Source: Candidatus Poribacteria bacterium (lineage in GTDB: Bacteria > Poribacteria > WGA-4E > JAJDTR01). Taken from it: a stretch of DNA of 50,882 nt. Below the pieces are notes generated by a model. That model had not been told where the DNA came from, did not search any database, and saw only the letters and a list, made by a program, of their open reading frames with translations. The stretch lies in assembly GCA_028820655.1 (NCBI GenBank), contig JAPPIK010000037.1, positions 32,869 through 83,750 on the forward strand. Direction: 5' to 3'. Of this stretch, positions 1 through 50,882 are shown in pieces. Position 1 is the stretch's first letter; the number at the start of each line of letters is the position of its first letter. A program made the position numbers and the translations under genes.

Positions 1-627
1 AATGAATAATGACTGCGATAGAAATCTTCTCCAGGTTGCGATTCCCCGCTCCAGCAGAGCGGCATGTCAATAGAAAGGAGAGGCTTCAATTCTTGCACTC
101 CAGCGGATCAGGCGGGTGGATAGCGAGCGCGGTAGAGCTTCCGTAGAATTCCCATAAATCACAGTTCAGACAATGTGAATGTCCGGCACCCAACACTAAC
201 CACATTTTTTTTGGAAGACAAACCGATTAATTGCCGAACTTCGCAATCACTGTTACCGGATGAGCGAAGGAGTAGGGCGCACCGACAAACTGAAATCGCA
301 AGCAAGTTTCACTTAACGGCAGACAATGTGCGTGATTCATTGCGAGAATGAGAAATCGAAAGGTTTCCAGAAAACGTTCACAGGCTTCGAGATATTTTAG
401 CCGGATTAAGTTTGTAGCCCACCATCACCGGTGAAAAGCGGACTGACTCAACTGAAATAGTGAAATAGTTGGTGAAAAAAATGAAAAAAATAAGGGACAT
501 CTTTCCTGATTGACCTGAGCTGCTGCCGATTGATGATCCATTGGTTCTAAGCCCCAGCGGGGATCAAACGAGCGGATAGCGAATGCGATAGAGATCTTCT
601 CCAGGTCGCGATTTGCCAGTGGTAGTT

Positions 628-648
628 GTAGGGTGGGCATTGCCCACC
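628..648. repeat. GTAG-hairpin element (GGTGGGC stem)
   Basis: GTAG followed by a short perfect hairpin: arm GGTGGGC, loop ATT, arm GCCCACC. It is one member of the hairpin family described in the findings. The same frame with a different stem is at 39144. Confidence 0.6.
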
Positions 649-755
649 AGCATTTTAAACTGTCGGGTCAACCTGTAGGAGCGATCTCCAGGTCGCGATT
701 CCCCGCTCCAGCGGAGATCAAGCGAACGGATAGTGACTTCGATAGAGATCCCACA

Positions 756-955
756 GGTTGCAACCTGCGTTAATTCGATCACGAAGATACAGATGTACGA
801 AGTAGGAAATTGAGTAGACAAGCAGGTAATCGGGCATAGAAGCAAAACTATTCAACCGCCTGACGGTGTGTTTGCGCTTTTGGTATCTCAAAGCTTTGAG
901 CACAGCCTGAAACGACTGCATTATTTTGGAAAGATGTCTAGCGAATGCAATAGAA
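756..955. repeat. 200-bp repeat, copy 1 (partner at 1271-1470)
   Basis: This segment and 1271-1470 share order and many short identical words: GGTTGCAACYTG at the left, AGCAGGAAATTGAGT in the middle (AGTAGGAAATTGAGT here), CATAGAAGCAAA/CACAGAAGTAAA, and TTGGAAAGATGTCT at the right. Identity is partial, so this is an old duplication. The right-end word recurs near 46.57 kb (TTGGAAAGAAGTCT) and inverted near 45.88 kb, so it may be the end of a longer repeat family. Confidence 0.55.
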
Positions 956-1040
956 ATCCAGCAAGCGAGTGGATAACGAGTGATCAAGCGAATGAATAAT
1001 GACCGCAATAGAGATCTTCTCGAGGTCGCGATTCCCCTCT

Positions 1041-1066
1041 GTAGGAGCGATCTCCAGGTCGCGATT
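1041..1066. repeat. GTAG-hairpin element (GCGAT stem)
   Basis: GTAGGAGCGATCTCCAGGTCGC: arms GCGAT and GTCGC around a CTCCAG loop. The same element lies at about 675-700, and a relative with a different 3' arm overlaps the stop codon of the ClpX-like gene at 29000. Confidence 0.5.
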
Positions 1067-1270
1067 CCCCGCTCCAGCGGAGATCAAGCGACTGGATAAG
1101 GAGTGATCAAGGAAGTGAATAACGACCGCGATAGAAATCCAGCAAGCGAGTGGATAGCGAGCGCGGTAGAAATCCAATAGAGATCTTGAATGTCAATAGA
1201 AAGGAAAGGCCTCAATTCTCGCACTCCAGCGGAGTGCAATGTGAGTTATGGCTTGCGATACACGTCCCTC

Positions 1271-1470
1271 AGGTTGCAACTTGTATTAATCAAGTCATGA
1301 AACTTCAGAGGCACCAAGCAGGAAATTGAGTGGACATGCAGGTTAAGAGGCACAGAAGTAAATCCTACTAATCTCTCGACTGTGCATTGCGCCCTTGGTC
1401 CCTCAACACCGTGAACAATGACTGATACGATTGCCATTATATTGGAAAGATGTCTGATGGATGAATAAGG
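1271..1470. repeat. 200-bp repeat, copy 2 (partner at 756-955)
   Basis: Diverged second copy of the block at 756-955, in the same orientation, ending in the same TTGGAAAGATGTCT word. It lies directly upstream of the argH promoter region. Confidence 0.55.
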
Positions 1471-1551
1471 AGGGAAGTATGGTAGACGGGAAATCTTGCA
1501 TTTGGCGATCGCCGAACCCCGTTTTGCGATTGCGGCTTCGGTCAAGGCAAC

Positions 1552-1581
1552 TTGCCAAGCCGCACGCCTACGTGCTATAAT
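1552..1581 (+). promoter_or_regulatory. Sigma-70-type promoter of argH
   Basis: TTGCCA (1552-1557), an 18-bp spacer and a perfect TATAAT (1576-1581). The expected start of transcription is near 1588, about 45 bases before the TTG start chosen for argH. Because the promoter lies inside the longest possible reading frame, it argues against the upstream ATG at 1496. Confidence 0.65.
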
Positions 1582-1633
1582 ACGACGCGTGATTAGTTCG
1601 CGCATTACCCGCCAAACAGGGAGTTCTCGGATA

Positions 1634-3163
1634 TTGTCAACCACACCTTCCAAAAAACTATGGGGCGGGCGGTTTCGCTCGGAGGTAGCGTCTGGAGCCC
1701 AAGGTTTTACCCAGTCTACTGAAATTGATTCGCGTCTGGTCGCTTATGACATTTGGGGGAGTCAAGCACATGCTATCATGCTGGCACGGGCGGAAATAAT
1801 CTCAGACGAAGATCTCCGACAAATCCTTACGTGGCTGGACAGAGCGCAAGAAGATTACGATAACGGTATTTTCAATCTCAAACCGGATAAGGAAGATGTC
1901 CACATGAATGTGGAGTCTTATGTAATTGACGGCGCTGGGATTGAGTGCGGCGGAAAACTCCATACTGCACGCTCCCGTAACGATCAGGTCTTGGTTGACG
2001 CCCATCTGTACGTCCGTGACCAGATTCTCCAAACACAATCCGGATTGACTCGGCTTTGTCGTGTCTTTCTCGGAATTGCGTCAAATCATGCCGAGACGGT
2101 AATGCCGGGCTATACGCACATGCAGCATGCCCAGCCTATCAGCCTTGGATTTTGGGCGACCGCTTACGTCAGCATGTTTTTGCGCGACCTGAAGCGGTTG
2201 AAGGCGGCTTTTCGGCTCGCCAACATGAACCCGTTGGGCGCATGCGCAATTGCCGGTACGTCATTCTCGATTGACCGCCATCTAACCACAAAACTTCTCG
2301 GATTCGACTCCGTTCATAGACATGCCTTGGATGTAATCAGCAGTCGGGACTTCATAGCAGAAACCCTATTTGCCCTGTCTTTGCTAATGACGAACCTCTC
2401 ACGATTGGGAGAGGAGACGATTTATTGGACGACACATGAGTTTGGCATAGCCGTTCTTGACGACGCCTACGCAACAGGTAGTTCGATTATGCCACAGAAG
2501 AAGAATCCGGATATCGCCGAGTTGGTTCGCGGACGTTGCGGACGCGTTTATGGTGAACTGCTCGATCTTTTGACCAATCTCAAAGGTCTTCCGCTGGGAT
2601 ATAATCGCGATCTCCAGGAGGACAAACCCCCGCTTTGGGACGCTTTTGATGTAGTACAATCCTGCCTGAACATCCTCCCCGGTTTTCTTGAAACCACCCG
2701 ATTTAACACGGATAGAATGGCGGAACTGTGCAATGCGAACTTCGCAACGGCAACAGAGTTGGCAAACTTTCTGGTACGCGAGTACGGAATACCGTTTCGT
2801 GAATGCCACGAAATTGTTGGAGGCATCGTCGGTGATCTGGTGAAAAAGGGGGCGACCTTCGAGGATTTGGATGAGACTCGGAATCTGCTGCAACTCCGAG
2901 GCATCTGCCTCTCTACGTCGGAACTTCGAGCTGTTCTCGACTCTAAACATGCGCTTCGGGGCAGTTTGAGTTTGGGCGGTACATCCCCGGCAGAAGTCCA
3001 GCGAATGACATCTGAATTTGGAGCGGAACTGGCAGACATCGATGCCCAAATTTTGTTGCGCAAAGAAGAAATTGACGTTGCATATAATCAGACGCATCAG
3101 ATTATTGAGGAAGTCGCTGCAGGGAGGGCCATTGCGAGAGTCGACTCTCCGTGCTGGGCGTGA
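1634..3163 (+). CDS. argH: Argininosuccinate lyase
   Basis: This enzyme cleaves argininosuccinate to arginine and fumarate, the last step of arginine synthesis, in the cytosol. The N-terminus has the family word KLWGGRF. The signature loop GSSIMPQKKNPD begins near residue 282 and carries the catalytic serine. Other family blocks are GGKLHTARSRNDQ and MPGYTHMQHAQP. I place the start at TTG 1634 because AGGGAG lies about ten bases upstream and a TATAAT promoter lies before it; the ATG at 1496 would put that promoter inside the gene. The resulting 509 residues exceed the usual 460 or so by a C-terminal tail of about 45 residues after the normal end of the family. It stands alone, with no other arg gene nearby. 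Function is near certain; the start is likely but not proven. Confidence 0.95.
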   Translation: MSTTPSKKLWGGRFRSEVASGAQGFTQSTEIDSRLVAYDIWGSQAHAIMLARAEIISDEDLRQILTWLDRAQEDYDNGIFNLKPDKEDVHMNVESYVIDGAGIECGGKLHTARSRNDQVLVDAHLYVRDQILQTQSGLTRLCRVFLGIASNHAETVMPGYTHMQHAQPISLGFWATAYVSMFLRDLKRLKAAFRLANMNPLGACAIAGTSFSIDRHLTTKLLGFDSVHRHALDVISSRDFIAETLFALSLLMTNLSRLGEETIYWTTHEFGIAVLDDAYATGSSIMPQKKNPDIAELVRGRCGRVYGELLDLLTNLKGLPLGYNRDLQEDKPPLWDAFDVVQSCLNILPGFLETTRFNTDRMAELCNANFATATELANFLVREYGIPFRECHEIVGGIVGDLVKKGATFEDLDETRNLLQLRGICLSTSELRAVLDSKHALRGSLSLGGTSPAEVQRMTSEFGAELADIDAQILLRKEEIDVAYNQTHQIIEEVAAGRAIARVDSPCWA

Positions 3164-3315
3164 ACTTCGCAAATTCCGCATGGATATCGGCTGTTCGTCG
3201 GCGGTCGGCAGGCGGTTCTATCGACACATCAAAAAAACGGGAGGCTTTGACGCAATTTACATGGCTTCCGACACTGGTTGCAGATTTTGCAAAAAACTAA
3301 TGATAAGGACTTAAA

Positions 3316-4035
3316 ATGTTTGAACGATTTTCAAAACTTTTCGCTTTGATTGTCATTTTTATACTGACTTGCGGAAGCAGTCTTGCTGCGAGCGGTTCGT
3401 CGAGCGAGAAACCTGAAAAGGGAATGGTGAAGTGGCAGAATAAATCCTACCATGGCAAGCGAACGGCTAGCGGTGAAAGGCACAATCATCGAGACCTTGT
3501 GGCGGCTCATCCGACGCTGCCTTTTGACACCTATCTTAAAGTCGAAGATCCCAGTACCGGGAAAATGGCGGTCGTACGGGTTAATGACCGATGTCCGCAA
3601 AGGAGTGACAGATTGCTTGTTGTTTCGTGGGGTGCTGCGAGATTACTGGGTATCCTTGAGCGCGGCACTGCTAAGATGCAAATCAGCGGCGCAGAGACTT
3701 TTACAGGTTTTGCCTCTTGGTACGGCAAACCATTTCACGGGAGGAAGACGGCAAATGGCGAAGTGTATGACATGGACGCCATGACAGCCGCCCACAAGGA
3801 ATTGCCCTTCAACACACGGGTGCGCGTGGTCAACGTAAAAACCGGAAAATCTGTCGTCGTCAGAATCAATGACCGAGGGCCATTTATCGAGGGACGGATT
3901 ATCGATCTCTCCCGACGCGCGGGGGGCAAACTCGGCATGTTCTTTACGGGCACGATGAAGGTTCGGGTTGAAATCTTGCCGCCGCTCAAGAAGACCCGCA
4001 GGCTAGCTAAGGCGACGAAGGATGGCAAACGATAA
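3316..4035 (+). CDS. RlpA-family protein with two double-psi beta-barrels
   Basis: An exported 239-residue protein. Residues 1-25 are a signal peptide (hydrophobic core, then SLAASG). Two RlpA-like double-psi beta-barrel domains follow in tandem. The second, about residues 133-215, is canonical: GFASWYGKPFHGRKTANGE, AAHKELPFNT, and VRINDRGPF. The first, about 36-118, is a diverged copy: SYHGKRTASGE, AAHPTLPFDT, VRVNDRCP. Both keep the His of AAH and the Asp of NDR, which correspond to the catalytic pair of RlpA lytic transglycosylases. RlpA proteins act on glycan strands lacking peptide stems at the septum. There is no SPOR domain. SD-like AAGGAC precedes the ATG. Its last 14 bases overlap pyrF. 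Murein binding or cleavage is likely; cellular role is inferred from the family. Confidence 0.85.
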   Translation: MFERFSKLFALIVIFILTCGSSLAASGSSSEKPEKGMVKWQNKSYHGKRTASGERHNHRDLVAAHPTLPFDTYLKVEDPSTGKMAVVRVNDRCPQRSDRLLVVSWGAARLLGILERGTAKMQISGAETFTGFASWYGKPFHGRKTANGEVYDMDAMTAAHKELPFNTRVRVVNVKTGKSVVVRINDRGPFIEGRIIDLSRRAGGKLGMFFTGTMKVRVEILPPLKKTRRLAKATKDGKR

Positions 4036-4747
4036 ACTAATCGTTGCGCTTGATTTCGACCTCCTCCATTCGGCGAATCAAACCATCGACCAACTCGGCG
4101 ACTTCGTAGAGTGGTTCAAGATTGGCGGGCAACTTTTTACCGCCGCCGGGCCTACCTCGGTTGAAACCTTCCGCAATCTGGGGAAAAAGGTTTTCCTGGA
4201 CCTCAAATTTCACGACATCCCTAACACAGTGGCGGGCGCTGTCGCCGCGGGTGCGAAAACGGGGGCGAATATGATAAACATGCACGCCTCCGGTGGGCTT
4301 GAGATGATGCGCGCTGCGAGGGAGGCTGCCGACATGCAAGCCGACGCGCTCGAAATCCCGAGGCCACTGTTGCTTGGTGTGACAATACTTACCAGCATTG
4401 ACGAATGGAGTTTCCAGCGGGGCTTCGACACAAAGCGGAAACTGACGGATCAGGTCGCCTATCTGGCGGAACTGTCCCAAAAGGCGGGATTAGATGGCGT
4501 GGTTGCGTCGCCGCTGGAGATCGAGACGGTTCGCCGCGTCTGCGGCGAGAGATTCCTGATCGTCACCCCCGGCGTACGACCTCGGTGGACGGCGGCTGGA
4601 GATCAACGCCGCATCACGACGCCGTCGGAAGCCGTAGATGCCGGAGCGGATTACATCGTCGTCGGTCGCCCCATCACCGGAGCCGGCAATCCGCGCGAGG
4701 CGGCAAAGAACATCCTGCAAGAAATTCAAGACCGTAGTGACCCGTAG
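4022..4747 (+). CDS. pyrF: Orotidine 5'-phosphate decarboxylase
   Basis: Converts OMP to UMP in pyrimidine synthesis. The family's active-site string is present as DLKFHDIPNT, with Asp60, Lys62 and Asp65 forming the expected charged network. The N-terminus IVALDF and the phosphate-gripping end TPGVRP...DYIVVGRPIT are also typical. The length of 241 residues is normal for the short bacterial class. The ATG overlaps the end of the RlpA-like gene by 14 bases, which suggests translational coupling. No other pyr gene is nearby. Confidence 0.96.
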   Translation: MANDKLIVALDFDLLHSANQTIDQLGDFVEWFKIGGQLFTAAGPTSVETFRNLGKKVFLDLKFHDIPNTVAGAVAAGAKTGANMINMHASGGLEMMRAAREAADMQADALEIPRPLLLGVTILTSIDEWSFQRGFDTKRKLTDQVAYLAELSQKAGLDGVVASPLEIETVRRVCGERFLIVTPGVRPRWTAAGDQRRITTPSEAVDAGADYIVVGRPITGAGNPREAAKNILQEIQDRSDP

Positions 4748-4764
4748 CTTGGGGAGTGGTGCCG

Positions 4765-5427
4765 ATGACGCGAGCAGAAGCCTTACGCATCTTGGGATTG
4801 CAGCCCGATGCAACACAGGCCGAGGCGAGGAAGGCGCACCGCCAACTCGTCAAGGCCGTACACCCCGACAAGAACCCGGATCCAAATGCTCGGCACCTTT
4901 TTCATCTTGTTCAGGAAGCGTATGAATTGATAAGCACAACCCAAGAACAGGTACGGGTAGGCGAAAGAGAAGCAAGAGCGAGGGCAGAGAGAGAATACCG
5001 GGAGAGGGAGGCGAGGGCGAGAGCCGAATGGGAAGCTAAGGAAAGAGCCTACAAAGAGAGACGTGCAAAAGAGACTAGGGAGAGACAGGCGCGAGAAGCA
5101 CAGCGGAAATGGGAACGACAGCGCACCGACGCCGCCATCGGAATTACCGGTGCCCTCGGTTGTTCCTACAAAGTCCCAATGCTTGTAATGGCGGTCATAT
5201 GCCCCGGCATATCTTTAGTGTTATGTTACATACTTGCAGCAATGCTTGATTTCGAGTGGATATTTTCTTTGGCTCCATTGGTAGCCGTTGGATCGCTCAT
5301 TTTAGCTTATCGTTTATGGGAACTTGCTGATAAGCGCGTAAAGGAATATCAGTTGAGAGAATTTGACAAGCACAATCCACCTCCATCTAAAGGTGCAAAA
5401 GAGGAGATGGGAGATAATGCCGTTTAA
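4765..5427 (+). CDS. Membrane J-domain protein (paralogue 1)
   Basis: The first 60 residues are a J domain with HPD at 33-35 (AVHPDKNPDPNARHLF), the motif that stimulates Hsp70 ATPase. A strongly charged Arg/Glu/Ala coiled coil follows (about 65-125), then two hydrophobic segments (about 133-190), and a tail ending QLREFDKHNPPPSKG. The start at ATG 4765 is preferred over GTG 4756, because GGGGAG lies in front of it and the neighbouring paralogue begins with the same residues MTRAEALRILGL. About 220 residues. No zinc-finger or substrate-binding domain of true DnaJ is present, so it is a J-like protein that may bring DnaK to the membrane. Its partner and purpose are unknown. Next gene is a larger paralogue. 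Confidence 0.85.
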   Translation: MTRAEALRILGLQPDATQAEARKAHRQLVKAVHPDKNPDPNARHLFHLVQEAYELISTTQEQVRVGEREARARAEREYREREARARAEWEAKERAYKERRAKETRERQAREAQRKWERQRTDAAIGITGALGCSYKVPMLVMAVICPGISLVLCYILAAMLDFEWIFSLAPLVAVGSLILAYRLWELADKRVKEYQLREFDKHNPPPSKGAKEEMGDNAV

Positions 5428-5802
5428 GTTCGACTTTGTACAAAACTGAAGTCTGTAGGGTGCAATCAAGCGAGTGGATAGCGAGTGCGATAGAGATCTT
5501 CCGCGCACCAGCCTTTGAGAGCGCCCACGGCGCGACAGGTGTATAGTAAATCGAGTCGCCCACGTCAAACGCCAGTGGGATCAAGCGAGTAGATGGCGAG
5601 CGCGGCAAAGATCTTCACAGGTTGCATCGGTATCAGCGCCGGTGACTTTTTCAGGGGGTTCAGATTCTTATGCCTTTCACCCTTCCGGGGTTTACAAGGC
5701 TAGTGTAGGAATTCCAACTCGCGACGAAAACCCTCTCTCGGCAAACTATCAAACGTGGATATTTTACCTGTTATTCGAACAGAAACTTAGAGAGAGACGC
5801 CG
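5428..5802. repeat. Repeat-filled gap between the two J-protein genes
   Basis: 375 bases without a gene. It holds two copies of the dispersed block (about 5466-5505 and 5579-5620, both ATCAAGCGAGT...GAT...AAGATCTT type) and a short GC-rich stretch between. The duplication that produced the two J-protein genes is therefore separated by host repeats. I see no clear terminator. Confidence 0.55.
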
Positions 5803-6879
5803 ATGACGCGAGCAGAAGCCTTGCGCATCTTGGGATTGGAACCCGACGCAACTCCGATAGAGGTGAAGCGAGCGTATCGTCAACTCGTGATAGCTGTGCA
5901 CCCCGACAAGAACCCAGCCCCGAATGCGCGGCACCTCTTTCAGCTAGTTCAAGAGGCGTATGAATTTATCTCTACCATTGAGCAACAGGAACACGCAAGG
6001 GAAGCTAGGGATAGGGCGGAAAGACAGGCTAAAGCACGAACTGCCAGAGAAAAGGCTGAAAGAGAAGCTAGACGGAAAGAGGAAAGGGAAAGGGCAGAAA
6101 GGGATGCTCGGGACAGGGCGGAAAGACAGGCTAAAGCACGAGCTGCCAGAGAAAGGGCTGAAAGAGAAGCTAAACAGAAGGAAGAGAGGGAAAGAGCGAA
6201 CAGAGAGAGATTGGAAAGAGAAGTTAAGGAGAAAGCGGCGCAAGAAACAGAAGCACAAAGGGAATGGGAGCGACAACGCGAAGAGGCAGCCAAAATGGGC
6301 TTCGGTGGCTGCTTTGTAGGCCTAATACTACTCATTATGACAATACCAACTTGCATAGCATTTAATCGTTTGATGCACATGATTGGCCTTGGTGGTGAAG
6401 CATTTTTCAGCGTAATGAGTATTGCAGTACCTGCAATTATATACGGCGCACTGTGGTTGGGCAGCACTATTAATGAGCTCATGAAGAAGCATCAATTGAG
6501 AGAATTTGACGAAAATCATCCAATGCCATCCAAAGGTAAAACTGTGCCGAAAGAAGTAGAAGCACAAAAGGAATGGGAGCGGCAACGCGCAGAGGCAGCG
6601 GAACTGGGTTGGGGTAGAGGCTTTGTAGTCCTAGTACCATTCATTATGATAATACCAACTTGCATAGTATTTTACCGTTTGATGCGAATGATTGGCCTCG
6701 GTGGGGGAGCAATTTTCGGCGTAATGATAATTGCAGTACCTGCAATTATGTTCGGCGCTCTGTGGTTGGGCGGCACAATTAGTGAGCTTATTGAGAAGCA
6801 TCAATTGAGAAAATTTGACAAAAATCATCCAACGCCATCCAAAGGTAAAACGGAGGAGGCGACAGATGAAACCGCTTAA
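5803..6879 (+). CDS. Membrane J-domain protein with duplicated membrane module (paralogue 2)
   Basis: 358 residues. The J domain (1-60, HPD in AVHPDKNPAPNARHLF) is nearly identical to that of the upstream gene. A long Arg/Glu/Lys coiled coil follows (about 65-155) and contains its own internal duplication: DRAERQAKAR recurs after about 36 residues. Two tandem copies of a module of about 90 residues come next. Each starts with WERQR.EAA, has two hydrophobic spans (IPTCI.F and AVPAI..GALWLG) and ends HQLR.FD.NHP.PSKGK. The same ending closes the upstream paralogue once. Gene duplication was therefore followed by internal module duplication. Likely an inner-membrane co-chaperone for DnaK; the topology predicts four spans. 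No recognised substrate domain. Confidence 0.85.
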   Translation: MTRAEALRILGLEPDATPIEVKRAYRQLVIAVHPDKNPAPNARHLFQLVQEAYEFISTIEQQEHAREARDRAERQAKARTAREKAEREARRKEERERAERDARDRAERQAKARAARERAEREAKQKEERERANRERLEREVKEKAAQETEAQREWERQREEAAKMGFGGCFVGLILLIMTIPTCIAFNRLMHMIGLGGEAFFSVMSIAVPAIIYGALWLGSTINELMKKHQLREFDENHPMPSKGKTVPKEVEAQKEWERQRAEAAELGWGRGFVVLVPFIMIIPTCIVFYRLMRMIGLGGGAIFGVMIIAVPAIMFGALWLGGTISELIEKHQLRKFDKNHPTPSKGKTEEATDETA

Positions 6880-7040
6880 GTCGTTAATTCCTCACCTAAT
6901 TTAGCGAGTTGCAGTAGCACAATTCAGCACATTCAATTAACTCAGTTTTTTCATACTTTCGCGGGGAATACTTCTCACGGGAGAAATCGATGGGTAGAAT
7001 GTAAAGTCTACTGCTCGCCGCTAATTACAATCCACCGCCA

Positions 7041-8843
7041 ATGACCAACCAGAAGAGAATTAGAAACTACTGTATACTGGGCCATATCGATCACGGTAAG
7101 AGTACACTGAGTGATCGCCTGCTCGAATACACCGGCACGCTGACGCAACGCGAGATGCGGGAGCAAGTGCTTGATCAGATGGACCTCGAGCGGGAACGCG
7201 GTATCACCATCAAAGCGGCCGTCGTCAAGCTTGAACACCGCGCAATGGATGGCCACTCATACGAACTCAATCTCATTGACACGCCGGGACACGTCGATTT
7301 TACCTATGAAGTCTCACGAAGCCTGGCGGCGTGCGAAGGAGCCGTGCTCATCGTTGACGCGGCGCAGGGGGTGGAAGCGCAAACGCTCGCAAATGCGTAT
7401 CTGGCGGTGAATCACGACCTTGAAATCATCCCCGTCATCAATAAAATAGACTTGCCCACGGCTCGTCCCGATGAGGTGAAGGCGCAAGTCGAAGACATCG
7501 TCGGTCTTCCTGCATCGGATGCGCTTCTGGTTAGCGCGAAGGAGGGGCTGGGAATTGCTGAGATATTGGAAGCAATCGTTACTCGCATTCCACCTCCCCG
7601 CGGCAAAACGGACGAGCCGCTCAAGGCGCTGGTTATCGATTCGATGTACGATAACTATCGAGGCGTCATTATGTACGTCCGGGTCTTTGATAATGCCATA
7701 AAACCGGGCGACAAGATTCAACTCATGGCTACCGGAAAAGCATTCGAGGTGGAGGAGGTGGGGGTGTTTTTGCCAGACATGACGCCGGTCGACCAACTCG
7801 GCGCGGGCACCGTGGGCTACCTCATAGCCGGGGTCAGAGAGATTGCAACCGCCAAAATTGGCGACACTGTGACACACGCCGATCGTCCCACATCGAGTCC
7901 GTTGCCGGGGTATCGAGAGATGAAACCGCTCGTCTTCTGCGGTCTATATCCGGCGGATACGAGCGATTTTATCACGCTGCGCGAGGCTTTGGAGAAACTC
8001 AAACTCAACGATTCTTCCTTTAACTTTGAGCCGGAAACCTCCGTGGCGCTCGGATTCGGGTTTCGCTGCGGCTTTTTGGGACTGCTGCACATGGAGGTAA
8101 TTCAGGAACGGCTTGAGCGAGAGTTTGGCTTGTCCCTGATACGCACCGTTCCCAGCGTCAAATATCACATTTTCACCACGGACGGGGACTGCCTCGAAGT
8201 TGACAATCCTGCCCACGTGCCATCGCGTGACAAAATTGATTATATTCAGGAACCTCATATTACGGCAGACATAATTGTTCCGAGGGACTACATCGGGAAC
8301 GTGATGGACATCTGTCAGAAGCGGCGCGGCGGATTCATAAGGATGAATCAGCTTGATGAATCGCGGGTGCAGGTGATTTACGATCTTCCGCTAAGCGAAA
8401 TCCTTGTCGACTTTTACGATAAATTGAAATCGGTGACGCGCGGATACGGTTCGCTCGAATACGAAATCGGCGAGTACAAAACGGCGGATCTTGTCAAACT
8501 GGATATCCTGCTCAATGGCAAGTCGGTGGACGCGCTTTCAAGCATACTTCACCGGGATATGGCGTACACGCGTGGGAAGACATGTATCGACAAACTGCGC
8601 GAGTTAATTCCTCGCCAAATGTTCGAGATTCCGATTCAAGCCGCTATCGGCAACAAAATCATCTCACGCGAGACTGTGCGTCCGTTGCGAAAGAACGTCA
8701 CCGGAAAGTGTTACGGCGGCGACATCACACGGAAGCGAAAACTTCTGGAACAGCAGAAGGAAGGCAAAAAACGCCTGAAACAGATTGGGGTCGTCGAAGT
8801 GCCGCAAGAGGCCTTCATGGCGGTCTTGTCGGTAGACGAATGA
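7041..8843 (+). CDS. lepA: Elongation factor 4 (back-translocase GTPase LepA)
   Basis: A ribosome-bound translational GTPase. The G1 loop GHIDHGKS is at residues 14-21, then RGITIKA (G2), DTPGHVDF (G3), NKIDLP (G4) and SAKEGLG (G5). The C-terminal half has the LepA-specific strings [20 protein letters not shown] and the terminal domain [15 protein letters not shown]. 600 residues is the normal length. Upstream DNA shows no strong SD; the ATG is set by homology of [20 protein letters not shown]. It is followed after 245 bases by lepB, the same order as in many bacteria. That spacer contains a perfect palindrome, GAGAATCGATTCTC, at 8856-8869. Confidence 0.97.
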
Positions 8844-9088
8844 GCTAGTAAGAGGGAGAATCGATTCTCGACATGTTTCAAGAATGACCTTTACAGAATG
8901 AGAATAGTGTGAAAAAATTGGGATTCAGTAGATTGCCGATCTTCTTCAAAATGGTATTGGACATGTTTTGGATCACCTACCGGCATTGCAATCTTTGTAG
9001 CCGGGTCGGTAGACATATCATGATGCTTAGTCTTGCTTGCTTTAGATTCTGATCAAAGATTTGCTCCGGAATCGGAGGTCACACATCC

Positions 9089-9889
9089 ATGAACATACCC
9101 CAAAATGACACATCCGAACAGCCAAACCGTTGGCAAAGATTTCAAAACACCGTTGTTTGGGAATACATTCAGGTTGCCGTTGTTGCTTTTGTGCTTGTCT
9201 TTGGGTTTATTCGCCCATTCGTTATCGAACCGTTCAAAATCCCCTCCGGGTCCATGGAGAACACACTACTCATCGGAGATCGCATTCTCGTCTGTAAATT
9301 CATCTACGGGATCAAAATCCCCGGTACGGATATCAAACTGTTCGATTTTCACAATCCTGCCCGCGGGGATGTGTTCGTATTCATCCCCCCGCATGAAAAG
9401 GCAAAGAACTTCATCAAACGGGTGGTTGCTATTGAAGGGGACAACGTGGAAACCAAGGGAGAAACACTCCGAGTCAACGGCAAAGCGGTTGATGACAGCA
9501 ATTATACCAAACACGTTTCATTGCCTTATCATCGGAGAGACTTTCCGCCCTTTATCAGACCGCAATTTGTGCCCGACGGTGAAGCATTTGCCGATTTCAA
9601 GCTTTCGCGGGATCGATTTTACCGCAAGTTTCCGGATGGAAAACCATTCTCGCTTCCCGAAGGATTCGTTTTTGCGATGGGCGATAATCGAGATCAAAGC
9701 AGCGACAGCAGAACATGGGGACCTGCCTTGCTTGAGAACGTCAAAGGGCAGGCGTTCATGGTCTATTGGTCGTACGATAACATTGGCAGACGGGGTAATC
9801 CGTGGGCAGTCTGGGAAATTCCAAAGCGAATTCGATTTAATCGTGTCGGCAAGTTGATCCGCTCGGAGTTCGATGGAAGTCCGGAGTGA
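9089..9889 (+). CDS. lepB: Signal peptidase I
   Basis: Membrane serine protease that removes signal peptides on the outer face of the inner membrane. One hydrophobic anchor (about 23-43) precedes the catalytic serine in IPSGSM (Ser55). The general-base lysine is Lys110 in FIKRVVAIEGDNVE. The late family block is MGDNRDQSSDSRTWGP. 266 residues. A good GGAGGT lies about ten bases before the ATG. lepA is upstream. The next gene, an ABC ATPase, starts 21 bases after the stop and may be co-transcribed, but is unrelated in function. Confidence 0.96.
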   Translation: MNIPQNDTSEQPNRWQRFQNTVVWEYIQVAVVAFVLVFGFIRPFVIEPFKIPSGSMENTLLIGDRILVCKFIYGIKIPGTDIKLFDFHNPARGDVFVFIPPHEKAKNFIKRVVAIEGDNVETKGETLRVNGKAVDDSNYTKHVSLPYHRRDFPPFIRPQFVPDGEAFADFKLSRDRFYRKFPDGKPFSLPEGFVFAMGDNRDQSSDSRTWGPALLENVKGQAFMVYWSYDNIGRRGNPWAVWEIPKRIRFNRVGKLIRSEFDGSPE

Positions 9890-9910
9890 CGCACGAAAGG
9901 CAGCGTTGAG

Positions 9911-11011
9911 TTGACCTTGGAAATTCGTTTAGATCATATTGTCAAGACATTCGATACCACGAAGGCGGTGAATGATGTCAGCCTCGAAATTCGGGAGGGC
10001 GAACTTTTTTTCCTCCTCGGTCCTTCCGGATGCGGCAAGACAACGTGTCTTCGGATAATTGCCGGCTTCTATCAACCCGATGCGGGTCGATTAATGTTCG
10101 GCGATAGTCTCATGAACGGCGTGCCGCCGCACAAACGGAACACTGGAATGGTATTCCAAAATTATGCGCTGTGGCCGCACATGACCGTGTCCGAGAACAT
10201 TGAGTACGGTCTTGTACTTCGCAAAGTTGACAAGGGGACAAGGGAAAAACGTGTCGCCGAGGCGCTTGCGATGGTGCAGATGCCAGACTACGGTGATCGG
10301 CCGGTGAACAAGCTTTCCGGTGGACAGCAGCAACGAATCGCGCTCGCGCGAGCCTTGGTCATTGAACCCAGTGTGCTGTTGCTCGACGAACCTTTGAGCA
10401 ATCTCGACGCACAGTTGCGCCTCGAAATGCGTCACGAGATTAAACAGATTCACTCGCGTTCCCAAACCACCGCCGTCTATGTTACTCACGATCAATCTGA
10501 GGCGCTCTCTCTCGCGGACCGTATGGCGATTATGAAGGATGGTGAGATTGTGCAGGTGGGCACGCCGCGCGAAATCTACCGTTGCCCTGCCAACGCTTTT
10601 GTTGCCAGTTTTGTCGGGGAGACAAACTTTATCAGCGGAAAGATTCGGTCGATTTCCAACGGGTCGGCCGAGATTGAAACGCCGATTGGCATACTTCATT
10701 CCACGTCGGTCTACCATGACTTCGCAGCCGGTGAAGACACAATATGCTCCATTCGTCCAGAGGCGATCAACTCAGCCGAGAAAATCCCACCGACTGCGCC
10801 GAATCAGCATCATGCGAGGGTGATTGATGCGACCTATTTGGGGCGAGTGGAGGAATTCCAACTTTCGATTTCCGACGATGCTAGAATCAAGGCAGTGTTC
10901 CACAACCCCGGCACCAATGACAAACAAATGAGCGATACGTTGCGGTTTTGGATTCGACCTGAGGATGTTACCCCGTTGCCCGCTCACAATTCGCACCCAC
11001 GAACGGGTTAG
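9911..11011 (+). CDS. ABC transporter ATPase, MalK/UgpC/PotA type
   Basis: ATP-hydrolysing subunit of an importer. Walker A GPSGCGKT (37-44), Q-loop FQNYALWPHMTV, signature LSGGQQQRIALARAL, Walker B LLLDEPLSNLD and the H-loop VTHDQSEAL are all intact. The last 120 residues form a TOBE-type domain (VASFVGETNFISG onward), typical of carbohydrate, polyamine and iron importers (CUT1 class). The start is TTG 9911, which gives the normal N-terminus LEIRLDHIVKTF. No permease or binding-protein gene is next to it, so it may serve a transporter encoded elsewhere, as MsmX-type shared ATPases do. Substrate cannot be called. Confidence 0.9.
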   Translation: MTLEIRLDHIVKTFDTTKAVNDVSLEIREGELFFLLGPSGCGKTTCLRIIAGFYQPDAGRLMFGDSLMNGVPPHKRNTGMVFQNYALWPHMTVSENIEYGLVLRKVDKGTREKRVAEALAMVQMPDYGDRPVNKLSGGQQQRIALARALVIEPSVLLLDEPLSNLDAQLRLEMRHEIKQIHSRSQTTAVYVTHDQSEALSLADRMAIMKDGEIVQVGTPREIYRCPANAFVASFVGETNFISGKIRSISNGSAEIETPIGILHSTSVYHDFAAGEDTICSIRPEAINSAEKIPPTAPNQHHARVIDATYLGRVEEFQLSISDDARIKAVFHNPGTNDKQMSDTLRFWIRPEDVTPLPAHNSHPRTG

Positions 11012-11195
11012 GGGTGTTTGATTTCGATCCGCGTAGAAATCGTTCCGGTACGACCCTTCCTACTTTCGCGTAGAACTTGCCGTAACGCGCGGTGGCTTTA
11101 GGTATACGCGCCAATCTATCAATTCATGCGCACATGACGCCTGGGGTGGACTCATCGATCAACGATGTTTATCCGCAATCTGAAGTGTACCGGTC

Positions 11196-14100
11196 ATGCG
11201 ATACACGTCTAATCAAAAGAAAGCCCACGACTTAAAGCGACACATCGGTGTAACAGCCGGAGCCGGATCGGGGAAAACGGAGGTGCTGGCAAATCGCTAC
11301 CTCCGAATTCTGCTTGAATCCGACGCATCCGTGCGGGAGATCGCTGCCATCACCTTCACGCAGAAAGCCGCGGCCGAACTAAAAAAGCGGGTACTCAAGA
11401 AGATTGAGGAGAAAACTGCCTCAAGCGCCGGCAACGATTCCCTTTTGTCAAAATTAGAAACTATCCGCGAAGAATTCACCGCCGCCCCCATCTCCACAAT
11501 TCACGAGTTCTGTGCACGAATCTTGCGCCAATTTCCGGTTAGAGGAATCGGTTCGGGATTCGATGTTTTGCAGGGGATCGACCAATGGCTCATGCTGCGA
11601 GACACTGTAGGTTCGACGCTGAGATCCATTGCTTATCGCCCGCGGGGAGATGAGACACGGGAAAAACTTGCCAACCTGCTGCGAATATTCGGTCGCAGGA
11701 AACTTGAGTCCATCTTCACCAAACTGTTGAATCATCGAGAGGTAACCAATCGCTTGTCCGATTCCCTTTATCGGGAATCGGAGGAGCAAATCCTGACAGT
11801 GTGGGAGGGATTCATATCGGCGGAACTGGGCCAAAGCGTGGAAGAGCAATTTCCGATAGAACACTGGCTGAAATCCTTAAAGGCGGTTTTGAAAGTTGCG
11901 AAAGGTATAGCCGCGATCAAAGTTGGAGATTTGACGAAGCAGCTACAGAACGCGGCGAACGGGAGCGCGGCGCTGCCGATTCTCTCCGAGATTTCCCTCT
12001 TGATTTTAACCCGAGCCGGCGATATTGCCAAACAGGACTTTCTTGGAAGGGGAGTTGACACTACGGAAGTTGAGGCTGACATTACATTTCTCACCGAAGC
12101 AGCCCGGTACTTTCGATCCTATTCTCCTCTCGCGGATGACGATGCCTTTCTTATTCATGTAACACAGCCGTTGTTGGCCGTCTACGATGAGATACACGAG
12201 CGATACACGAATACCAAGCTGCAACAGGGCGTATTGGACTTTGAAGACCTTCAGATCGAGGTCAGGAATCTGTTACGAGATGACGCGATCCGGAGAAACC
12301 TTGCTCGACAGTATTCCTATATCATGATAGATGAATATCAGGACACCAACAGATTGCAATACGACATCATCAAGCCGTTGGTGTCCGATTTCGAAACGGG
12401 TAACCTGTTCGTCGTTGGAGACCGGAAACAGAGCATTTACGGATTTCGAGGTGCGGATGTTCGGATATTCGGCCAAACCTTGACCGGAATTGGCGCGCAT
12501 CAATCTGGTAAAATTGATGATTTTATATGGGAGGCGGAATCGCTTCAAGCGAATGCAGCCGAAAAGCAGGGCGATATCCATCTTCCGGAGGCGTTTCGTT
12601 TCCTGCGGAATCTTGTCGGTTTTGTAAATCTGGTCTTTGGACATGTAATGGGCGATGGAAGGCTGAATGAGTTTGAAGTGGCGTATGAACCGCTAATCAT
12701 GTGTCGGAAAAACGAGGTGCCCGGTGACGTAGAATTACTCATTGGGGGAGAGTCGTGCGCCCGAGAAAATGAGCTCATCGCCAGGCGTATCCGTCACTTG
12801 ATTCAGTCCGAGGACCTCGTTTGGGATCGCAACACGGAAGAGCCGCGTCCAATTCAATACGGCGACATTGCAATCCTCCTCCGGAGTCGTACGCGGCTAC
12901 CCGATATCGAGTCGGCGCTGATCCAAGCGAGGATTCCGTATTCCGTCGCTAGCGGGATTGGGTTTTATCAGCGGCAGGAGATCTATGATATCTGCAACTA
13001 CCTGCAGTTTATGGAAGATCCTACCAGCGATGTGGCGCTGATCGGAATCTTACGGGGACCGTTTTTTGGTATCTCCGATGGGGAGTTGTTTGAAATCTCA
13101 CAGTACTCCGACCAGGGTTCATTGTGGGAGAGAGCGAAGCACTACGTGGGTGAAAACAGCGCCTCTGTCACGATCAGCAATGACCACAGTCAGGTACAGG
13201 ACTCCGGTAGGCGGTCCGGCGTGCAACCTTCAGACTTTATTGTGTTCGCCTGCGAGACTTTAGAAAATCATCTGAAGATCCGCCATCTCCTGCCCATCGC
13301 GACACTCATTCGCCGGATTGTCAACGACACGGGAATGATTGGAACGTTGTCCGTGGGGTTATCCGGCGGACAGCGATGGGCAAATTACGAAAAACTACTG
13401 TCAATTGCACGCGAATTTGACAAATCGGAATATTCGGAGCTTTCCGGTTTCATAGAACGGCTGAATCTATTGATTGAAGAGGAGGACCGCGAAGGCCAGG
13501 CAGCAATCGACTCTTCGGAGGATGTCGTTCAAGTGATGACCGTTCATGGTGCGAAAGGGCTGGAGTTTCCCGTGGTGATCCTTCCTTACCTAAACCGAAA
13601 ATTCAAATTCGACCCGGAACCGATTATCGACGATGAAATTGGCATAGGTTTTAGTCCGGCAAATCCCGATAAGAACTACGAGGACAGCCTCCCGTCAATT
13701 TCCGGAGCCATGAAAACTCGGCAGAATCATAAAACCGTAGCAGAAGAAAAGAGGCTGTTCTATGTTGCGGTTACCCGCGCTCGCGACAGACTCATCCTCT
13801 CGGGATCCATGGATTCAAATGATAAACCAGGAAGGAATTCTTGGTTTGGGTGGTTGCTAAACGCCCTCGAACTAACTCAGACGCCTTCCGAATCTCGGAT
13901 CGAATTTCCCGTGACAATTGAAGCCTTGACAGAAGATTCGCGAACACCGATATCGTTCAATCTCCCCATCCGCATATTCCGTTCCATTGAGGAGATGGAT
14001 CTTTCCAACGAAACACCGATGCCCGCGCTCACTCCCGTCGACTTTCCCGAAATCCGCATACAGTCGCTTGAAAGTCCGTCGGCCAACGAATATCTGTCGG

Positions 14101-14840
14101 TGCAAAAACTCCTGAGTTACAGCCACTGTCCGACTAAATTTTACCTCAACCATAGACTCGGACTGTCGGCCGGGACCGTACTCGCCATGGAAGAAGATGA
14201 GTCGGTTGCGAAAGACTTCGAAGGGAGTCCAATAGATTGGGTGGTTCGCAGAGTGCTTTCTCAACTAAGAACACCTGAGGATTGCGAGCAAGATTTGGGC
14301 GAGTTAATCAATACTGCCGCACACGCCTTATCAGCCATGTTGGCAGAGGATGAGGCGGTTCTCCACGTGAGGCGCTTCTTGGATTCCGATGTGGGCAAGC
14401 TGGCGTTAGCTGCCGGTGATAGTTTTTGCGAACACGAAATCCACGCGCTACTCGGCGATCACGTTGTCCACGGAATAGTTGATCGCCTATTTAAAGGTGC
14501 CAATGGGCTGTGGCAGATCGTTGATTATGAAACCAATCAATTCGATGCGTCCGAGATTGAGACGTGGATTGACTACTACCGCCCCAAGGTCGAGTTGAAC
14601 GCAATTTTGGTTCATCGGCTTTACCCGGAGCAGTCGGTGATACCGGCAACAATCTTCTTTACCTCACTTGCTGAAGCTTGTCCTATATTCCTCAACGCGG
14701 ACGAGTTGGATAGTATCGAACAACAGTGGATTAAAAAACTCGAAACCCTCCAGAGGGGGAATTTCGAGAAAAACAGAGGCCACTGTCCGTTTTGCCCATA
14801 CTTCGTTGATGGACGGTGCCTGCTCCCCGATCCGGAGTAG
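11196..14840 (+). CDS. AddA/UvrD-like helicase with a degenerate Fe-S nuclease domain
   Basis: A 1214-residue superfamily-1A helicase related to AddA and RecB. All helicase motifs are present: Walker A AGAGSGKT (21-28), FTQKAAAEL, DEYQDTN (Asp379), GDRKQSIYGFRGAD, VMTVHGAKGLEFPVV, and LFYVAVTRARDRL. The C-terminal 240 residues match RecB-type nucleases: GIVDRLF (Asp1096), then DYET where the family has DYKT, so the catalytic lysine is Glu1112. Four cysteines, Cys978 (HCPTKF) and Cys1197/1200/1208 (CPFCPYFVDGRC), fit the Fe-S clamp known from AddB and Cas4. The partner addB is not in the window. The UAG stop is part of a GTAG-hairpin. Likely DNA repair or recombination; nuclease activity is doubtful. 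Confidence 0.88.
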   Translation: MRYTSNQKKAHDLKRHIGVTAGAGSGKTEVLANRYLRILLESDASVREIAAITFTQKAAAELKKRVLKKIEEKTASSAGNDSLLSKLETIREEFTAAPISTIHEFCARILRQFPVRGIGSGFDVLQGIDQWLMLRDTVGSTLRSIAYRPRGDETREKLANLLRIFGRRKLESIFTKLLNHREVTNRLSDSLYRESEEQILTVWEGFISAELGQSVEEQFPIEHWLKSLKAVLKVAKGIAAIKVGDLTKQLQNAANGSAALPILSEISLLILTRAGDIAKQDFLGRGVDTTEVEADITFLTEAARYFRSYSPLADDDAFLIHVTQPLLAVYDEIHERYTNTKLQQGVLDFEDLQIEVRNLLRDDAIRRNLARQYSYIMIDEYQDTNRLQYDIIKPLVSDFETGNLFVVGDRKQSIYGFRGADVRIFGQTLTGIGAHQSGKIDDFIWEAESLQANAAEKQGDIHLPEAFRFLRNLVGFVNLVFGHVMGDGRLNEFEVAYEPLIMCRKNEVPGDVELLIGGESCARENELIARRIRHLIQSEDLVWDRNTEEPRPIQYGDIAILLRSRTRLPDIESALIQARIPYSVASGIGFYQRQEIYDICNYLQFMEDPTSDVALIGILRGPFFGISDGELFEISQYSDQGSLWERAKHYVGENSASVTISNDHSQVQDSGRRSGVQPSDFIVFACETLENHLKIRHLLPIATLIRRIVNDTGMIGTLSVGLSGGQRWANYEKLLSIAREFDKSEYSELSGFIERLNLLIEEEDREGQAAIDSSEDVVQVMTVHGAKGLEFPVVILPYLNRKFKFDPEPIIDDEIGIGFSPANPDKNYEDSLPSISGAMKTRQNHKTVAEEKRLFYVAVTRARDRLILSGSMDSNDKPGRNSWFGWLLNALELTQTPSESRIEFPVTIEALTEDSRTPISFNLPIRIFRSIEEMDLSNETPMPALTPVDFPEIRIQSLESPSANEYLSVQKLLSYSHCPTKFYLNHRLGLSAGTVLAMEEDESVAKDFEGSPIDWVVRRVLSQLRTPEDCEQDLGELINTAAHALSAMLAEDEAVLHVRRFLDSDVGKLALAAGDSFCEHEIHALLGDHVVHGIVDRLFKGANGLWQIVDYETNQFDASEIETWIDYYRPKVELNAILVHRLYPEQSVIPATIFFTSLAEACPIFLNADELDSIEQQWIKKLETLQRGNFEKNRGHCPFCPYFVDGRCLLPDPE

Positions 14841-14858
14841 CACAATTCATTGTGCGTC
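14837..14858. repeat. GTAG-hairpin overlapping the helicase stop codon
   Basis: GTAGCACAATTCATTGTGCG: arms GCACAAT and ATTGTGC around TC. The TAG inside GTAG is the stop codon of the helicase gene. Same sequence as the arrays at 34.25 kb and 50.6 kb. Confidence 0.65.
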
Positions 14859-14896
14859 TCTCCGTTTCGAGGAACAGTCCCGTTACCAAAACTTAG

Positions 14897-14924
14897 CTGA
14901 CTTTTCACCTCAATATGATATAAT
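14897..14924 (+). promoter_or_regulatory. Candidate promoter of the TonB-dependent receptor
   Basis: CTGACT (14897-14902), a 16-bp spacer and a perfect TATAAT (14919-14924) in an AT-rich stretch about 100 bases before the receptor ATG. The -10 box is exact, the -35 is 4 of 6. Confidence 0.45.
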
Positions 14925-15022
14925 ATCGATTACACATTGAACATTGGCTGTGGGATTCTCCCGCCCCAACATCTCTATCTCAAATCTCATCCAAAATCTC
15001 CCGGAATTCTTGGACAGAAAAT

Positions 15023-17260
15023 ATGAACTTTGGCAAGCAACTATGCGCTCTCGCTTCCCTGATCACGCTGTCGATCTCCTCTATAGCCGCTACCGACGAG
15101 GAAGCCGAAGAGAGCATTATGATGGAAGAGGTGGTGGTTACCGCCCGCAAGCGCGAGCAGCGCTCTTTCGAGGTGCCGCTCTCCGTTTCGACTATTCGTG
15201 GCGAGAAATCCGATGCCCTGCGCTCATCTGGCGTGGATGTACGATTCTTGTCGAACCGCACGCCCAGTCTGCAGATGGAGTCCTCGTTCGGACGTGTCTT
15301 CCCGCGCTTTTACATCCGCGGTCTAGGCAATACCGACTTCGACCTCAACGCTTCGCAGTCGGTTTCGGTTCTTCACGACGGCGTCGTGCTCGAAAACGCT
15401 CTGTTGAAGGGGTTCCCCGCCTTCGACCTCGACCGGATTGAGGTGCTGCGGGGACCGCAAGGCACGCTTTTTGGACGCAACACGCCTGCAGGCGCCGTAA
15501 AGTTTGAGTCCGCGCGTCCCAACCGGAACCTAGAGGGCTACGGGCGGTTGAGTTACGGGCGGTTCAACAGCGTTAATTTCGAGGGAGCCGTGTCTGGCTC
15601 GCTTGTCCCGTCCGTGCTCGCCGCGCGGCTATCGCTTCTCACCCAGCGGCGCGGCGACTGGGTAGATAACGAGCATACGGGAGAAGAAAACGTCCTGGGA
15701 GGACATCGAGACCTGGCCGGACGTCTGCAACTGTTGTGGACCCCCACGCCGGAGTTGGAGGCATGGTTCAAGTACCACACTCGCGACCTTGATGGCACTG
15801 CACGCCTGTTTCGTGCCAATATCCTGTTGCAAGATGAAGGGGATTTGGTGCCGGATTTTGCTCGTGACGGTATCGCGCACGACGGACGCAATGAGCAAAC
15901 CCTGAGAACGCACGGCTTGGCGGCTGAAGTGCGTTACGATATAGGGAACTTCCAACTGGTTTCACTGACGGGTCTTGAGCGGCTAACCACGTTTTCTCGC
16001 GGCGACATAGACGGCGGGTACGGTGCGGTGTTCAGCCCGCCGAGCGGCCCGGGTGAGATCCCCTTCCCGTCCGAAACCGCGTCCGGCATTCCGGCCCTGC
16101 GCCAGTTCAGCCAGGAAGTCCGCCTGATGAGTCCCGCAGCGCGCCGCCTCGCCTATCAGTTTGGCGTGTACTATTTCCAAGAGTTCGTGGAGATGGAGGA
16201 TTTCAACTACAACACCCTGGCTGGAGGTACTTTGGATGGGATGGTGCGCCAGGAGCAGGAAGCCACGGCGCTAGCGGCGTTCGCCGCAATGAGTTTCCAG
16301 TGGCTCGAAGATGTGGAGGTGAGTGCAGGGCTGCGATTGTCTGATGATTCGAAAGATTATTACGCATGGCGAGAAGCTGCACCTGCCGTAACCGGCGCAG
16401 GTCCGCTCGGCCCCGTTCAGCAGAACCCTCAAGCTAGGGTATGGAGCGGCGATTTGAGTCTACGCTATCGTGCGGCGCCCGGCGTGCAGACCTATCTGCG
16501 CGCGGCGCGGGGATTTCGTGCCCCCAGCATTCAGGGACGTTTGCTGTTTGGCGACGCCGTTACCTTGGCGGACACGGAGACCATACTCTCGGTTGAAGGA
16601 GGCACGAAGTTACGCTTGTGGGAACAACGGCTGCACCTGAATTTGGCGGCGTTCCAATACTTAATGCAGGACCAGCAACTCACCGCGGTGGGCGGCGAAA
16701 CCAATTTTAATCGCTTGGTGAACGCCGAGAGCACGGTTGGACGCGGGGTTGAGGCGGAGCTTACCCTGATTCCGATGACGTCATTGGAGGTTTCAGCCGG
16801 ACTTAGCTACAACCGCACGCGTATTGATGATCCGAAATTGGCGATACAGGGCTGCGGTGCGCCGTGTACGGTTCTGGACCCGCCCGCCTCCGCCGATGCG
16901 GGCACGTTTTCAATCGACGGGAACGGACTTCCGCAGGCGCCGGGCTGGATTGCCGATGTGACGGCTCGCTACGTTCTCGCGCTTCCCGCAGGTGCACACC
17001 TTGTTGCCTCAACGGACTGGGCTTACCGCAGCCGAGTGCGGTTCTTCCTCTACGATTCCGTGGAATTCGCCGACGATTGGATGCTAGAGGGCGGGGTGCG
17101 ACTGGCGTATATGTTACCGAATGGCGACATAGAGGTGGCGCTTTCGGGGCGCAATATTCTCAACGACACCTCTCCAACGGGCGGCATCGATTTCAACAAT
17201 CTGACCGGCTATGTTAATGAACCTCGGTATTGGAACCTCGAACTGATACGGCGCTTTTGA
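15023..17260 (+). CDS. TonB-dependent outer-membrane receptor
   Basis: 745 residues. A signal peptide (1-23) is followed by a TonB box region EEVVVTARKREQ. The plug domain (about 45-160) has VFPRFYIRGLG, LDRIEVLRGPQGTLFGRNTPAGAVKF. The rest is a 22-strand-type barrel ending in aromatic Phe (LELIRRF), the usual signal for outer-membrane insertion. The best matches I recall are iron-complex and small-nutrient receptors of marine Proteobacteria, so transfer is possible. GC content and codon use look higher than in the flanking genes. No tonB, exbBD or siderophore gene is nearby. Substrate cannot be stated. Confidence 0.93.
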   Translation: MNFGKQLCALASLITLSISSIAATDEEAEESIMMEEVVVTARKREQRSFEVPLSVSTIRGEKSDALRSSGVDVRFLSNRTPSLQMESSFGRVFPRFYIRGLGNTDFDLNASQSVSVLHDGVVLENALLKGFPAFDLDRIEVLRGPQGTLFGRNTPAGAVKFESARPNRNLEGYGRLSYGRFNSVNFEGAVSGSLVPSVLAARLSLLTQRRGDWVDNEHTGEENVLGGHRDLAGRLQLLWTPTPELEAWFKYHTRDLDGTARLFRANILLQDEGDLVPDFARDGIAHDGRNEQTLRTHGLAAEVRYDIGNFQLVSLTGLERLTTFSRGDIDGGYGAVFSPPSGPGEIPFPSETASGIPALRQFSQEVRLMSPAARRLAYQFGVYYFQEFVEMEDFNYNTLAGGTLDGMVRQEQEATALAAFAAMSFQWLEDVEVSAGLRLSDDSKDYYAWREAAPAVTGAGPLGPVQQNPQARVWSGDLSLRYRAAPGVQTYLRAARGFRAPSIQGRLLFGDAVTLADTETILSVEGGTKLRLWEQRLHLNLAAFQYLMQDQQLTAVGGETNFNRLVNAESTVGRGVEAELTLIPMTSLEVSAGLSYNRTRIDDPKLAIQGCGAPCTVLDPPASADAGTFSIDGNGLPQAPGWIADVTARYVLALPAGAHLVASTDWAYRSRVRFFLYDSVEFADDWMLEGGVRLAYMLPNGDIEVALSGRNILNDTSPTGGIDFNNLTGYVNEPRYWNLELIRRF

Positions 17261-17349
17261 ACATCACCGATCTCCAATGCGGAGATGCGGTTGATACGAA
17301 TGAAAACCAACCGATTTTGGTATAGGCAAAGTAGCACAAGGAGATAAAA

Positions 17350-17730
17350 ATGGCAGTATTTTTACACACCCGCGTCCGCGTGAGCGATCTGGATCAGTCT
17401 ATAAAGTGGTACGCCGACCATCTCGGCTTCGTCGTGATGAGCCGGAGCGATAAGTCGCCGGCAGGCAACCAGATCGTGCACATGGAGTTACCCGGAAACC
17501 CGCACACGCTGGAGTTTACCTATTCCCCCGATTACGAGCTCACTGTTCCGGAGGACCTGATGCATTTTGCTATCGGTGTCCCGGACCTCGTGGCGTTCTG
17601 TGACAAGCTGGAAAAAGCCGGTCTTGAAATTTGGCCCGATGAATGGCGCGAACAATTTACTTCGGGTGGATTGAAGATGGCGTTTATCACCGATCCGGAC
17701 GGTTATGAGGTTGAACTACTGGAAAGATAG
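17350..17730 (+). CDS. VOC-family (glyoxalase I-like) protein
   Basis: 126 residues forming two beta-alpha-beta-beta-beta halves. The four metal positions of glyoxalase I appear in order: His6 (HTRV), Glu in HTLEFTY, His in LMHFAIGV and Glu near the end in GYEVELLER. The YADHLGFVV and FITDPDGYEVEL blocks are typical. This fits lactoylglutathione lyase, which detoxifies methylglyoxal, but related dioxygenases and resistance proteins share the fold. The SD is AAGGAGAT, seven bases before the ATG. It stands between the receptor and a repeat-filled gap. Confidence 0.8.
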   Translation: MAVFLHTRVRVSDLDQSIKWYADHLGFVVMSRSDKSPAGNQIVHMELPGNPHTLEFTYSPDYELTVPEDLMHFAIGVPDLVAFCDKLEKAGLEIWPDEWREQFTSGGLKMAFITDPDGYEVELLER

Positions 17731-18090
17731 CACCCGGTTTTCCTGGTGGTCTTTTCACTAAGATTTAGCACTAATCGAAACCGAATTCTTCTACGAAATT
17801 CGGTTCCTACTCGAAATCCTAATGGGTTTTGTGGTAACGATATAGTCGAATCATCGCTGGACAACTAGCCACAGACAATCAAGGTAATCCCATAGTCAAA
17901 TGAATCATTGTTCAGACATTTTATTCATAGGTACACACGTTTCGGTAGGTGCGGTTTCCAACCGCATCTGCGACACTGATAAATTCCGGTTCGGCTAGGA
18001 ATTCGAACCTACCGCATTTTTTAACTACATTTTGGTTTTAGTATAGTGACGAATCTCGTGGTTGTTGTAATCCGTGGATTCTGGAATAAC
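17731..18090. repeat. Gap with two hairpin elements
   Basis: No gene seen. A stem AACCGAATT (17779-17787) pairs with AATTCGGTT (17797-17805) across a nine-base loop. A GTAG-hairpin, GTAGGTGCGGTTTCCAACCGCA, is at 17945-17966. Another hairpin with a similar design to the first lies after hisC (47963). Confidence 0.5.
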
Positions 18091-18125
18091 AAAAAAGCCC
18101 TGTGTATGAATACACAGGGCTTTTT
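18091..18125. terminator. Bidirectional intrinsic terminator
   Basis: Stem GCCCTGTGTA (18097-18106), loop TGAA, stem TACACAGGGC (18111-18120), with a run of A before and T after. It can end rpoZ transcripts on the minus strand and anything reading in from the plus strand. Confidence 0.85.
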
Positions 18126-18149
18126 CAATCGGGAAATCAAGTCTCTTGG

Positions 18150-18500
18150 TTACAGTCCCTCTTCAGCCTCTTCCGAATCTACTGGAGTATCCGTCTCTTC
18201 AGCGTAAATCTCAGGTTGAACGAGTTCAGCCATCTCTTCGCTGTCCTGCGCAGCCTCGGTGAGATCGGTACTGAAGATTATCAGGTCGTCGGACTCTTGT
18301 GCAGATCGGTCCTCATTTCTGTATCCGATCTTGCCGTCAATGAGTTCCTCCGTGGCGACCGTCGCCGGCTTCCGCGTCGACGAACTGAGAAGCGCAAACT
18401 CCCTTTCATTCAATTGGCGTGCACGTTGAGCAGCAATATTTACTGCCAAGTATTTGTTCTCGACTACTTCCAGTATGTCCTCTAGGAAAACCATCGCCAT
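18150..18500 (-). CDS. rpoZ: RNA polymerase omega subunit with acidic tail
   Basis: The first 60 residues match omega: ENKYLAVNIAAQRARQLNE, then KPATVATEELIDGKIGY. Omega assists assembly of the beta-prime subunit. The last half (about residues 61-116) is unusually acidic, rich in Glu and Asp and low in complexity. Total 116 residues, longer than the usual 70-90. The start at 18500 has AGGCAGGA upstream. A strong terminator follows directly after the stop. The usual neighbour gmk is absent. The omega call is good; the role of the tail is unknown. Confidence 0.82.
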   Translation of the reverse strand: MAMVFLEDILEVVENKYLAVNIAAQRARQLNEREFALLSSSTRKPATVATEELIDGKIGYRNEDRSAQESDDLIIFSTDLTEAAQDSEEMAELVQPEIYAEETDTPVDSEEAEEGL

Positions 18501-18723
18501 GCGTTATATTCCTGCCTTCTTTAGAGTATGTCCATTTTGGAACAACGAACTACGTTACTAGCCCTCGTATTCTGGAATGGGAGGCAATACTTAATGGTAC
18601 ACGTTAATCCACCGAGAAGTCAAGTCGATTTTAAGCGGCTGGAGGGACAATCCTTCAAGCGGGAGTAAGCCATCTGTTACCGACACGGCTACGTCCCTGA
18701 GTCCTGCGAAGTAGAACACTCGC

Positions 18724-20052
18724 CTACTCCTTCGTGCTCCAGACTCGTCGGATGCCGTCCTTAATCTGTCCTTCGATGCCCGGTCGGCAAGCTAGACGAC
18801 TCGCGTACACCAATGCCGCCGCCAGACGGGGAAATCCTGCCGCCTCATACCCGCCGCGCACGCCCAGCTCCAAGTCTTTGTCCGTCGGAATATAAGACTC
18901 GCAGCCGTTCGTATAGCTCCAAGCCACGGTCCGCGCACATGGTGACACCTCCTCCATCCAGAGCGCATAGTCACAGAATACCTCGTGCGGCATGGCGAGC
19001 AGACACCACTCGTCTCCCAGCATCACCGCCGTGATATCGAATCGCACTTGGGGCGGTTGGTTCTGTTCTATCATGTTCTGGAGCGACTTCAGACAGTTGA
19101 GCCGGTTCTCTACTCCCCACTCACCCGAATTTCCCTCTCTTTGAGCATTCTCCTCCACTTCCTTAATGACCTCGGCGCACGTTTCGGGGCTAGGCAGTTC
19201 CTCGCACGGTAACCAAATCGTCTCGGAGGCAATTCTGAAGGTGTCCGCCTCGATCGCCACACACTCTTCGACATCAATAGCTTCGCAGACGGCATTGCCC
19301 AGCTTTACGCCAGCGTCCTCCGCCTTCGCATGACCCCCGCGGAGAGGATGACCATTTATGTTGGCGGAACAGCCTTGCGCAAAGAGCGGCATCACACCTT
19401 CTCCGAGCTGTTCTCGAATAGTATCCACCGCTACGCCGCAATAGTCTGCGCTGATGAGCGTACTGGCGGAGTGCACGATAACCGGATGCGCGGCATAGGT
19501 GAACAGCACGGCAAGATTGTCAGCCCCCTTCTCCACAACCTGAAGCACATCCACCCAAGGCATTTCGGGACCATCCGGGTTCGGAGCCATAGTGATGCCG
19601 TTTTCGGTCATGAGGCGACGGTTTACACCAATTTTCACTGGCGCCCGCGCCGCATTTAAACTCACGGGCGTCATTCGCGCAGCCGCCTCCTCGACAATAC
19701 CCGGTACCGCTGCGCGCAGTTCGTCGCACCATCCGGTCTCTTCTTCGCAGTGCGCTTTCCAACCGTTGAAACTCCACGGCATTGAGAATGGCGAAGAATG
19801 GGTGTGACTACAGTTGATAAGCACTGTTTCGACCTGCGTCCTGTCCCGAATCAGCTCAACGAGTTCATCGTTGAAGGCGTGTGACAGTCCGACGAGATCC
19901 AGACAGACAATCGCCACCGCCCGGTTACCGTCATTCAACACTAATGCCTTCGCGTAAAGGTCATCGTGTACGCCGGTACTGCGTGCAACGGGTCCAAGCA
20001 GCCACCCTCCGACGGGCGGCGTTATGATGGTGCTGGCAACTCCCGCTTTCAT
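18724..20052 (-). CDS. Neutral/alkaline ceramidase N-terminal-like protein
   Basis: 442 residues matching the catalytic domain of neutral ceramidases, amidases that release sphingosine from ceramide. Visible blocks are AGVASTIITPPVGG, INCSHTHSSP (His83, His85), TYAAHPVIVH (His189) and FAQGCSANINGHP, where Ser229 aligns with the nucleophile region. The C-terminal beta-sandwich domain of true ceramidases is missing, as in the many single-domain members found in Planctomycetes-like and Poribacteria-like genomes. No signal peptide is evident. True substrate is unknown; other amide lipids or small amides are possible. The minus-strand ATG at 20052 gives the normal family N-terminus. Confidence 0.82.
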   Translation of the reverse strand: MKAGVASTIITPPVGGWLLGPVARSTGVHDDLYAKALVLNDGNRAVAIVCLDLVGLSHAFNDELVELIRDRTQVETVLINCSHTHSSPFSMPWSFNGWKAHCEEETGWCDELRAAVPGIVEEAAARMTPVSLNAARAPVKIGVNRRLMTENGITMAPNPDGPEMPWVDVLQVVEKGADNLAVLFTYAAHPVIVHSASTLISADYCGVAVDTIREQLGEGVMPLFAQGCSANINGHPLRGGHAKAEDAGVKLGNAVCEAIDVEECVAIEADTFRIASETIWLPCEELPSPETCAEVIKEVEENAQREGNSGEWGVENRLNCLKSLQNMIEQNQPPQVRFDITAVMLGDEWCLLAMPHEVFCDYALWMEEVSPCARTVAWSYTNGCESYIPTDKDLELGVRGGYEAAGFPRLAAALVYASRLACRPGIEGQIKDGIRRVWSTKE

Positions 20053-20443
20053 CCGATTCTAGTCCCCTTTCTAGTCCGCCTCCAAGTCGATCAGAAATTC
20101 AACAACATTTTACGTCTCCTCAAAAGTCCCGTCAAGCCCAAAGTCGTGTCGGAACGGACCCGCCGCTTCTCACTTTCTGCGACCGAAAGTCAGGTGAAAT
20201 CACCCTACTTGAAATCATAAATCCTTTCCGTTTCAGGCTTTCCTGTGTTATACTCAATGTCTTTAGCGCTAGCGCTATTTCTCGCTGTCCGTCATTGCCG
20301 GATTTCAAACACATTTAAGCCGAAGCGCGGAAGGCTGCCCGTGAATTCAATGTTACGAACCGTTTCAGGAGATTCGCTTTAGTACCAACACTCGTGTTGA
20401 ATTGCAGAGATTCCCCGGTTCCTCGAACCCACCGCCGCATCTC
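20053..20443. other. Divergent intergenic region
   Basis: About 390 bases between the ceramidase-like gene and the Ldh gene, which diverge. A TATACT lies at 20249-20254 without a good -35. I see no other feature I can support. Confidence 0.35.
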
Positions 20444-20456
20444 AGGAGTAGCAACT

Positions 20457-21530
20457 TTGCCAGAAAGCCATAATTTTCAAGCCAGCCACCTTCATTCGAT
20501 TGTTCGCCGGTTGTTTACCGCAGCCGGCACGCCGCTCCATATTGCACAAGACGTAGCCGAAATCCTGGTGAAAGCCAACCTTACCGGACACGACTCGCAC
20601 GGCGTGCTCCGAATCCCCGGATACCTTCAAGGAATCGAAAGCGGAGGCTTAAATCCTACCGGCGAGCCGACGGTAATCAAAGAAACAGACACCACGCTGA
20701 TTGTGGAGGCGGGAAACTGTCTCGGTCATTTTGCCGCGCGGCAGGCGATGAAGTGGACCATCGCCAAAGCGAGGAAGGCGAATTTCTGCGGTCTAACCCT
20801 CGCTAATACGGGCCACATCGGGCGGTTGGGCGAATATGCGGAGGCGGCTGCTCATGAGGGATGCATCGGAATTATAACCTTCGGAAGCGGTTGCGGAGGC
20901 GGGGGCGCCGTCGTGCCGTTTGGCGGCTCCAGGGGCGCTCTGGGAACGAATCCCATCGCCGTTGGCGTCCCGACCGGTGACGATTCGCCGTTCATCATAG
21001 ATTATGCGACGAGCATGATTGCGCAAGGCAAAATTCAGGTCGCGCAGAGCAAAGGCATTGACCTGCCGGAAGGTTCCATTCTCGACAAACACGGCAATCC
21101 GTCCGTAAAAACGGCGGATTACTTTGACGGCGGGCCCATGCTGCCCTTCGGCGGACACAAGGGATACGCGCTGTCGCTGCTGGTCTGCATGCTCGGAGGA
21201 TTGTCTGGGAACTTCGATGTCGAGAAAGGACTGATGGAAGGATTCTATATGCAGGCAATCAATATTGAGGCTTACACCCCTCTGGAAGAGTACCAACAGG
21301 GTGTACGAGCGCTTCTGGACGGAATGAAACGCACACCTCCCGCCCCGGGATTCGACGAAGTCCTGGTGCCGGGTGACTTCGAACACCGCGCCCGAACTCA
21401 CCGGCTCGTTCACGGAATCGACCTGCCCGACACTATATACCGGCAGATATATGAGTGCGCAGAGAAGCTAGCCGTTTCGATGGACGACGACGCCACCGAA
21501 GATTTTGATCGACAATTCTATGCGACGTAA
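20457..21530 (+). CDS. Ldh-family NAD(P)-dependent oxidoreductase
   Basis: A member of the malate/L-lactate/ureidoglycolate/2,3-diketogulonate dehydrogenase family, whose fold differs from classical lactate dehydrogenase. Typical blocks are LTGHDSHGVLRIPGYL (catalytic His region), TGHIGRLGEYAE, GTNPIAVGVP, FIIDYATSMIAQGKI and FGGHKGYALSLLV. The start is TTG 20457 with AGGAG eight bases upstream; the longer ATG frame at 20394 lacks such a site. The product is 357 residues, a normal length. Its last ten codons are repeated twice downstream as non-coding copies. A second, distant Ldh member is at 44650. Substrate is unknown. Confidence 0.9.
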   Translation: MPESHNFQASHLHSIVRRLFTAAGTPLHIAQDVAEILVKANLTGHDSHGVLRIPGYLQGIESGGLNPTGEPTVIKETDTTLIVEAGNCLGHFAARQAMKWTIAKARKANFCGLTLANTGHIGRLGEYAEAAAHEGCIGIITFGSGCGGGGAVVPFGGSRGALGTNPIAVGVPTGDDSPFIIDYATSMIAQGKIQVAQSKGIDLPEGSILDKHGNPSVKTADYFDGGPMLPFGGHKGYALSLLVCMLGGLSGNFDVEKGLMEGFYMQAINIEAYTPLEEYQQGVRALLDGMKRTPPAPGFDEVLVPGDFEHRARTHRLVHGIDLPDTIYRQIYECAEKLAVSMDDDATEDFDRQFYAT

Positions 21531-21853
21531 TGCAGGAATTGCCAACGTCGAAGCTATAGGGATCAAGTTAGCGGAGTTCACCTAGTGTCGGTTAGGTTTT
21601 ATGTCGTACCGCTTACGTAGGTGCGGTTTCCAACCGCACTGGATCACCGCCTAATACCGAAAATATTGATCGACAATTCTATGAAACGTAATGGAGAGGT
21701 TGCCAACGTCGAAGGCGTAAGGATCAATTCAACGGAGTTCACATAGTGTGGGTTAAGTTATGCGGCATACCCCTTACGGTAGGTGCGATTTCCAACCGCA
21801 CCGGATCACCGCCCAAAATCGAAGAGATCGACCGGCAGATCTATGCGACTTAA
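21507..21853. repeat. Three tandem copies of the Ldh gene 3' end plus hairpin
   Basis: A unit of about 161 bp starts at 21507, 21668 and about 21830 (the third is partial). Each begins with the last codons of the Ldh gene, reading DRQFYAT-stop, DRQFYET-stop and DRQIYAT-stop, and continues with CCAACGTCGA. The first two units include a GTAG-hairpin, GTAGGTGCG...AACCGCAC, at 21617 and 21779. Only the first is joined to the gene. Confidence 0.75.
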
Positions 21854-21912
21854 TGGAGGAATTTCCAACGTCGAGCGTGTGAGATCCTCTTCTATGCGCC
21901 CCGGAGGAATCG

Positions 21913-22575
21913 TTGAATCTTAAGCGGAAGGCAAAATTCGTCGCCGACACATTGGAAGAGACGCTCGGAACCTATGAGGGGCAACCCGAAGACAACGTCT
22001 TGGATTGTCTCATGCGCACCGTTCTTTCCCAAAACACCAACGACGTCAACCGGGACAAAGGATACGCAGCCCTTAGGAAGAGATTCCCCACATGGGAAGA
22101 CGTGCAGAAGGCAGATGTGGAGGCTATCGGGGAGGCGATTAAGATTGCGGGGCTGCACACGCAGAAAAGCCGCACCATGAAGGATTTTCTGACCTGGCTA
22201 AAGTCGGAACGAGGCGAGTTGGATCTCGAATTCGTCTGCGGCATGGAATCCGAGGCAGCCCGGCAATACCTTTGCCAACACAAGGGGATCGGCATCAAAA
22301 CGGCTTCCGTCACCCTAGCGTTTGTCTGCGGTCATGACGTGTTCCCCGTGGACACCCATGTGCTGCGCATTAGCAAGCGACTCGGGCTTATACCGCCTAC
22401 CTGTACCGCGGACAAAGCGCATGAGTTGATGGGAGAAATCGTACCCAAAGGGAGAGCATTTCCCTTCCACATGAACCTGATTCAGTTTGGCCGACAGATT
22501 TGTGATGCTCGAAAACCCAAATGCGATGAATGCGCCCTGACCGAGCACTGTCTGTATTTCATGGGGAAGCTATAA
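21913..22575 (+). CDS. Endonuclease III-like DNA glycosylase
   Basis: 220 residues. The helix-hairpin-helix is KGIGIKTASVTLAF, where the Lys matches the catalytic lysine of EndoIII (Lys120 in E. coli). The following FPVDTHVLRISKRLGL supplies the catalytic Asp. The C-terminus has a perfect 4Fe-4S pattern C-x6-C-x2-C-x5-C (CDARKPKCDECALTEHC). It should excise oxidised pyrimidines and cut at abasic sites. The start is TTG 21913 with GGAGGA just upstream. It is more diverged than standard Nth, so a subfamily with different base preference is possible. Confidence 0.88.
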   Translation: MNLKRKAKFVADTLEETLGTYEGQPEDNVLDCLMRTVLSQNTNDVNRDKGYAALRKRFPTWEDVQKADVEAIGEAIKIAGLHTQKSRTMKDFLTWLKSERGELDLEFVCGMESEAARQYLCQHKGIGIKTASVTLAFVCGHDVFPVDTHVLRISKRLGLIPPTCTADKAHELMGEIVPKGRAFPFHMNLIQFGRQICDARKPKCDECALTEHCLYFMGKL

Positions 22576-22661
22576 AGCGTGAAATTGAATCAACAAGCTG
22601 TGTAAATCCTTGGACGCACAGTAATTCCGCTTACACTTTGACGAAACGTAAGGAGACATGA

Positions 22662-23858
22662 ATGATTGCACCACACGGATCCGAGAAACTCAACCCGCTC
22701 TACGTTGCGGATGACGCCCGGCGCGCGCAGCTGACAGAAGAGGCGCAGAAATTGCCGAGTATTACGATATCCTCGGGCGCGGCATCATCCGCTGTAATGC
22801 TTGGTTCGGGCTATTTCAATCCGCTGACCGGGTATATGAACATTTCCGAAGCCATAAGCGTCGCCGAGAGAATGACCACCCCGGACGGGCTGTTTTGGCC
22901 CGTGCCGGTAATGAACATCGTTGAGGAGCACCAACTCTCAACAGCCTTTAGGAACGCCAGCCGTGTGGCATTGCGCGATCCGAACGTGGACGACAATCCG
23001 GTTCTTGCAATTATGGACGTTGCGGAGATTGAAGTCCTTTCCGATGCGCAAAAAGGGTCGCTCATCGAGCATACGTTTCGCACGGCGGATCCGGAGCACC
23101 CGGGAGTCGCTGCCTTCAACGACATGGGTAATCAGGTAATCTCCGGACAAATCCAAGTGCTCGACCATTCCTATTTCAAATCCGATTTCGCCGATACATT
23201 CCGGACCGCTGCCGAGATTCGCGAAGACTTCGAAGAGCGCGGATGGAACAGGGTGGTCGCATTTCAAACGCGCAACCCCATGCACCGCGCCCACGAAGAA
23301 TTGTGTCGTATCGCCCAAGAGGCGGTGGGCGCCGACGGAATCCTGATTCATATGCTGCTCGGGAAGTTGAAACCGGGCGACATTCCCGCTCAGGTGCGCG
23401 ATGCCTCAATACGAAAGATGGTCGAGCTTTATTTCCCCGAAAACACCGTCGCCGTCACCGGGTACGGTTTCGACATGTTATACGCCGGACCGCGCGAGGC
23501 GTTACTGCACGCCGTATTCCGCCAGAACTGCGGCTGTACGGATCTCATCGTCGGACGAGATCACGCGGGCGTTGGCGATTACTACGGTCCATTCGACGCA
23601 CAGACAATCTTTGACGAGATTCCCGATAATGCGCTCGAAATCGAAATCTTTCGCGGCGACCACACCGTCTGGTGCAACAAGTGCGATGAAATTGTCATGA
23701 TGCGCGATTGTCCACACGCACCTGACGACTATCTCTTCCTGTCTGGCACAAAGGTTAGAGATATGCTGGCGGCGGGCGAGATGTTGCCCGAAGAGTTTTC
23801 GCGTCCCGAAGTCGCCGAAATCCTGATGCGCTACTACCAAGAGGAGGAGCGGGGATAA
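22662..23858 (+). CDS. sat: Sulfate adenylyltransferase (ATP sulfurylase)
   Basis: Forms adenosine 5'-phosphosulfate from ATP and sulfate, the first step of sulfate assimilation, or the reverse in sulfur oxidation. The key motif QTRNPMHRAHE starts at Gln202. The second motif is GRDHAGVGDYYGPF. A zinc-type cysteine cluster is seen in WCNKCDEIVMMRDCPH near the C-terminus. 398 residues fits the monomeric Sat without a kinase domain. The SD AAGGAGA precedes the ATG. No cysD, aprAB or kinase gene is nearby, so the direction of the reaction cannot be told. Confidence 0.95.
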   Translation: MIAPHGSEKLNPLYVADDARRAQLTEEAQKLPSITISSGAASSAVMLGSGYFNPLTGYMNISEAISVAERMTTPDGLFWPVPVMNIVEEHQLSTAFRNASRVALRDPNVDDNPVLAIMDVAEIEVLSDAQKGSLIEHTFRTADPEHPGVAAFNDMGNQVISGQIQVLDHSYFKSDFADTFRTAAEIREDFEERGWNRVVAFQTRNPMHRAHEELCRIAQEAVGADGILIHMLLGKLKPGDIPAQVRDASIRKMVELYFPENTVAVTGYGFDMLYAGPREALLHAVFRQNCGCTDLIVGRDHAGVGDYYGPFDAQTIFDEIPDNALEIEIFRGDHTVWCNKCDEIVMMRDCPHAPDDYLFLSGTKVRDMLAAGEMLPEEFSRPEVAEILMRYYQEEERG

Positions 23859-23994
23859 GACGCGGCGGCGCATCACTGGAGACCGTAAACGGGTGATAGT
23901 GTCCGCGTTAATGCGCTGTTCCACGAACCGGGAATCGGTTCCGCCGCGATGCTCCGGTTGTAATCTTCGGCGCGTACCAAGTGTGGCAAATATC

Positions 23995-25218
23995 ATGCAG
24001 GCAATCCAATACGTGAAGAGCGTCCCGCGGTATTTGGCTGTACGACTGCTGGGCAAGCATATCGGCGGGCTGTACACGTCCGGACTGTCGTGCATCCGTC
24101 TGACTGAAATCGACCAGCCGCGAGTCATCGGCCCGGAGTGGGTAAAGATTAGAACACGCTTGAGCGGGATCTGCGGCTCCGACCTTGCCACCATTACCGC
24201 GAAGGGGAGTCCGTATTTCTCGCCCTTCACCTCATGTCCGTTTGTGTTGGGACACGAGGTTGTCGGGGAGATCGCCGAGGTTGGCGCGCACGTTGAAGGG
24301 TACGCTGTCGGTGATCGAATCGTCGTTGAGCCTGTGCTGTCCTGCGCCATCCGAGGGATTCAGCCATATTGTCATCAGTGCAAGCACGGGCAATTTGCCA
24401 ACTGCGAAAACATTACGAAGGGAGATATCTCCTCGGGAATCCAGACCGGTTACTGTCGAGACACCGGCGGCGGGTGGAGCGAATACTTCGTCGCCCATCA
24501 AAATCAACTTCATCACGCCCCCGACGAACTTTCCGATGAGATCGCCGTACTTGCCGAGCCGTTCGCTTGTGCGCTGCACAGCGCCCTCAAAGCAGATTTG
24601 GAAGAAAAGGCTGACGTCCTGATTATCGGTGCGGGAACCATGGGACTGCTTACGGTTGCCGTTATCCGTGCCTTGGGAAAAACGAATCGGATCCTCATCG
24701 TTACCAAATACCCGCATCAACAAAAACTCGCACGCGAACTCGGCGCCGACGAGATCATTCCGCACGATAAACATCTGTACGCCAATTTCTGCCGTTTGAC
24801 GGGGGCGGAATCCCATCAACCGGAGTTGGGCAAACCGGTTCTGCTTGGCGGCGCCGACGCTACGTTTGACTGCGTTGCATCAGACACCACAATTGACGAT
24901 GCGCTCCGCTTCACCCGGGCGCAAGGGCGTGTCATTCTCGTCGGAATGCCGGCTATCCCCAAAAACATCGATTGGACATCTATCTGGTACAAGGAGTTGA
25001 AAGTCAGCGGGGCTTACACGTACGGCGTGGAGAACTATGACGGCGGGCAGATTCGGACTTTTAAACTGGGGATTCAACTTTTGCGGCAGATGGGAGAGCG
25101 GCTATTGCCTCTTATTGGAGAGCGATTTCCGCTGCGAGACTACAGCGGCGCAATTGACTCGGCGCTGCACACCGGACGATCGGGAACGGTGAAGACTCTC
25201 TTCGACCTTCGTAAGTAG
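23995..25218 (+). CDS. Zinc-dependent alcohol dehydrogenase family protein
   Basis: Medium-chain dehydrogenase of about 408 residues. The catalytic zinc site is LSGICGSDLA (Cys) with GHEVVGEI (His, Glu). A structural zinc loop has CHQCKHGQFANC. The Rossmann loop is IIGAGTMGLLTV. I favour ATG 23995, which gives MQAIQYVKSVPRY; GTG starts upstream add residues without similarity, and no strong SD decides. The gene ends 63 bases before the LarA-like gene and the two are probably one operon. The substrate is unknown; the pairing suggests both act on one hydroxy-acid or sugar-acid pathway, which is inference. Confidence 0.85.
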   Translation: MQAIQYVKSVPRYLAVRLLGKHIGGLYTSGLSCIRLTEIDQPRVIGPEWVKIRTRLSGICGSDLATITAKGSPYFSPFTSCPFVLGHEVVGEIAEVGAHVEGYAVGDRIVVEPVLSCAIRGIQPYCHQCKHGQFANCENITKGDISSGIQTGYCRDTGGGWSEYFVAHQNQLHHAPDELSDEIAVLAEPFACALHSALKADLEEKADVLIIGAGTMGLLTVAVIRALGKTNRILIVTKYPHQQKLARELGADEIIPHDKHLYANFCRLTGAESHQPELGKPVLLGGADATFDCVASDTTIDDALRFTRAQGRVILVGMPAIPKNIDWTSIWYKELKVSGAYTYGVENYDGGQIRTFKLGIQLLRQMGERLLPLIGERFPLRDYSGAIDSALHTGRSGTVKTLFDLRK

Positions 25219-25281
25219 GTGTTGGACAGTATTACGCCCTGTTTCACGCACAATTGGGGTGACTGAGAAGGATAACAGCCT

Positions 25282-26829
25282 ATGAAATACTTGACCTATT
25301 TCGGCAATCACCTAATCAATGCCGAATTGCCTGATAATTCACAGATTTACTATGCCAAACCGCCAATCGCCGGGATTAAGCGCCCCGACATTCCAGCCCG
25401 CGTGAAGGAAGCCTTTGAAAATCCGTTGGGTATGCCTCCGCTGCGTGAACTCGTTGACGGAAACACCAAAATTCTGATCGCTTTTGACAACAATTGCCAG
25501 CCGTTTCCAATGACGAAAAAGCCCGACCTGCGCCAAGTCATGATCGAACCCCTGCTTTCAATGCTCTACTCCTACGGCGCCGAAAAGGCGAACATCCAAC
25601 TCGTGTGCGCGGGCGGGCTTCACCGCAAGATGAAGACCCCCGAGTTGGCGTATATGCTGGGCAAGAACATCATGGGTGAGTTTTTTCCGAATCAGCTGAG
25701 GAACTACGACGCCGAGGACCCCGACAACATCGTCAGTTTGGGCAAAACGGAGCACGATGAGATTGTTGAAACGGACCGCGCCGTCGTGGAGAGCGACTTG
25801 GTCATCTATGTGGACACCATTCAGATTCCGCTCAACGGCGGGCACAAGTCTGTTGCCGTGGGAATGGGCACCTACAACTCCATCGCGCCGCACCACTCGC
25901 CGCACATGACGGCGGAAAACCCGCACGTCATGCAGCCTGAACATTCGAACATGCACGATAGCATCGAGCGGATGAGCCGCGTCATTGAGCGGAGCAGCAA
26001 GATTATGGTGCTGGAAGCCGCAATGAATGACGCAATCTATCCGGCGCACCTGCGTTATCTCGGCAAGCCGAACGACCGATGCAACCTTTTCGAGCGGATT
26101 ATTAAGGCGTGCACGCCCGGGACGATGTCGATGCTGCCGGAGGGATTGAGGTCGAAGATTTTCAAAAGTATCCGCACCGAATATGACCCGGTTGAGATCA
26201 ACGTCGGTACGATCGACGGCGTTCACCCGAAAACCCTGCAAGTAATGAAAGACCAGTTGATGATTGACGTCCCGCGGCAATACAGCACGCTGGTCTTCGG
26301 ACTTCCCGATTTGACGCCGTACGCCATCGGCGCGCGCATCAACCCAGTCTTGGTGGTCAGCGACATCCTCGGTTATATCTTCAACTGGTTTTACAGCAAG
26401 CCGCTTATCAAGCAGGGGGGCGTCGTGATTATCATGAATCCTACGTTCGAGATCTTCCACGAGGAGTATCATGTGCCCTACCGGCAATTCTACGAGGAGG
26501 TGCTCGGCGAAACCACCGACCCGTTTGAAATGAGAAACAATTTCCAAGAGAAATACGCCCGCGATCCCTTCCTGATCGACTGTTATCGCAACAAATTCGC
26601 GTATCACGGGTTTCATCCATTTACGGTGTGGTACTGGGCAACCTACGCGTTGAAGTATCTGTCCAAAATCATCCTCGTCGGGCCCAAGGATGACCGCGTA
26701 GCCAAGCGGCTGGGCGTGGATTGGGCGCGGACTTTGAATGACGCCCTCGGTATGGCGAGGGAAATCTCTGGAGAGGATGATGTTGTGGCGTTGACAATGC
26801 CGCCATTCATCTACGTGAATGTCCAATAG
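25282..26829 (+). CDS. LarA-like (DUF2088) protein
   Basis: 515 residues related to the nickel-pincer lactate racemase LarA. The blocks CAGGLHRKM (His114) and NGGHKSVAVGMGTYN (Lys189) correspond to the substrate His and the lysine that holds the pincer cofactor. HHSPHM after them can supply the nickel His. The second catalytic His, normally in a PH before the glycine loop, appears to be missing (DTIQIPLNGGH). LarA-type enzymes act on many 2-hydroxy acids and sugars. The SD is GAAGGA, 11 bases before the ATG. No larB/larC/larE cofactor genes are in the window. Function beyond the fold is open. Confidence 0.75.
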   Translation: MKYLTYFGNHLINAELPDNSQIYYAKPPIAGIKRPDIPARVKEAFENPLGMPPLRELVDGNTKILIAFDNNCQPFPMTKKPDLRQVMIEPLLSMLYSYGAEKANIQLVCAGGLHRKMKTPELAYMLGKNIMGEFFPNQLRNYDAEDPDNIVSLGKTEHDEIVETDRAVVESDLVIYVDTIQIPLNGGHKSVAVGMGTYNSIAPHHSPHMTAENPHVMQPEHSNMHDSIERMSRVIERSSKIMVLEAAMNDAIYPAHLRYLGKPNDRCNLFERIIKACTPGTMSMLPEGLRSKIFKSIRTEYDPVEINVGTIDGVHPKTLQVMKDQLMIDVPRQYSTLVFGLPDLTPYAIGARINPVLVVSDILGYIFNWFYSKPLIKQGGVVIIMNPTFEIFHEEYHVPYRQFYEEVLGETTDPFEMRNNFQEKYARDPFLIDCYRNKFAYHGFHPFTVWYWATYALKYLSKIILVGPKDDRVAKRLGVDWARTLNDALGMAREISGEDDVVALTMPPFIYVNVQ

Positions 26830-26909
26830 CGGTTTGGCATCTGCCAGTCCGTAGTATTCAGCCTTGGTGTATGACTATGTTCTCTGAAATTGAAAAAGGA
26901 GGAGTCAGA

Positions 26910-27161
26910 ATGGGTATATGGGACACGATTATGATCATCGCGCTTTTCGGGATTGCCGCGGAACTTGTGAAGTTTCTGGTTAAAACCCAAGCCAAGTCAA
27001 AATCTGTTGGCAAAGACGAACTAACCAATCTTCGTGATACAATCTCAACCATGCAAATCGATCTCGACGAAATCAAAACGGATTTGAGGACGGTTGTCAT
27101 TCAGATGGATGACCTGAAGTTGTACAAAGTCGAGGCCTCGGTCGTTGACGAAAAAGACTGA
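26910..27161 (+). CDS. Small membrane protein with a coiled coil
   Basis: 83 residues: one membrane span (about 4-24, TIMIIALFGIAAELVKFLV), a basic stretch, then a helical region with hydrophobic heptads (LTNLRDTISTMQIDLDEI). I do not recognise the family. The start at 26910 is chosen because AAAGGAGGAG lies just before it; an earlier in-frame start at 26871 has none. It sits 80 bases after the LarA-like gene and could share its transcript. Confidence 0.7.
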   Translation: MGIWDTIMIIALFGIAAELVKFLVKTQAKSKSVGKDELTNLRDTISTMQIDLDEIKTDLRTVVIQMDDLKLYKVEASVVDEKD

Positions 27162-27201
27162 GCTCGACTTCCTGACATAGTTAACCTCAGTTGGCGCCCT
27201 T

Positions 27202-27225
27202 GTAGCACAATCTGTTAGATTGTGC
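27202..27225. repeat. GTAG-hairpin upstream of the ClpX-like gene
   Basis: GTAG then GCACAATCT, loop GTT, AGATTGTGC: a perfect nine-base-pair stem. The stem extends the GCACAAT arm of the common member by two complementary pairs. The longest possible frame of the next gene would start inside this hairpin, which makes that start unlikely. Confidence 0.65.
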
Positions 27226-27347
27226 ACGTGATACGCAAACTTCAAGCTTCACGGGTAGGAGGAGTTCCCACCGATTCCCGACCACAACTCACGCTTAAAC
27301 ACACAACTCCAACGCTTTACGAGACATTCAAACCAGGTGTGCGCATC

Positions 27348-29003
27348 ATGCGCTACCTCACCGAAAATGCGAGAGAACAATTAACGGTGATAGATACCAT
27401 GTCAAATCAGACGGAGAACAAAAAGATCCCGACTCCGGAAGAACTTCAGAAGGAGTTTGAAGATCTGGTTAAACAAAAATACGGCGGAAACGTGCGCCTC
27501 GTTATGGCGGGAGCACAACCGGACACAACCCAAACTACCGATGAAGAGCCACCCGAACCCAAGCGCACCTTCGATCCCAAGTTCGACCTAAAACCTAGAG
27601 AGATTAAGCACTATCTTGATCGTTACGTCATTCAGCAGGACGAGGGGAAAAAGGCGTTGGCAATCGCGGTTTGCGATCACTATAACCACGTACGCGAATG
27701 CCATGAGGATCCGAAACTCGCGGACACCGATTACTCGAAGCAAAATATCGTCATGCTTGGTCCGACCGGGGTGGGCAAGACCTACCTCATCCGCCATATT
27801 GCGAAGCTGATCGGCGTGCCGTTCGTCAAAGCCGACGCGACCCGCTTCAGCGAAACGGGCTACGTCGGAGCGAACGTCGATGACATGATACGCGACCTCG
27901 TCACTCAAGCGGACGAAGATGTCGAACTCGCGCAATATGGCATCATCTACCTCGACGAAGCGGACAAAATCGCGACACCACCGAACATCATCGGACGCGA
28001 CGTTAGCGGGCGCGGCGTTCAAATCGGGCTGCTCAAGTTAATGGAGGAAACCGAAGTCGATCTTCGGGGCGGGCACGATGTCGCTTCCCAGATGCAAGCG
28101 ATGATGGAGTATCAGCAGAAAGGCAAAGTCGACAAACAGATCGTCAACACCCGCCACATCCTGTTCATTATTAGCGGTGCGTTCACCGGACTGGCTGATA
28201 TTATCAAAAAACGTCGGAACCTGAGAAAACTCGGATTCAACGCGCTGGTACAAAGCGAAGCGGAGGAAGAGGACTACCACCAGTTCGTGACGCCGCAGGA
28301 CTTCATCGAATACGGCTTTGAGCCTGAATTCATTGGGCGGCTGCCTGTTCATGTCATCTGTCAGAATCTCTCGGTCGACGATCTTCACTACATTCTGAAA
28401 CATTCCGAAGGGTCGATCATCCGTCAATACGAGCAGGCTTTCCGTGCATACGGAATCAACGTGATTTTTTCGGACAAGGGTTTGTGGAAAATTGCGGAGA
28501 AGGCGCATGTCCAGAAAACCGGAGCGCGTGCGCTTATGACCGTGTGCGAGAAGGTGCTCCGCGATTACAAATTTGAGCTGCCTTCCACCTCGGTCAAGGA
28601 ATTTGTCGTCACCGAAGAGGTGGTTGAAGATCCGGCAGGACAATTGAAACGCATCATAGAAGACGCGGCATATAACCGCCAAATCGTGATGCACGAGCAG
28701 ATTCGCCACTACGAAGCGCAGTTTGAGGACGAACACAAGATGAAAGTATCCTTCGACGAAGAAGCGGCCAACCTCATCTGCAAGAAGGCGCTAGAGCAAG
28801 ATCGAACCCCCCAAGAGATTTGCGAAGAGATTCTCCAGAGTTGTCAGCACGGCCTCAATCTTATTAGGCAGAATACGGGCCGGGAGGAATTCGCTTTCAC
28901 CCAAGAGGTGGTGGCGAATCCCGATGACGTCCTCGAAAGTTGGGTGCGTGAATCCTACAAAGCGAAAGCCGGGGAAGTTGAAGAAGCATTAAGAGCACCG
29001 TAG
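27348..29003 (+). CDS. ClpX-like AAA+ unfoldase with duplicated C-terminal domain
   Basis: 551 residues from ATG 27348, which has AGGTG eight bases upstream; ATG 27399 is an alternative. The zinc-binding domain of true ClpX is absent and replaced by an acidic, proline-rich leader. Walker A is GPTGVGKT (138-145), Walker B IIYLDEAD (Asp203, Glu204), and the pore loop region is SETGYVGANVDDMI. The sequence KLGFNA (Leu295-Phe297) sits where ClpX has its IGF loop for binding ClpP. The C-terminal small domain (about 357-450: IIRQYEQAF...FVVTEEVVEDP) is repeated (about 451-545: QIRHYEAQF...FAFTQEVVANP). It probably unfolds proteins, perhaps with ClpP, which is not in the window. The stop codon lies in a GTAG-hairpin. 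Confidence 0.88.
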   Translation: MRYLTENAREQLTVIDTMSNQTENKKIPTPEELQKEFEDLVKQKYGGNVRLVMAGAQPDTTQTTDEEPPEPKRTFDPKFDLKPREIKHYLDRYVIQQDEGKKALAIAVCDHYNHVRECHEDPKLADTDYSKQNIVMLGPTGVGKTYLIRHIAKLIGVPFVKADATRFSETGYVGANVDDMIRDLVTQADEDVELAQYGIIYLDEADKIATPPNIIGRDVSGRGVQIGLLKLMEETEVDLRGGHDVASQMQAMMEYQQKGKVDKQIVNTRHILFIISGAFTGLADIIKKRRNLRKLGFNALVQSEAEEEDYHQFVTPQDFIEYGFEPEFIGRLPVHVICQNLSVDDLHYILKHSEGSIIRQYEQAFRAYGINVIFSDKGLWKIAEKAHVQKTGARALMTVCEKVLRDYKFELPSTSVKEFVVTEEVVEDPAGQLKRIIEDAAYNRQIVMHEQIRHYEAQFEDEHKMKVSFDEEAANLICKKALEQDRTPQEICEEILQSCQHGLNLIRQNTGREEFAFTQEVVANPDDVLESWVRESYKAKAGEVEEALRAP

Positions 29004-29025
29004 GAGCGATCTCCGAATCGCGACT
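29000..29025. repeat. GTAG-hairpin overlapping the ClpX-like stop codon
   Basis: GTAGGAGCGATCTCCGAATCGC, arms GCGAT and ATCGC. The TAG of GTAG is the stop codon of the ClpX-like gene. The 3' arm differs from the copy at 1041 (GTCGC) and here pairs perfectly. Confidence 0.55.
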
Positions 29026-29105
29026 CTGATTCGTCACCGCAACCACAGACATTGAACCTCCTCATGAAGCCATGCAACCCTTTCACCGACCCAAAAGGAC
29101 AAGAT

Positions 29106-29591
29106 ATGCGAAAACTTAGTATTGGTGTGCTGTTATCCCTGACGCTGTTCGTCATTGTGGCCGGGTTGATTGCGCAAGCGCAGAAAGACGATGCGGCAGA
29201 AGAAGGCGTCACCCTAGCCCAACTCGGCGTATCGGAAGAGCAAAAAACGCAAATTAAAGCGCTTTGGGAATTAAAACGCCAGGCCCATATTCAGGCGCTC
29301 AGCGACCTGAAGATCCTGAACCGGTTAGCCCGAGACCAAGCTTCCGCCGAACACAAGATTGAAGAGACACTTGCAACAATACGTCAACAGCGGCTAACAA
29401 AGAAAAAAGAGATACAAACCGCCGAAGAGTCTCTCATCGAATCCTTACCCGTTCGTGCCCAACTCCACCTAACTATCTTGGGCGTGCTGGATAACGGTTT
29501 GACTCGTCGAATTGGACGGGGACGAACGCGAGAGGGAGGCGAGGCGTCAAAAACAAAGGCAGACGGCGTTCGGGAGAGCGGTAGGGAGTAG
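29106..29591 (+). CDS. Periplasmic helical protein, Spy/CpxP/ZraP-like
   Basis: 161 residues. A signal peptide (1-24, ending IAQAQ) precedes a helical region with LGVSEEQKTQIKALWELKRQ, which resembles the LTxxQ-type repeats of Spy and CpxP family periplasmic chaperones. Long charged helices follow, then a basic Arg/Gly/Lys tail. The ATG at 29106 has AAAGGAC in front; an ATG at 29052 would place residues before the signal peptide. The family link is tentative. The next feature, a tRNA on the other strand, begins 30 bases later. Confidence 0.6.
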   Translation: MRKLSIGVLLSLTLFVIVAGLIAQAQKDDAAEEGVTLAQLGVSEEQKTQIKALWELKRQAHIQALSDLKILNRLARDQASAEHKIEETLATIRQQRLTKKKEIQTAEESLIESLPVRAQLHLTILGVLDNGLTRRIGRGRTREGGEASKTKADGVRESGRE

Positions 29592-29621
29592 AAGACAATC
29601 GGAAATAGCGGGCAAAAAAAA

Positions 29622-29697
<76 letters not shown>

Positions 29698-29756
29698 ACC
29701 TTACGGATATTGTACCCCAACTTTCGATGGAGTGCAAGAGAAAAATCGTATCAGAT

Positions 29757-30482
29757 TCACCCCATAATCGCCAGCACGCGCTCCAAATCCGCCGGCACAT
29801 CCACCCCGATCAGCCGGTGTTCCGTCTCGACGACGCGAATCCTTACGCCGTGTTCCATGAATCGCAACTGTTCCAATCCCTCCGAACTCTCATACGGCGC
29901 GCGCTCCCAGGATGTGAAAGCCAGCAGGCACTCCTTCCGGTATGCGTATAACCCGACGTGCCGGTATATCGGATTGGCTTCTATCCAGTCGCCCGAGAGA
30001 TTGCCGGGAACGGACGCTCTGGAGAAATACAGCGCAAACCCTTCCAGATCGGTTACAACCTTCACCACATTGCAATCACGGAAATCCGCTTCATTATCGA
30101 CACGCTGTTTTAGCGTGCTGACCTGCACCCTCGGATCCACGTTAAACGGTTGAATCATCTGATCAAGCATCGCCGGTTCGAGCAGCGGCTCATCGCCTTG
30201 GATATTGGCAACCACCTCGCACCCCACCTTTTCCGCGACATACGCCACCCGATCCGTCCCGGTAGGAAACTCCGGCGTCATGATCACGTCCCCGCCAAAG
30301 CCCTTGACGGCCTCGTAGATGCGCGAATCATCGGTGGCGACCACGGTCACGTCCATCGCCTCGGCGCGCGCGGCTCGCTCATAAACATGCTGAATCATCG
30401 GTTTGCCGCGGATATCCACCAACGGCTTGCCTTCAAACCGGCTTGATGCGTACCGCGCGGGGATGACTCCCACGGTTTTCAT
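29757..30482 (-). CDS. kdsB: 3-deoxy-manno-octulosonate cytidylyltransferase
   Basis: Activates Kdo as CMP-Kdo for lipopolysaccharide inner core. The N-terminus VGVIPARYASSRFEGKPL is the nucleotide-binding signature; IQGDEPLLEP and PTGTDRVAYVAEK are also typical. The start at 30482 gives 241 residues and has GAGAGGTG eight bases upstream; six further residues would come from the upstream ATG at 30500. This gene is one of the better indications of an LPS-type outer membrane. No other kds or lpx gene is in the window. Confidence 0.95.
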   Translation of the reverse strand: MKTVGVIPARYASSRFEGKPLVDIRGKPMIQHVYERAARAEAMDVTVVATDDSRIYEAVKGFGGDVIMTPEFPTGTDRVAYVAEKVGCEVVANIQGDEPLLEPAMLDQMIQPFNVDPRVQVSTLKQRVDNEADFRDCNVVKVVTDLEGFALYFSRASVPGNLSGDWIEANPIYRHVGLYAYRKECLLAFTSWERAPYESSEGLEQLRFMEHGVRIRVVETEHRLIGVDVPADLERVLAIMG

Positions 30483-30500
30483 GCTGCTGCACCTCTCCAT

Positions 30501-30830
30501 CTTTGCTACTAACCCCGTTGTACGGTAATCCTCGGTAGGTGTCCGAACGTTGCAGCTAACGGCGTATCCGCGTTGTCAACCGGCGAGATTCTCACGTTCG
30601 GAGCAATCGGCGAGTACGATGGGGACAGACGTTGTCGCAATGCGTAATCACGCGCATCCTATCACGATCCCAATCTGACCGCAAGCGCAATATGGTCGGC
30701 ATGCCGTAATGATCGCCTTTCGGCTTTCGTAGGAGACGCAGATCTGTGTCCCCTACAGACATATTGCGCTGCAGGAGTCAAAGCCATGAACTGATCTCGG
30801 ATGGGGTACCCGCAAACCGCGCTGGAAATC
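30501..30830. other. Intergenic region with one GTAG-hairpin
   Basis: 330 bases with no gene seen. At 30729-30756, GTAGGAGACGCAGATCTGTGTCCCCTAC folds into a nearly complete hairpin in which even GTAGG pairs with CCTAC. A related element with arms GAACGCAGA/TGCGTTC is at 50559. Confidence 0.5.
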
Positions 30831-30833
30831 CCG

Positions 30834-30863
30834 TTGACACCGATTTTTTTGTTATGCTATGAT
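30834..30863 (+). promoter_or_regulatory. Strong sigma-70-type promoter
   Basis: TTGACA (30834-30839), 18-bp spacer, TATGAT (30858-30863). The following gene has an ideal AAGGAGG (30875-30881) and starts at 30890, so the 5' leader is short. Confidence 0.75.
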
Positions 30864-30889
30864 TTACCCAATCCAAGGAGGAACCTACA

Positions 30890-31582
30890 ATGCCAGCACC
30901 CGATTTTGCCCGCACGGAATTAAACGGTCTGACCGACGCAGACGTACAGTTCCTCATTGAGAATTTTCCCAAGCCGGGGCGTAGCTATGAGGAAATCGCG
31001 TCGTTAATTCACCAGCTTCCAGAGACATTGGAATCAAGATTAAGTAGCCAATCCCTATTCGACAGGATTCGCGATCCAAGCGAGCGCATACTACAGATTT
31101 CGCCATTCCTCTTCTTTAGTGTGCTGTTGCGGCGGAGCCTCACCGATTGCCGCATCTTGGGCGACCGGCGGGTAATTAACTATCTCTCCAATCTCCTGAG
31201 TATCTTCGTTCAAACAAATCGACTGTTCCGAGTCAATCAGCACGATCGACAAACCGTCAGCTATCTGACCGATATGATTGAGGAGGCGCAGAACGCCGAT
31301 CCCCGCCGTCAATTCCTGATATACTCCCATATCGGAAACTACTCGCTCTACATAACGGGACTATTTCCCCAGTCCATCGAATACAGACAGCGGTACAAGA
31401 ACCGTCCGTTGGGTGCGCAATTCTACATAGATTTTGGACGCGAATACTATGAACATGCCTCCGTGCATACCATCGCTCGCCAATACGAACTGGACGAAGT
31501 ATTTTTCCGGCTATCGATAATGTTTGAAGTCTACAAAGATGCCCTTAATCACCTCGCCAAACAGTACTTGATTCTGTCATAG
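30890..31582 (+). CDS. Uncharacterised helical protein
   Basis: 230 residues, which I do not recognise. The sequence looks almost wholly alpha-helical. It has a hydrophobic patch (ILQISPFLFFSVLL, about 64-77), a region rich in Arg/Gln/Tyr, and FGREYYEHASVHTIARQYELDEVFFRLS near the end. No signal peptide and no cysteine pair. It has its own strong promoter and the best SD sequence of the window, so it is probably well expressed. It ends 66 bases before the flavoenzyme gene. Confidence 0.8.
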   Translation: MPAPDFARTELNGLTDADVQFLIENFPKPGRSYEEIASLIHQLPETLESRLSSQSLFDRIRDPSERILQISPFLFFSVLLRRSLTDCRILGDRRVINYLSNLLSIFVQTNRLFRVNQHDRQTVSYLTDMIEEAQNADPRRQFLIYSHIGNYSLYITGLFPQSIEYRQRYKNRPLGAQFYIDFGREYYEHASVHTIARQYELDEVFFRLSIMFEVYKDALNHLAKQYLILS

Positions 31583-31648
31583 CTGACGTCACGCGTTTGA
31601 AATCATGTTGCAAGACCATCTCAAAGGTTAGTCAATTAGGGGAAAGTA

Positions 31649-33241
31649 ATGCCGAAGAATCAATATGACGTGATCATCATCGGCGCCGGGCACAACGGCC
31701 TGGTCGCCGCTAACTATCTCGCCAAAGACGGCCTTTCCGTCCTGATGCTGGAACGACGCGATATCATCGGCGGCGGTTCTACCACCGAGGAGTTTTCCCC
31801 CGGCTTCCTGGTCTCGCACTGCGCAACCACGGTTTGGGGGCTGCAACCCAAGATTATCGACGACCTTGAGCTTCGTAAACATGGATTTGAACTCGTAGAG
31901 ACGGGCATGCCGAGGCTGGGAAGTTCCGCCAATGTCGGCGTCAAAAGCCGGTCACGCGTCCATGTATTCCCCGACGGCACCTATATCGGCGGACCCTCGA
32001 TCAAGACTGACGCCGACAAGATTGCTCAGATACGCGAGATTTCCGCGCACGACGCGGAAGCCTTCCCGAAGTGGGTCGAATTTTGGGAAAGTGCCGGATC
32101 CATCTTCCAACCCTACCTGATGACCGAACCTCCGACGCTGGCCGAAGTGATGCGGGTTGTCGCCGGCACTCCCAAGGAAGATATCCTTGAAAAATTGCTC
32201 ACGTGGAGCTATCTTGACATTGTGCACGATTTCTTCGAGAATGAATACGTCAAGGCGCACGTTATCAATCCCGGCGTCCACGAATCCGATCCGAGCGCAC
32301 CGGGAAGCCCACTCGCAGCGGCGGTTTTCGCCACCGTCAGCTTCGGAAGCAGAAACGATGACCGCGGGATCCCGCGGATGGGCATGGGCACCATCACGGA
32401 GTCGATTGCAGGCGCCGCCAGAAGCGTCGGTGTCGAGATTCGTACGAAAGCGGCGGTGCTGGAAGTCATTGTCAAAAATGGTGCCGCAGCAGGCGTGCGC
32501 CTTGACAACGGGGAGGAACTTCGCAGTCGGCTCGTCGTATCCAATGCCGATCCGAAACGTACATTCACAACCCTCTTCCGGGACGGCGACATTGACGAAG
32601 AGACGCTCAAGCGCGTGAAGCGATGGAAAACCCAAGCCGGCTGTCTGAAGTTCCTGGCGGCGATGAGAGAATTGCCAGACCTGTCCAGCTATTTGGGCGA
32701 TGACTACGATCGGGAGCAGATTGTGGGCATGAAAATTCTGCCCTCCGTAGACTACTATCAGAAGAGTTGGAACGATGCTGCGGCAGGCATTCCCACACGC
32801 TATCCAGCGTTGGGCATCCAACTCTCGACTACCGTCGACCACGGCCTCACGAACGGCAAAGGGCATGTGATGGCAACCTATGCCCCATTCGCGGCGGGCA
32901 AACTCGTCGAAGGATCTTGGGACGACGCCAAACAGGGGGTCGGAGAGCGCATTATCGACCTCGTCACCGAGTGCGCCCCCAACTTCCGGGACAGCTTGAT
33001 TGACTGGGAGGTTAAGACCCCGCTGGACATCCAGAAGCGAGTCGGTATGACAGATGGCAACATACGACATCTAGATATGATTCCGAGCCAGTTGTTGGCT
33101 CAACGTCAACCGTACCGGACCTCGGTCAAGAACTTCTACATGTGCGGCGCCGGAACGCATCCCATGGGCGAAGTTATCGGGGTACCGGGGCACAACGCGG
33201 CACATGCCATTCTCAAGGATTTAAAGCAGAGGGCTTCCTAA
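31649..33241 (+). CDS. FAD-dependent oxidoreductase, phytoene desaturase/PYROXD2 type
   Basis: 530 residues. The dinucleotide fold is VIIIGAGHNGLVAANYLAKDG, followed by LMLERRDIIGGGSTTEE. The C-terminal FAD segment is YMCGAGTHPMGEVIGVPGHNAA. These match the PYROXD2 branch of the carotenoid desaturase superfamily rather than crtI or crtN themselves; no other carotenoid gene is nearby. The substrate of this branch is not established. The SD is GGGGAAAG before the ATG. The lipoprotein gene begins one base after its stop codon, so the two are likely translated together. Confidence 0.88.
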   Translation: MPKNQYDVIIIGAGHNGLVAANYLAKDGLSVLMLERRDIIGGGSTTEEFSPGFLVSHCATTVWGLQPKIIDDLELRKHGFELVETGMPRLGSSANVGVKSRSRVHVFPDGTYIGGPSIKTDADKIAQIREISAHDAEAFPKWVEFWESAGSIFQPYLMTEPPTLAEVMRVVAGTPKEDILEKLLTWSYLDIVHDFFENEYVKAHVINPGVHESDPSAPGSPLAAAVFATVSFGSRNDDRGIPRMGMGTITESIAGAARSVGVEIRTKAAVLEVIVKNGAAAGVRLDNGEELRSRLVVSNADPKRTFTTLFRDGDIDEETLKRVKRWKTQAGCLKFLAAMRELPDLSSYLGDDYDREQIVGMKILPSVDYYQKSWNDAAAGIPTRYPALGIQLSTTVDHGLTNGKGHVMATYAPFAAGKLVEGSWDDAKQGVGERIIDLVTECAPNFRDSLIDWEVKTPLDIQKRVGMTDGNIRHLDMIPSQLLAQRQPYRTSVKNFYMCGAGTHPMGEVIGVPGHNAAHAILKDLKQRAS

Positions 33242-33242
33242 C

Positions 33243-34184
33243 GTGAAAAGATGGATTGTGAACGTGGTCCTTTTGTTGCCCCTCCTCGCCCTCTCGCTCG
33301 GTTGCCAAACGACAACACTCAATATAGCAGATGTCGGCACGAGCGCGAATCCGCTCGACAAATCCGGTGAATTGGCAAGGGACGAAGTGTGGGCGGGCAA
33401 AGTCCTGGTGTCCGGGAATATTCTTGTCCCGGAAGGCGTGATACTAACCATCCAATCCGGCGCGGTCGTCGGTTTTGAACCTTCCGATCCTCCCTATCAG
33501 TTGATTGTGGAAGGCGCGTTGTACGCTGAGGGCGAACCTGACAACCTTATCACTTTTGGATCCCTGGGCACCGCCGATCAAGATCCGAACCCGGGGGATT
33601 GGGCGGGTATCTTTATCGGCACCGCAAGTCAGAACGTCCGCCTCGGTCACTGCCGTATCCGAGACGCCGTAAATGCCGTTATCTGCCAGTCCGACGCTGC
33701 TCAGATTGAAGATTGCCTCTTGAGCAATAATGAAGTTGCCATCATTTGTGATGACGCCTCGCCGATTGCCAGCCGCAACCAACTTGATACGAACGGCACC
33801 GCGATCAGGTGCCTCGGCAATGCCGCCCCGGATATAACACACAACGAAATTAGGGCGAACGAGTACGGAATCAGTTGCGACGACGCTTCTAGGCCGACGA
33901 TCCAGCGTAATGAGATCGTCGCCAATTACCGCGACGCCATCCTGTGCTACGCAACCGCCTCCCCGGAGATTATCGCAAACAATATCGTCATGAACGGTGG
34001 CTGGGCTGTGTACAACGGCGGTCGGCTGCGTGACAATTTTTTGCGCGGCAATAAGGAGTCTGGAGTGGATGTGGTAGAGCGCAGCACAGGACGCGATGGG
34101 CTGCAGTATTACGGCGTAGAGGAAGTCTTCGATCCACGGCAATCTCCGGTACCCGACGCCGGAATCCCCAGAGAGGGATATTAA
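33243..34184 (+). CDS. Parallel beta-helix lipoprotein
   Basis: 313 residues. The signal sequence ends in the lipobox LSLGC (Cys21), so the protein should be lipid-anchored. A region of right-handed beta-helix repeats (about 60-290) follows, with recurring turns such as ITHNEIRANEYGISCDD and IQRNEIVANYRDAILCY, as in NosD and pectate-lyase folds. The start is GTG 33243, right after the upstream stop, with AGAGGG in front. Beta-helix proteins often bind or cleave polysaccharide; no catalytic site is clear here. Confidence 0.82.
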   Translation: MKRWIVNVVLLLPLLALSLGCQTTTLNIADVGTSANPLDKSGELARDEVWAGKVLVSGNILVPEGVILTIQSGAVVGFEPSDPPYQLIVEGALYAEGEPDNLITFGSLGTADQDPNPGDWAGIFIGTASQNVRLGHCRIRDAVNAVICQSDAAQIEDCLLSNNEVAIICDDASPIASRNQLDTNGTAIRCLGNAAPDITHNEIRANEYGISCDDASRPTIQRNEIVANYRDAILCYATASPEIIANNIVMNGGWAVYNGGRLRDNFLRGNKESGVDVVERSTGRDGLQYYGVEEVFDPRQSPVPDAGIPREGY

Positions 34185-34212
34185 CCCAACTTTCAGAAGG
34201 CCGCGTTCGGGT

Positions 34213-34350
34213 TCATACTATCGCAATTCATCCCGCGTTACTGGGCTCGTAGTAGCACAATTCATTGTGCGTCCTCTGCTGCACCGTTTGTAGTAGCACA
34301 ATTCATTGTGCGTCAGTGGGTTCGTACTAACTCAATTCTTCACACGTCCG
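34213..34350. repeat. Short array of GTAG-hairpin units
   Basis: Two near-perfect copies of GTAGTAGCACAATTCATTGTGCGTC at 34249 and 34290, with degenerate copies on either side (about 34213 and 34327). The same unit forms the array at the end of the window. Confidence 0.7.
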
Positions 34351-34357
34351 CCGTTTC

Positions 34358-34967
34358 ATGAATCCAATAGAAGACAGATCGACAACGTCATACAACGCAA
34401 AATCTCCGCTCACCGACGAACAGATCATCGCAGCCACCGTCGGCGAACGAAAACCCTTCAATAGCACGGTCTACCTTTCCCCGTACGATTCGGCGTGGCC
34501 GCCAGCATTTAATCGGCAAAAAAATCAGATATGCGGCGCGCTCCGAGATGCGGTGCTGCTGCTGGAGCATGTGGGATTCGACGGTAGTACCGGAATTGTC
34601 CGCAAAGCCGGTCATCGACATGGTGCTTGCGGTAGCGGATTCTCGCGATGAGTCGTCCTACGTCAAACCGCTGGAGGAACAAGGGCACACCCTAAGGAAT
34701 CGGCAACCCGAGAGGTGTGAACACCGGACGCTTAACTCGCCCGGTGAAGAGGGCAAGTTGAATGTATTTTCTACTTGGTGCGAGGAAATTGAGGGCATGT
34801 TGCTGTTCCGCGACTGGCTGCGGACCAATGCCGACGACTGATTGCTCTACGAAAAAACGAAGCGCCAACTAGCAGCCCGAACCTGGAAGTACAGGCAAAA
34901 CTACGCGGACGCAAAGTCCGAAGTAGTCGAAGTAATCTTGGAACGTGCGAGCCGCAGGCACACCTAG
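34358..34967 (+). pseudogene. Broken GrpB-family gene
   Basis: Translation in three pieces rebuilds a GrpB/UPF0157 protein (nucleotidyltransferase-like). Piece 1 reads VYLSPYDSAWPPAFNRQK...LLEHVG. An extra T at 34577-34578 shifts the frame, and piece 2 continues STVVPELSAKPVIDMVLAVAD to LLFRDWLRTNADD. A TGA at 34839-34841 interrupts it, and the same frame continues LLYEKTKRQLAARTWKYRQ to a TAG at 34965. One frameshift and one stop mean that no full product is made. The order and spacing of the family motifs are intact, so decay is recent. Confidence 0.85.
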
Positions 34968-35029
34968 ACGGCGCGCACCATGCCGCACAACATCGCGCGA
35001 GACGCATCGCGACTCTCGGGAGATACAGT

Positions 35030-35617
35030 ATGCACGAACTGCTGAACATGAACCGGTTCCTCGTAAAGGAACATATCGGATTGATCAAAGCGGCGAACAA
35101 TTACGACATTTACGACCCCGAAACCGGAAAGATGGTCATGGTGTGCCGAGAGGACGACCTCGGGACCGTTACGAAGCTCCTGCGGTTCACGGATTGGAAA
35201 CGGAACACGCCCTTCAATATCGAAATCAGAACACCCGATGGCGAGCAACTGATGCGGGTTAAGAGAGGGGTTGCCATATTCCTGTCCGACGTGCATGTGC
35301 ACGACGAAAACGAGGCTGTCATCGGTGGGTTCAAGCAGAAATTCTTCTCCATCGGCGGCGCTTTTGATATACTCGACACGCAGGGGAACGCTTTGTGCAG
35401 CCTACGAGGAAAATGGACGGGATGGGATTTCCGGTTGATCCATAACGACATCGAATTTGCACATGTCACAAAGAAATGGGCGGGAATCGGAAAGGAATTT
35501 TTTACCAGCGCGGACAACTACATGCTCGAGATATCGAGTAGAGTGAAGGAAGACAGCCCAATTCGCCAACTCATTCTCGCGGCAGTCATGTGCATCGACA
35601 TGGTTCTCAAAGAGTGA
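35030..35617 (+). CDS. LURP-one/phospholipid scramblase-like protein
   Basis: 195 residues with the tubby-like beta-barrel pattern of the LURP-one-related family: FLVKEHIGLIKAANNYDIYDP, then a hydrophobic strand series (VKRGVAIFLSDVHVHD, FDILDTQGNALCSLRGKWTGWDF), ending in a hydrophobic helix LILAAVMCIDMVL, which is the central helix of this fold. No signal peptide. Bacterial members have no proven function; lipid binding or scrambling is a guess. GGGAGA precedes the ATG. Confidence 0.7.
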   Translation: MHELLNMNRFLVKEHIGLIKAANNYDIYDPETGKMVMVCREDDLGTVTKLLRFTDWKRNTPFNIEIRTPDGEQLMRVKRGVAIFLSDVHVHDENEAVIGGFKQKFFSIGGAFDILDTQGNALCSLRGKWTGWDFRLIHNDIEFAHVTKKWAGIGKEFFTSADNYMLEISSRVKEDSPIRQLILAAVMCIDMVLKE

Positions 35618-36230
35618 CCGGCGTTTTTGCAGCATACATCGGAAGAGCGATTTTCTCATTTAACGCATGTTGCTACCCGTTCCCGTAGGTCTGGCTTCTA
35701 GCCCGACCCTCTTATGGGAGGCGTCGCAAACCGGGTCGATGTACGTTAAATCGACGGAATCTGCTCGCAGTGGATTGACAAATCCACTGCAATCGGATAC
35801 GGCTTGGATATGTCTATCCAAACCGAGCAGGATTACAATTTAACACTCGGAAAATCTCAGGTTCAACGAATAACAGTAGGTAGCGACTTGGGTCATTTAA
35901 ATGCAGCACGGCAAGCACGGGCAGTCGTTTGTTAATATCAATCTTGTTAAGCAGTTTCAAAAGTAACATATACCTTTGGAGGATGCACGGAGAGGAGGAC
36001 CTGGCCGCTCCCGCTGGATTGGCAAATCCGGCAAATCCTTATCTGACCTGTAGGTTGGGCTGAACACCGTGAAACCCAATTATTCAACTTCCATGTTCTT
36101 GCACCGGAGGATTGAGGGAGGCACGAAAGGAATACTTCCAACCTTCCGCTCTTCCATCCTTCCAATTCTATCAATGCTAGTCACTGCGGAAGATAAACGT
36201 TCATACTGAAACTTTCTTACGGAGGCATAG
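35618..36230. other. Intergenic region, gene-free
   Basis: 610 bases without a supportable gene. It holds a GTAG-hairpin at 35685-35708 (GTAGGTCTGGCTTCTAGCCCGACC, nearly all paired) and, at 36050, a stub of the MITE end (GTAGGTTGGGCTGAAC). The rest is AT-rich and unremarkable. Confidence 0.5.
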
Positions 36231-36941
36231 ATGCAACTTAATAACGGGCTGCGGCTGACCTGGCTGGGGCACGCCACGATTAAACTTGAGTTTGGAGGTC
36301 AAACAACGCTGATTGATCCATGGGTCATGGATAACCCTTCCTGCCCCGACGAACTGAAAACCTTCGATAGAATCGACACCATGCTCATCACGCACGGACA
36401 CTTTGATCATACCAGCGACGCGGAGGCGCTGGCGAAAAAACACTCGCCGACCGTCATCGGGATGATTGAGGTCACCGGCTGGCTCGAGACAAAAGGCGTC
36501 CAAAACACAATCGGCATGAACAAAGGCGGCACCGTTGAAGCCAACGGAATTAGAGCGACAATGGTTCACGCCAACCACAGCAGCAGTTTCACCGAGGAGG
36601 ACGGCACAACCGTCTACCTCGGCGAGGCGGCGGGGTTTGTCCTCGAATTTCCGAACGGATATAAAATCTACTGCGCCGGCGATACAAACGCCTTCGGCGA
36701 CATGCGGATTATCGGCTCCCTCTATGAGCCCGATCTGGCGATATTGCCCATCGGCGACCACTTCACCATGGGACCGGTCGAAGCCGCCTTTGCCGCCGAG
36801 TTGCTAGATGTCCCGGCGATTCTGCCGATCCACTACGGCACGTTTCCACTGCTCACCGGCACTCCGGAGGCTCTGCGTGAACGAACCCAAAACTTGGATG
36901 TCGAGATCCTAACTCTTCAACCCGGCGAATCCTTGAATTAA
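36231..36941 (+). CDS. UPF0173-type metal-dependent hydrolase
   Basis: 236 residues of the metallo-beta-lactamase fold. The metal site is THGHFDHTSD (HxHxDH). Other ligands appear in VHANHSSSF, CAGDTN and LPIHYGTFP. The opening LTWLGHATIKLEFGG and the length are typical of UPF0173 (UlaG-like) proteins, whose substrates are mostly unknown. GGAGGC precedes the ATG. The following gene starts 44 bases after its stop. Confidence 0.88.
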   Translation: MQLNNGLRLTWLGHATIKLEFGGQTTLIDPWVMDNPSCPDELKTFDRIDTMLITHGHFDHTSDAEALAKKHSPTVIGMIEVTGWLETKGVQNTIGMNKGGTVEANGIRATMVHANHSSSFTEEDGTTVYLGEAAGFVLEFPNGYKIYCAGDTNAFGDMRIIGSLYEPDLAILPIGDHFTMGPVEAAFAAELLDVPAILPIHYGTFPLLTGTPEALRERTQNLDVEILTLQPGESLN

Positions 36942-36984
36942 CCATCGCCATGCAAAAATCTCTGCCGCGCCGAAAATTTCCCTT

Positions 36985-39072
36985 ATGAAAAAACTACCCG
37001 CCATCGCCTGTGTGATTCTGTTGTCTCTGTCCCTCTCTGCGAACGCCGATCAGGTCTACTACCAAATCAAGCTGTCTGGCAACCCCGTCGGCTACATCTC
37101 TTACGAGGTGAAATCCGGCCCCGAAGATCTGACGATGCAAACGACCGTGCTGTTCAACATCGGTCAAAGCGAGCTGAACCAGAGGGTCAAGTTGACGGCG
37201 AACACCCGCCTCAACTCCCGGACACGGTTGCCGATTGAATACCGCCTTTCCACCTACATCAACGGCTTCACTCAATCTACGGTCGAGACCGCGTTTGAGG
37301 GCGACACGGCAACCCAACGAATCGTCGCTGGTGCCCAGGATTTCGATAACGAGATTTTCCTTCCCGAGCCTACCTATCTCGTTGACGACAATTTCAGGAT
37401 TGACCACTACAATGTCCTTCTCCGACAGTTCGACTTCAGGAAGCGTGGTACGCAGTCGTTCAATGTTCTTACCCCGCTCGCCGTGCCGCGCCAACCCAAA
37501 GCCGTCGAGTTGCGGTTGACGTGGGTTGGCGGCGAGAAACTTAACGTCGGCGAGGATACCTACCAAACCGAATGGCTTCAAGCGCACACTGGCAGTCTGG
37601 AGATGGATTTCTGGTTTGATAAACAGAGCCGGCAGATTGTGAAATGGGATATCCCTTCACAAAAGACCGAGATTGTCTTGGCGGATCATTCCGTCCTCCC
37701 CATGCAAGATGTTATAGAGCATCGCTTAGCCGTGTTGCGTCAAAACCCCGATTTGCCTCGCCTGTCCGTCAATCAAGAACTAGGAACCACGGCAGACCTC
37801 AAAGCGCTGCAAATGCGCCTCGATCTTCAAGTTGTCGCATCAGGTGAACTGGGGCTTGACGTTTCGAATCAGTGGTTTGAGGGTAAGGTGAATCAAAATG
37901 CCGAAACTGCGCATCTTCGTGGCGTACTTAACGTCAAATCGTATCGTCGTCCTGACCGGGCGCCGGGCCCGATACCCATACCGGATGAACGCCCGCTCGA
38001 ATCTCACGGGCAGATTGAAGCGAAGGCGAAGGAAATCACAACCGGAATTGACTCGAACTACCAAAAAGTGAAGGCGCTTGTGGAATGGGTGGCGAGGGAA
38101 ATAACCTACGATAGCACAACAACCTCAGCCCTTGAGTGTCTCGCGAATGAAAAAGGCGATGCACTGTCTAAATCTCGGCTTGCGGTCGAACTAATCCGTT
38201 CGACTCGGGCACCCGCGAAGATAATCGGGGGACTCATTTACACGAATAACGGTGTCTTTGTTCAACACCATTGGATAGAGGTAGACGTCGAATTCGGCGG
38301 AGGATGGATGGCGATGGATCCCCTCACCGGCGAGACGGAAGGGATCGGCGCGGCGCACGTTGCCTTGTGGCGCGGGAACGGCCGCTTGGCGGAGAAACCG
38401 GGCGAGATGGAAGTACTCGATTTTCAGAGCGCCATGATTACCTGGCAAGACCTGATTCCGCTGCAAGTCGGCGAACGAAACCAATATACCATTGAGCGCG
38501 ACGGGGGACCTATCGGCGTGAGCGCGAATCGCGTCGAACGAATTATCACCCATGACGGCATCCAATGCTACCAAATCGAGGGAGCGTTATCGCTTGATGA
38601 TGAGGTCCGTGGCCAAATTACCGCTCATTCGCGTCTATATCTCACGCTTAACGGGAAGGCGCTGTATTTTCAATCGGAGATGGACGTAAACGGCGAGGTG
38701 AAATCCTATGAATATACCCGCGAAGGGACTCGATTTCGATTCAAGAGGGACGATGGGCGATACAAGATGTGGGTCGAGAAACTCCCCCATTTCATCGGAG
38801 ACTTTTCATTCTGGGGGTGGGACATTATGTTTCGCCAGCAGGAACTTTCGACCGAATTGCAGTGGGAAGTTGATCTGATCGATCCGCGGGACGCGGCGCT
38901 TCGTTCCCTCCAGGTCGTCGTCGAAGATGCCGAAGAGATTGTCGTGGACGACCAAGAGATGAGTTGCTTCCGCATAAATGTTGACGGGCAGTTATTCTGG
39001 GTGTCCTCCGTCGGACGCCTCATCCGCTACCACGACCCCGAACGCAACCTCACCGCCGAGTTGGACCTTTAA
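36985..39072 (+). CDS. Exported transglutaminase-fold protein without catalytic Cys
   Basis: 695 residues. A signal peptide (1-21, ending SANA) leads to a beta-rich region of about 320 residues of the kind that precedes transglutaminase-like domains. The transglutaminase core (about 345-455) has VEWVAREITYD, KGDALSKSRLAVELIRSTRAPAKIIGG, HHWIEVDVEFGGGWMAMDP. The family has GDC where this protein has GDA, so the nucleophile is Ala393; His428 and Asp445 remain. The C-terminal 230 residues are beta-rich and unassigned. It is probably a periplasmic binding or structural protein rather than a peptidase. Confidence 0.82.
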   Translation: MKKLPAIACVILLSLSLSANADQVYYQIKLSGNPVGYISYEVKSGPEDLTMQTTVLFNIGQSELNQRVKLTANTRLNSRTRLPIEYRLSTYINGFTQSTVETAFEGDTATQRIVAGAQDFDNEIFLPEPTYLVDDNFRIDHYNVLLRQFDFRKRGTQSFNVLTPLAVPRQPKAVELRLTWVGGEKLNVGEDTYQTEWLQAHTGSLEMDFWFDKQSRQIVKWDIPSQKTEIVLADHSVLPMQDVIEHRLAVLRQNPDLPRLSVNQELGTTADLKALQMRLDLQVVASGELGLDVSNQWFEGKVNQNAETAHLRGVLNVKSYRRPDRAPGPIPIPDERPLESHGQIEAKAKEITTGIDSNYQKVKALVEWVAREITYDSTTTSALECLANEKGDALSKSRLAVELIRSTRAPAKIIGGLIYTNNGVFVQHHWIEVDVEFGGGWMAMDPLTGETEGIGAAHVALWRGNGRLAEKPGEMEVLDFQSAMITWQDLIPLQVGERNQYTIERDGGPIGVSANRVERIITHDGIQCYQIEGALSLDDEVRGQITAHSRLYLTLNGKALYFQSEMDVNGEVKSYEYTREGTRFRFKRDDGRYKMWVEKLPHFIGDFSFWGWDIMFRQQELSTELQWEVDLIDPRDAALRSLQVVVEDAEEIVVDDQEMSCFRINVDGQLFWVSSVGRLIRYHDPERNLTAELDL

Positions 39073-39087
39073 TACCTCCCGTGGGGT

Positions 39088-39362
39088 GGAATCAAACGAC
39101 TGAATAAGGAGTGCGATAGCTAATCCTCCGCCCACCGCTTCTTGTAGGGTGCGCATCGCGCACCAGCATTTGAAAGTCCCGAGGAGCTACGGCGCTTAAT
39201 TTGGGTTGAACGGAACGCCGTATAACGCCAAACCCGTAGGCGGGAATCAAGTGAGTGAATAGCGAGTGATCAAGTGACCGAATAGGGAACGCGATAGAAA
39301 TCCAGCAAGTGAGTGAATAGCGAACGCGGTAGAACTCCCATAGAGATCCATCAACGGACATT
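39088..39362. repeat. Dispersed-repeat cluster left of the IS
   Basis: Contains the ATCAAGTGAGTGAATAGCGA type block twice, the GTAG-hairpin GTAGGGTGCGCATCGCGCACC at 39144-39164, and a stub of the MITE end (TTGGGTTGAACGG at 39201-39213 with AAACCCGTAGG at 39230-39240). Confidence 0.65.
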
Positions 39363-39391
39363 CTATAGTATGAGTGTCAAGAAAAAAGGTC

Positions 39392-40600
39392 TCATGTGGC
39401 AGTTGAGTTCTTGTGACGATAGAACGTGTCATCTCGAAATAGAGCAAAGATGACCCTTATGAGTTGGCGAGCCAAACACTTGACCGCTTGCCAATGGGAA
39501 AGCCCTGCTTTCCGTTTCTTGAGGTAATACGTGGTAGAAGATGCACAATAGCGACGATTGGATTCGGCTATCTGTATGATAGCGTCTTTAGCTACTTTAT
39601 TGGCACGATGCGTGGTTCTGTGGAATCCCTTTCGCTTGCCGGAGTCGTCGGGGACAGGGGAAAGGCCACAGTACATAGCTAGTTTCGCCTCGGTTTTAAA
39701 TCGATTGATGTTGCATACTTCGCCCAGCAGACGAGCGGCGGTGATCACAGAAGCTCCGGGAATTGAAGCGATACGTTGAATCTCCAATGATTCCTTGGCT
39801 AACGTTTTGAGTTGCTTCTCCAACTGAGTTAGGTTCTGCGCAAGAGTGAGGATCTGCTGTGCGAGTGTTTGGACAACAAGCGCCTTCGTATCTAGATGCG
39901 AGGGATAGCGATGTACAGATTCGGCAAGTTGCATTAGTTTGTCAGCCGATCGTCGTCCTAATCGGTTCTTGCTATGTTTGCCGATGAACACGTTTAATTC
40001 CTCTACAGATGAGTTTCGGACGTGTTCGGGTGTTGGATACTCAACAAGCAGGTGCAAGAATGTCTTGCTGGTGATGCTTGAACAGATGGAATCGGTAACC
40101 AATTCCGGGAAATAGCTCATCAATTCACAGCGCAATTGATTGGTGAACTGGGTTTTGGTCTTGGAAAACGCCTTATATGTCCTCGACAAATTCTTGAACT
40201 CGGCACTATTCTTCTGATGCTGATGCGCCGGAATCTTGGCATGTTGAGTTCGGAGGAAGTCGGCGATCACATAGGCATCGTAGTCGTCGGTCTTATGGGG
40301 AGCGCCTAAGAAATCCTTATACCGATTCACTGCTGTCGGGTGCAATGGCTTGAACAGAATGGCTTCATTAAGGAGGTATTCATCAAGTGGAGCTAAATTC
40401 CCATCATGTCCCTCGGAGGCCACGATAGGTATCAACCCATCTGCCTTGAGTTGAAGCAGTTTGTCAATGAGTTGCTGGTAGCCTTGATGCGTCTGATTAA
40501 TGGCAAAGTTAGCCAGCTTGTTTTCCGCTTCATCAATGATACACACGGCGATGTTGTAGTGTCCAATATCCAGACCGACAAAACAAAAGGTATTCATCAT
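39392..40600 (-). CDS. IS110-family transposase
   Basis: 402 residues. The N-terminal RuvC-like domain has the catalytic acids Asp11 (FVGLDIGHYN), Glu63 (ASEGHDGN), and Asp105/Asp108 (HKTDDYDAYVIADFLR), the DEDD set of the family. The C-terminal Tnp20 domain begins with IPGASVITAARLLGEV and contains YCGLSPVPDDSGKRKGFHR, with the Ser region conserved. AGAGGAG precedes the ATG. The reading frame is complete, so the element may be active. Such transposases use a bridge RNA made from the element's own end. Confidence 0.93.
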   Translation of the reverse strand: MMNTFCFVGLDIGHYNIAVCIIDEAENKLANFAINQTHQGYQQLIDKLLQLKADGLIPIVASEGHDGNLAPLDEYLLNEAILFKPLHPTAVNRYKDFLGAPHKTDDYDAYVIADFLRTQHAKIPAHQHQKNSAEFKNLSRTYKAFSKTKTQFTNQLRCELMSYFPELVTDSICSSITSKTFLHLLVEYPTPEHVRNSSVEELNVFIGKHSKNRLGRRSADKLMQLAESVHRYPSHLDTKALVVQTLAQQILTLAQNLTQLEKQLKTLAKESLEIQRIASIPGASVITAARLLGEVCNINRFKTEAKLAMYCGLSPVPDDSGKRKGFHRTTHRANKVAKDAIIQIAESNRRYCASSTTYYLKKRKAGLSHWQAVKCLARQLIRVIFALFRDDTFYRHKNSTAT

Positions 40601-40676
40601 TCGACTCCTCTGTGGTAGAGTTATGGCATTCCTATCAAGAGCGATTATCGCAACATTCTTATTGTGTCATTTGGTA

Positions 40677-40745
40677 TTCCCAAAGCGGTGACAGTCCGTT
40701 GATGGCGACCATGCGCAGAGTGAACCAGCCATGCCGCTTTGGAAA
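40677..40745 (-). ncRNA. Candidate bridge RNA hairpin of the IS110 element
   Basis: Upstream of the transposase, TTCCCAAAGCGG (40677-40688) pairs with CCGCTTTGGAAA (40734-40745) with one mismatch. Inside it, ATGGC and GCCAT form a second stem. The result is a long hairpin with a 13-base one-sided internal loop and a 21-base end loop. IS110 elements of this layout encode a bridge RNA between the left end and the gene, with loops that pair to donor and target. The fold and place fit; no alignment was possible. Confidence 0.4.
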
Positions 40746-40922
40746 TAAGTTTACCACAGATGAGTACCGTTTCCCTCAGTCTTGTCCGTACATATATTAT
40801 AGGAGTGAATAGCGATGGCGGTAGAAAATCCCCTTGCCCTGCCGCGCAATACCAAATGTCGAGCTAAACCTAACTCGTGATCGGCACGGTACTGGAATCC
40901 TCCAGCGGTGTTTTCAGAATTA

Positions 40923-41086
40923 CGTAGGTTGGGTTGAACCGTAATAGAGGAATGTTTGTCTCGTTCAAATCGCGCTCCATTCTCCCAGCAAACTGCCATA
41001 CTAGATTTTGCTAGTGAATCCCAACACCTCAACCGACTCGACGCGCTTGTTATAGTGAGTGGGATTTCCTTCCAACCCGACCTACG
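40923..41086 (+). mobile_element. MITE-like element, shorter copy
   Basis: 164 bp, starting CGTAGGTTGGGTTGAACC and ending in the inverted, slightly decayed TTCCAACCCGACCTACG. It matches the element at 41731 in order and sequence but lacks about 30 bp near the right end. No coding capacity. Confidence 0.65.
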
Positions 41087-41253
41087 CTGCGAACGCACAT
41101 TTATGGGCAGATTCGCCAAAAATTAAATGGTTTTCCCCAAAATGAAAAATTGAACTTGAGACTTACCGCCTGACAGGCCATAATAAACACAATCGCGCGG
41201 AAAATCTAGATTGGGACGTGCTGGCGGTTTGCAATCGCCAAAAGGTGAAACCC

Positions 41254-41670
41254 ATGAAATTTATTCTCTTTCTTCCAATACTCTTTTGTGCAATAGCGTT
41301 TCCAGCACTCGCCGAACTAACGCCTCAAGACCTTGATAAGATCCGCTTGATTGTTAAGGACGAAGTCAAAGCGGAACTCACGGCAGTCAAGCAGGAACTA
41401 AAAACGGACATTACCGCAACCCACACAAAAATTGAAGCCTTGGATACCCGGCTTCAATCCGTAGGGCAGAGCGTTTCATGGGTACGTGGGAAACTTGATA
41501 GTCTTGATAAACATATCAATTGGCTGATGGCGCTAATTGTGGTAGCCGTCGGTATCCCGCAAGTCATCATTGCGTGGCGCAGTAGAAAGGATCGCGCACA
41601 GGAGAGACAGATTGAAGCACTCGCACGGGAAATCGAAATACTAAAACAACAGCGGATTGTTAGTCCTTGA
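41254..41670 (+). CDS. Small exported or membrane protein with coiled coil
   Basis: 138 residues. An N-terminal signal (MKFILFLPILFCAIAFPALA), a helical coiled-coil part (about 25-90, KIRLIVKDEVKAELTAVKQ onward), a membrane span (about 90-110, INWLMALIVVAVGIPQVIIAW), then a basic-acidic cytoplasmic helix. I do not recognise it. The start at 41254 has AAAAGGTG in front. The gene lies between two MITE copies in the same orientation and might have been moved with them. Confidence 0.65.
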   Translation: MKFILFLPILFCAIAFPALAELTPQDLDKIRLIVKDEVKAELTAVKQELKTDITATHTKIEALDTRLQSVGQSVSWVRGKLDSLDKHINWLMALIVVAVGIPQVIIAWRSRKDRAQERQIEALAREIEILKQQRIVSP

Positions 41671-41730
41671 GAATCTATGCTGACGATCGGAAGAAGAAAG
41701 GTAGAGCCACCCGATGAATCAGTTACGGTA

Positions 41731-41924
41731 CGTAGGTTGGGTTGAACGGCAATAGACGAATATTTGTCACGTTCAAATAGCGCTCCCTTCTTCCAGCAAA
41801 CTGTCTCACCTGTTACGGCTAGTAAAACCCAACACCTCAACCGATTCGACGCGCATGTTACGGTGAGTTGGGTTTCCAGATTCCCTCTGCATTTGATTAC
41901 GGGTTCCGTTCAACCCAACCTACG
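41731..41924 (+). mobile_element. MITE-like element, full copy
   Basis: 194 bp with perfect 19-bp inverted ends: CGTAGGTTGGGTTGAACGG at 41731-41749 and its exact complement at 41906-41924. No transposase inside. Stubs of the same ends are at 36050 and 39201. The family resembles MITEs moved by an unlinked transposase. Confidence 0.75.
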
Positions 41925-41958
41925 CAGCGAGACTGGTAAAAACTCGTTACTTCTGGGC

Positions 41959-42108
41959 ATCTCACAAAATCTTCATCAACTTCTCCGTCGCCTTCAACCC
42001 GGAATCCGTAAGTATCGAAACAACCGTATCACCCCGACCGATAACCCCCTCCTCCACAAACCTGTCAAACCCCGTCACCACAACCACGGAAGTCAACTCA
42101 ATGAACCC
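41959..42108 (-). pseudogene. Detached copy of the threonine synthase 3' end
   Basis: About 147 bases match 43314-43460 with about 11 differences. On the minus strand it reads FDRFVEEGVIGRGDTVVSIL and TDSGLKATEKLMKIL with a stop, the C-terminus of the neighbouring threonine synthase. The conserved YVEPTSA and TGSG have decayed to FIELTSV and TDSG. It lies just beyond the VapC gene. Confidence 0.85.
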
Positions 42109-42159
42109 ATGCCCCGGTAATGGAGAGTCCACTGAAATTGGTTTAACACGGAATTTCCA

Positions 42160-42576
42160 TCACGCCGACCAATCCTCTACCTTCAATCCCAATCCGACTA
42201 TTCTCTGAAAATCACTATCCGATGTCACGAGTATTGCATCAATAGCCAAAGCTGTCGCAGCAATCCAAAGGTCGCATTCATCTAGAATGGTTCCGTGTTG
42301 ATGCGCCGCAACTTTAATCTGCGCATACGCCTCGCCAACATAATCCGGAATTGGGTCGCACGGAACTATAGAAAACACCGCATTTGCTTTCTGCTCAAGA
42401 TCTCGTCGTCGTCTTCCGGCAGGGAGTCGGAAAAGCCCGAATAAGATCTCTCCCTTTACCATAGGACAAATACAGGGATAGTCTGATTCGGCCAGAGATT
42501 CCAGTCGTTCTTTGACTTCCGAGGAATCTTGCATGAGAAAAGTCAACATAGAGGTATCTAGAAGATACTTATTCAT
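42160..42576 (-). CDS. vapC: VapC-like PIN-domain toxin
   Basis: 138 residues with a PIN ribonuclease site: Asp7 (LLDTSML), Glu43 (KGEILFGL), Asp102 (DECDLWIAA) and Asp120/122 (VTSDSDF). Toxins of this class cut tRNA or rRNA. The ATG overlaps the stop of the antitoxin gene by four bases (ATGA), the usual coupling. The pair lies between two copies of the thrC 3' end. Confidence 0.9.
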   Translation of the reverse strand: MNKYLLDTSMLTFLMQDSSEVKERLESLAESDYPCICPMVKGEILFGLFRLPAGRRRRDLEQKANAVFSIVPCDPIPDYVGEAYAQIKVAAHQHGTILDECDLWIAATALAIDAILVTSDSDFQRIVGLGLKVEDWSA

Positions 42577-42860
42577 GACTTCTCACCTTTTTCCGGCTCT
42601 AAAGGCGAAGTGGAATTTACGGGCATCTTCCCTTCCTCAATGGACTGACGAAACACTTCCACGTCTTTATGAGAGAGATGTGGCGGACTTTCCATTGCTT
42701 CGATAAGGCGCTGTGCTATTAGATTCTGTCCGTTTTCCGGCTTGGGTTTCTTCCTTGATTTCCATGTTAAAAATTCAAGATAGTCTTTTAACTGTTTTGC
42801 CTCCGGCTCAGCTAATTGCACTACCGTTTGAATTATCCATTCCTTCGTAGAAGATTGCAT
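42573..42860 (-). CDS. vapB: Antitoxin of the VapBC pair
   Basis: 95 residues. The first 35 form a helical segment (STKEWIIQTVVQLAEPEAKQLKDYL) and a basic linker follows. The C-terminal part, rich in Glu, Pro and Ser, is the likely toxin-wrapping arm. It lacks an obvious AbrB or ribbon-helix-helix signature, so antitoxin status rests on position and overlap with the PIN gene. GGAGG lies about ten bases before the ATG. Confidence 0.75.
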   Translation of the reverse strand: MQSSTKEWIIQTVVQLAEPEAKQLKDYLEFLTWKSRKKPKPENGQNLIAQRLIEAMESPPHLSHKDVEVFRQSIEEGKMPVNSTSPLEPEKGEKS

Positions 42861-43313
42861 CAGTTTGGGCCTCCTTGATAATCACACTGGATCTATGTAG
42901 CTGCGTCAGTCAAGATTTCCCTGATCGCATTGGATTTTCAAATAGTTGTGAATATAGTCGGTTTTGAATAACTGTTAGCGAGCCTTTTTGGTGCTTGCAT
43001 CAAGATAATCATATTTGTATTTCGTTCGAAGAATGGAAGTATCGCTCTTGGAAAACATGCTTGGCTAACATAATGGTTTCCCATTTCCGCGCCTCTCTGG
43101 TTATAATTGACTACGGCGTGATTGTCACTCCCCGTCACCTTGTTCCGGTGAATTCAGAGCGGAAGTTTATAAGAAATCTAGTGCTATGCTCTCATAGGCT
43201 TTGGTGGCTGTCAAGTACGGTTTCTCCCCTTATGCGTTGCCACGAGGGAATTCGCTCTCTTTCCAGTGGTATTTGATTCAAAGGGTTGGGGACAAATGTA
43301 CGTCCTTGGCTAG
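42861..43313. other. Intergenic region between VapB and thrC
   Basis: 450 bases with no supportable gene. It should contain the vapBC promoter. No hairpin repeat or MITE piece was seen. Confidence 0.4.
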
Positions 43314-43316
43314 ATC

Positions 43317-44441
43317 TCACAAAATCTTCATCAACTTCTCCGTCGCCTTCAACCCGGACCCCGTAAGTATCGAAACAACCGTATCACCCCGACCGATAAC
43401 CCTCTCCTCCACAAACCTGTCAAACGCCTTCACCACAGCCGCGGAAGTCGGCTCGACGTAAACTCCCCTTGCCGCAAGCACTTTAATCCCGGCTACAATA
43501 TCCTCCTCGCTCACCACGGTGAACGCCCCGTCCGTTTCTCGCTGCGCTTCGAGAATCATCTCGCCCCGAATCGGATATTCCGCCGCAATCCCCTCGGCAA
43601 GTGTCTCATACCTCTGCGGCGTGCGCTTAACTCTCCTGTTTTCGCTGTACGCCGTGTAAATTGGCGAGCACGCCGCCGACTGCACGCCCAGTAAGCGGGG
43701 CATTTTCTCCACAATTCCCCCGGCATACAACTCGCCGAACCCAATGTATAAGCCGAGGTAGACACTCCCGAACCCGATAGGGCAGATCACATGATCGGGC
43801 GCGCTCCAACCAAGCTGCTCGGCGATCTCGAACGCGACCGTTTTTGTGCCCTCCAGAAAAAACGGGTTCCAGTTGTGAGAGGCGTAATAGGTGGTCTCCG
43901 CCGCCTCAAGCACAGCCTCGGTGGTCGCCGCGCGGTTACCCTTGATGAGCTTCAGCCGCCCGCCGTAGACGCCGATCTGCGCGAGTTTTCCCTTCGAGGT
44001 GGACGCGGGACAGTAGATCGTGCAGCCGATTCCCGCTCTCGCGCTATAGGCGGCTACCGCCGCGCCCGCATTCCCCGACGAATCCTCGACCACCTCCCGC
44101 ACATCGAGTTCAACCAGTTTGGAGAGTAGCACCGACGCTCCCCGGTCCTTGTACGATCCGGTCGCGGCAATGAAGTCCAACTTCAGGTAGTGTCCGCGCC
44201 CGGGATCATCGAACGGAACGAGCGGCGTCATACCTTCGCCAAGCGACACGATTGACGCGTCATCCTCAACGGGGATCGCCTCGCGATAGCGCCAAAGCGT
44301 ACTGCCTCGCCCCGAAATCTCGTCGAGCGGGAAAGTCATCTTCTCCCTCTTGAGATTCAGTACGCCCCCGCAATCGCATTGGTAGCGGAGGGTGTCTACG
44401 GGGTACGTTCTGTTACAGGCGTGGCAACAATACTCGGTCAT
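43317..44441 (-). CDS. thrC: Threonine synthase
   Basis: A fold-type II PLP enzyme that converts O-phosphohomoserine to threonine. The N-terminus has a zinc-ribbon-like CCHACNRTY...CDCGG. The PLP lysine is in TGSYKDRGASV. Phosphate and cofactor loops are SSGNAGAAVAAYSA and TGSGLK. 374 residues; YVEPTSAA is typical of the archaeal-like threonine synthase class. Related threonine dehydratases or cysteate synthase cannot be fully excluded. A second copy of its last 147 bases lies 1355 bases away. Confidence 0.82.
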   Translation of the reverse strand: MTEYCCHACNRTYPVDTLRYQCDCGGVLNLKREKMTFPLDEISGRGSTLWRYREAIPVEDDASIVSLGEGMTPLVPFDDPGRGHYLKLDFIAATGSYKDRGASVLLSKLVELDVREVVEDSSGNAGAAVAAYSARAGIGCTIYCPASTSKGKLAQIGVYGGRLKLIKGNRAATTEAVLEAAETTYYASHNWNPFFLEGTKTVAFEIAEQLGWSAPDHVICPIGFGSVYLGLYIGFGELYAGGIVEKMPRLLGVQSAACSPIYTAYSENRRVKRTPQRYETLAEGIAAEYPIRGEMILEAQRETDGAFTVVSEEDIVAGIKVLAARGVYVEPTSAAVVKAFDRFVEERVIGRGDTVVSILTGSGLKATEKLMKIL

Positions 44442-44649
44442 TCAGTCCAAGGTAGACAACAAAAGTTCAACATGCCGATTGACGATTCTCATCTATTTTT
44501 CGATCAAATCTGCTAATGTATCTCTTAAGTGGTTCATTCGGTAAGTATTTAAGACTTACGAAACAAACATAAGGGACTCATTCCACGACACTATAGGTCG
44601 GGTCATGAATCTCACTGGTCACTAGCCACTAACTACTGACACTGCTGTT

Positions 44650-45648
44650 TCACTCATCCCACGGCAACGGCACGCCAAGTCTCTGACTCACCGCACGCGC
44701 CGACTGCTGCTCGTCCGCACCGTAACGAATGCCCTCACGCCGGTGCATCTCCATAAGTTCCGCTTCCATCGCACCCGGAAGCAACGCGCGGTCATACCCC
44801 GGCATCGGCTCGTATGTCTCGCGCACGCCCCTCACCATCCGGTCAACCTCCGCTTTCAAGACCGCCTCCGGCATCACGGAGTCGATACGGATGGCGAGAA
44901 CCATTCCCCCCAACCGTGCCCCGCCCCATTTGGCGGTGTCCGCAGGCGGCGGTTCGGTGAATCCGGTCAACGCGCCGCCCAGCAGACTGGCAACCGCCGT
45001 GTACCCGATGCTCTTGAAAAACGCCGCCGGGATCAGCGACAGAAGTTCGTCGAATTCGGGTCCGCGCTGGTAATCCGCCAATATGCACGTTGCGGCATCG
45101 AGCACAACCGGCGGCTCCTCTCCGGACGGAATGGCAAAACAGATGGGCGGATTGCCGAAATAACCGAGTTGCGCTCCGCGCCCTCCCGCTCTGCCCTGAT
45201 CGGAATAGCCCTGCACCGAGAACCCGATACAACCAGCCTCGCTGCACATTCGCGCATAGTGACCTGCCGAGCCGTAATGCCCTATATAGCGCACAAGCCC
45301 TATCCCCATACCCAACTCCTTCGCCTTCACGATTGCACCTTCTGCCGCGCGCACCATCGGCAGATAGCCGAGCGTGCCGTTCCCGTCCAGTACCACTGCC
45401 GTCGGCGACTCACGGATTACGCGGATGTCAGGCTGTGGATTGTGGCTTCCAGTCTCGAATCCGCTGCAGTAGCCGTTGGTGGTCCGCGTGCCGTGCGTGC
45501 GCACGCCGCGCAGGTCCGAGTTGACCAAGAGCCGGCTAATCAGCGCCGCGTGCTCGTTAGACAATCCGGCTCTCTCATAACAAGCCGTACAAAAAGCGAG
45601 CAACCGGCCTTCCCGTACCCGCAAAAATGATTCCGGGGGTCGATTCAT
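44650..45648 (-). CDS. Ldh-family oxidoreductase, second member
   Basis: 332 residues. Family blocks are SDLRGVRTHGTRTTNGY (the SHG of the family is THG), IGHYGSAGHYARMC, FGNPPICFAIPSGEE and VVLDAATCILADYQRG. It is more diverged and shorter than the member at 20457; its coenzyme-binding middle (AGGRGAQLGYFG) keeps only part of the usual pattern. Substrate is unknown. The plus-strand frames over it are shadows. Confidence 0.8.
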   Translation of the reverse strand: MNRPPESFLRVREGRLLAFCTACYERAGLSNEHAALISRLLVNSDLRGVRTHGTRTTNGYCSGFETGSHNPQPDIRVIRESPTAVVLDGNGTLGYLPMVRAAEGAIVKAKELGMGIGLVRYIGHYGSAGHYARMCSEAGCIGFSVQGYSDQGRAGGRGAQLGYFGNPPICFAIPSGEEPPVVLDAATCILADYQRGPEFDELLSLIPAAFFKSIGYTAVASLLGGALTGFTEPPPADTAKWGGARLGGMVLAIRIDSVMPEAVLKAEVDRMVRGVRETYEPMPGYDRALLPGAMEAELMEMHRREGIRYGADEQQSARAVSQRLGVPLPWDE

Positions 45649-46780
45649 TTATACTCCTCGTGAAGTGGCTATGTAGTTGATAGTTAACGAACTCGCTGCC
45701 AACAAGATTCTATACTGATTCGTAATCCATGAGTCTCAACAACCAAGGCTTCTTAACAGCAAATTCATTGTGCGTGTAAGGACTTACCCAGTCAGGTTGA
45801 TAGTAGCAAGCAAGATCAAGTGAGTGAATATCGAATGCGATCCTAATAGCGCGCGATAGAGATCCCTTCATTGGACATCTTTCTAAAATGGATCTATGTG
45901 GTTATAGTAATGTTGAAGATCAGAATATCTGCACCGATTGGCAGCTTGTCTCGGGGTATTTTAAGTTGACAATCTTTGGTTTTGTCCGGATTATTACTGA
46001 CAAAGATCTTTCGCGTTGTCACGTCTCGATTTTAACTGGATTACTTAACACTTATGTGGTATACTAGCATTGCGCTCCCTCTGTAGGGTGCAGTTCAAAT
46101 GATGCCGGGTGTCGCAACTCTATGAAATCAGATCGAATTTATATCGTCGACCTCCCCGTAGTTTGGCGTAGCGGGAGGAGGCGCGCTGAAGCATATTCGC
46201 AGTTTATCGCAGAATACCGTATGGCGCCCCAAGCCCGTCAAACCCGTGTCATCACTGGATTCCAGGCCGATTTTTGCGAATAGCCACCGTCTGCGACGAC
46301 ATCCGGCATCGCAGGCAGAATTGAATCATGCAACCAAGGGGAACAAGCAGGGTAACCGTCAATCATGGAAGATCGATTGCGAGTCACGGGAAACAGAAAA
46401 TCCGGACAGAAAACGCTTCAGATGATTGAATCACGGAGATACCTGCCTACGATCGGCAAAATGAAGGGCAAGCGGACGAGCAACCTCCTCCGAATCGCCC
46501 AAATCATTTAATCGTCCATGTACGCCTGTGGCTACTCAACGCTCGGAAAATTCCCCGTAACGACCGTTAATATGTTGGAAAGAAGTCTATTGTGCGTCAG
46601 GCTTGTAGTAGCGGTCAAGCGAGTGAATAACGGACAGCCATAAGAGTTGCACAACAATTATACAAACGACCAAGAACTGAGTCAATCGTGAAGATGAACG
46701 CTCAGCAAGTATGAACGCCTCAACTTCCCATACTCATCGATTGGATATGTTCCGAATTCGGTTCTCCTAACCACTGACCA
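45649..46780. other. Long gene-free region with repeats
   Basis: About 1.1 kb without a supported gene. It holds dispersed-block pieces near 45818-45870 and 46615-46640, the words ACATCTTTCTAAAAT and TTGGAAAGAAGTCT, and a CTGTAGGGTGCAG stub near 46082. A 48-codon open frame at 46365-46511 is basic, but nothing supports it. Confidence 0.5.
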
Positions 46781-46792
46781 CCGCTTTTCACC

Positions 46793-46821
46793 TTGACATC
46801 AACCCCGCTTCATGTTACTTT
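46793..46821 (+). promoter_or_regulatory. Candidate hisC promoter
   Basis: A perfect TTGACA at 46793-46798; an extended -10-like TGTTACTTT follows about 16 bases later. It overlaps the longest reading frame of hisC, so the start must be downstream, at 46868. Confidence 0.5.
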
Positions 46822-46867
46822 TTGGGACGTTAGCAACCCAAGAATAATAACACAAATCAGGTACTTT

Positions 46868-47950
46868 ATGATCCCCAAGCCGGGCATTGAAACCATCCAA
46901 CCCTACCAAGGCGGCAAGCCGATTGAGGAAGTTCAACGCGAGTATGGGATCGACGACATCATCAAACTAGCCTCCAACGAAAACCCGCTCGGTCCTTCGC
47001 CCTTGGCGAAGGAAGCAATCAAACGATCAGCCGCGGAGGTGAATCTTTACCCGGACGGAAACGCGTATTACCTCAAAAACGAGCTCGCCGAACATTTGGG
47101 GGTTGCGCCGGATTATCTCATCCTCGGAAACGGTTCCAACGATGTTCTCCAGATTGTCGGAGAGACCTACATCTCGCCCGGTGATGAGGTCATCTATTCT
47201 GAAAGCGCCTTCGTCGTTTATATGTTGGTCTCCAAGATCTGCGGCGCGAAATCGGTCGTGACGCCGAGACGCGGCTGCGCGCATGATCTGGACGCCATGG
47301 CGGACGCAATCACCGACTCGACCAAGGTGATCTTCATTGCCAATCCGAACAACCCGACCGGCACCATGGTCACGAAGGCTGAGACGGAGCGCCTGATGGA
47401 GAGCGTACCGGACGATGTGCTCGTCGTCTTTGACGAGGCGTACTACGAATACGTCGAGCGTCCCGACTACCCGCAAACGCTCCCGTACGTGGAGGAGGGG
47501 CGCAACGTCATCATCACCCGAACCTTCTCGAAAATCTACGGGCTTGCCGGACTGCGGATCGGTTACGGAATTGCCAAACCGGCGACCATAGAGATGATGA
47601 ACCGGGTGCGCCAGCCGTTCAACTGCAACCTGATTGCCCAAGCCGCGGGTCACGCCGCGCTCAACGATGCGGATCACGTTCGCCTCAGCCTGGAGTTGAA
47701 TGCCGCAGGGAAGGTCTACTTGTACGAGGCGTTGGAACGTCTCGGTCTGGAGTACGTCGAAACGGAAGGGAATTTCATCTTGGTTCAGCTAGGCAGGTCG
47801 GGACAAGACACAGCCGATGCCCTGATGCGCAAGGGCGTCATCGTCCGCCCCATGGCGGCTTACGGCTTTCCCGACGCCGTCAGGGTAACGATTGGGAAAC
47901 TCGATGAAAACAGGCGATTCATAACCTCGTTGCGGGAAGTATTGAACTGA
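46868..47950 (+). CDS. hisC: Histidinol-phosphate aminotransferase
   Basis: PLP enzyme of histidine synthesis. The family opening LASNENPLGPSP, the middle IFIANPNNPTGTM and FDEAYYEYV, and the PLP lysine in TRTFSKIYGLAGLRIGYG are all present. About 360 residues from ATG 46868, where AGGT lies five bases upstream. Earlier starts fall in the promoter. No other his gene is adjacent, so it may also serve as an aromatic aminotransferase, as some HisC do. A hairpin follows the stop. Confidence 0.92.
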   Translation: MIPKPGIETIQPYQGGKPIEEVQREYGIDDIIKLASNENPLGPSPLAKEAIKRSAAEVNLYPDGNAYYLKNELAEHLGVAPDYLILGNGSNDVLQIVGETYISPGDEVIYSESAFVVYMLVSKICGAKSVVTPRRGCAHDLDAMADAITDSTKVIFIANPNNPTGTMVTKAETERLMESVPDDVLVVFDEAYYEYVERPDYPQTLPYVEEGRNVIITRTFSKIYGLAGLRIGYGIAKPATIEMMNRVRQPFNCNLIAQAAGHAALNDADHVRLSLELNAAGKVYLYEALERLGLEYVETEGNFILVQLGRSGQDTADALMRKGVIVRPMAAYGFPDAVRVTIGKLDENRRFITSLREVLN

Positions 47951-47962
47951 AGAAGCTCGACT

Positions 47963-47991
47963 CCGAGTTTTTCTTCAAAACTCGGTTTCTT
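47963..47991 (+). terminator. Hairpin terminator after hisC
   Basis: Stem CCGAGTTTT (47963-47971), loop TCTTC, stem AAAACTCGG (47977-47985), followed by TTTCTT. It lies in the 61-bp gap before ispG. It may reduce read-through, or be another repeat hairpin like that at 17779. Confidence 0.5.
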
Positions 47992-48011
47992 AACGAGCCA
48001 GGTAAACACTA

Positions 48012-49139
48012 ATGAACCAACTGCTCCAACTCGACAATCGAAAACTAACAAAGCGGGTCAATGTCGGCGGCGTGCCGATCGGCGGCGGAAGTCCGATCTC
48101 AATCCAGACGATGACCACCACCCTCACGCACGACACGGACGCGACCATGCACCAAATCGACCGCTGCGTGGAGGCGGGCGCCCAGATCGTCCGCGTCGCC
48201 GTACCCGATGAACGCGACGCCAAGGCGCTCTCGACACTCGTCAAGCGAGCATCCGTTCCGATTGTCTCCGACATCCATTTCAACTACCGCTACGCTCTCG
48301 ACGCCATTGACGCCGATGTCGCAAAGGTGCGCATCAACCCGGGCAACATCGGGAGTGAGGAGCGAATCGCGCAGGTGTTGAGCACGGCAAAATCGGCGAA
48401 TATCCCCATCCGCATCGGCGTTAATGAAGGCTCGTTGGAAAAAGACCTGCTTGAGAAATACCCCTCTCCAACCGCGGAAGCGCTGGTGGAAAGTGCCATG
48501 CGCCACGTCAAAATCTGCGAGGACCACGATTTCACCGACATTGCCATCTCCGTCAAGTCAAGCGATCCGCTCCGCATGATTGAAGCCAATCGGATGCTTT
48601 CGGCAAAGGTGCGCTATCCGCTTCATCTGGGAGTCACGGAGGCGGGCACGCCGCGCCGGTCCCACGTGAAATCGACGCTCGGCATCGGCACGCTGCTGAT
48701 GGAGGGCATCGGAGACACCATCCGCATCTCAATCACCGGCGACCCCGTCGAGGAGGTGCTCACGGCTAAAGAACTGCTGCGCACCCTGGGTCTGACTGAG
48801 AACATCCTTGACGTTGTGTCCTGTCCGTTTTGCGGCAGGGGCGATCCCGAAGCCGACTACGAAGGCATTGTCGCCGCCGCCGAAGAACTGTTGGAGAAAC
48901 ACGGGGTAAAGATCCCGGTCGCCGTCATGGGATGCGAAGTCAATGGCCCCGGAGAAACGCGCAATGCGGAAGTCGGCATCCATCTCGGCGGCAAGGAGCT
49001 TGCCGTGTTGAAGGTCCGCGGGGAAAAAGTGAAAACCTTCCGCGGCAGAGACGAAGTAAACCCGCAGTTCCTCGCTAACGCGCTCTTTGAGGCGGCGGCG
49101 CAAGTTCAAAATGAATCGGGCGATACGGAATCGCAATGA
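48012..49139 (+). CDS. ispG: 4-hydroxy-3-methylbut-2-enyl diphosphate synthase (IspG/GcpE)
   Basis: Iron-sulfur enzyme of the non-mevalonate isoprenoid pathway. The N-terminal TIM barrel has SPISIQTMTTT and VSDIHFNYRYALDA. The C-terminal 4Fe-4S part has SCPFCGRGD and MGCEVNGPGETRNAEVG, with the three Cys and the Glu ligand. 375 residues is the normal bacterial length. The gene follows hisC after 61 bases with a hairpin between. Confidence 0.96.
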   Translation: MNQLLQLDNRKLTKRVNVGGVPIGGGSPISIQTMTTTLTHDTDATMHQIDRCVEAGAQIVRVAVPDERDAKALSTLVKRASVPIVSDIHFNYRYALDAIDADVAKVRINPGNIGSEERIAQVLSTAKSANIPIRIGVNEGSLEKDLLEKYPSPTAEALVESAMRHVKICEDHDFTDIAISVKSSDPLRMIEANRMLSAKVRYPLHLGVTEAGTPRRSHVKSTLGIGTLLMEGIGDTIRISITGDPVEEVLTAKELLRTLGLTENILDVVSCPFCGRGDPEADYEGIVAAAEELLEKHGVKIPVAVMGCEVNGPGETRNAEVGIHLGGKELAVLKVRGEKVKTFRGRDEVNPQFLANALFEAAAQVQNESGDTESQ

Positions 49140-49239
49140 GGGAACACCAAACCTGACTGCCTTCAACCATAGCGAACAATAAGCCCTTCGGAATCTCGCC
49201 GCCGCCGCACCTCCCGCTTATACTACGTGCGCTAAGTTC

Positions 49240-49302
49240 GTAGCACCACAATTCATTGTGCGTTAGGCTCGTAGTAGCAAGATTCATCGCTTGCAAGAGG
49301 CA
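49240..49302. repeat. Two GTAG-hairpin units
   Basis: Units at 49240 (GTAGCACCACAATTCATTGTG) and 49271 (GTAGTAGCAAGATTCATCGC), 31 bp apart, the same period as in the array at the end of the window. They end just before the next gene. Confidence 0.65.
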
Positions 49303-49311
49303 TTATAACGT

Positions 49312-50499
49312 ATGAAAATAACCAACATCGAAACATTCATTGTGGACGCAGGTTGGCGCCCATGGACATTCGTAAAAATCGAGACGGACGAAGGGGTCAC
49401 CGGTTACGGTGAGTGCAGCGACGGATCGGCGCCGCACGGGGTCGTCGGTACCATCGAGGATCTGAAACCGAGGTTAATCGGTGAGGATCCCAGGGCTTTT
49501 GAGATGCGTTTCTGGGACATGATTCGCCGAACACGGCAGAGTCCCGGCGGTATCGCCGCCAAGGCAATCGCCGGCATCGACTGCGCGCTCATCGACATCA
49601 AGGCGAAGGCGCTCGGCATCTCTGTCGTCGAACTTTTCGGCGGTCCGACCCGAGATAGCGTCCGCGTGTATTGGTCGCACTGCGGCACATCGCGTGCGCG
49701 GAATTATGATCTCATCGGCGTGCCGCCGCTCCGATCCATGGAAGATATCGCCGATCTCGGACGCGAAGTCGTTAGTCGAGGTTTCACCGCGCTCAAGACC
49801 AACATCGTGTTTCCGGGGAATCCCTCGTCGCTGTATTGGAGCGGGTTCGACCGCGGCCCCGGCACTACCGATCAAGTCGCCAGCACCGAACTCCTGCGTC
49901 ACATCGAAACGCTTCTCGGCACATTTCGGGACGCCATAGGACCGGATATCGGTTTGTGTTTGGACCTCAATTTCAACTTCAAAACCGAAAGCTGCCTGCG
50001 AATTGCCAAAGTGGTGGAGCAGTTCGATCTCCAGTGGCTCGAGATCGACATGTACGATCCCGAAGCGATCCTGCAAATCAAGGAGTCGACGACGACACGC
50101 ATCTGTACCGGGGAAAACCTGTTCTACATGCGCGAGTTTATCCCGTACTTGGAATTGCACGCCGCGGACGTGTTGATGATCGATGTTCCGTGGAACGGAT
50201 TCTCACAGTCCAAGAAGATGGGCGATCTCGCCGAGGTTTATCAAACGAACATTGCCCCGCACAACTACTATAGCCATCTCGCCTCATACATAAGCGCGAG
50301 TCTGTGTGCCGTTTTGCCGAACGTCCGCATCATGGAGATCGACATCGACGATGTCCCATGGAAGGACGACCTCGTGACCGACCCGCCCGAAATCGTTGAC
50401 GGTTACATGACGGTGCCGACCAAACCGGGATGGGGAACGGACCTCAACGAGGATGAGATCGTCAAACATCTGGTGGACAACCGCTGGACCCCTCCGTAG
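49312..50499 (+). CDS. Enolase-superfamily protein, mandelate racemase/muconate lactonizing group
   Basis: 395 residues. The N-terminal capping domain is followed by a TIM barrel. Metal ligands are Asp in CLDLNFN, Glu in QWLEIDM and Glu in CTGENLF. A His in IAPHNYYSHLAS is placed as in the His-Asp dyad of mandelate racemase, and LKTN replaces the KxK. Members usually dehydrate or racemise sugar acids. The closest known group may be galactonate dehydratase-like, but the sequence alone does not decide. Confidence 0.85.
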   Translation: MKITNIETFIVDAGWRPWTFVKIETDEGVTGYGECSDGSAPHGVVGTIEDLKPRLIGEDPRAFEMRFWDMIRRTRQSPGGIAAKAIAGIDCALIDIKAKALGISVVELFGGPTRDSVRVYWSHCGTSRARNYDLIGVPPLRSMEDIADLGREVVSRGFTALKTNIVFPGNPSSLYWSGFDRGPGTTDQVASTELLRHIETLLGTFRDAIGPDIGLCLDLNFNFKTESCLRIAKVVEQFDLQWLEIDMYDPEAILQIKESTTTRICTGENLFYMREFIPYLELHAADVLMIDVPWNGFSQSKKMGDLAEVYQTNIAPHNYYSHLASYISASLCAVLPNVRIMEIDIDDVPWKDDLVTDPPEIVDGYMTVPTKPGWGTDLNEDEIVKHLVDNRWTPP

Positions 50500-50558
50500 T
50501 AACCAAGGTTTGCGGATTCTCATGAACCGCGGTGCTTGTTTCATACTGCGGCGCTTCT

Positions 50559-50581
50559 GTAGCGAACGCAGATCTGCGTTC
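50559..50581. repeat. GTAG-hairpin with a distinct stem
   Basis: GTAGCGAACGCAGATCTGCGTTC: arms GAACGCAGA and TCTGCGTTC, nearly perfect. It directly precedes the 31-bp array and has the same CAGGCTC spacer. Confidence 0.65.
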
Positions 50582-50587
50582 AGGCTC

Positions 50588-50882
50588 GTAGCAGCACAAT
50601 TCATTTTGCGTCAGGCTCATAGTAGCACAATTCATTGTGTGCCAGGCTCGTAGCACCACAATTCATCGCGCGTCATGCTCGTAGCAGCAAAATTCATTGC
50701 GCGTCAGGCTCGTAGCACCACAATTCACGGTGCGTCAGGCTCGTAGTAGCACAATTCCTCGTACGTCTGGTTCGTAGTAGCACAATTCACGGTGCGTCAG
50801 GCTCGTAGTAGCACAATTCATTGTGCGTCAGGCTTGTAGTAGCACAATTCATTGTGCGTCAGGTTTGTAGTAGCACAATTCA
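50588..50882. repeat. Tandem array of 31-bp hairpin units, cut by the window end
   Basis: Units start every 31 bases at 50588, 50619, 50650, 50681, 50712, 50743, 50774, 50805, 50836 and 50867 (partial). The consensus is GTAGTAGCACAATTCATTG then TGCGTCAGGCTC. The units differ by a few bases each. There are no spacers, so it is not a CRISPR. Confidence 0.9.

Follow-up and report, generated by a model that had tools for sequence, protein, structure and literature searches.

What do two neighbouring genes, each encoding a J domain joined to a highly charged stretch and to hydrophobic segments, do for a bacterium of the Poribacteria? The genes occupy positions 4765-6879 of the window (the whole stretch of DNA that was analysed, 50,882 nucleotides long), which is part of contig C31 in a genome of 5.9 Mb and 95% completeness. 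An initial annotation, made from the letters of the sequence, described them as paralogous membrane J-domain proteins with a repeated membrane module, possibly recruiting DnaK to the inner membrane. The observation was confirmed, the two J-domain paralogues with HPD being encoded by intact reading frames, and the interpretation was partly supported. The reading that we favour, with a probability of about 0.6, is that the pair constitutes an accessory inner-membrane anchor for DnaK, recently duplicated and lineage-specific, and composed of J domain, hairpins and tails.

The pair is preceded by argH, an rlpA-like gene and pyrF, and followed by lepA (Table 1). Only 17 nt separate the pyrF stop from the start of gene 1, which may therefore be co-transcribed with pyrF; an in-frame GTG at 4756 lies upstream of the gene 1 ATG. 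A promoter scan around the pair gave nothing above chance. The spacer between the two genes (5428-5802) carries, best preserved at about 5454-5525, a repeat of about 63-72 nt that is dispersed through the genome, where it has some 80 matches, several of them in head-to-tail runs of units of about 35 nt; two related copies are found in the spacer itself (5460-5501 and 5575-5616). Further along the window, an ORF of 402 aa on the minus strand (39392-40600) was judged by eye to be IS110-type transposase-like.

Table 1. Features of the J-domain gene pair and of its surroundings (positions refer to the window unless a locus is named).
Feature	Position	Strand	Description
argH	1496-3163		upstream of the pair; name read from sequence
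rlpA-like gene	3316-4035		upstream of the pair; name read from sequence
pyrF	4022-4747	+	ORF, orotidine 5'-phosphate decarboxylase; name read from sequence
Gene 1	4765-5427	+	intact ORF, 220 aa, ATG at 4765
Gene 1 J domain	4765-4950	+	residues 1-62, HPD 33-35, without helix IV; Pfam DnaJ E = 4.7e-14
Gene 1 charged helix	4951-5163	+	residues 63-133; continues J helix III; EAQRKWERQR near end
Gene 1 hydrophobic spans	5164-5337	+	two predicted spans (hairpin); hydropathy maxima at residues 134 and 156
Gene 1 predicted cytosolic tail	5338-5403	+	tail motif, VKEYQLREFDKHNPPPSKGAKE
Gene 2	5803-6879	+	intact ORF, 358 aa, ATG at 5803
Gene 2 J domain	5803-5988	+	residues 1-62, HPD 33-35; Pfam DnaJ E = 6.4e-15
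Gene 2 charged helix	5989-6249	+	contains in-frame 102-nt duplication
Gene 2 module a	6250-6546	+	EAQREWERQR, two hydrophobic spans, tail MKKHQLREFDENHPMPSKGK; model hairpin, turn 194-197
Gene 2 module b	6559-6876	+	EAQKEWERQR, two hydrophobic spans, tail IEKHQLRKFDKNHPTPSKGK; hairpin
lepA	7041-8843	+	downstream of the pair; ORF, name read from sequence
pyrE-like ORF, locus L130	2312-2902 (flipped)		slot of the J pair in the window
pyrE-like ORF, locus L133	2160-2753		slot of the J pair in the window

Both proteins are J-domain proteins of the Hsp40 superfamily, with the HPD between helices II and III. Their Pfam DnaJ scores are well over the cut-off, and both sequences show helix II with its basic residues as well as the HPD. 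An AlphaFold2 model of the gene 1 J domain has helices at 3-9, 18-32 and from 42 onward, with pLDDT above 90, and the solved structures nearest to the models are J domains. The two J domains, identical at 48 of 62 residues, are sisters in the J tree (support 95/85). At the whole-protein level, BLASTP aligned residues 1-81 at 70% identity and gave a second, C-terminal match apart from these. The J domains of both genes are clearly under purifying selection (dN 0.141 and dS 1.13 by NG86, 0.157 and 0.745 by maximum likelihood, that is a dN/dS of 0.12-0.21; this and the other dN/dS figures, for modules and tail, come from 22-91 codons and are rough). All 16 aligned J domains keep the HPD, its loss being confined to a decayed remnant in a sister species, described below.

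The J domain runs straight into the charged helix, and both proteins lack J helix IV and the G/F region. Membership of class A or B, whose proteins have a G/F region and beta-sandwich C-terminal domains (with a zinc finger in class A), was rejected on this ground, the DnaJ_bact model scoring only 38-46 bits where 377 are required. Both are class C proteins, in which a J domain is combined with unrelated parts, membrane spans being allowed. Class C is very heterogeneous and may include transmembrane regions (PMC8215388).

The charged stretch, which the initial annotation took for a coiled coil, shows no heptad signal. It consists to 61% (gene 1, residues 63-116) and 64% (gene 2) of K, R, D and E, with 3-6 large hydrophobic residues in stretches of 97 and 54 residues. 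The hydrophobicity at positions a and d is that of shuffled sequences, 273 and 262 of 1000 shuffles being equally good, whereas salt-bridge pairs at i,i+3 and i,i+4 exceed the shuffles, of which 37 (gene 1) and 63 in 2000 scored as high. A rigid single helix of the ER/K type is thus more likely than a coiled coil. In the AlphaFold2 models, built from 7-sequence alignments, one helix extends from J helix III through the charged stretch into the first span (residues 42-159 in gene 1, 42-193 in gene 2), and a turn and another helix come after it; pLDDT is mostly 87-98 for the J domain and rod, and low for spans and tails. A literature search for J domains combined with a single alpha-helix gave nothing useful.

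Hydropathy indicates two hydrophobic spans in gene 1 and four in gene 2, with flanks rich in K, R and E. The hairpin arrangement rests on hydropathy and on a part of the models of low confidence (pLDDT 50-82 in gene 1, 52-74 in gene 2), with a helix break at 160-163 between the gene 1 spans and, in gene 2, a hairpin repeated at 250-341. From these features both proteins are predicted to be inserted in the inner membrane. Since the N-terminal part is charged and the number of spans even, the J domain and the tails should face the same, cytosolic side. The spans are followed by the tail motif, as described at the outset, three times in all, with the consensus QLR[EK]FD..(H/N)P.PSKG. Searched as a DNA pattern, this motif occurs at exactly 3 places in the whole 5.9-Mb genome, all in the J pair, compared with 0 for the control.

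The module belongs to no described family, as had been supposed: scanned alone it had no match in Pfam, and none was found in the PDB. A profile of the module detected 1 of the 84 genomes of the phylum, the species itself. Within that genome it occupies no second place, one further match being negligible (E 0.008, 18.8 bits). No relatives of the module were found in phages or plasmids, and exact short gene 2 peptides, a search that reaches close relatives only, had no match in viral and genome contigs. Nor was a known family with an assigned function found to span the whole protein. With the full proteins, Pfam matches to PFF1_TM, presenilin, Sec62, DUF4337 and DUF2207_C remained below their cut-offs; they vanished when the modules were scanned alone and therefore stem from the charged helix. 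Also set aside were NCBIfam CBU_0585 (15 tail residues only, E 0.0046, too short for use), TopJ and TolA (J domain or charged helix only), and a PADLOC match to LeoBC (E 0.0009) spanning the charged helix and first span. A J domain joined to an ER/K helix, a repeated hairpin and this tail is a new combination, so far limited to one species.

Gene 2 has grown by two in-frame duplications. Its membrane module is duplicated in tandem with a spacing of 309 nt, or 103 codons (6239-6538 and 6548-6847, 300 nt in register, 85% identity), and its charged helix contains a direct repeat of 102 nt, or 34 codons (5997-6098 and 6099-6200, 87%). The initial annotation was correct as to two modules and a second duplication, the duplicated element of the latter being more likely an ER/K-type helix than a coiled coil. 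Between modules a and b, dN is 0.159 and dS 0.199 (NG86; 0.163 and 0.182 by maximum likelihood). As this dS is lower than that between two species of the genus for pyrF (0.30) and lepA (0.72), the module duplication is recent, and the two modules have been nearly unconstrained since, with a dN/dS of about 0.8-0.9. The idea of a conserved repeated membrane module is therefore not sustained.

How much of the module is common to the two genes was examined segment by segment. The two genes agree at 10-11 of 15 residues in the EAQ[RK].WERQR edge and at 12 of 22 in the tail (dN/dS 0.17-0.30), whereas in the spans only 14-16 of 56-60 residues match (25-27% identity). Because shuffled sequences match almost as well as the spans, 63 and 11 of 500 scoring equally high, homology between the genes is secure only in the edge and the tail, so that the claim of a shared module stands for these two elements and not for the spans. 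The spans thus appear to evolve fast, and the predicted cytosolic edges are the part clearly common to both genes.

Conserved ends around divergent spans, together with the threefold occurrence of the tail motif, would also suit a client-specific assembly factor, in which the tail binds one membrane or cytosolic partner and DnaK remodels a single complex. HscB, which serves one client, IscU, is the model for such a role. No partner gene, however, accompanies the pair: the neighbours argH, rlpA-like, pyrF and lepA are all housekeeping genes. The tail motif, moreover, is absent from the relatives, and we regard this explanation as improbable.

The sister species (G001) keeps the order argH, rlpA-like, pyrF, lepA. 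Between pyrF and lepA it has only a J-domain remnant of 43 codons, in which the HPD has become QPQ and which is followed by a stop; the genus can accordingly do without the gene. Such a remnant raises the question of whether the pair in the window is itself a relic of a once useful gene, duplicated by slippage and now drifting without present function. The near-neutral divergence of the gene 2 modules would agree with this, as would the hardly alignable hydrophobic parts of the two genes and the lack of a close J-domain relative in 73 of 84 genomes (subfamily profile, below). Decay, however, would not be expected to leave both reading frames intact and both duplications in frame, nor to spare the HPD and the constraint on J domains and on tails. 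Of the alternatives to a DnaK anchor we hold this one to be the most serious, and still unlikely.

A profile of the J domain, with its MTR-EAL-ILGL signature, collected 19 members in 11 of the 84 genomes, at 84-114 bits. The best match outside these members, among ordinary DnaJ and CbpA proteins of the phylum, reached 73 bits; the J domains of the window score 105-108 bits, and as both are within the profile, it is the gap to 73 bits that is informative. On these scores the pair can be assigned to a patchily distributed MTR-EAL J-domain subfamily of the Poribacteria. The C-termini differ widely. Nine of the 19 have membrane spans (genes 1 and 2 of the present genome, G000; one each in G050, G036 and G013; two each in G079 and G004, one of the G004 pair combining a single span with TPR-like repeats), eight have TPR-like repeats and no spans, one is of a CxxC zinc-ribbon-like type and one of no assigned kind. 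The TPRs are confirmed by Pfam for G004 C10, weakly so for G000 C48, and otherwise read from the sequence. It appears that the J domain is the constant part of the subfamily, and that its C-termini are swapped or diverge quickly. Resolution in the J tree is poor, with 3 of 19 inner branches starred and the deeper ones undecided, so that it does not decide between a single and a repeated gain of spans.

G004 alone contains five subfamily proteins (L047, L048, L086, L087 and L088), a small local radiation whose C-termini are TPR, TM plus TPR, TM, zinc-ribbon-like and TPR. In several Poribacteria (L022, L024, L034) a J domain is fused to a domain named by eye as formylglycine-generating-enzyme-like (SUMF1-type).

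A bolder generalization would be that the conserved J domain and rigid ER/K helix form a plug-in to which ever-changing membrane hairpins or TPR arrays are attached, in many cases at one common genomic location; QLREFD..HP.PSKG would then be a cytosolic recruitment motif that is new in this species and was multiplied as a repeated docking module. We consider it a doubtful extrapolation.

Genes with a J domain, a helix and TM spans recur in G050, G036, G013, G079 and G004. In the first four, argH directly precedes the gene (in G079, one of two copies, L058). In G050, G036 and G013, which belong to another family, the gene ends 0.6-1.0 kb upstream of pyrF; in G079 pyrF is on another contig than the argH-linked copy, and the second J copy on a further one. 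That two families should have such genes within a few kb of argH and pyrF, out of 5 Mb, is unlikely to be a coincidence. The slot itself differs, the pair in the window lying after pyrF and the relatives between argH and pyrF, so that local rearrangement and independent insertion are both possible. The slot between pyrF and lepA is occupied by a pyrE-like ORF, identified by eye, in G004 and in one genome of family f3, and measures about 65-430 nt in the other f4 genomes.

Between argH and pyrF, many Poribacteria of family f2 carry a HigB-type toxin gene (Pfam 4.7e-29) and a small antitoxin-like gene (L083 7962-8614, L085 5514-6165, L143 752-1400); the latter has no convincing Pfam match. In G050, G036 and G013 these two genes lie between the J gene and pyrF. 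The J gene directly precedes an intact HigB and the small gene in G050 and G013, and it could accordingly be cargo of a variable slot and act as a chaperone for the toxin and its partner, as in toxin-antitoxin-chaperone systems. The window, however, holds no HigB or antitoxin-like homologue, many relatives carry the toxin pair without a J gene, and G036 keeps its J gene though its HigB is broken. Such a role is very improbable for the pair.

A single Hsp70, DnaK, was found in the 95% complete genome, and a functional J domain must therefore serve DnaK, unless another Hsp70 was missed in the unassembled part. The role suggested at the outset, bringing DnaK to the inner membrane, is on that account all the more likely, and it is the most likely one. 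As an anchor for DnaK, the pair would place its J domains on the cytosolic side, each carried by a stiff arm of highly charged sequence that counts some 70 residues in gene 1 and 100 in gene 2; a straight arm would measure roughly 10-15 nm. The protein would be fixed in the membrane by a single hydrophobic hairpin in gene 1 and by two in gene 2, each followed by a short cytosolic tail. Through its HPD loop the J domain would stimulate DnaK to hydrolyse ATP and so load it onto clients at the membrane or close to it; the site, client or partner may be chosen by the tail, or else by the hairpin. The benefit is weak or conditional, since the gene 2 modules are near-neutral and the genes were lost in the sister species.

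If this is true, a bacterium can direct its only Hsp70 to the membrane by giving a cheap adapter another anchor while the J domain stays the same. Anchor-swapping of J proteins is usually described for the large eukaryotic J-protein sets. The pair is a modest finding, limited to one species, recently duplicated and lost in a sister. It nevertheless offers a clean natural case of J-protein gain and loss in uncultured Poribacteria, with an intact pair, a broken sister remnant, and relatives in another family that neighbour argH and pyrF.

Among known systems, DjlA is a class C membrane co-chaperone of DnaK whose anchored J domain faces the cytosol. Its N-terminal span and C-terminal J domain are the reverse of the layout found here, and the NCBIfam DjlA model matched only 33-34 J-domain residues (21-25 bits, the cut-off being 162). 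The bacterial TimB proteins, similar to Tim14/Pam18, are inner-membrane J proteins with a J domain of the EA(Y/L).ILGL type, and again have span and J domain in the reverse order. Among the matches of the J-domain search, in most of which the similarity is confined to the first 39 residues, were alphaproteobacterial MTR.EAL J domains.

Closer in layout are DjlB and DjlC of E. coli, tail-anchored class C proteins working with HscC, which likewise have an N-terminal J domain, a C-terminal anchor and the arrangement of a neighbouring paralogue pair, and which provide a precedent for a membrane anchor on a bacterial J-domain protein (PMC8215388). The pair in the window differs from them by its predicted hairpins (2 or 4 spans), cytosolic tail and long charged helix; by sequence, it was compared with them through the family libraries. 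A system of the DjlB/DjlC-HscC type needs a second Hsp70 of the HscC type and is unlikely for the pair, since only one Hsp70 was found in the 95% complete genome. The argH-linked genes of the Poribacteria PCPOR2a, jk18x9bins.65, PNGco_C_binSS2 and Plut_88885 share the MTR.EAL.ILGL J domain, charged helix and spans; unlike the pair, they lack the QLREFD..HP.PSKG tail, and their spans are not alignable. They neighbour argH in 4 of 4 cases and pyrF too in 3, the J gene lying between the two. The membrane-anchored class C design is already known; the membrane part is new.

Follow-up and report, generated by a model that had tools for sequence, protein, structure and literature searches.

In the Poribacteria genome analyzed here, a segment of about 1.2 kb carrying a vapBC toxin-antitoxin pair was most probably (with a probability of roughly 0.7) inserted at the 3' end of thrC, the threonine synthase gene, in one event, illegitimate or one-sided homologous, that also duplicated about 147 bp of its target. 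The best fit among known processes is insertion with long target duplication. A congener carries the empty site, and the two tails of thrC that now flank the segment have decayed asymmetrically.

The vapBC segment and the repeated thrC tail

The window, which is the whole stretch of 50,882 nucleotides that was analyzed, is part of a 108-kb contig in a 5.88-Mb Poribacteria assembly. Read along the minus strand, a gene for an Ldh_2-type dehydrogenase is followed by thrC, a leader with no recognised gene, a 95-aa open reading frame and vapC; after a further 54 bp, the second thrC tail is reached, and then intergenic sequence with palindromic repeats (Table 1). Promoter-like sites in this region were no more frequent than expected by chance, and no terminator-like site was found in it. 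The Ldh_2 family dehydrogenase gene upstream of thrC (44650-45648) gave a good Pfam profile match over its first half only and may have undergone an internal deletion.

Table 1. Features at the thrC-vapBC locus, in coordinates of the window.
Feature	Position	Strand	Evidence
thrC, threonine synthase, intact	43317..44441	-	PALP E 1.2e-69; threonine synthase models; 85% DNA identity to the single-copy thrC of G001
Inner thrC tail copy (functional 3' end)	43314..43460	-	Direct repeat; 2 private differences/148
Inserted segment, ~1.2 kb	42106..43313	-	Missing at the G001 site
Insert leader, 453 bp, unique sequence, 44% G+C	42861..43313	-	Short chance-level matches only in 71 genomes of the order
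Putative antitoxin VapB, 95 aa	42573..42860	-	4-nt overlap with the vapC start; in other Poribacteria a related sequence lies before vapC; no family model matched (Pfam, NCBIfam)
VapC toxin, PIN domain	42160..42576	-	Pfam PIN; PDB VapC; acidic residues D7, E43, D102, D120, D122 kept in alignment
Outer thrC tail copy (original gene end, displaced and decaying)	41959..42105	-	Followed by sequence orthologous to that downstream of G001 thrC; 8 of its 11 private differences at codon positions 1 and 2

The first-pass annotation had placed the end of thrC at two positions, 1355 bases apart and about 92% identical, and alignment agreed with it at 91-95%. The direct repeat 41959-42099/43314-43454, with that same spacing, was 94% identical over 141 nt; a self-search aligned the tail copies at 95% over 136 nt (E = 9e-56), and a gapless comparison counted 13 differences in 148 nt (91%). 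The ends of the repeat are sharp. Sequence on either side of it was no more similar than shuffled sequence, so the repeat must end near 41959/43314 and 42106/43461, and its 3' boundary falls 3 nt past the thrC stop codon. A third copy of the tail was not found in the whole 5.88-Mb assembly. An assembly echo was ruled out as the source of the repeat, since the copies differ at 13 sites.

The annotation of a VapB-VapC pair between the tails was strengthened for the toxin by family matches, to Pfam PIN (1.3e-14) and to a solved VapC structure (PDB chain 6nkl, 4e-7); the protein has the PIN domain and conserved acidic residues of a type II toxin. The 95-aa open reading frame gave no match to Pfam or NCBIfam models and is named putative VapB by its position only; relatives in Poribacteria keep its C-terminal half in front of vapC. 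In the congener G001 (L024 1890-3485), this conserved C-terminal stretch forms the end of a 531-aa open reading frame directly before vapC, which suggests that the antitoxin may be fused there to a large protein.

Neither the list of open reading frames nor a Pfam scan gave a recombinase in the insert, and Pfam scans of the main open reading frames of the window gave no tyrosine or serine recombinase. Searches of the insert for element ends, terminal inverted repeats among them, returned short, chance-like matches only, and the insert holds no further thrC sequence. No source of its leader was found in the 71 genomes of the order, and no donor of its vapBC was found either.

The empty site and the age of the tails

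G001 (Candidatus Poribacteria) was the sole congener compared, and the empty site rests on this one genome together with more distant relatives. The thrC locus of G001 (L004) has one thrC tail, as had been anticipated for relatives without vapBC; there is no vapBC at this site, and the flanking genes are the same. The 4.1 kb around its thrC aligned to the window in separate blocks. These covered the neighbouring upstream gene, thrC as far as the inner tail, and a stretch that includes the outer tail and continues past it (41098-42093); what follows the inner tail had no match at the G001 thrC site. Because the sequence downstream of G001 thrC is orthologous to that after the outer tail, as the upstream genes are to each other, the outer tail occupies the ancestral position and is the original thrC end, and the segment in between was added along with one tail copy. 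In nine relatives, thrC had just one tail over 4-20 kb of DNA downstream, and no insertion hotspot was seen there. The orthologous G001 site also lacks an IS110-family transposase gene (39392-40600, within 39072-41097) and a copy of a palindromic intergenic repeat of 149 bp (40921-41069, 83% like 41729-41877), which points to a second insertion 2-4 kb from vapBC.

Comparison of the inner, outer and G001 tails revealed 23 variable sites, of which 11 set the outer copy apart and 2 the inner one. The 10 sites common to both tails versus G001 argue that the duplication most likely postdates the split from G001. The private differences of the outer copy mostly change amino acids, and conserved residues have been lost from it (EPTS to ELTS, KAF to TGF, and TGSG to TDSG), as the earlier reading had stated in general terms. 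The excess of private differences in the outer copy (p = 0.02, or p = 0.18 without the first 7 bases), most of which affect codon positions 1 and 2, is in keeping with the loss of constraint expected of a decaying relic. Additionally, the differences between the tails are clustered, with 10 in the first 36 bp versus 3 in the remaining 112 (p = 4e-5, or p = 0.0025 without the first 7 bases). This clustering is not predicted by simple neutral decay; the distal part may have undergone gene conversion, or the origin may be mosaic, through crossover with a diverged copy.

Relatives of vapBC are common elsewhere in Poribacteria, with near full-length matches at 68-74% DNA identity, and were never found beside thrC. 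Those VapC relatives that carry names belong to Candidatus Poribacteria; matches in plasmids reached 33% identity only, and there were none in viral contigs and phage records. The vapBC of G001 was rejected as the direct source, being 72% identical, at another location and within different flanks; the region around it finds a counterpart in this genome only from 3.2 kb away on one side. No gene-tail repeats flanked the other Poribacteria vapBC loci, one of which (L072) is flanked by a multi-copy intergenic repeat. No similar vapBC island at another gene end, for which the first-pass annotation had advised a search, was found, and no integrase either. A second vapC relative (L077 15395-16310, G000 C60) has two in-frame stop codons and adjoins a gene that starts like that of a TIR-domain protein, an identification made by eye only.

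Routes by which the segment may have entered

An insert that contains no recombinase and is flanked by repeats of host sequence, here 147 bp of thrC, matches insertion with long target duplication. For the joining of the DNA we infer, as the most likely step, either homology-facilitated illegitimate recombination or a switch of template during replication. A template switch would have copied the thrC tail and then the vapBC donor before re-entering thrC about 147 bp upstream. With one tail copy fused to the gene body, thrC remains intact; the original tail, which now lies beyond vapC, is free to decay, and retention of the insert would be favoured by the addictive nature of the toxin-antitoxin pair. 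The lineage-specific bases of the displaced tail recur in the inner one, which thus seems to have been copied from the host. The first-pass proposal that the unit entered by recombination at the gene end and restored it is upheld by the G001 empty site as far as entry is concerned; restoration by an element bringing a foreign tail is not supported, given these host bases.

Integration of a circular molecule by a Campbell-type event, with a thrC tail of its own as attachment or homology site and with either an integrase acting in trans or a single crossover, is unlikely, although several observations agree with it. The diverged 5' part of the outer copy would be the element's version and the 3' part the chromosome's, so that a crossover in the near-identical 112 bp would concentrate the differences in the outer copy's first 36 bp, where they were observed; the duplication stops just beyond the stop codon, and the gene was left intact, as at gene-end attachment sites. 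However, three of the sites common to the inner and outer tails versus G001 fall within the diverged part, which therefore seems derived from this lineage's own tail. The missing integrase, in the insert and as tyrosine or serine recombinase among the main window reading frames, speaks against such an event too, as do the flanks of the vapBC homologues and the single thrC tails, without a hotspot, in relatives.

Somewhat less probable again is that thrC was first duplicated in tandem, vapBC then inserted and most of the second copy lost, a course that requires three events. The same genome does have tandem paralogue arrays, and in one of them HicBA (L086 5659-6212) lies inside a wrecked paralogue with a duplicated tail 94% identical, but the vapBC insert holds no more of thrC. 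A full tandem thrC pair without vapBC, the arrangement that the first-pass annotation had named as the sign of simple duplication and decay, was encountered neither in G001 nor in any other relative searched. That the IS110 element moved or captured the segment is very improbable: compared with the G001 site, which lacks this element too, there are two insertions within 4 kb, but no element end or shared sequence was found at the vapBC junctions, and IS110 is not known to make 147-bp duplications. Insertion of the vapBC segment with duplication of its thrC target remains our preferred reading.

Toxin loci elsewhere in the genome and comparison with known systems

In stretches totalling about 1.19 Mb of this genome that were sampled for local direct repeats, other such repeats were also found to flank short inserts. 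At L086 (G000 C8) 4022-6517, HicB-like and HicA genes lie between two TolB-like gene tails (94%), inside the remains of tandem paralogues. At 14138-16774 of the same locus, a direct duplication of 776 bp (97%), running from the last part of one TolB-like gene into the beginning of the next, flanks a 1076-bp insert (14914-15989) with two small overlapping open reading frames that belong to no known family. A search with three toxin families located 32 toxin loci in this genome. Clear direct repeats within 1.5 kb flank four of these (L140, L142, L152 and L154), versus 1.15% of sampled positions, a background that includes the window and the repeat-rich contig C8; in two of the four cases the repeats are intergenic, and one locus belongs to a tandem paralogue array. 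This enrichment is suggestive, and only a hint. It is improbable that Poribacteria toxin-antitoxin pairs are mobile on their own, without a recombinase, and integrate with long target duplications. The vapBC pair at thrC is a clear but ordinary case of a known kind of insertion, here with a toxin-antitoxin pair. Its value is that of a dated, polarised example in which original and new tail can be told apart, and in which a small toxin-antitoxin pair has settled without breaking a biosynthetic gene.

The locus resembles integrative elements that use the 3' end of a gene, in that the gene is intact and a second copy of its tail lies at the far end of the insert. It differs from them in having no integrase, a repeat longer than the usual attachment cores and no hotspot in relatives. 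In Vibrio T6SS effector-immunity clusters, homology-facilitated illegitimate recombination has been proposed to push old gene ends downstream (PMC5361080). As in those arrays, new cargo stands behind a gene whose old 3' end has been displaced downstream as a fragment; the new gene end is foreign there, whereas here it matches the host's own tail.

Insertion with long and variable target duplications, around 100 bp in size, has been reported for restriction-modification systems (Nobusato et al. 2000; Furuta et al. 2010; reviewed in PMC3874152), and the original paper on long target duplication is cited in a toxin-antitoxin review (PMC2654758) and in PMC3031569. At thrC, likewise, the empty site has one copy of the repeat, the repeat is host sequence, and no known mobile element carries vapBC. 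The cargo and host differ from those of the restriction-modification insertions, being a VapBC toxin-antitoxin pair and a Poribacterium. Shared with them are an addiction-type module, an empty site recognised by genome comparison, host DNA directly duplicated over about 100 bp and the lack of a linked recombinase. Cases of this kind support the spread of addiction modules by insertion with long target duplication, which has so far been argued mainly for restriction-modification systems.
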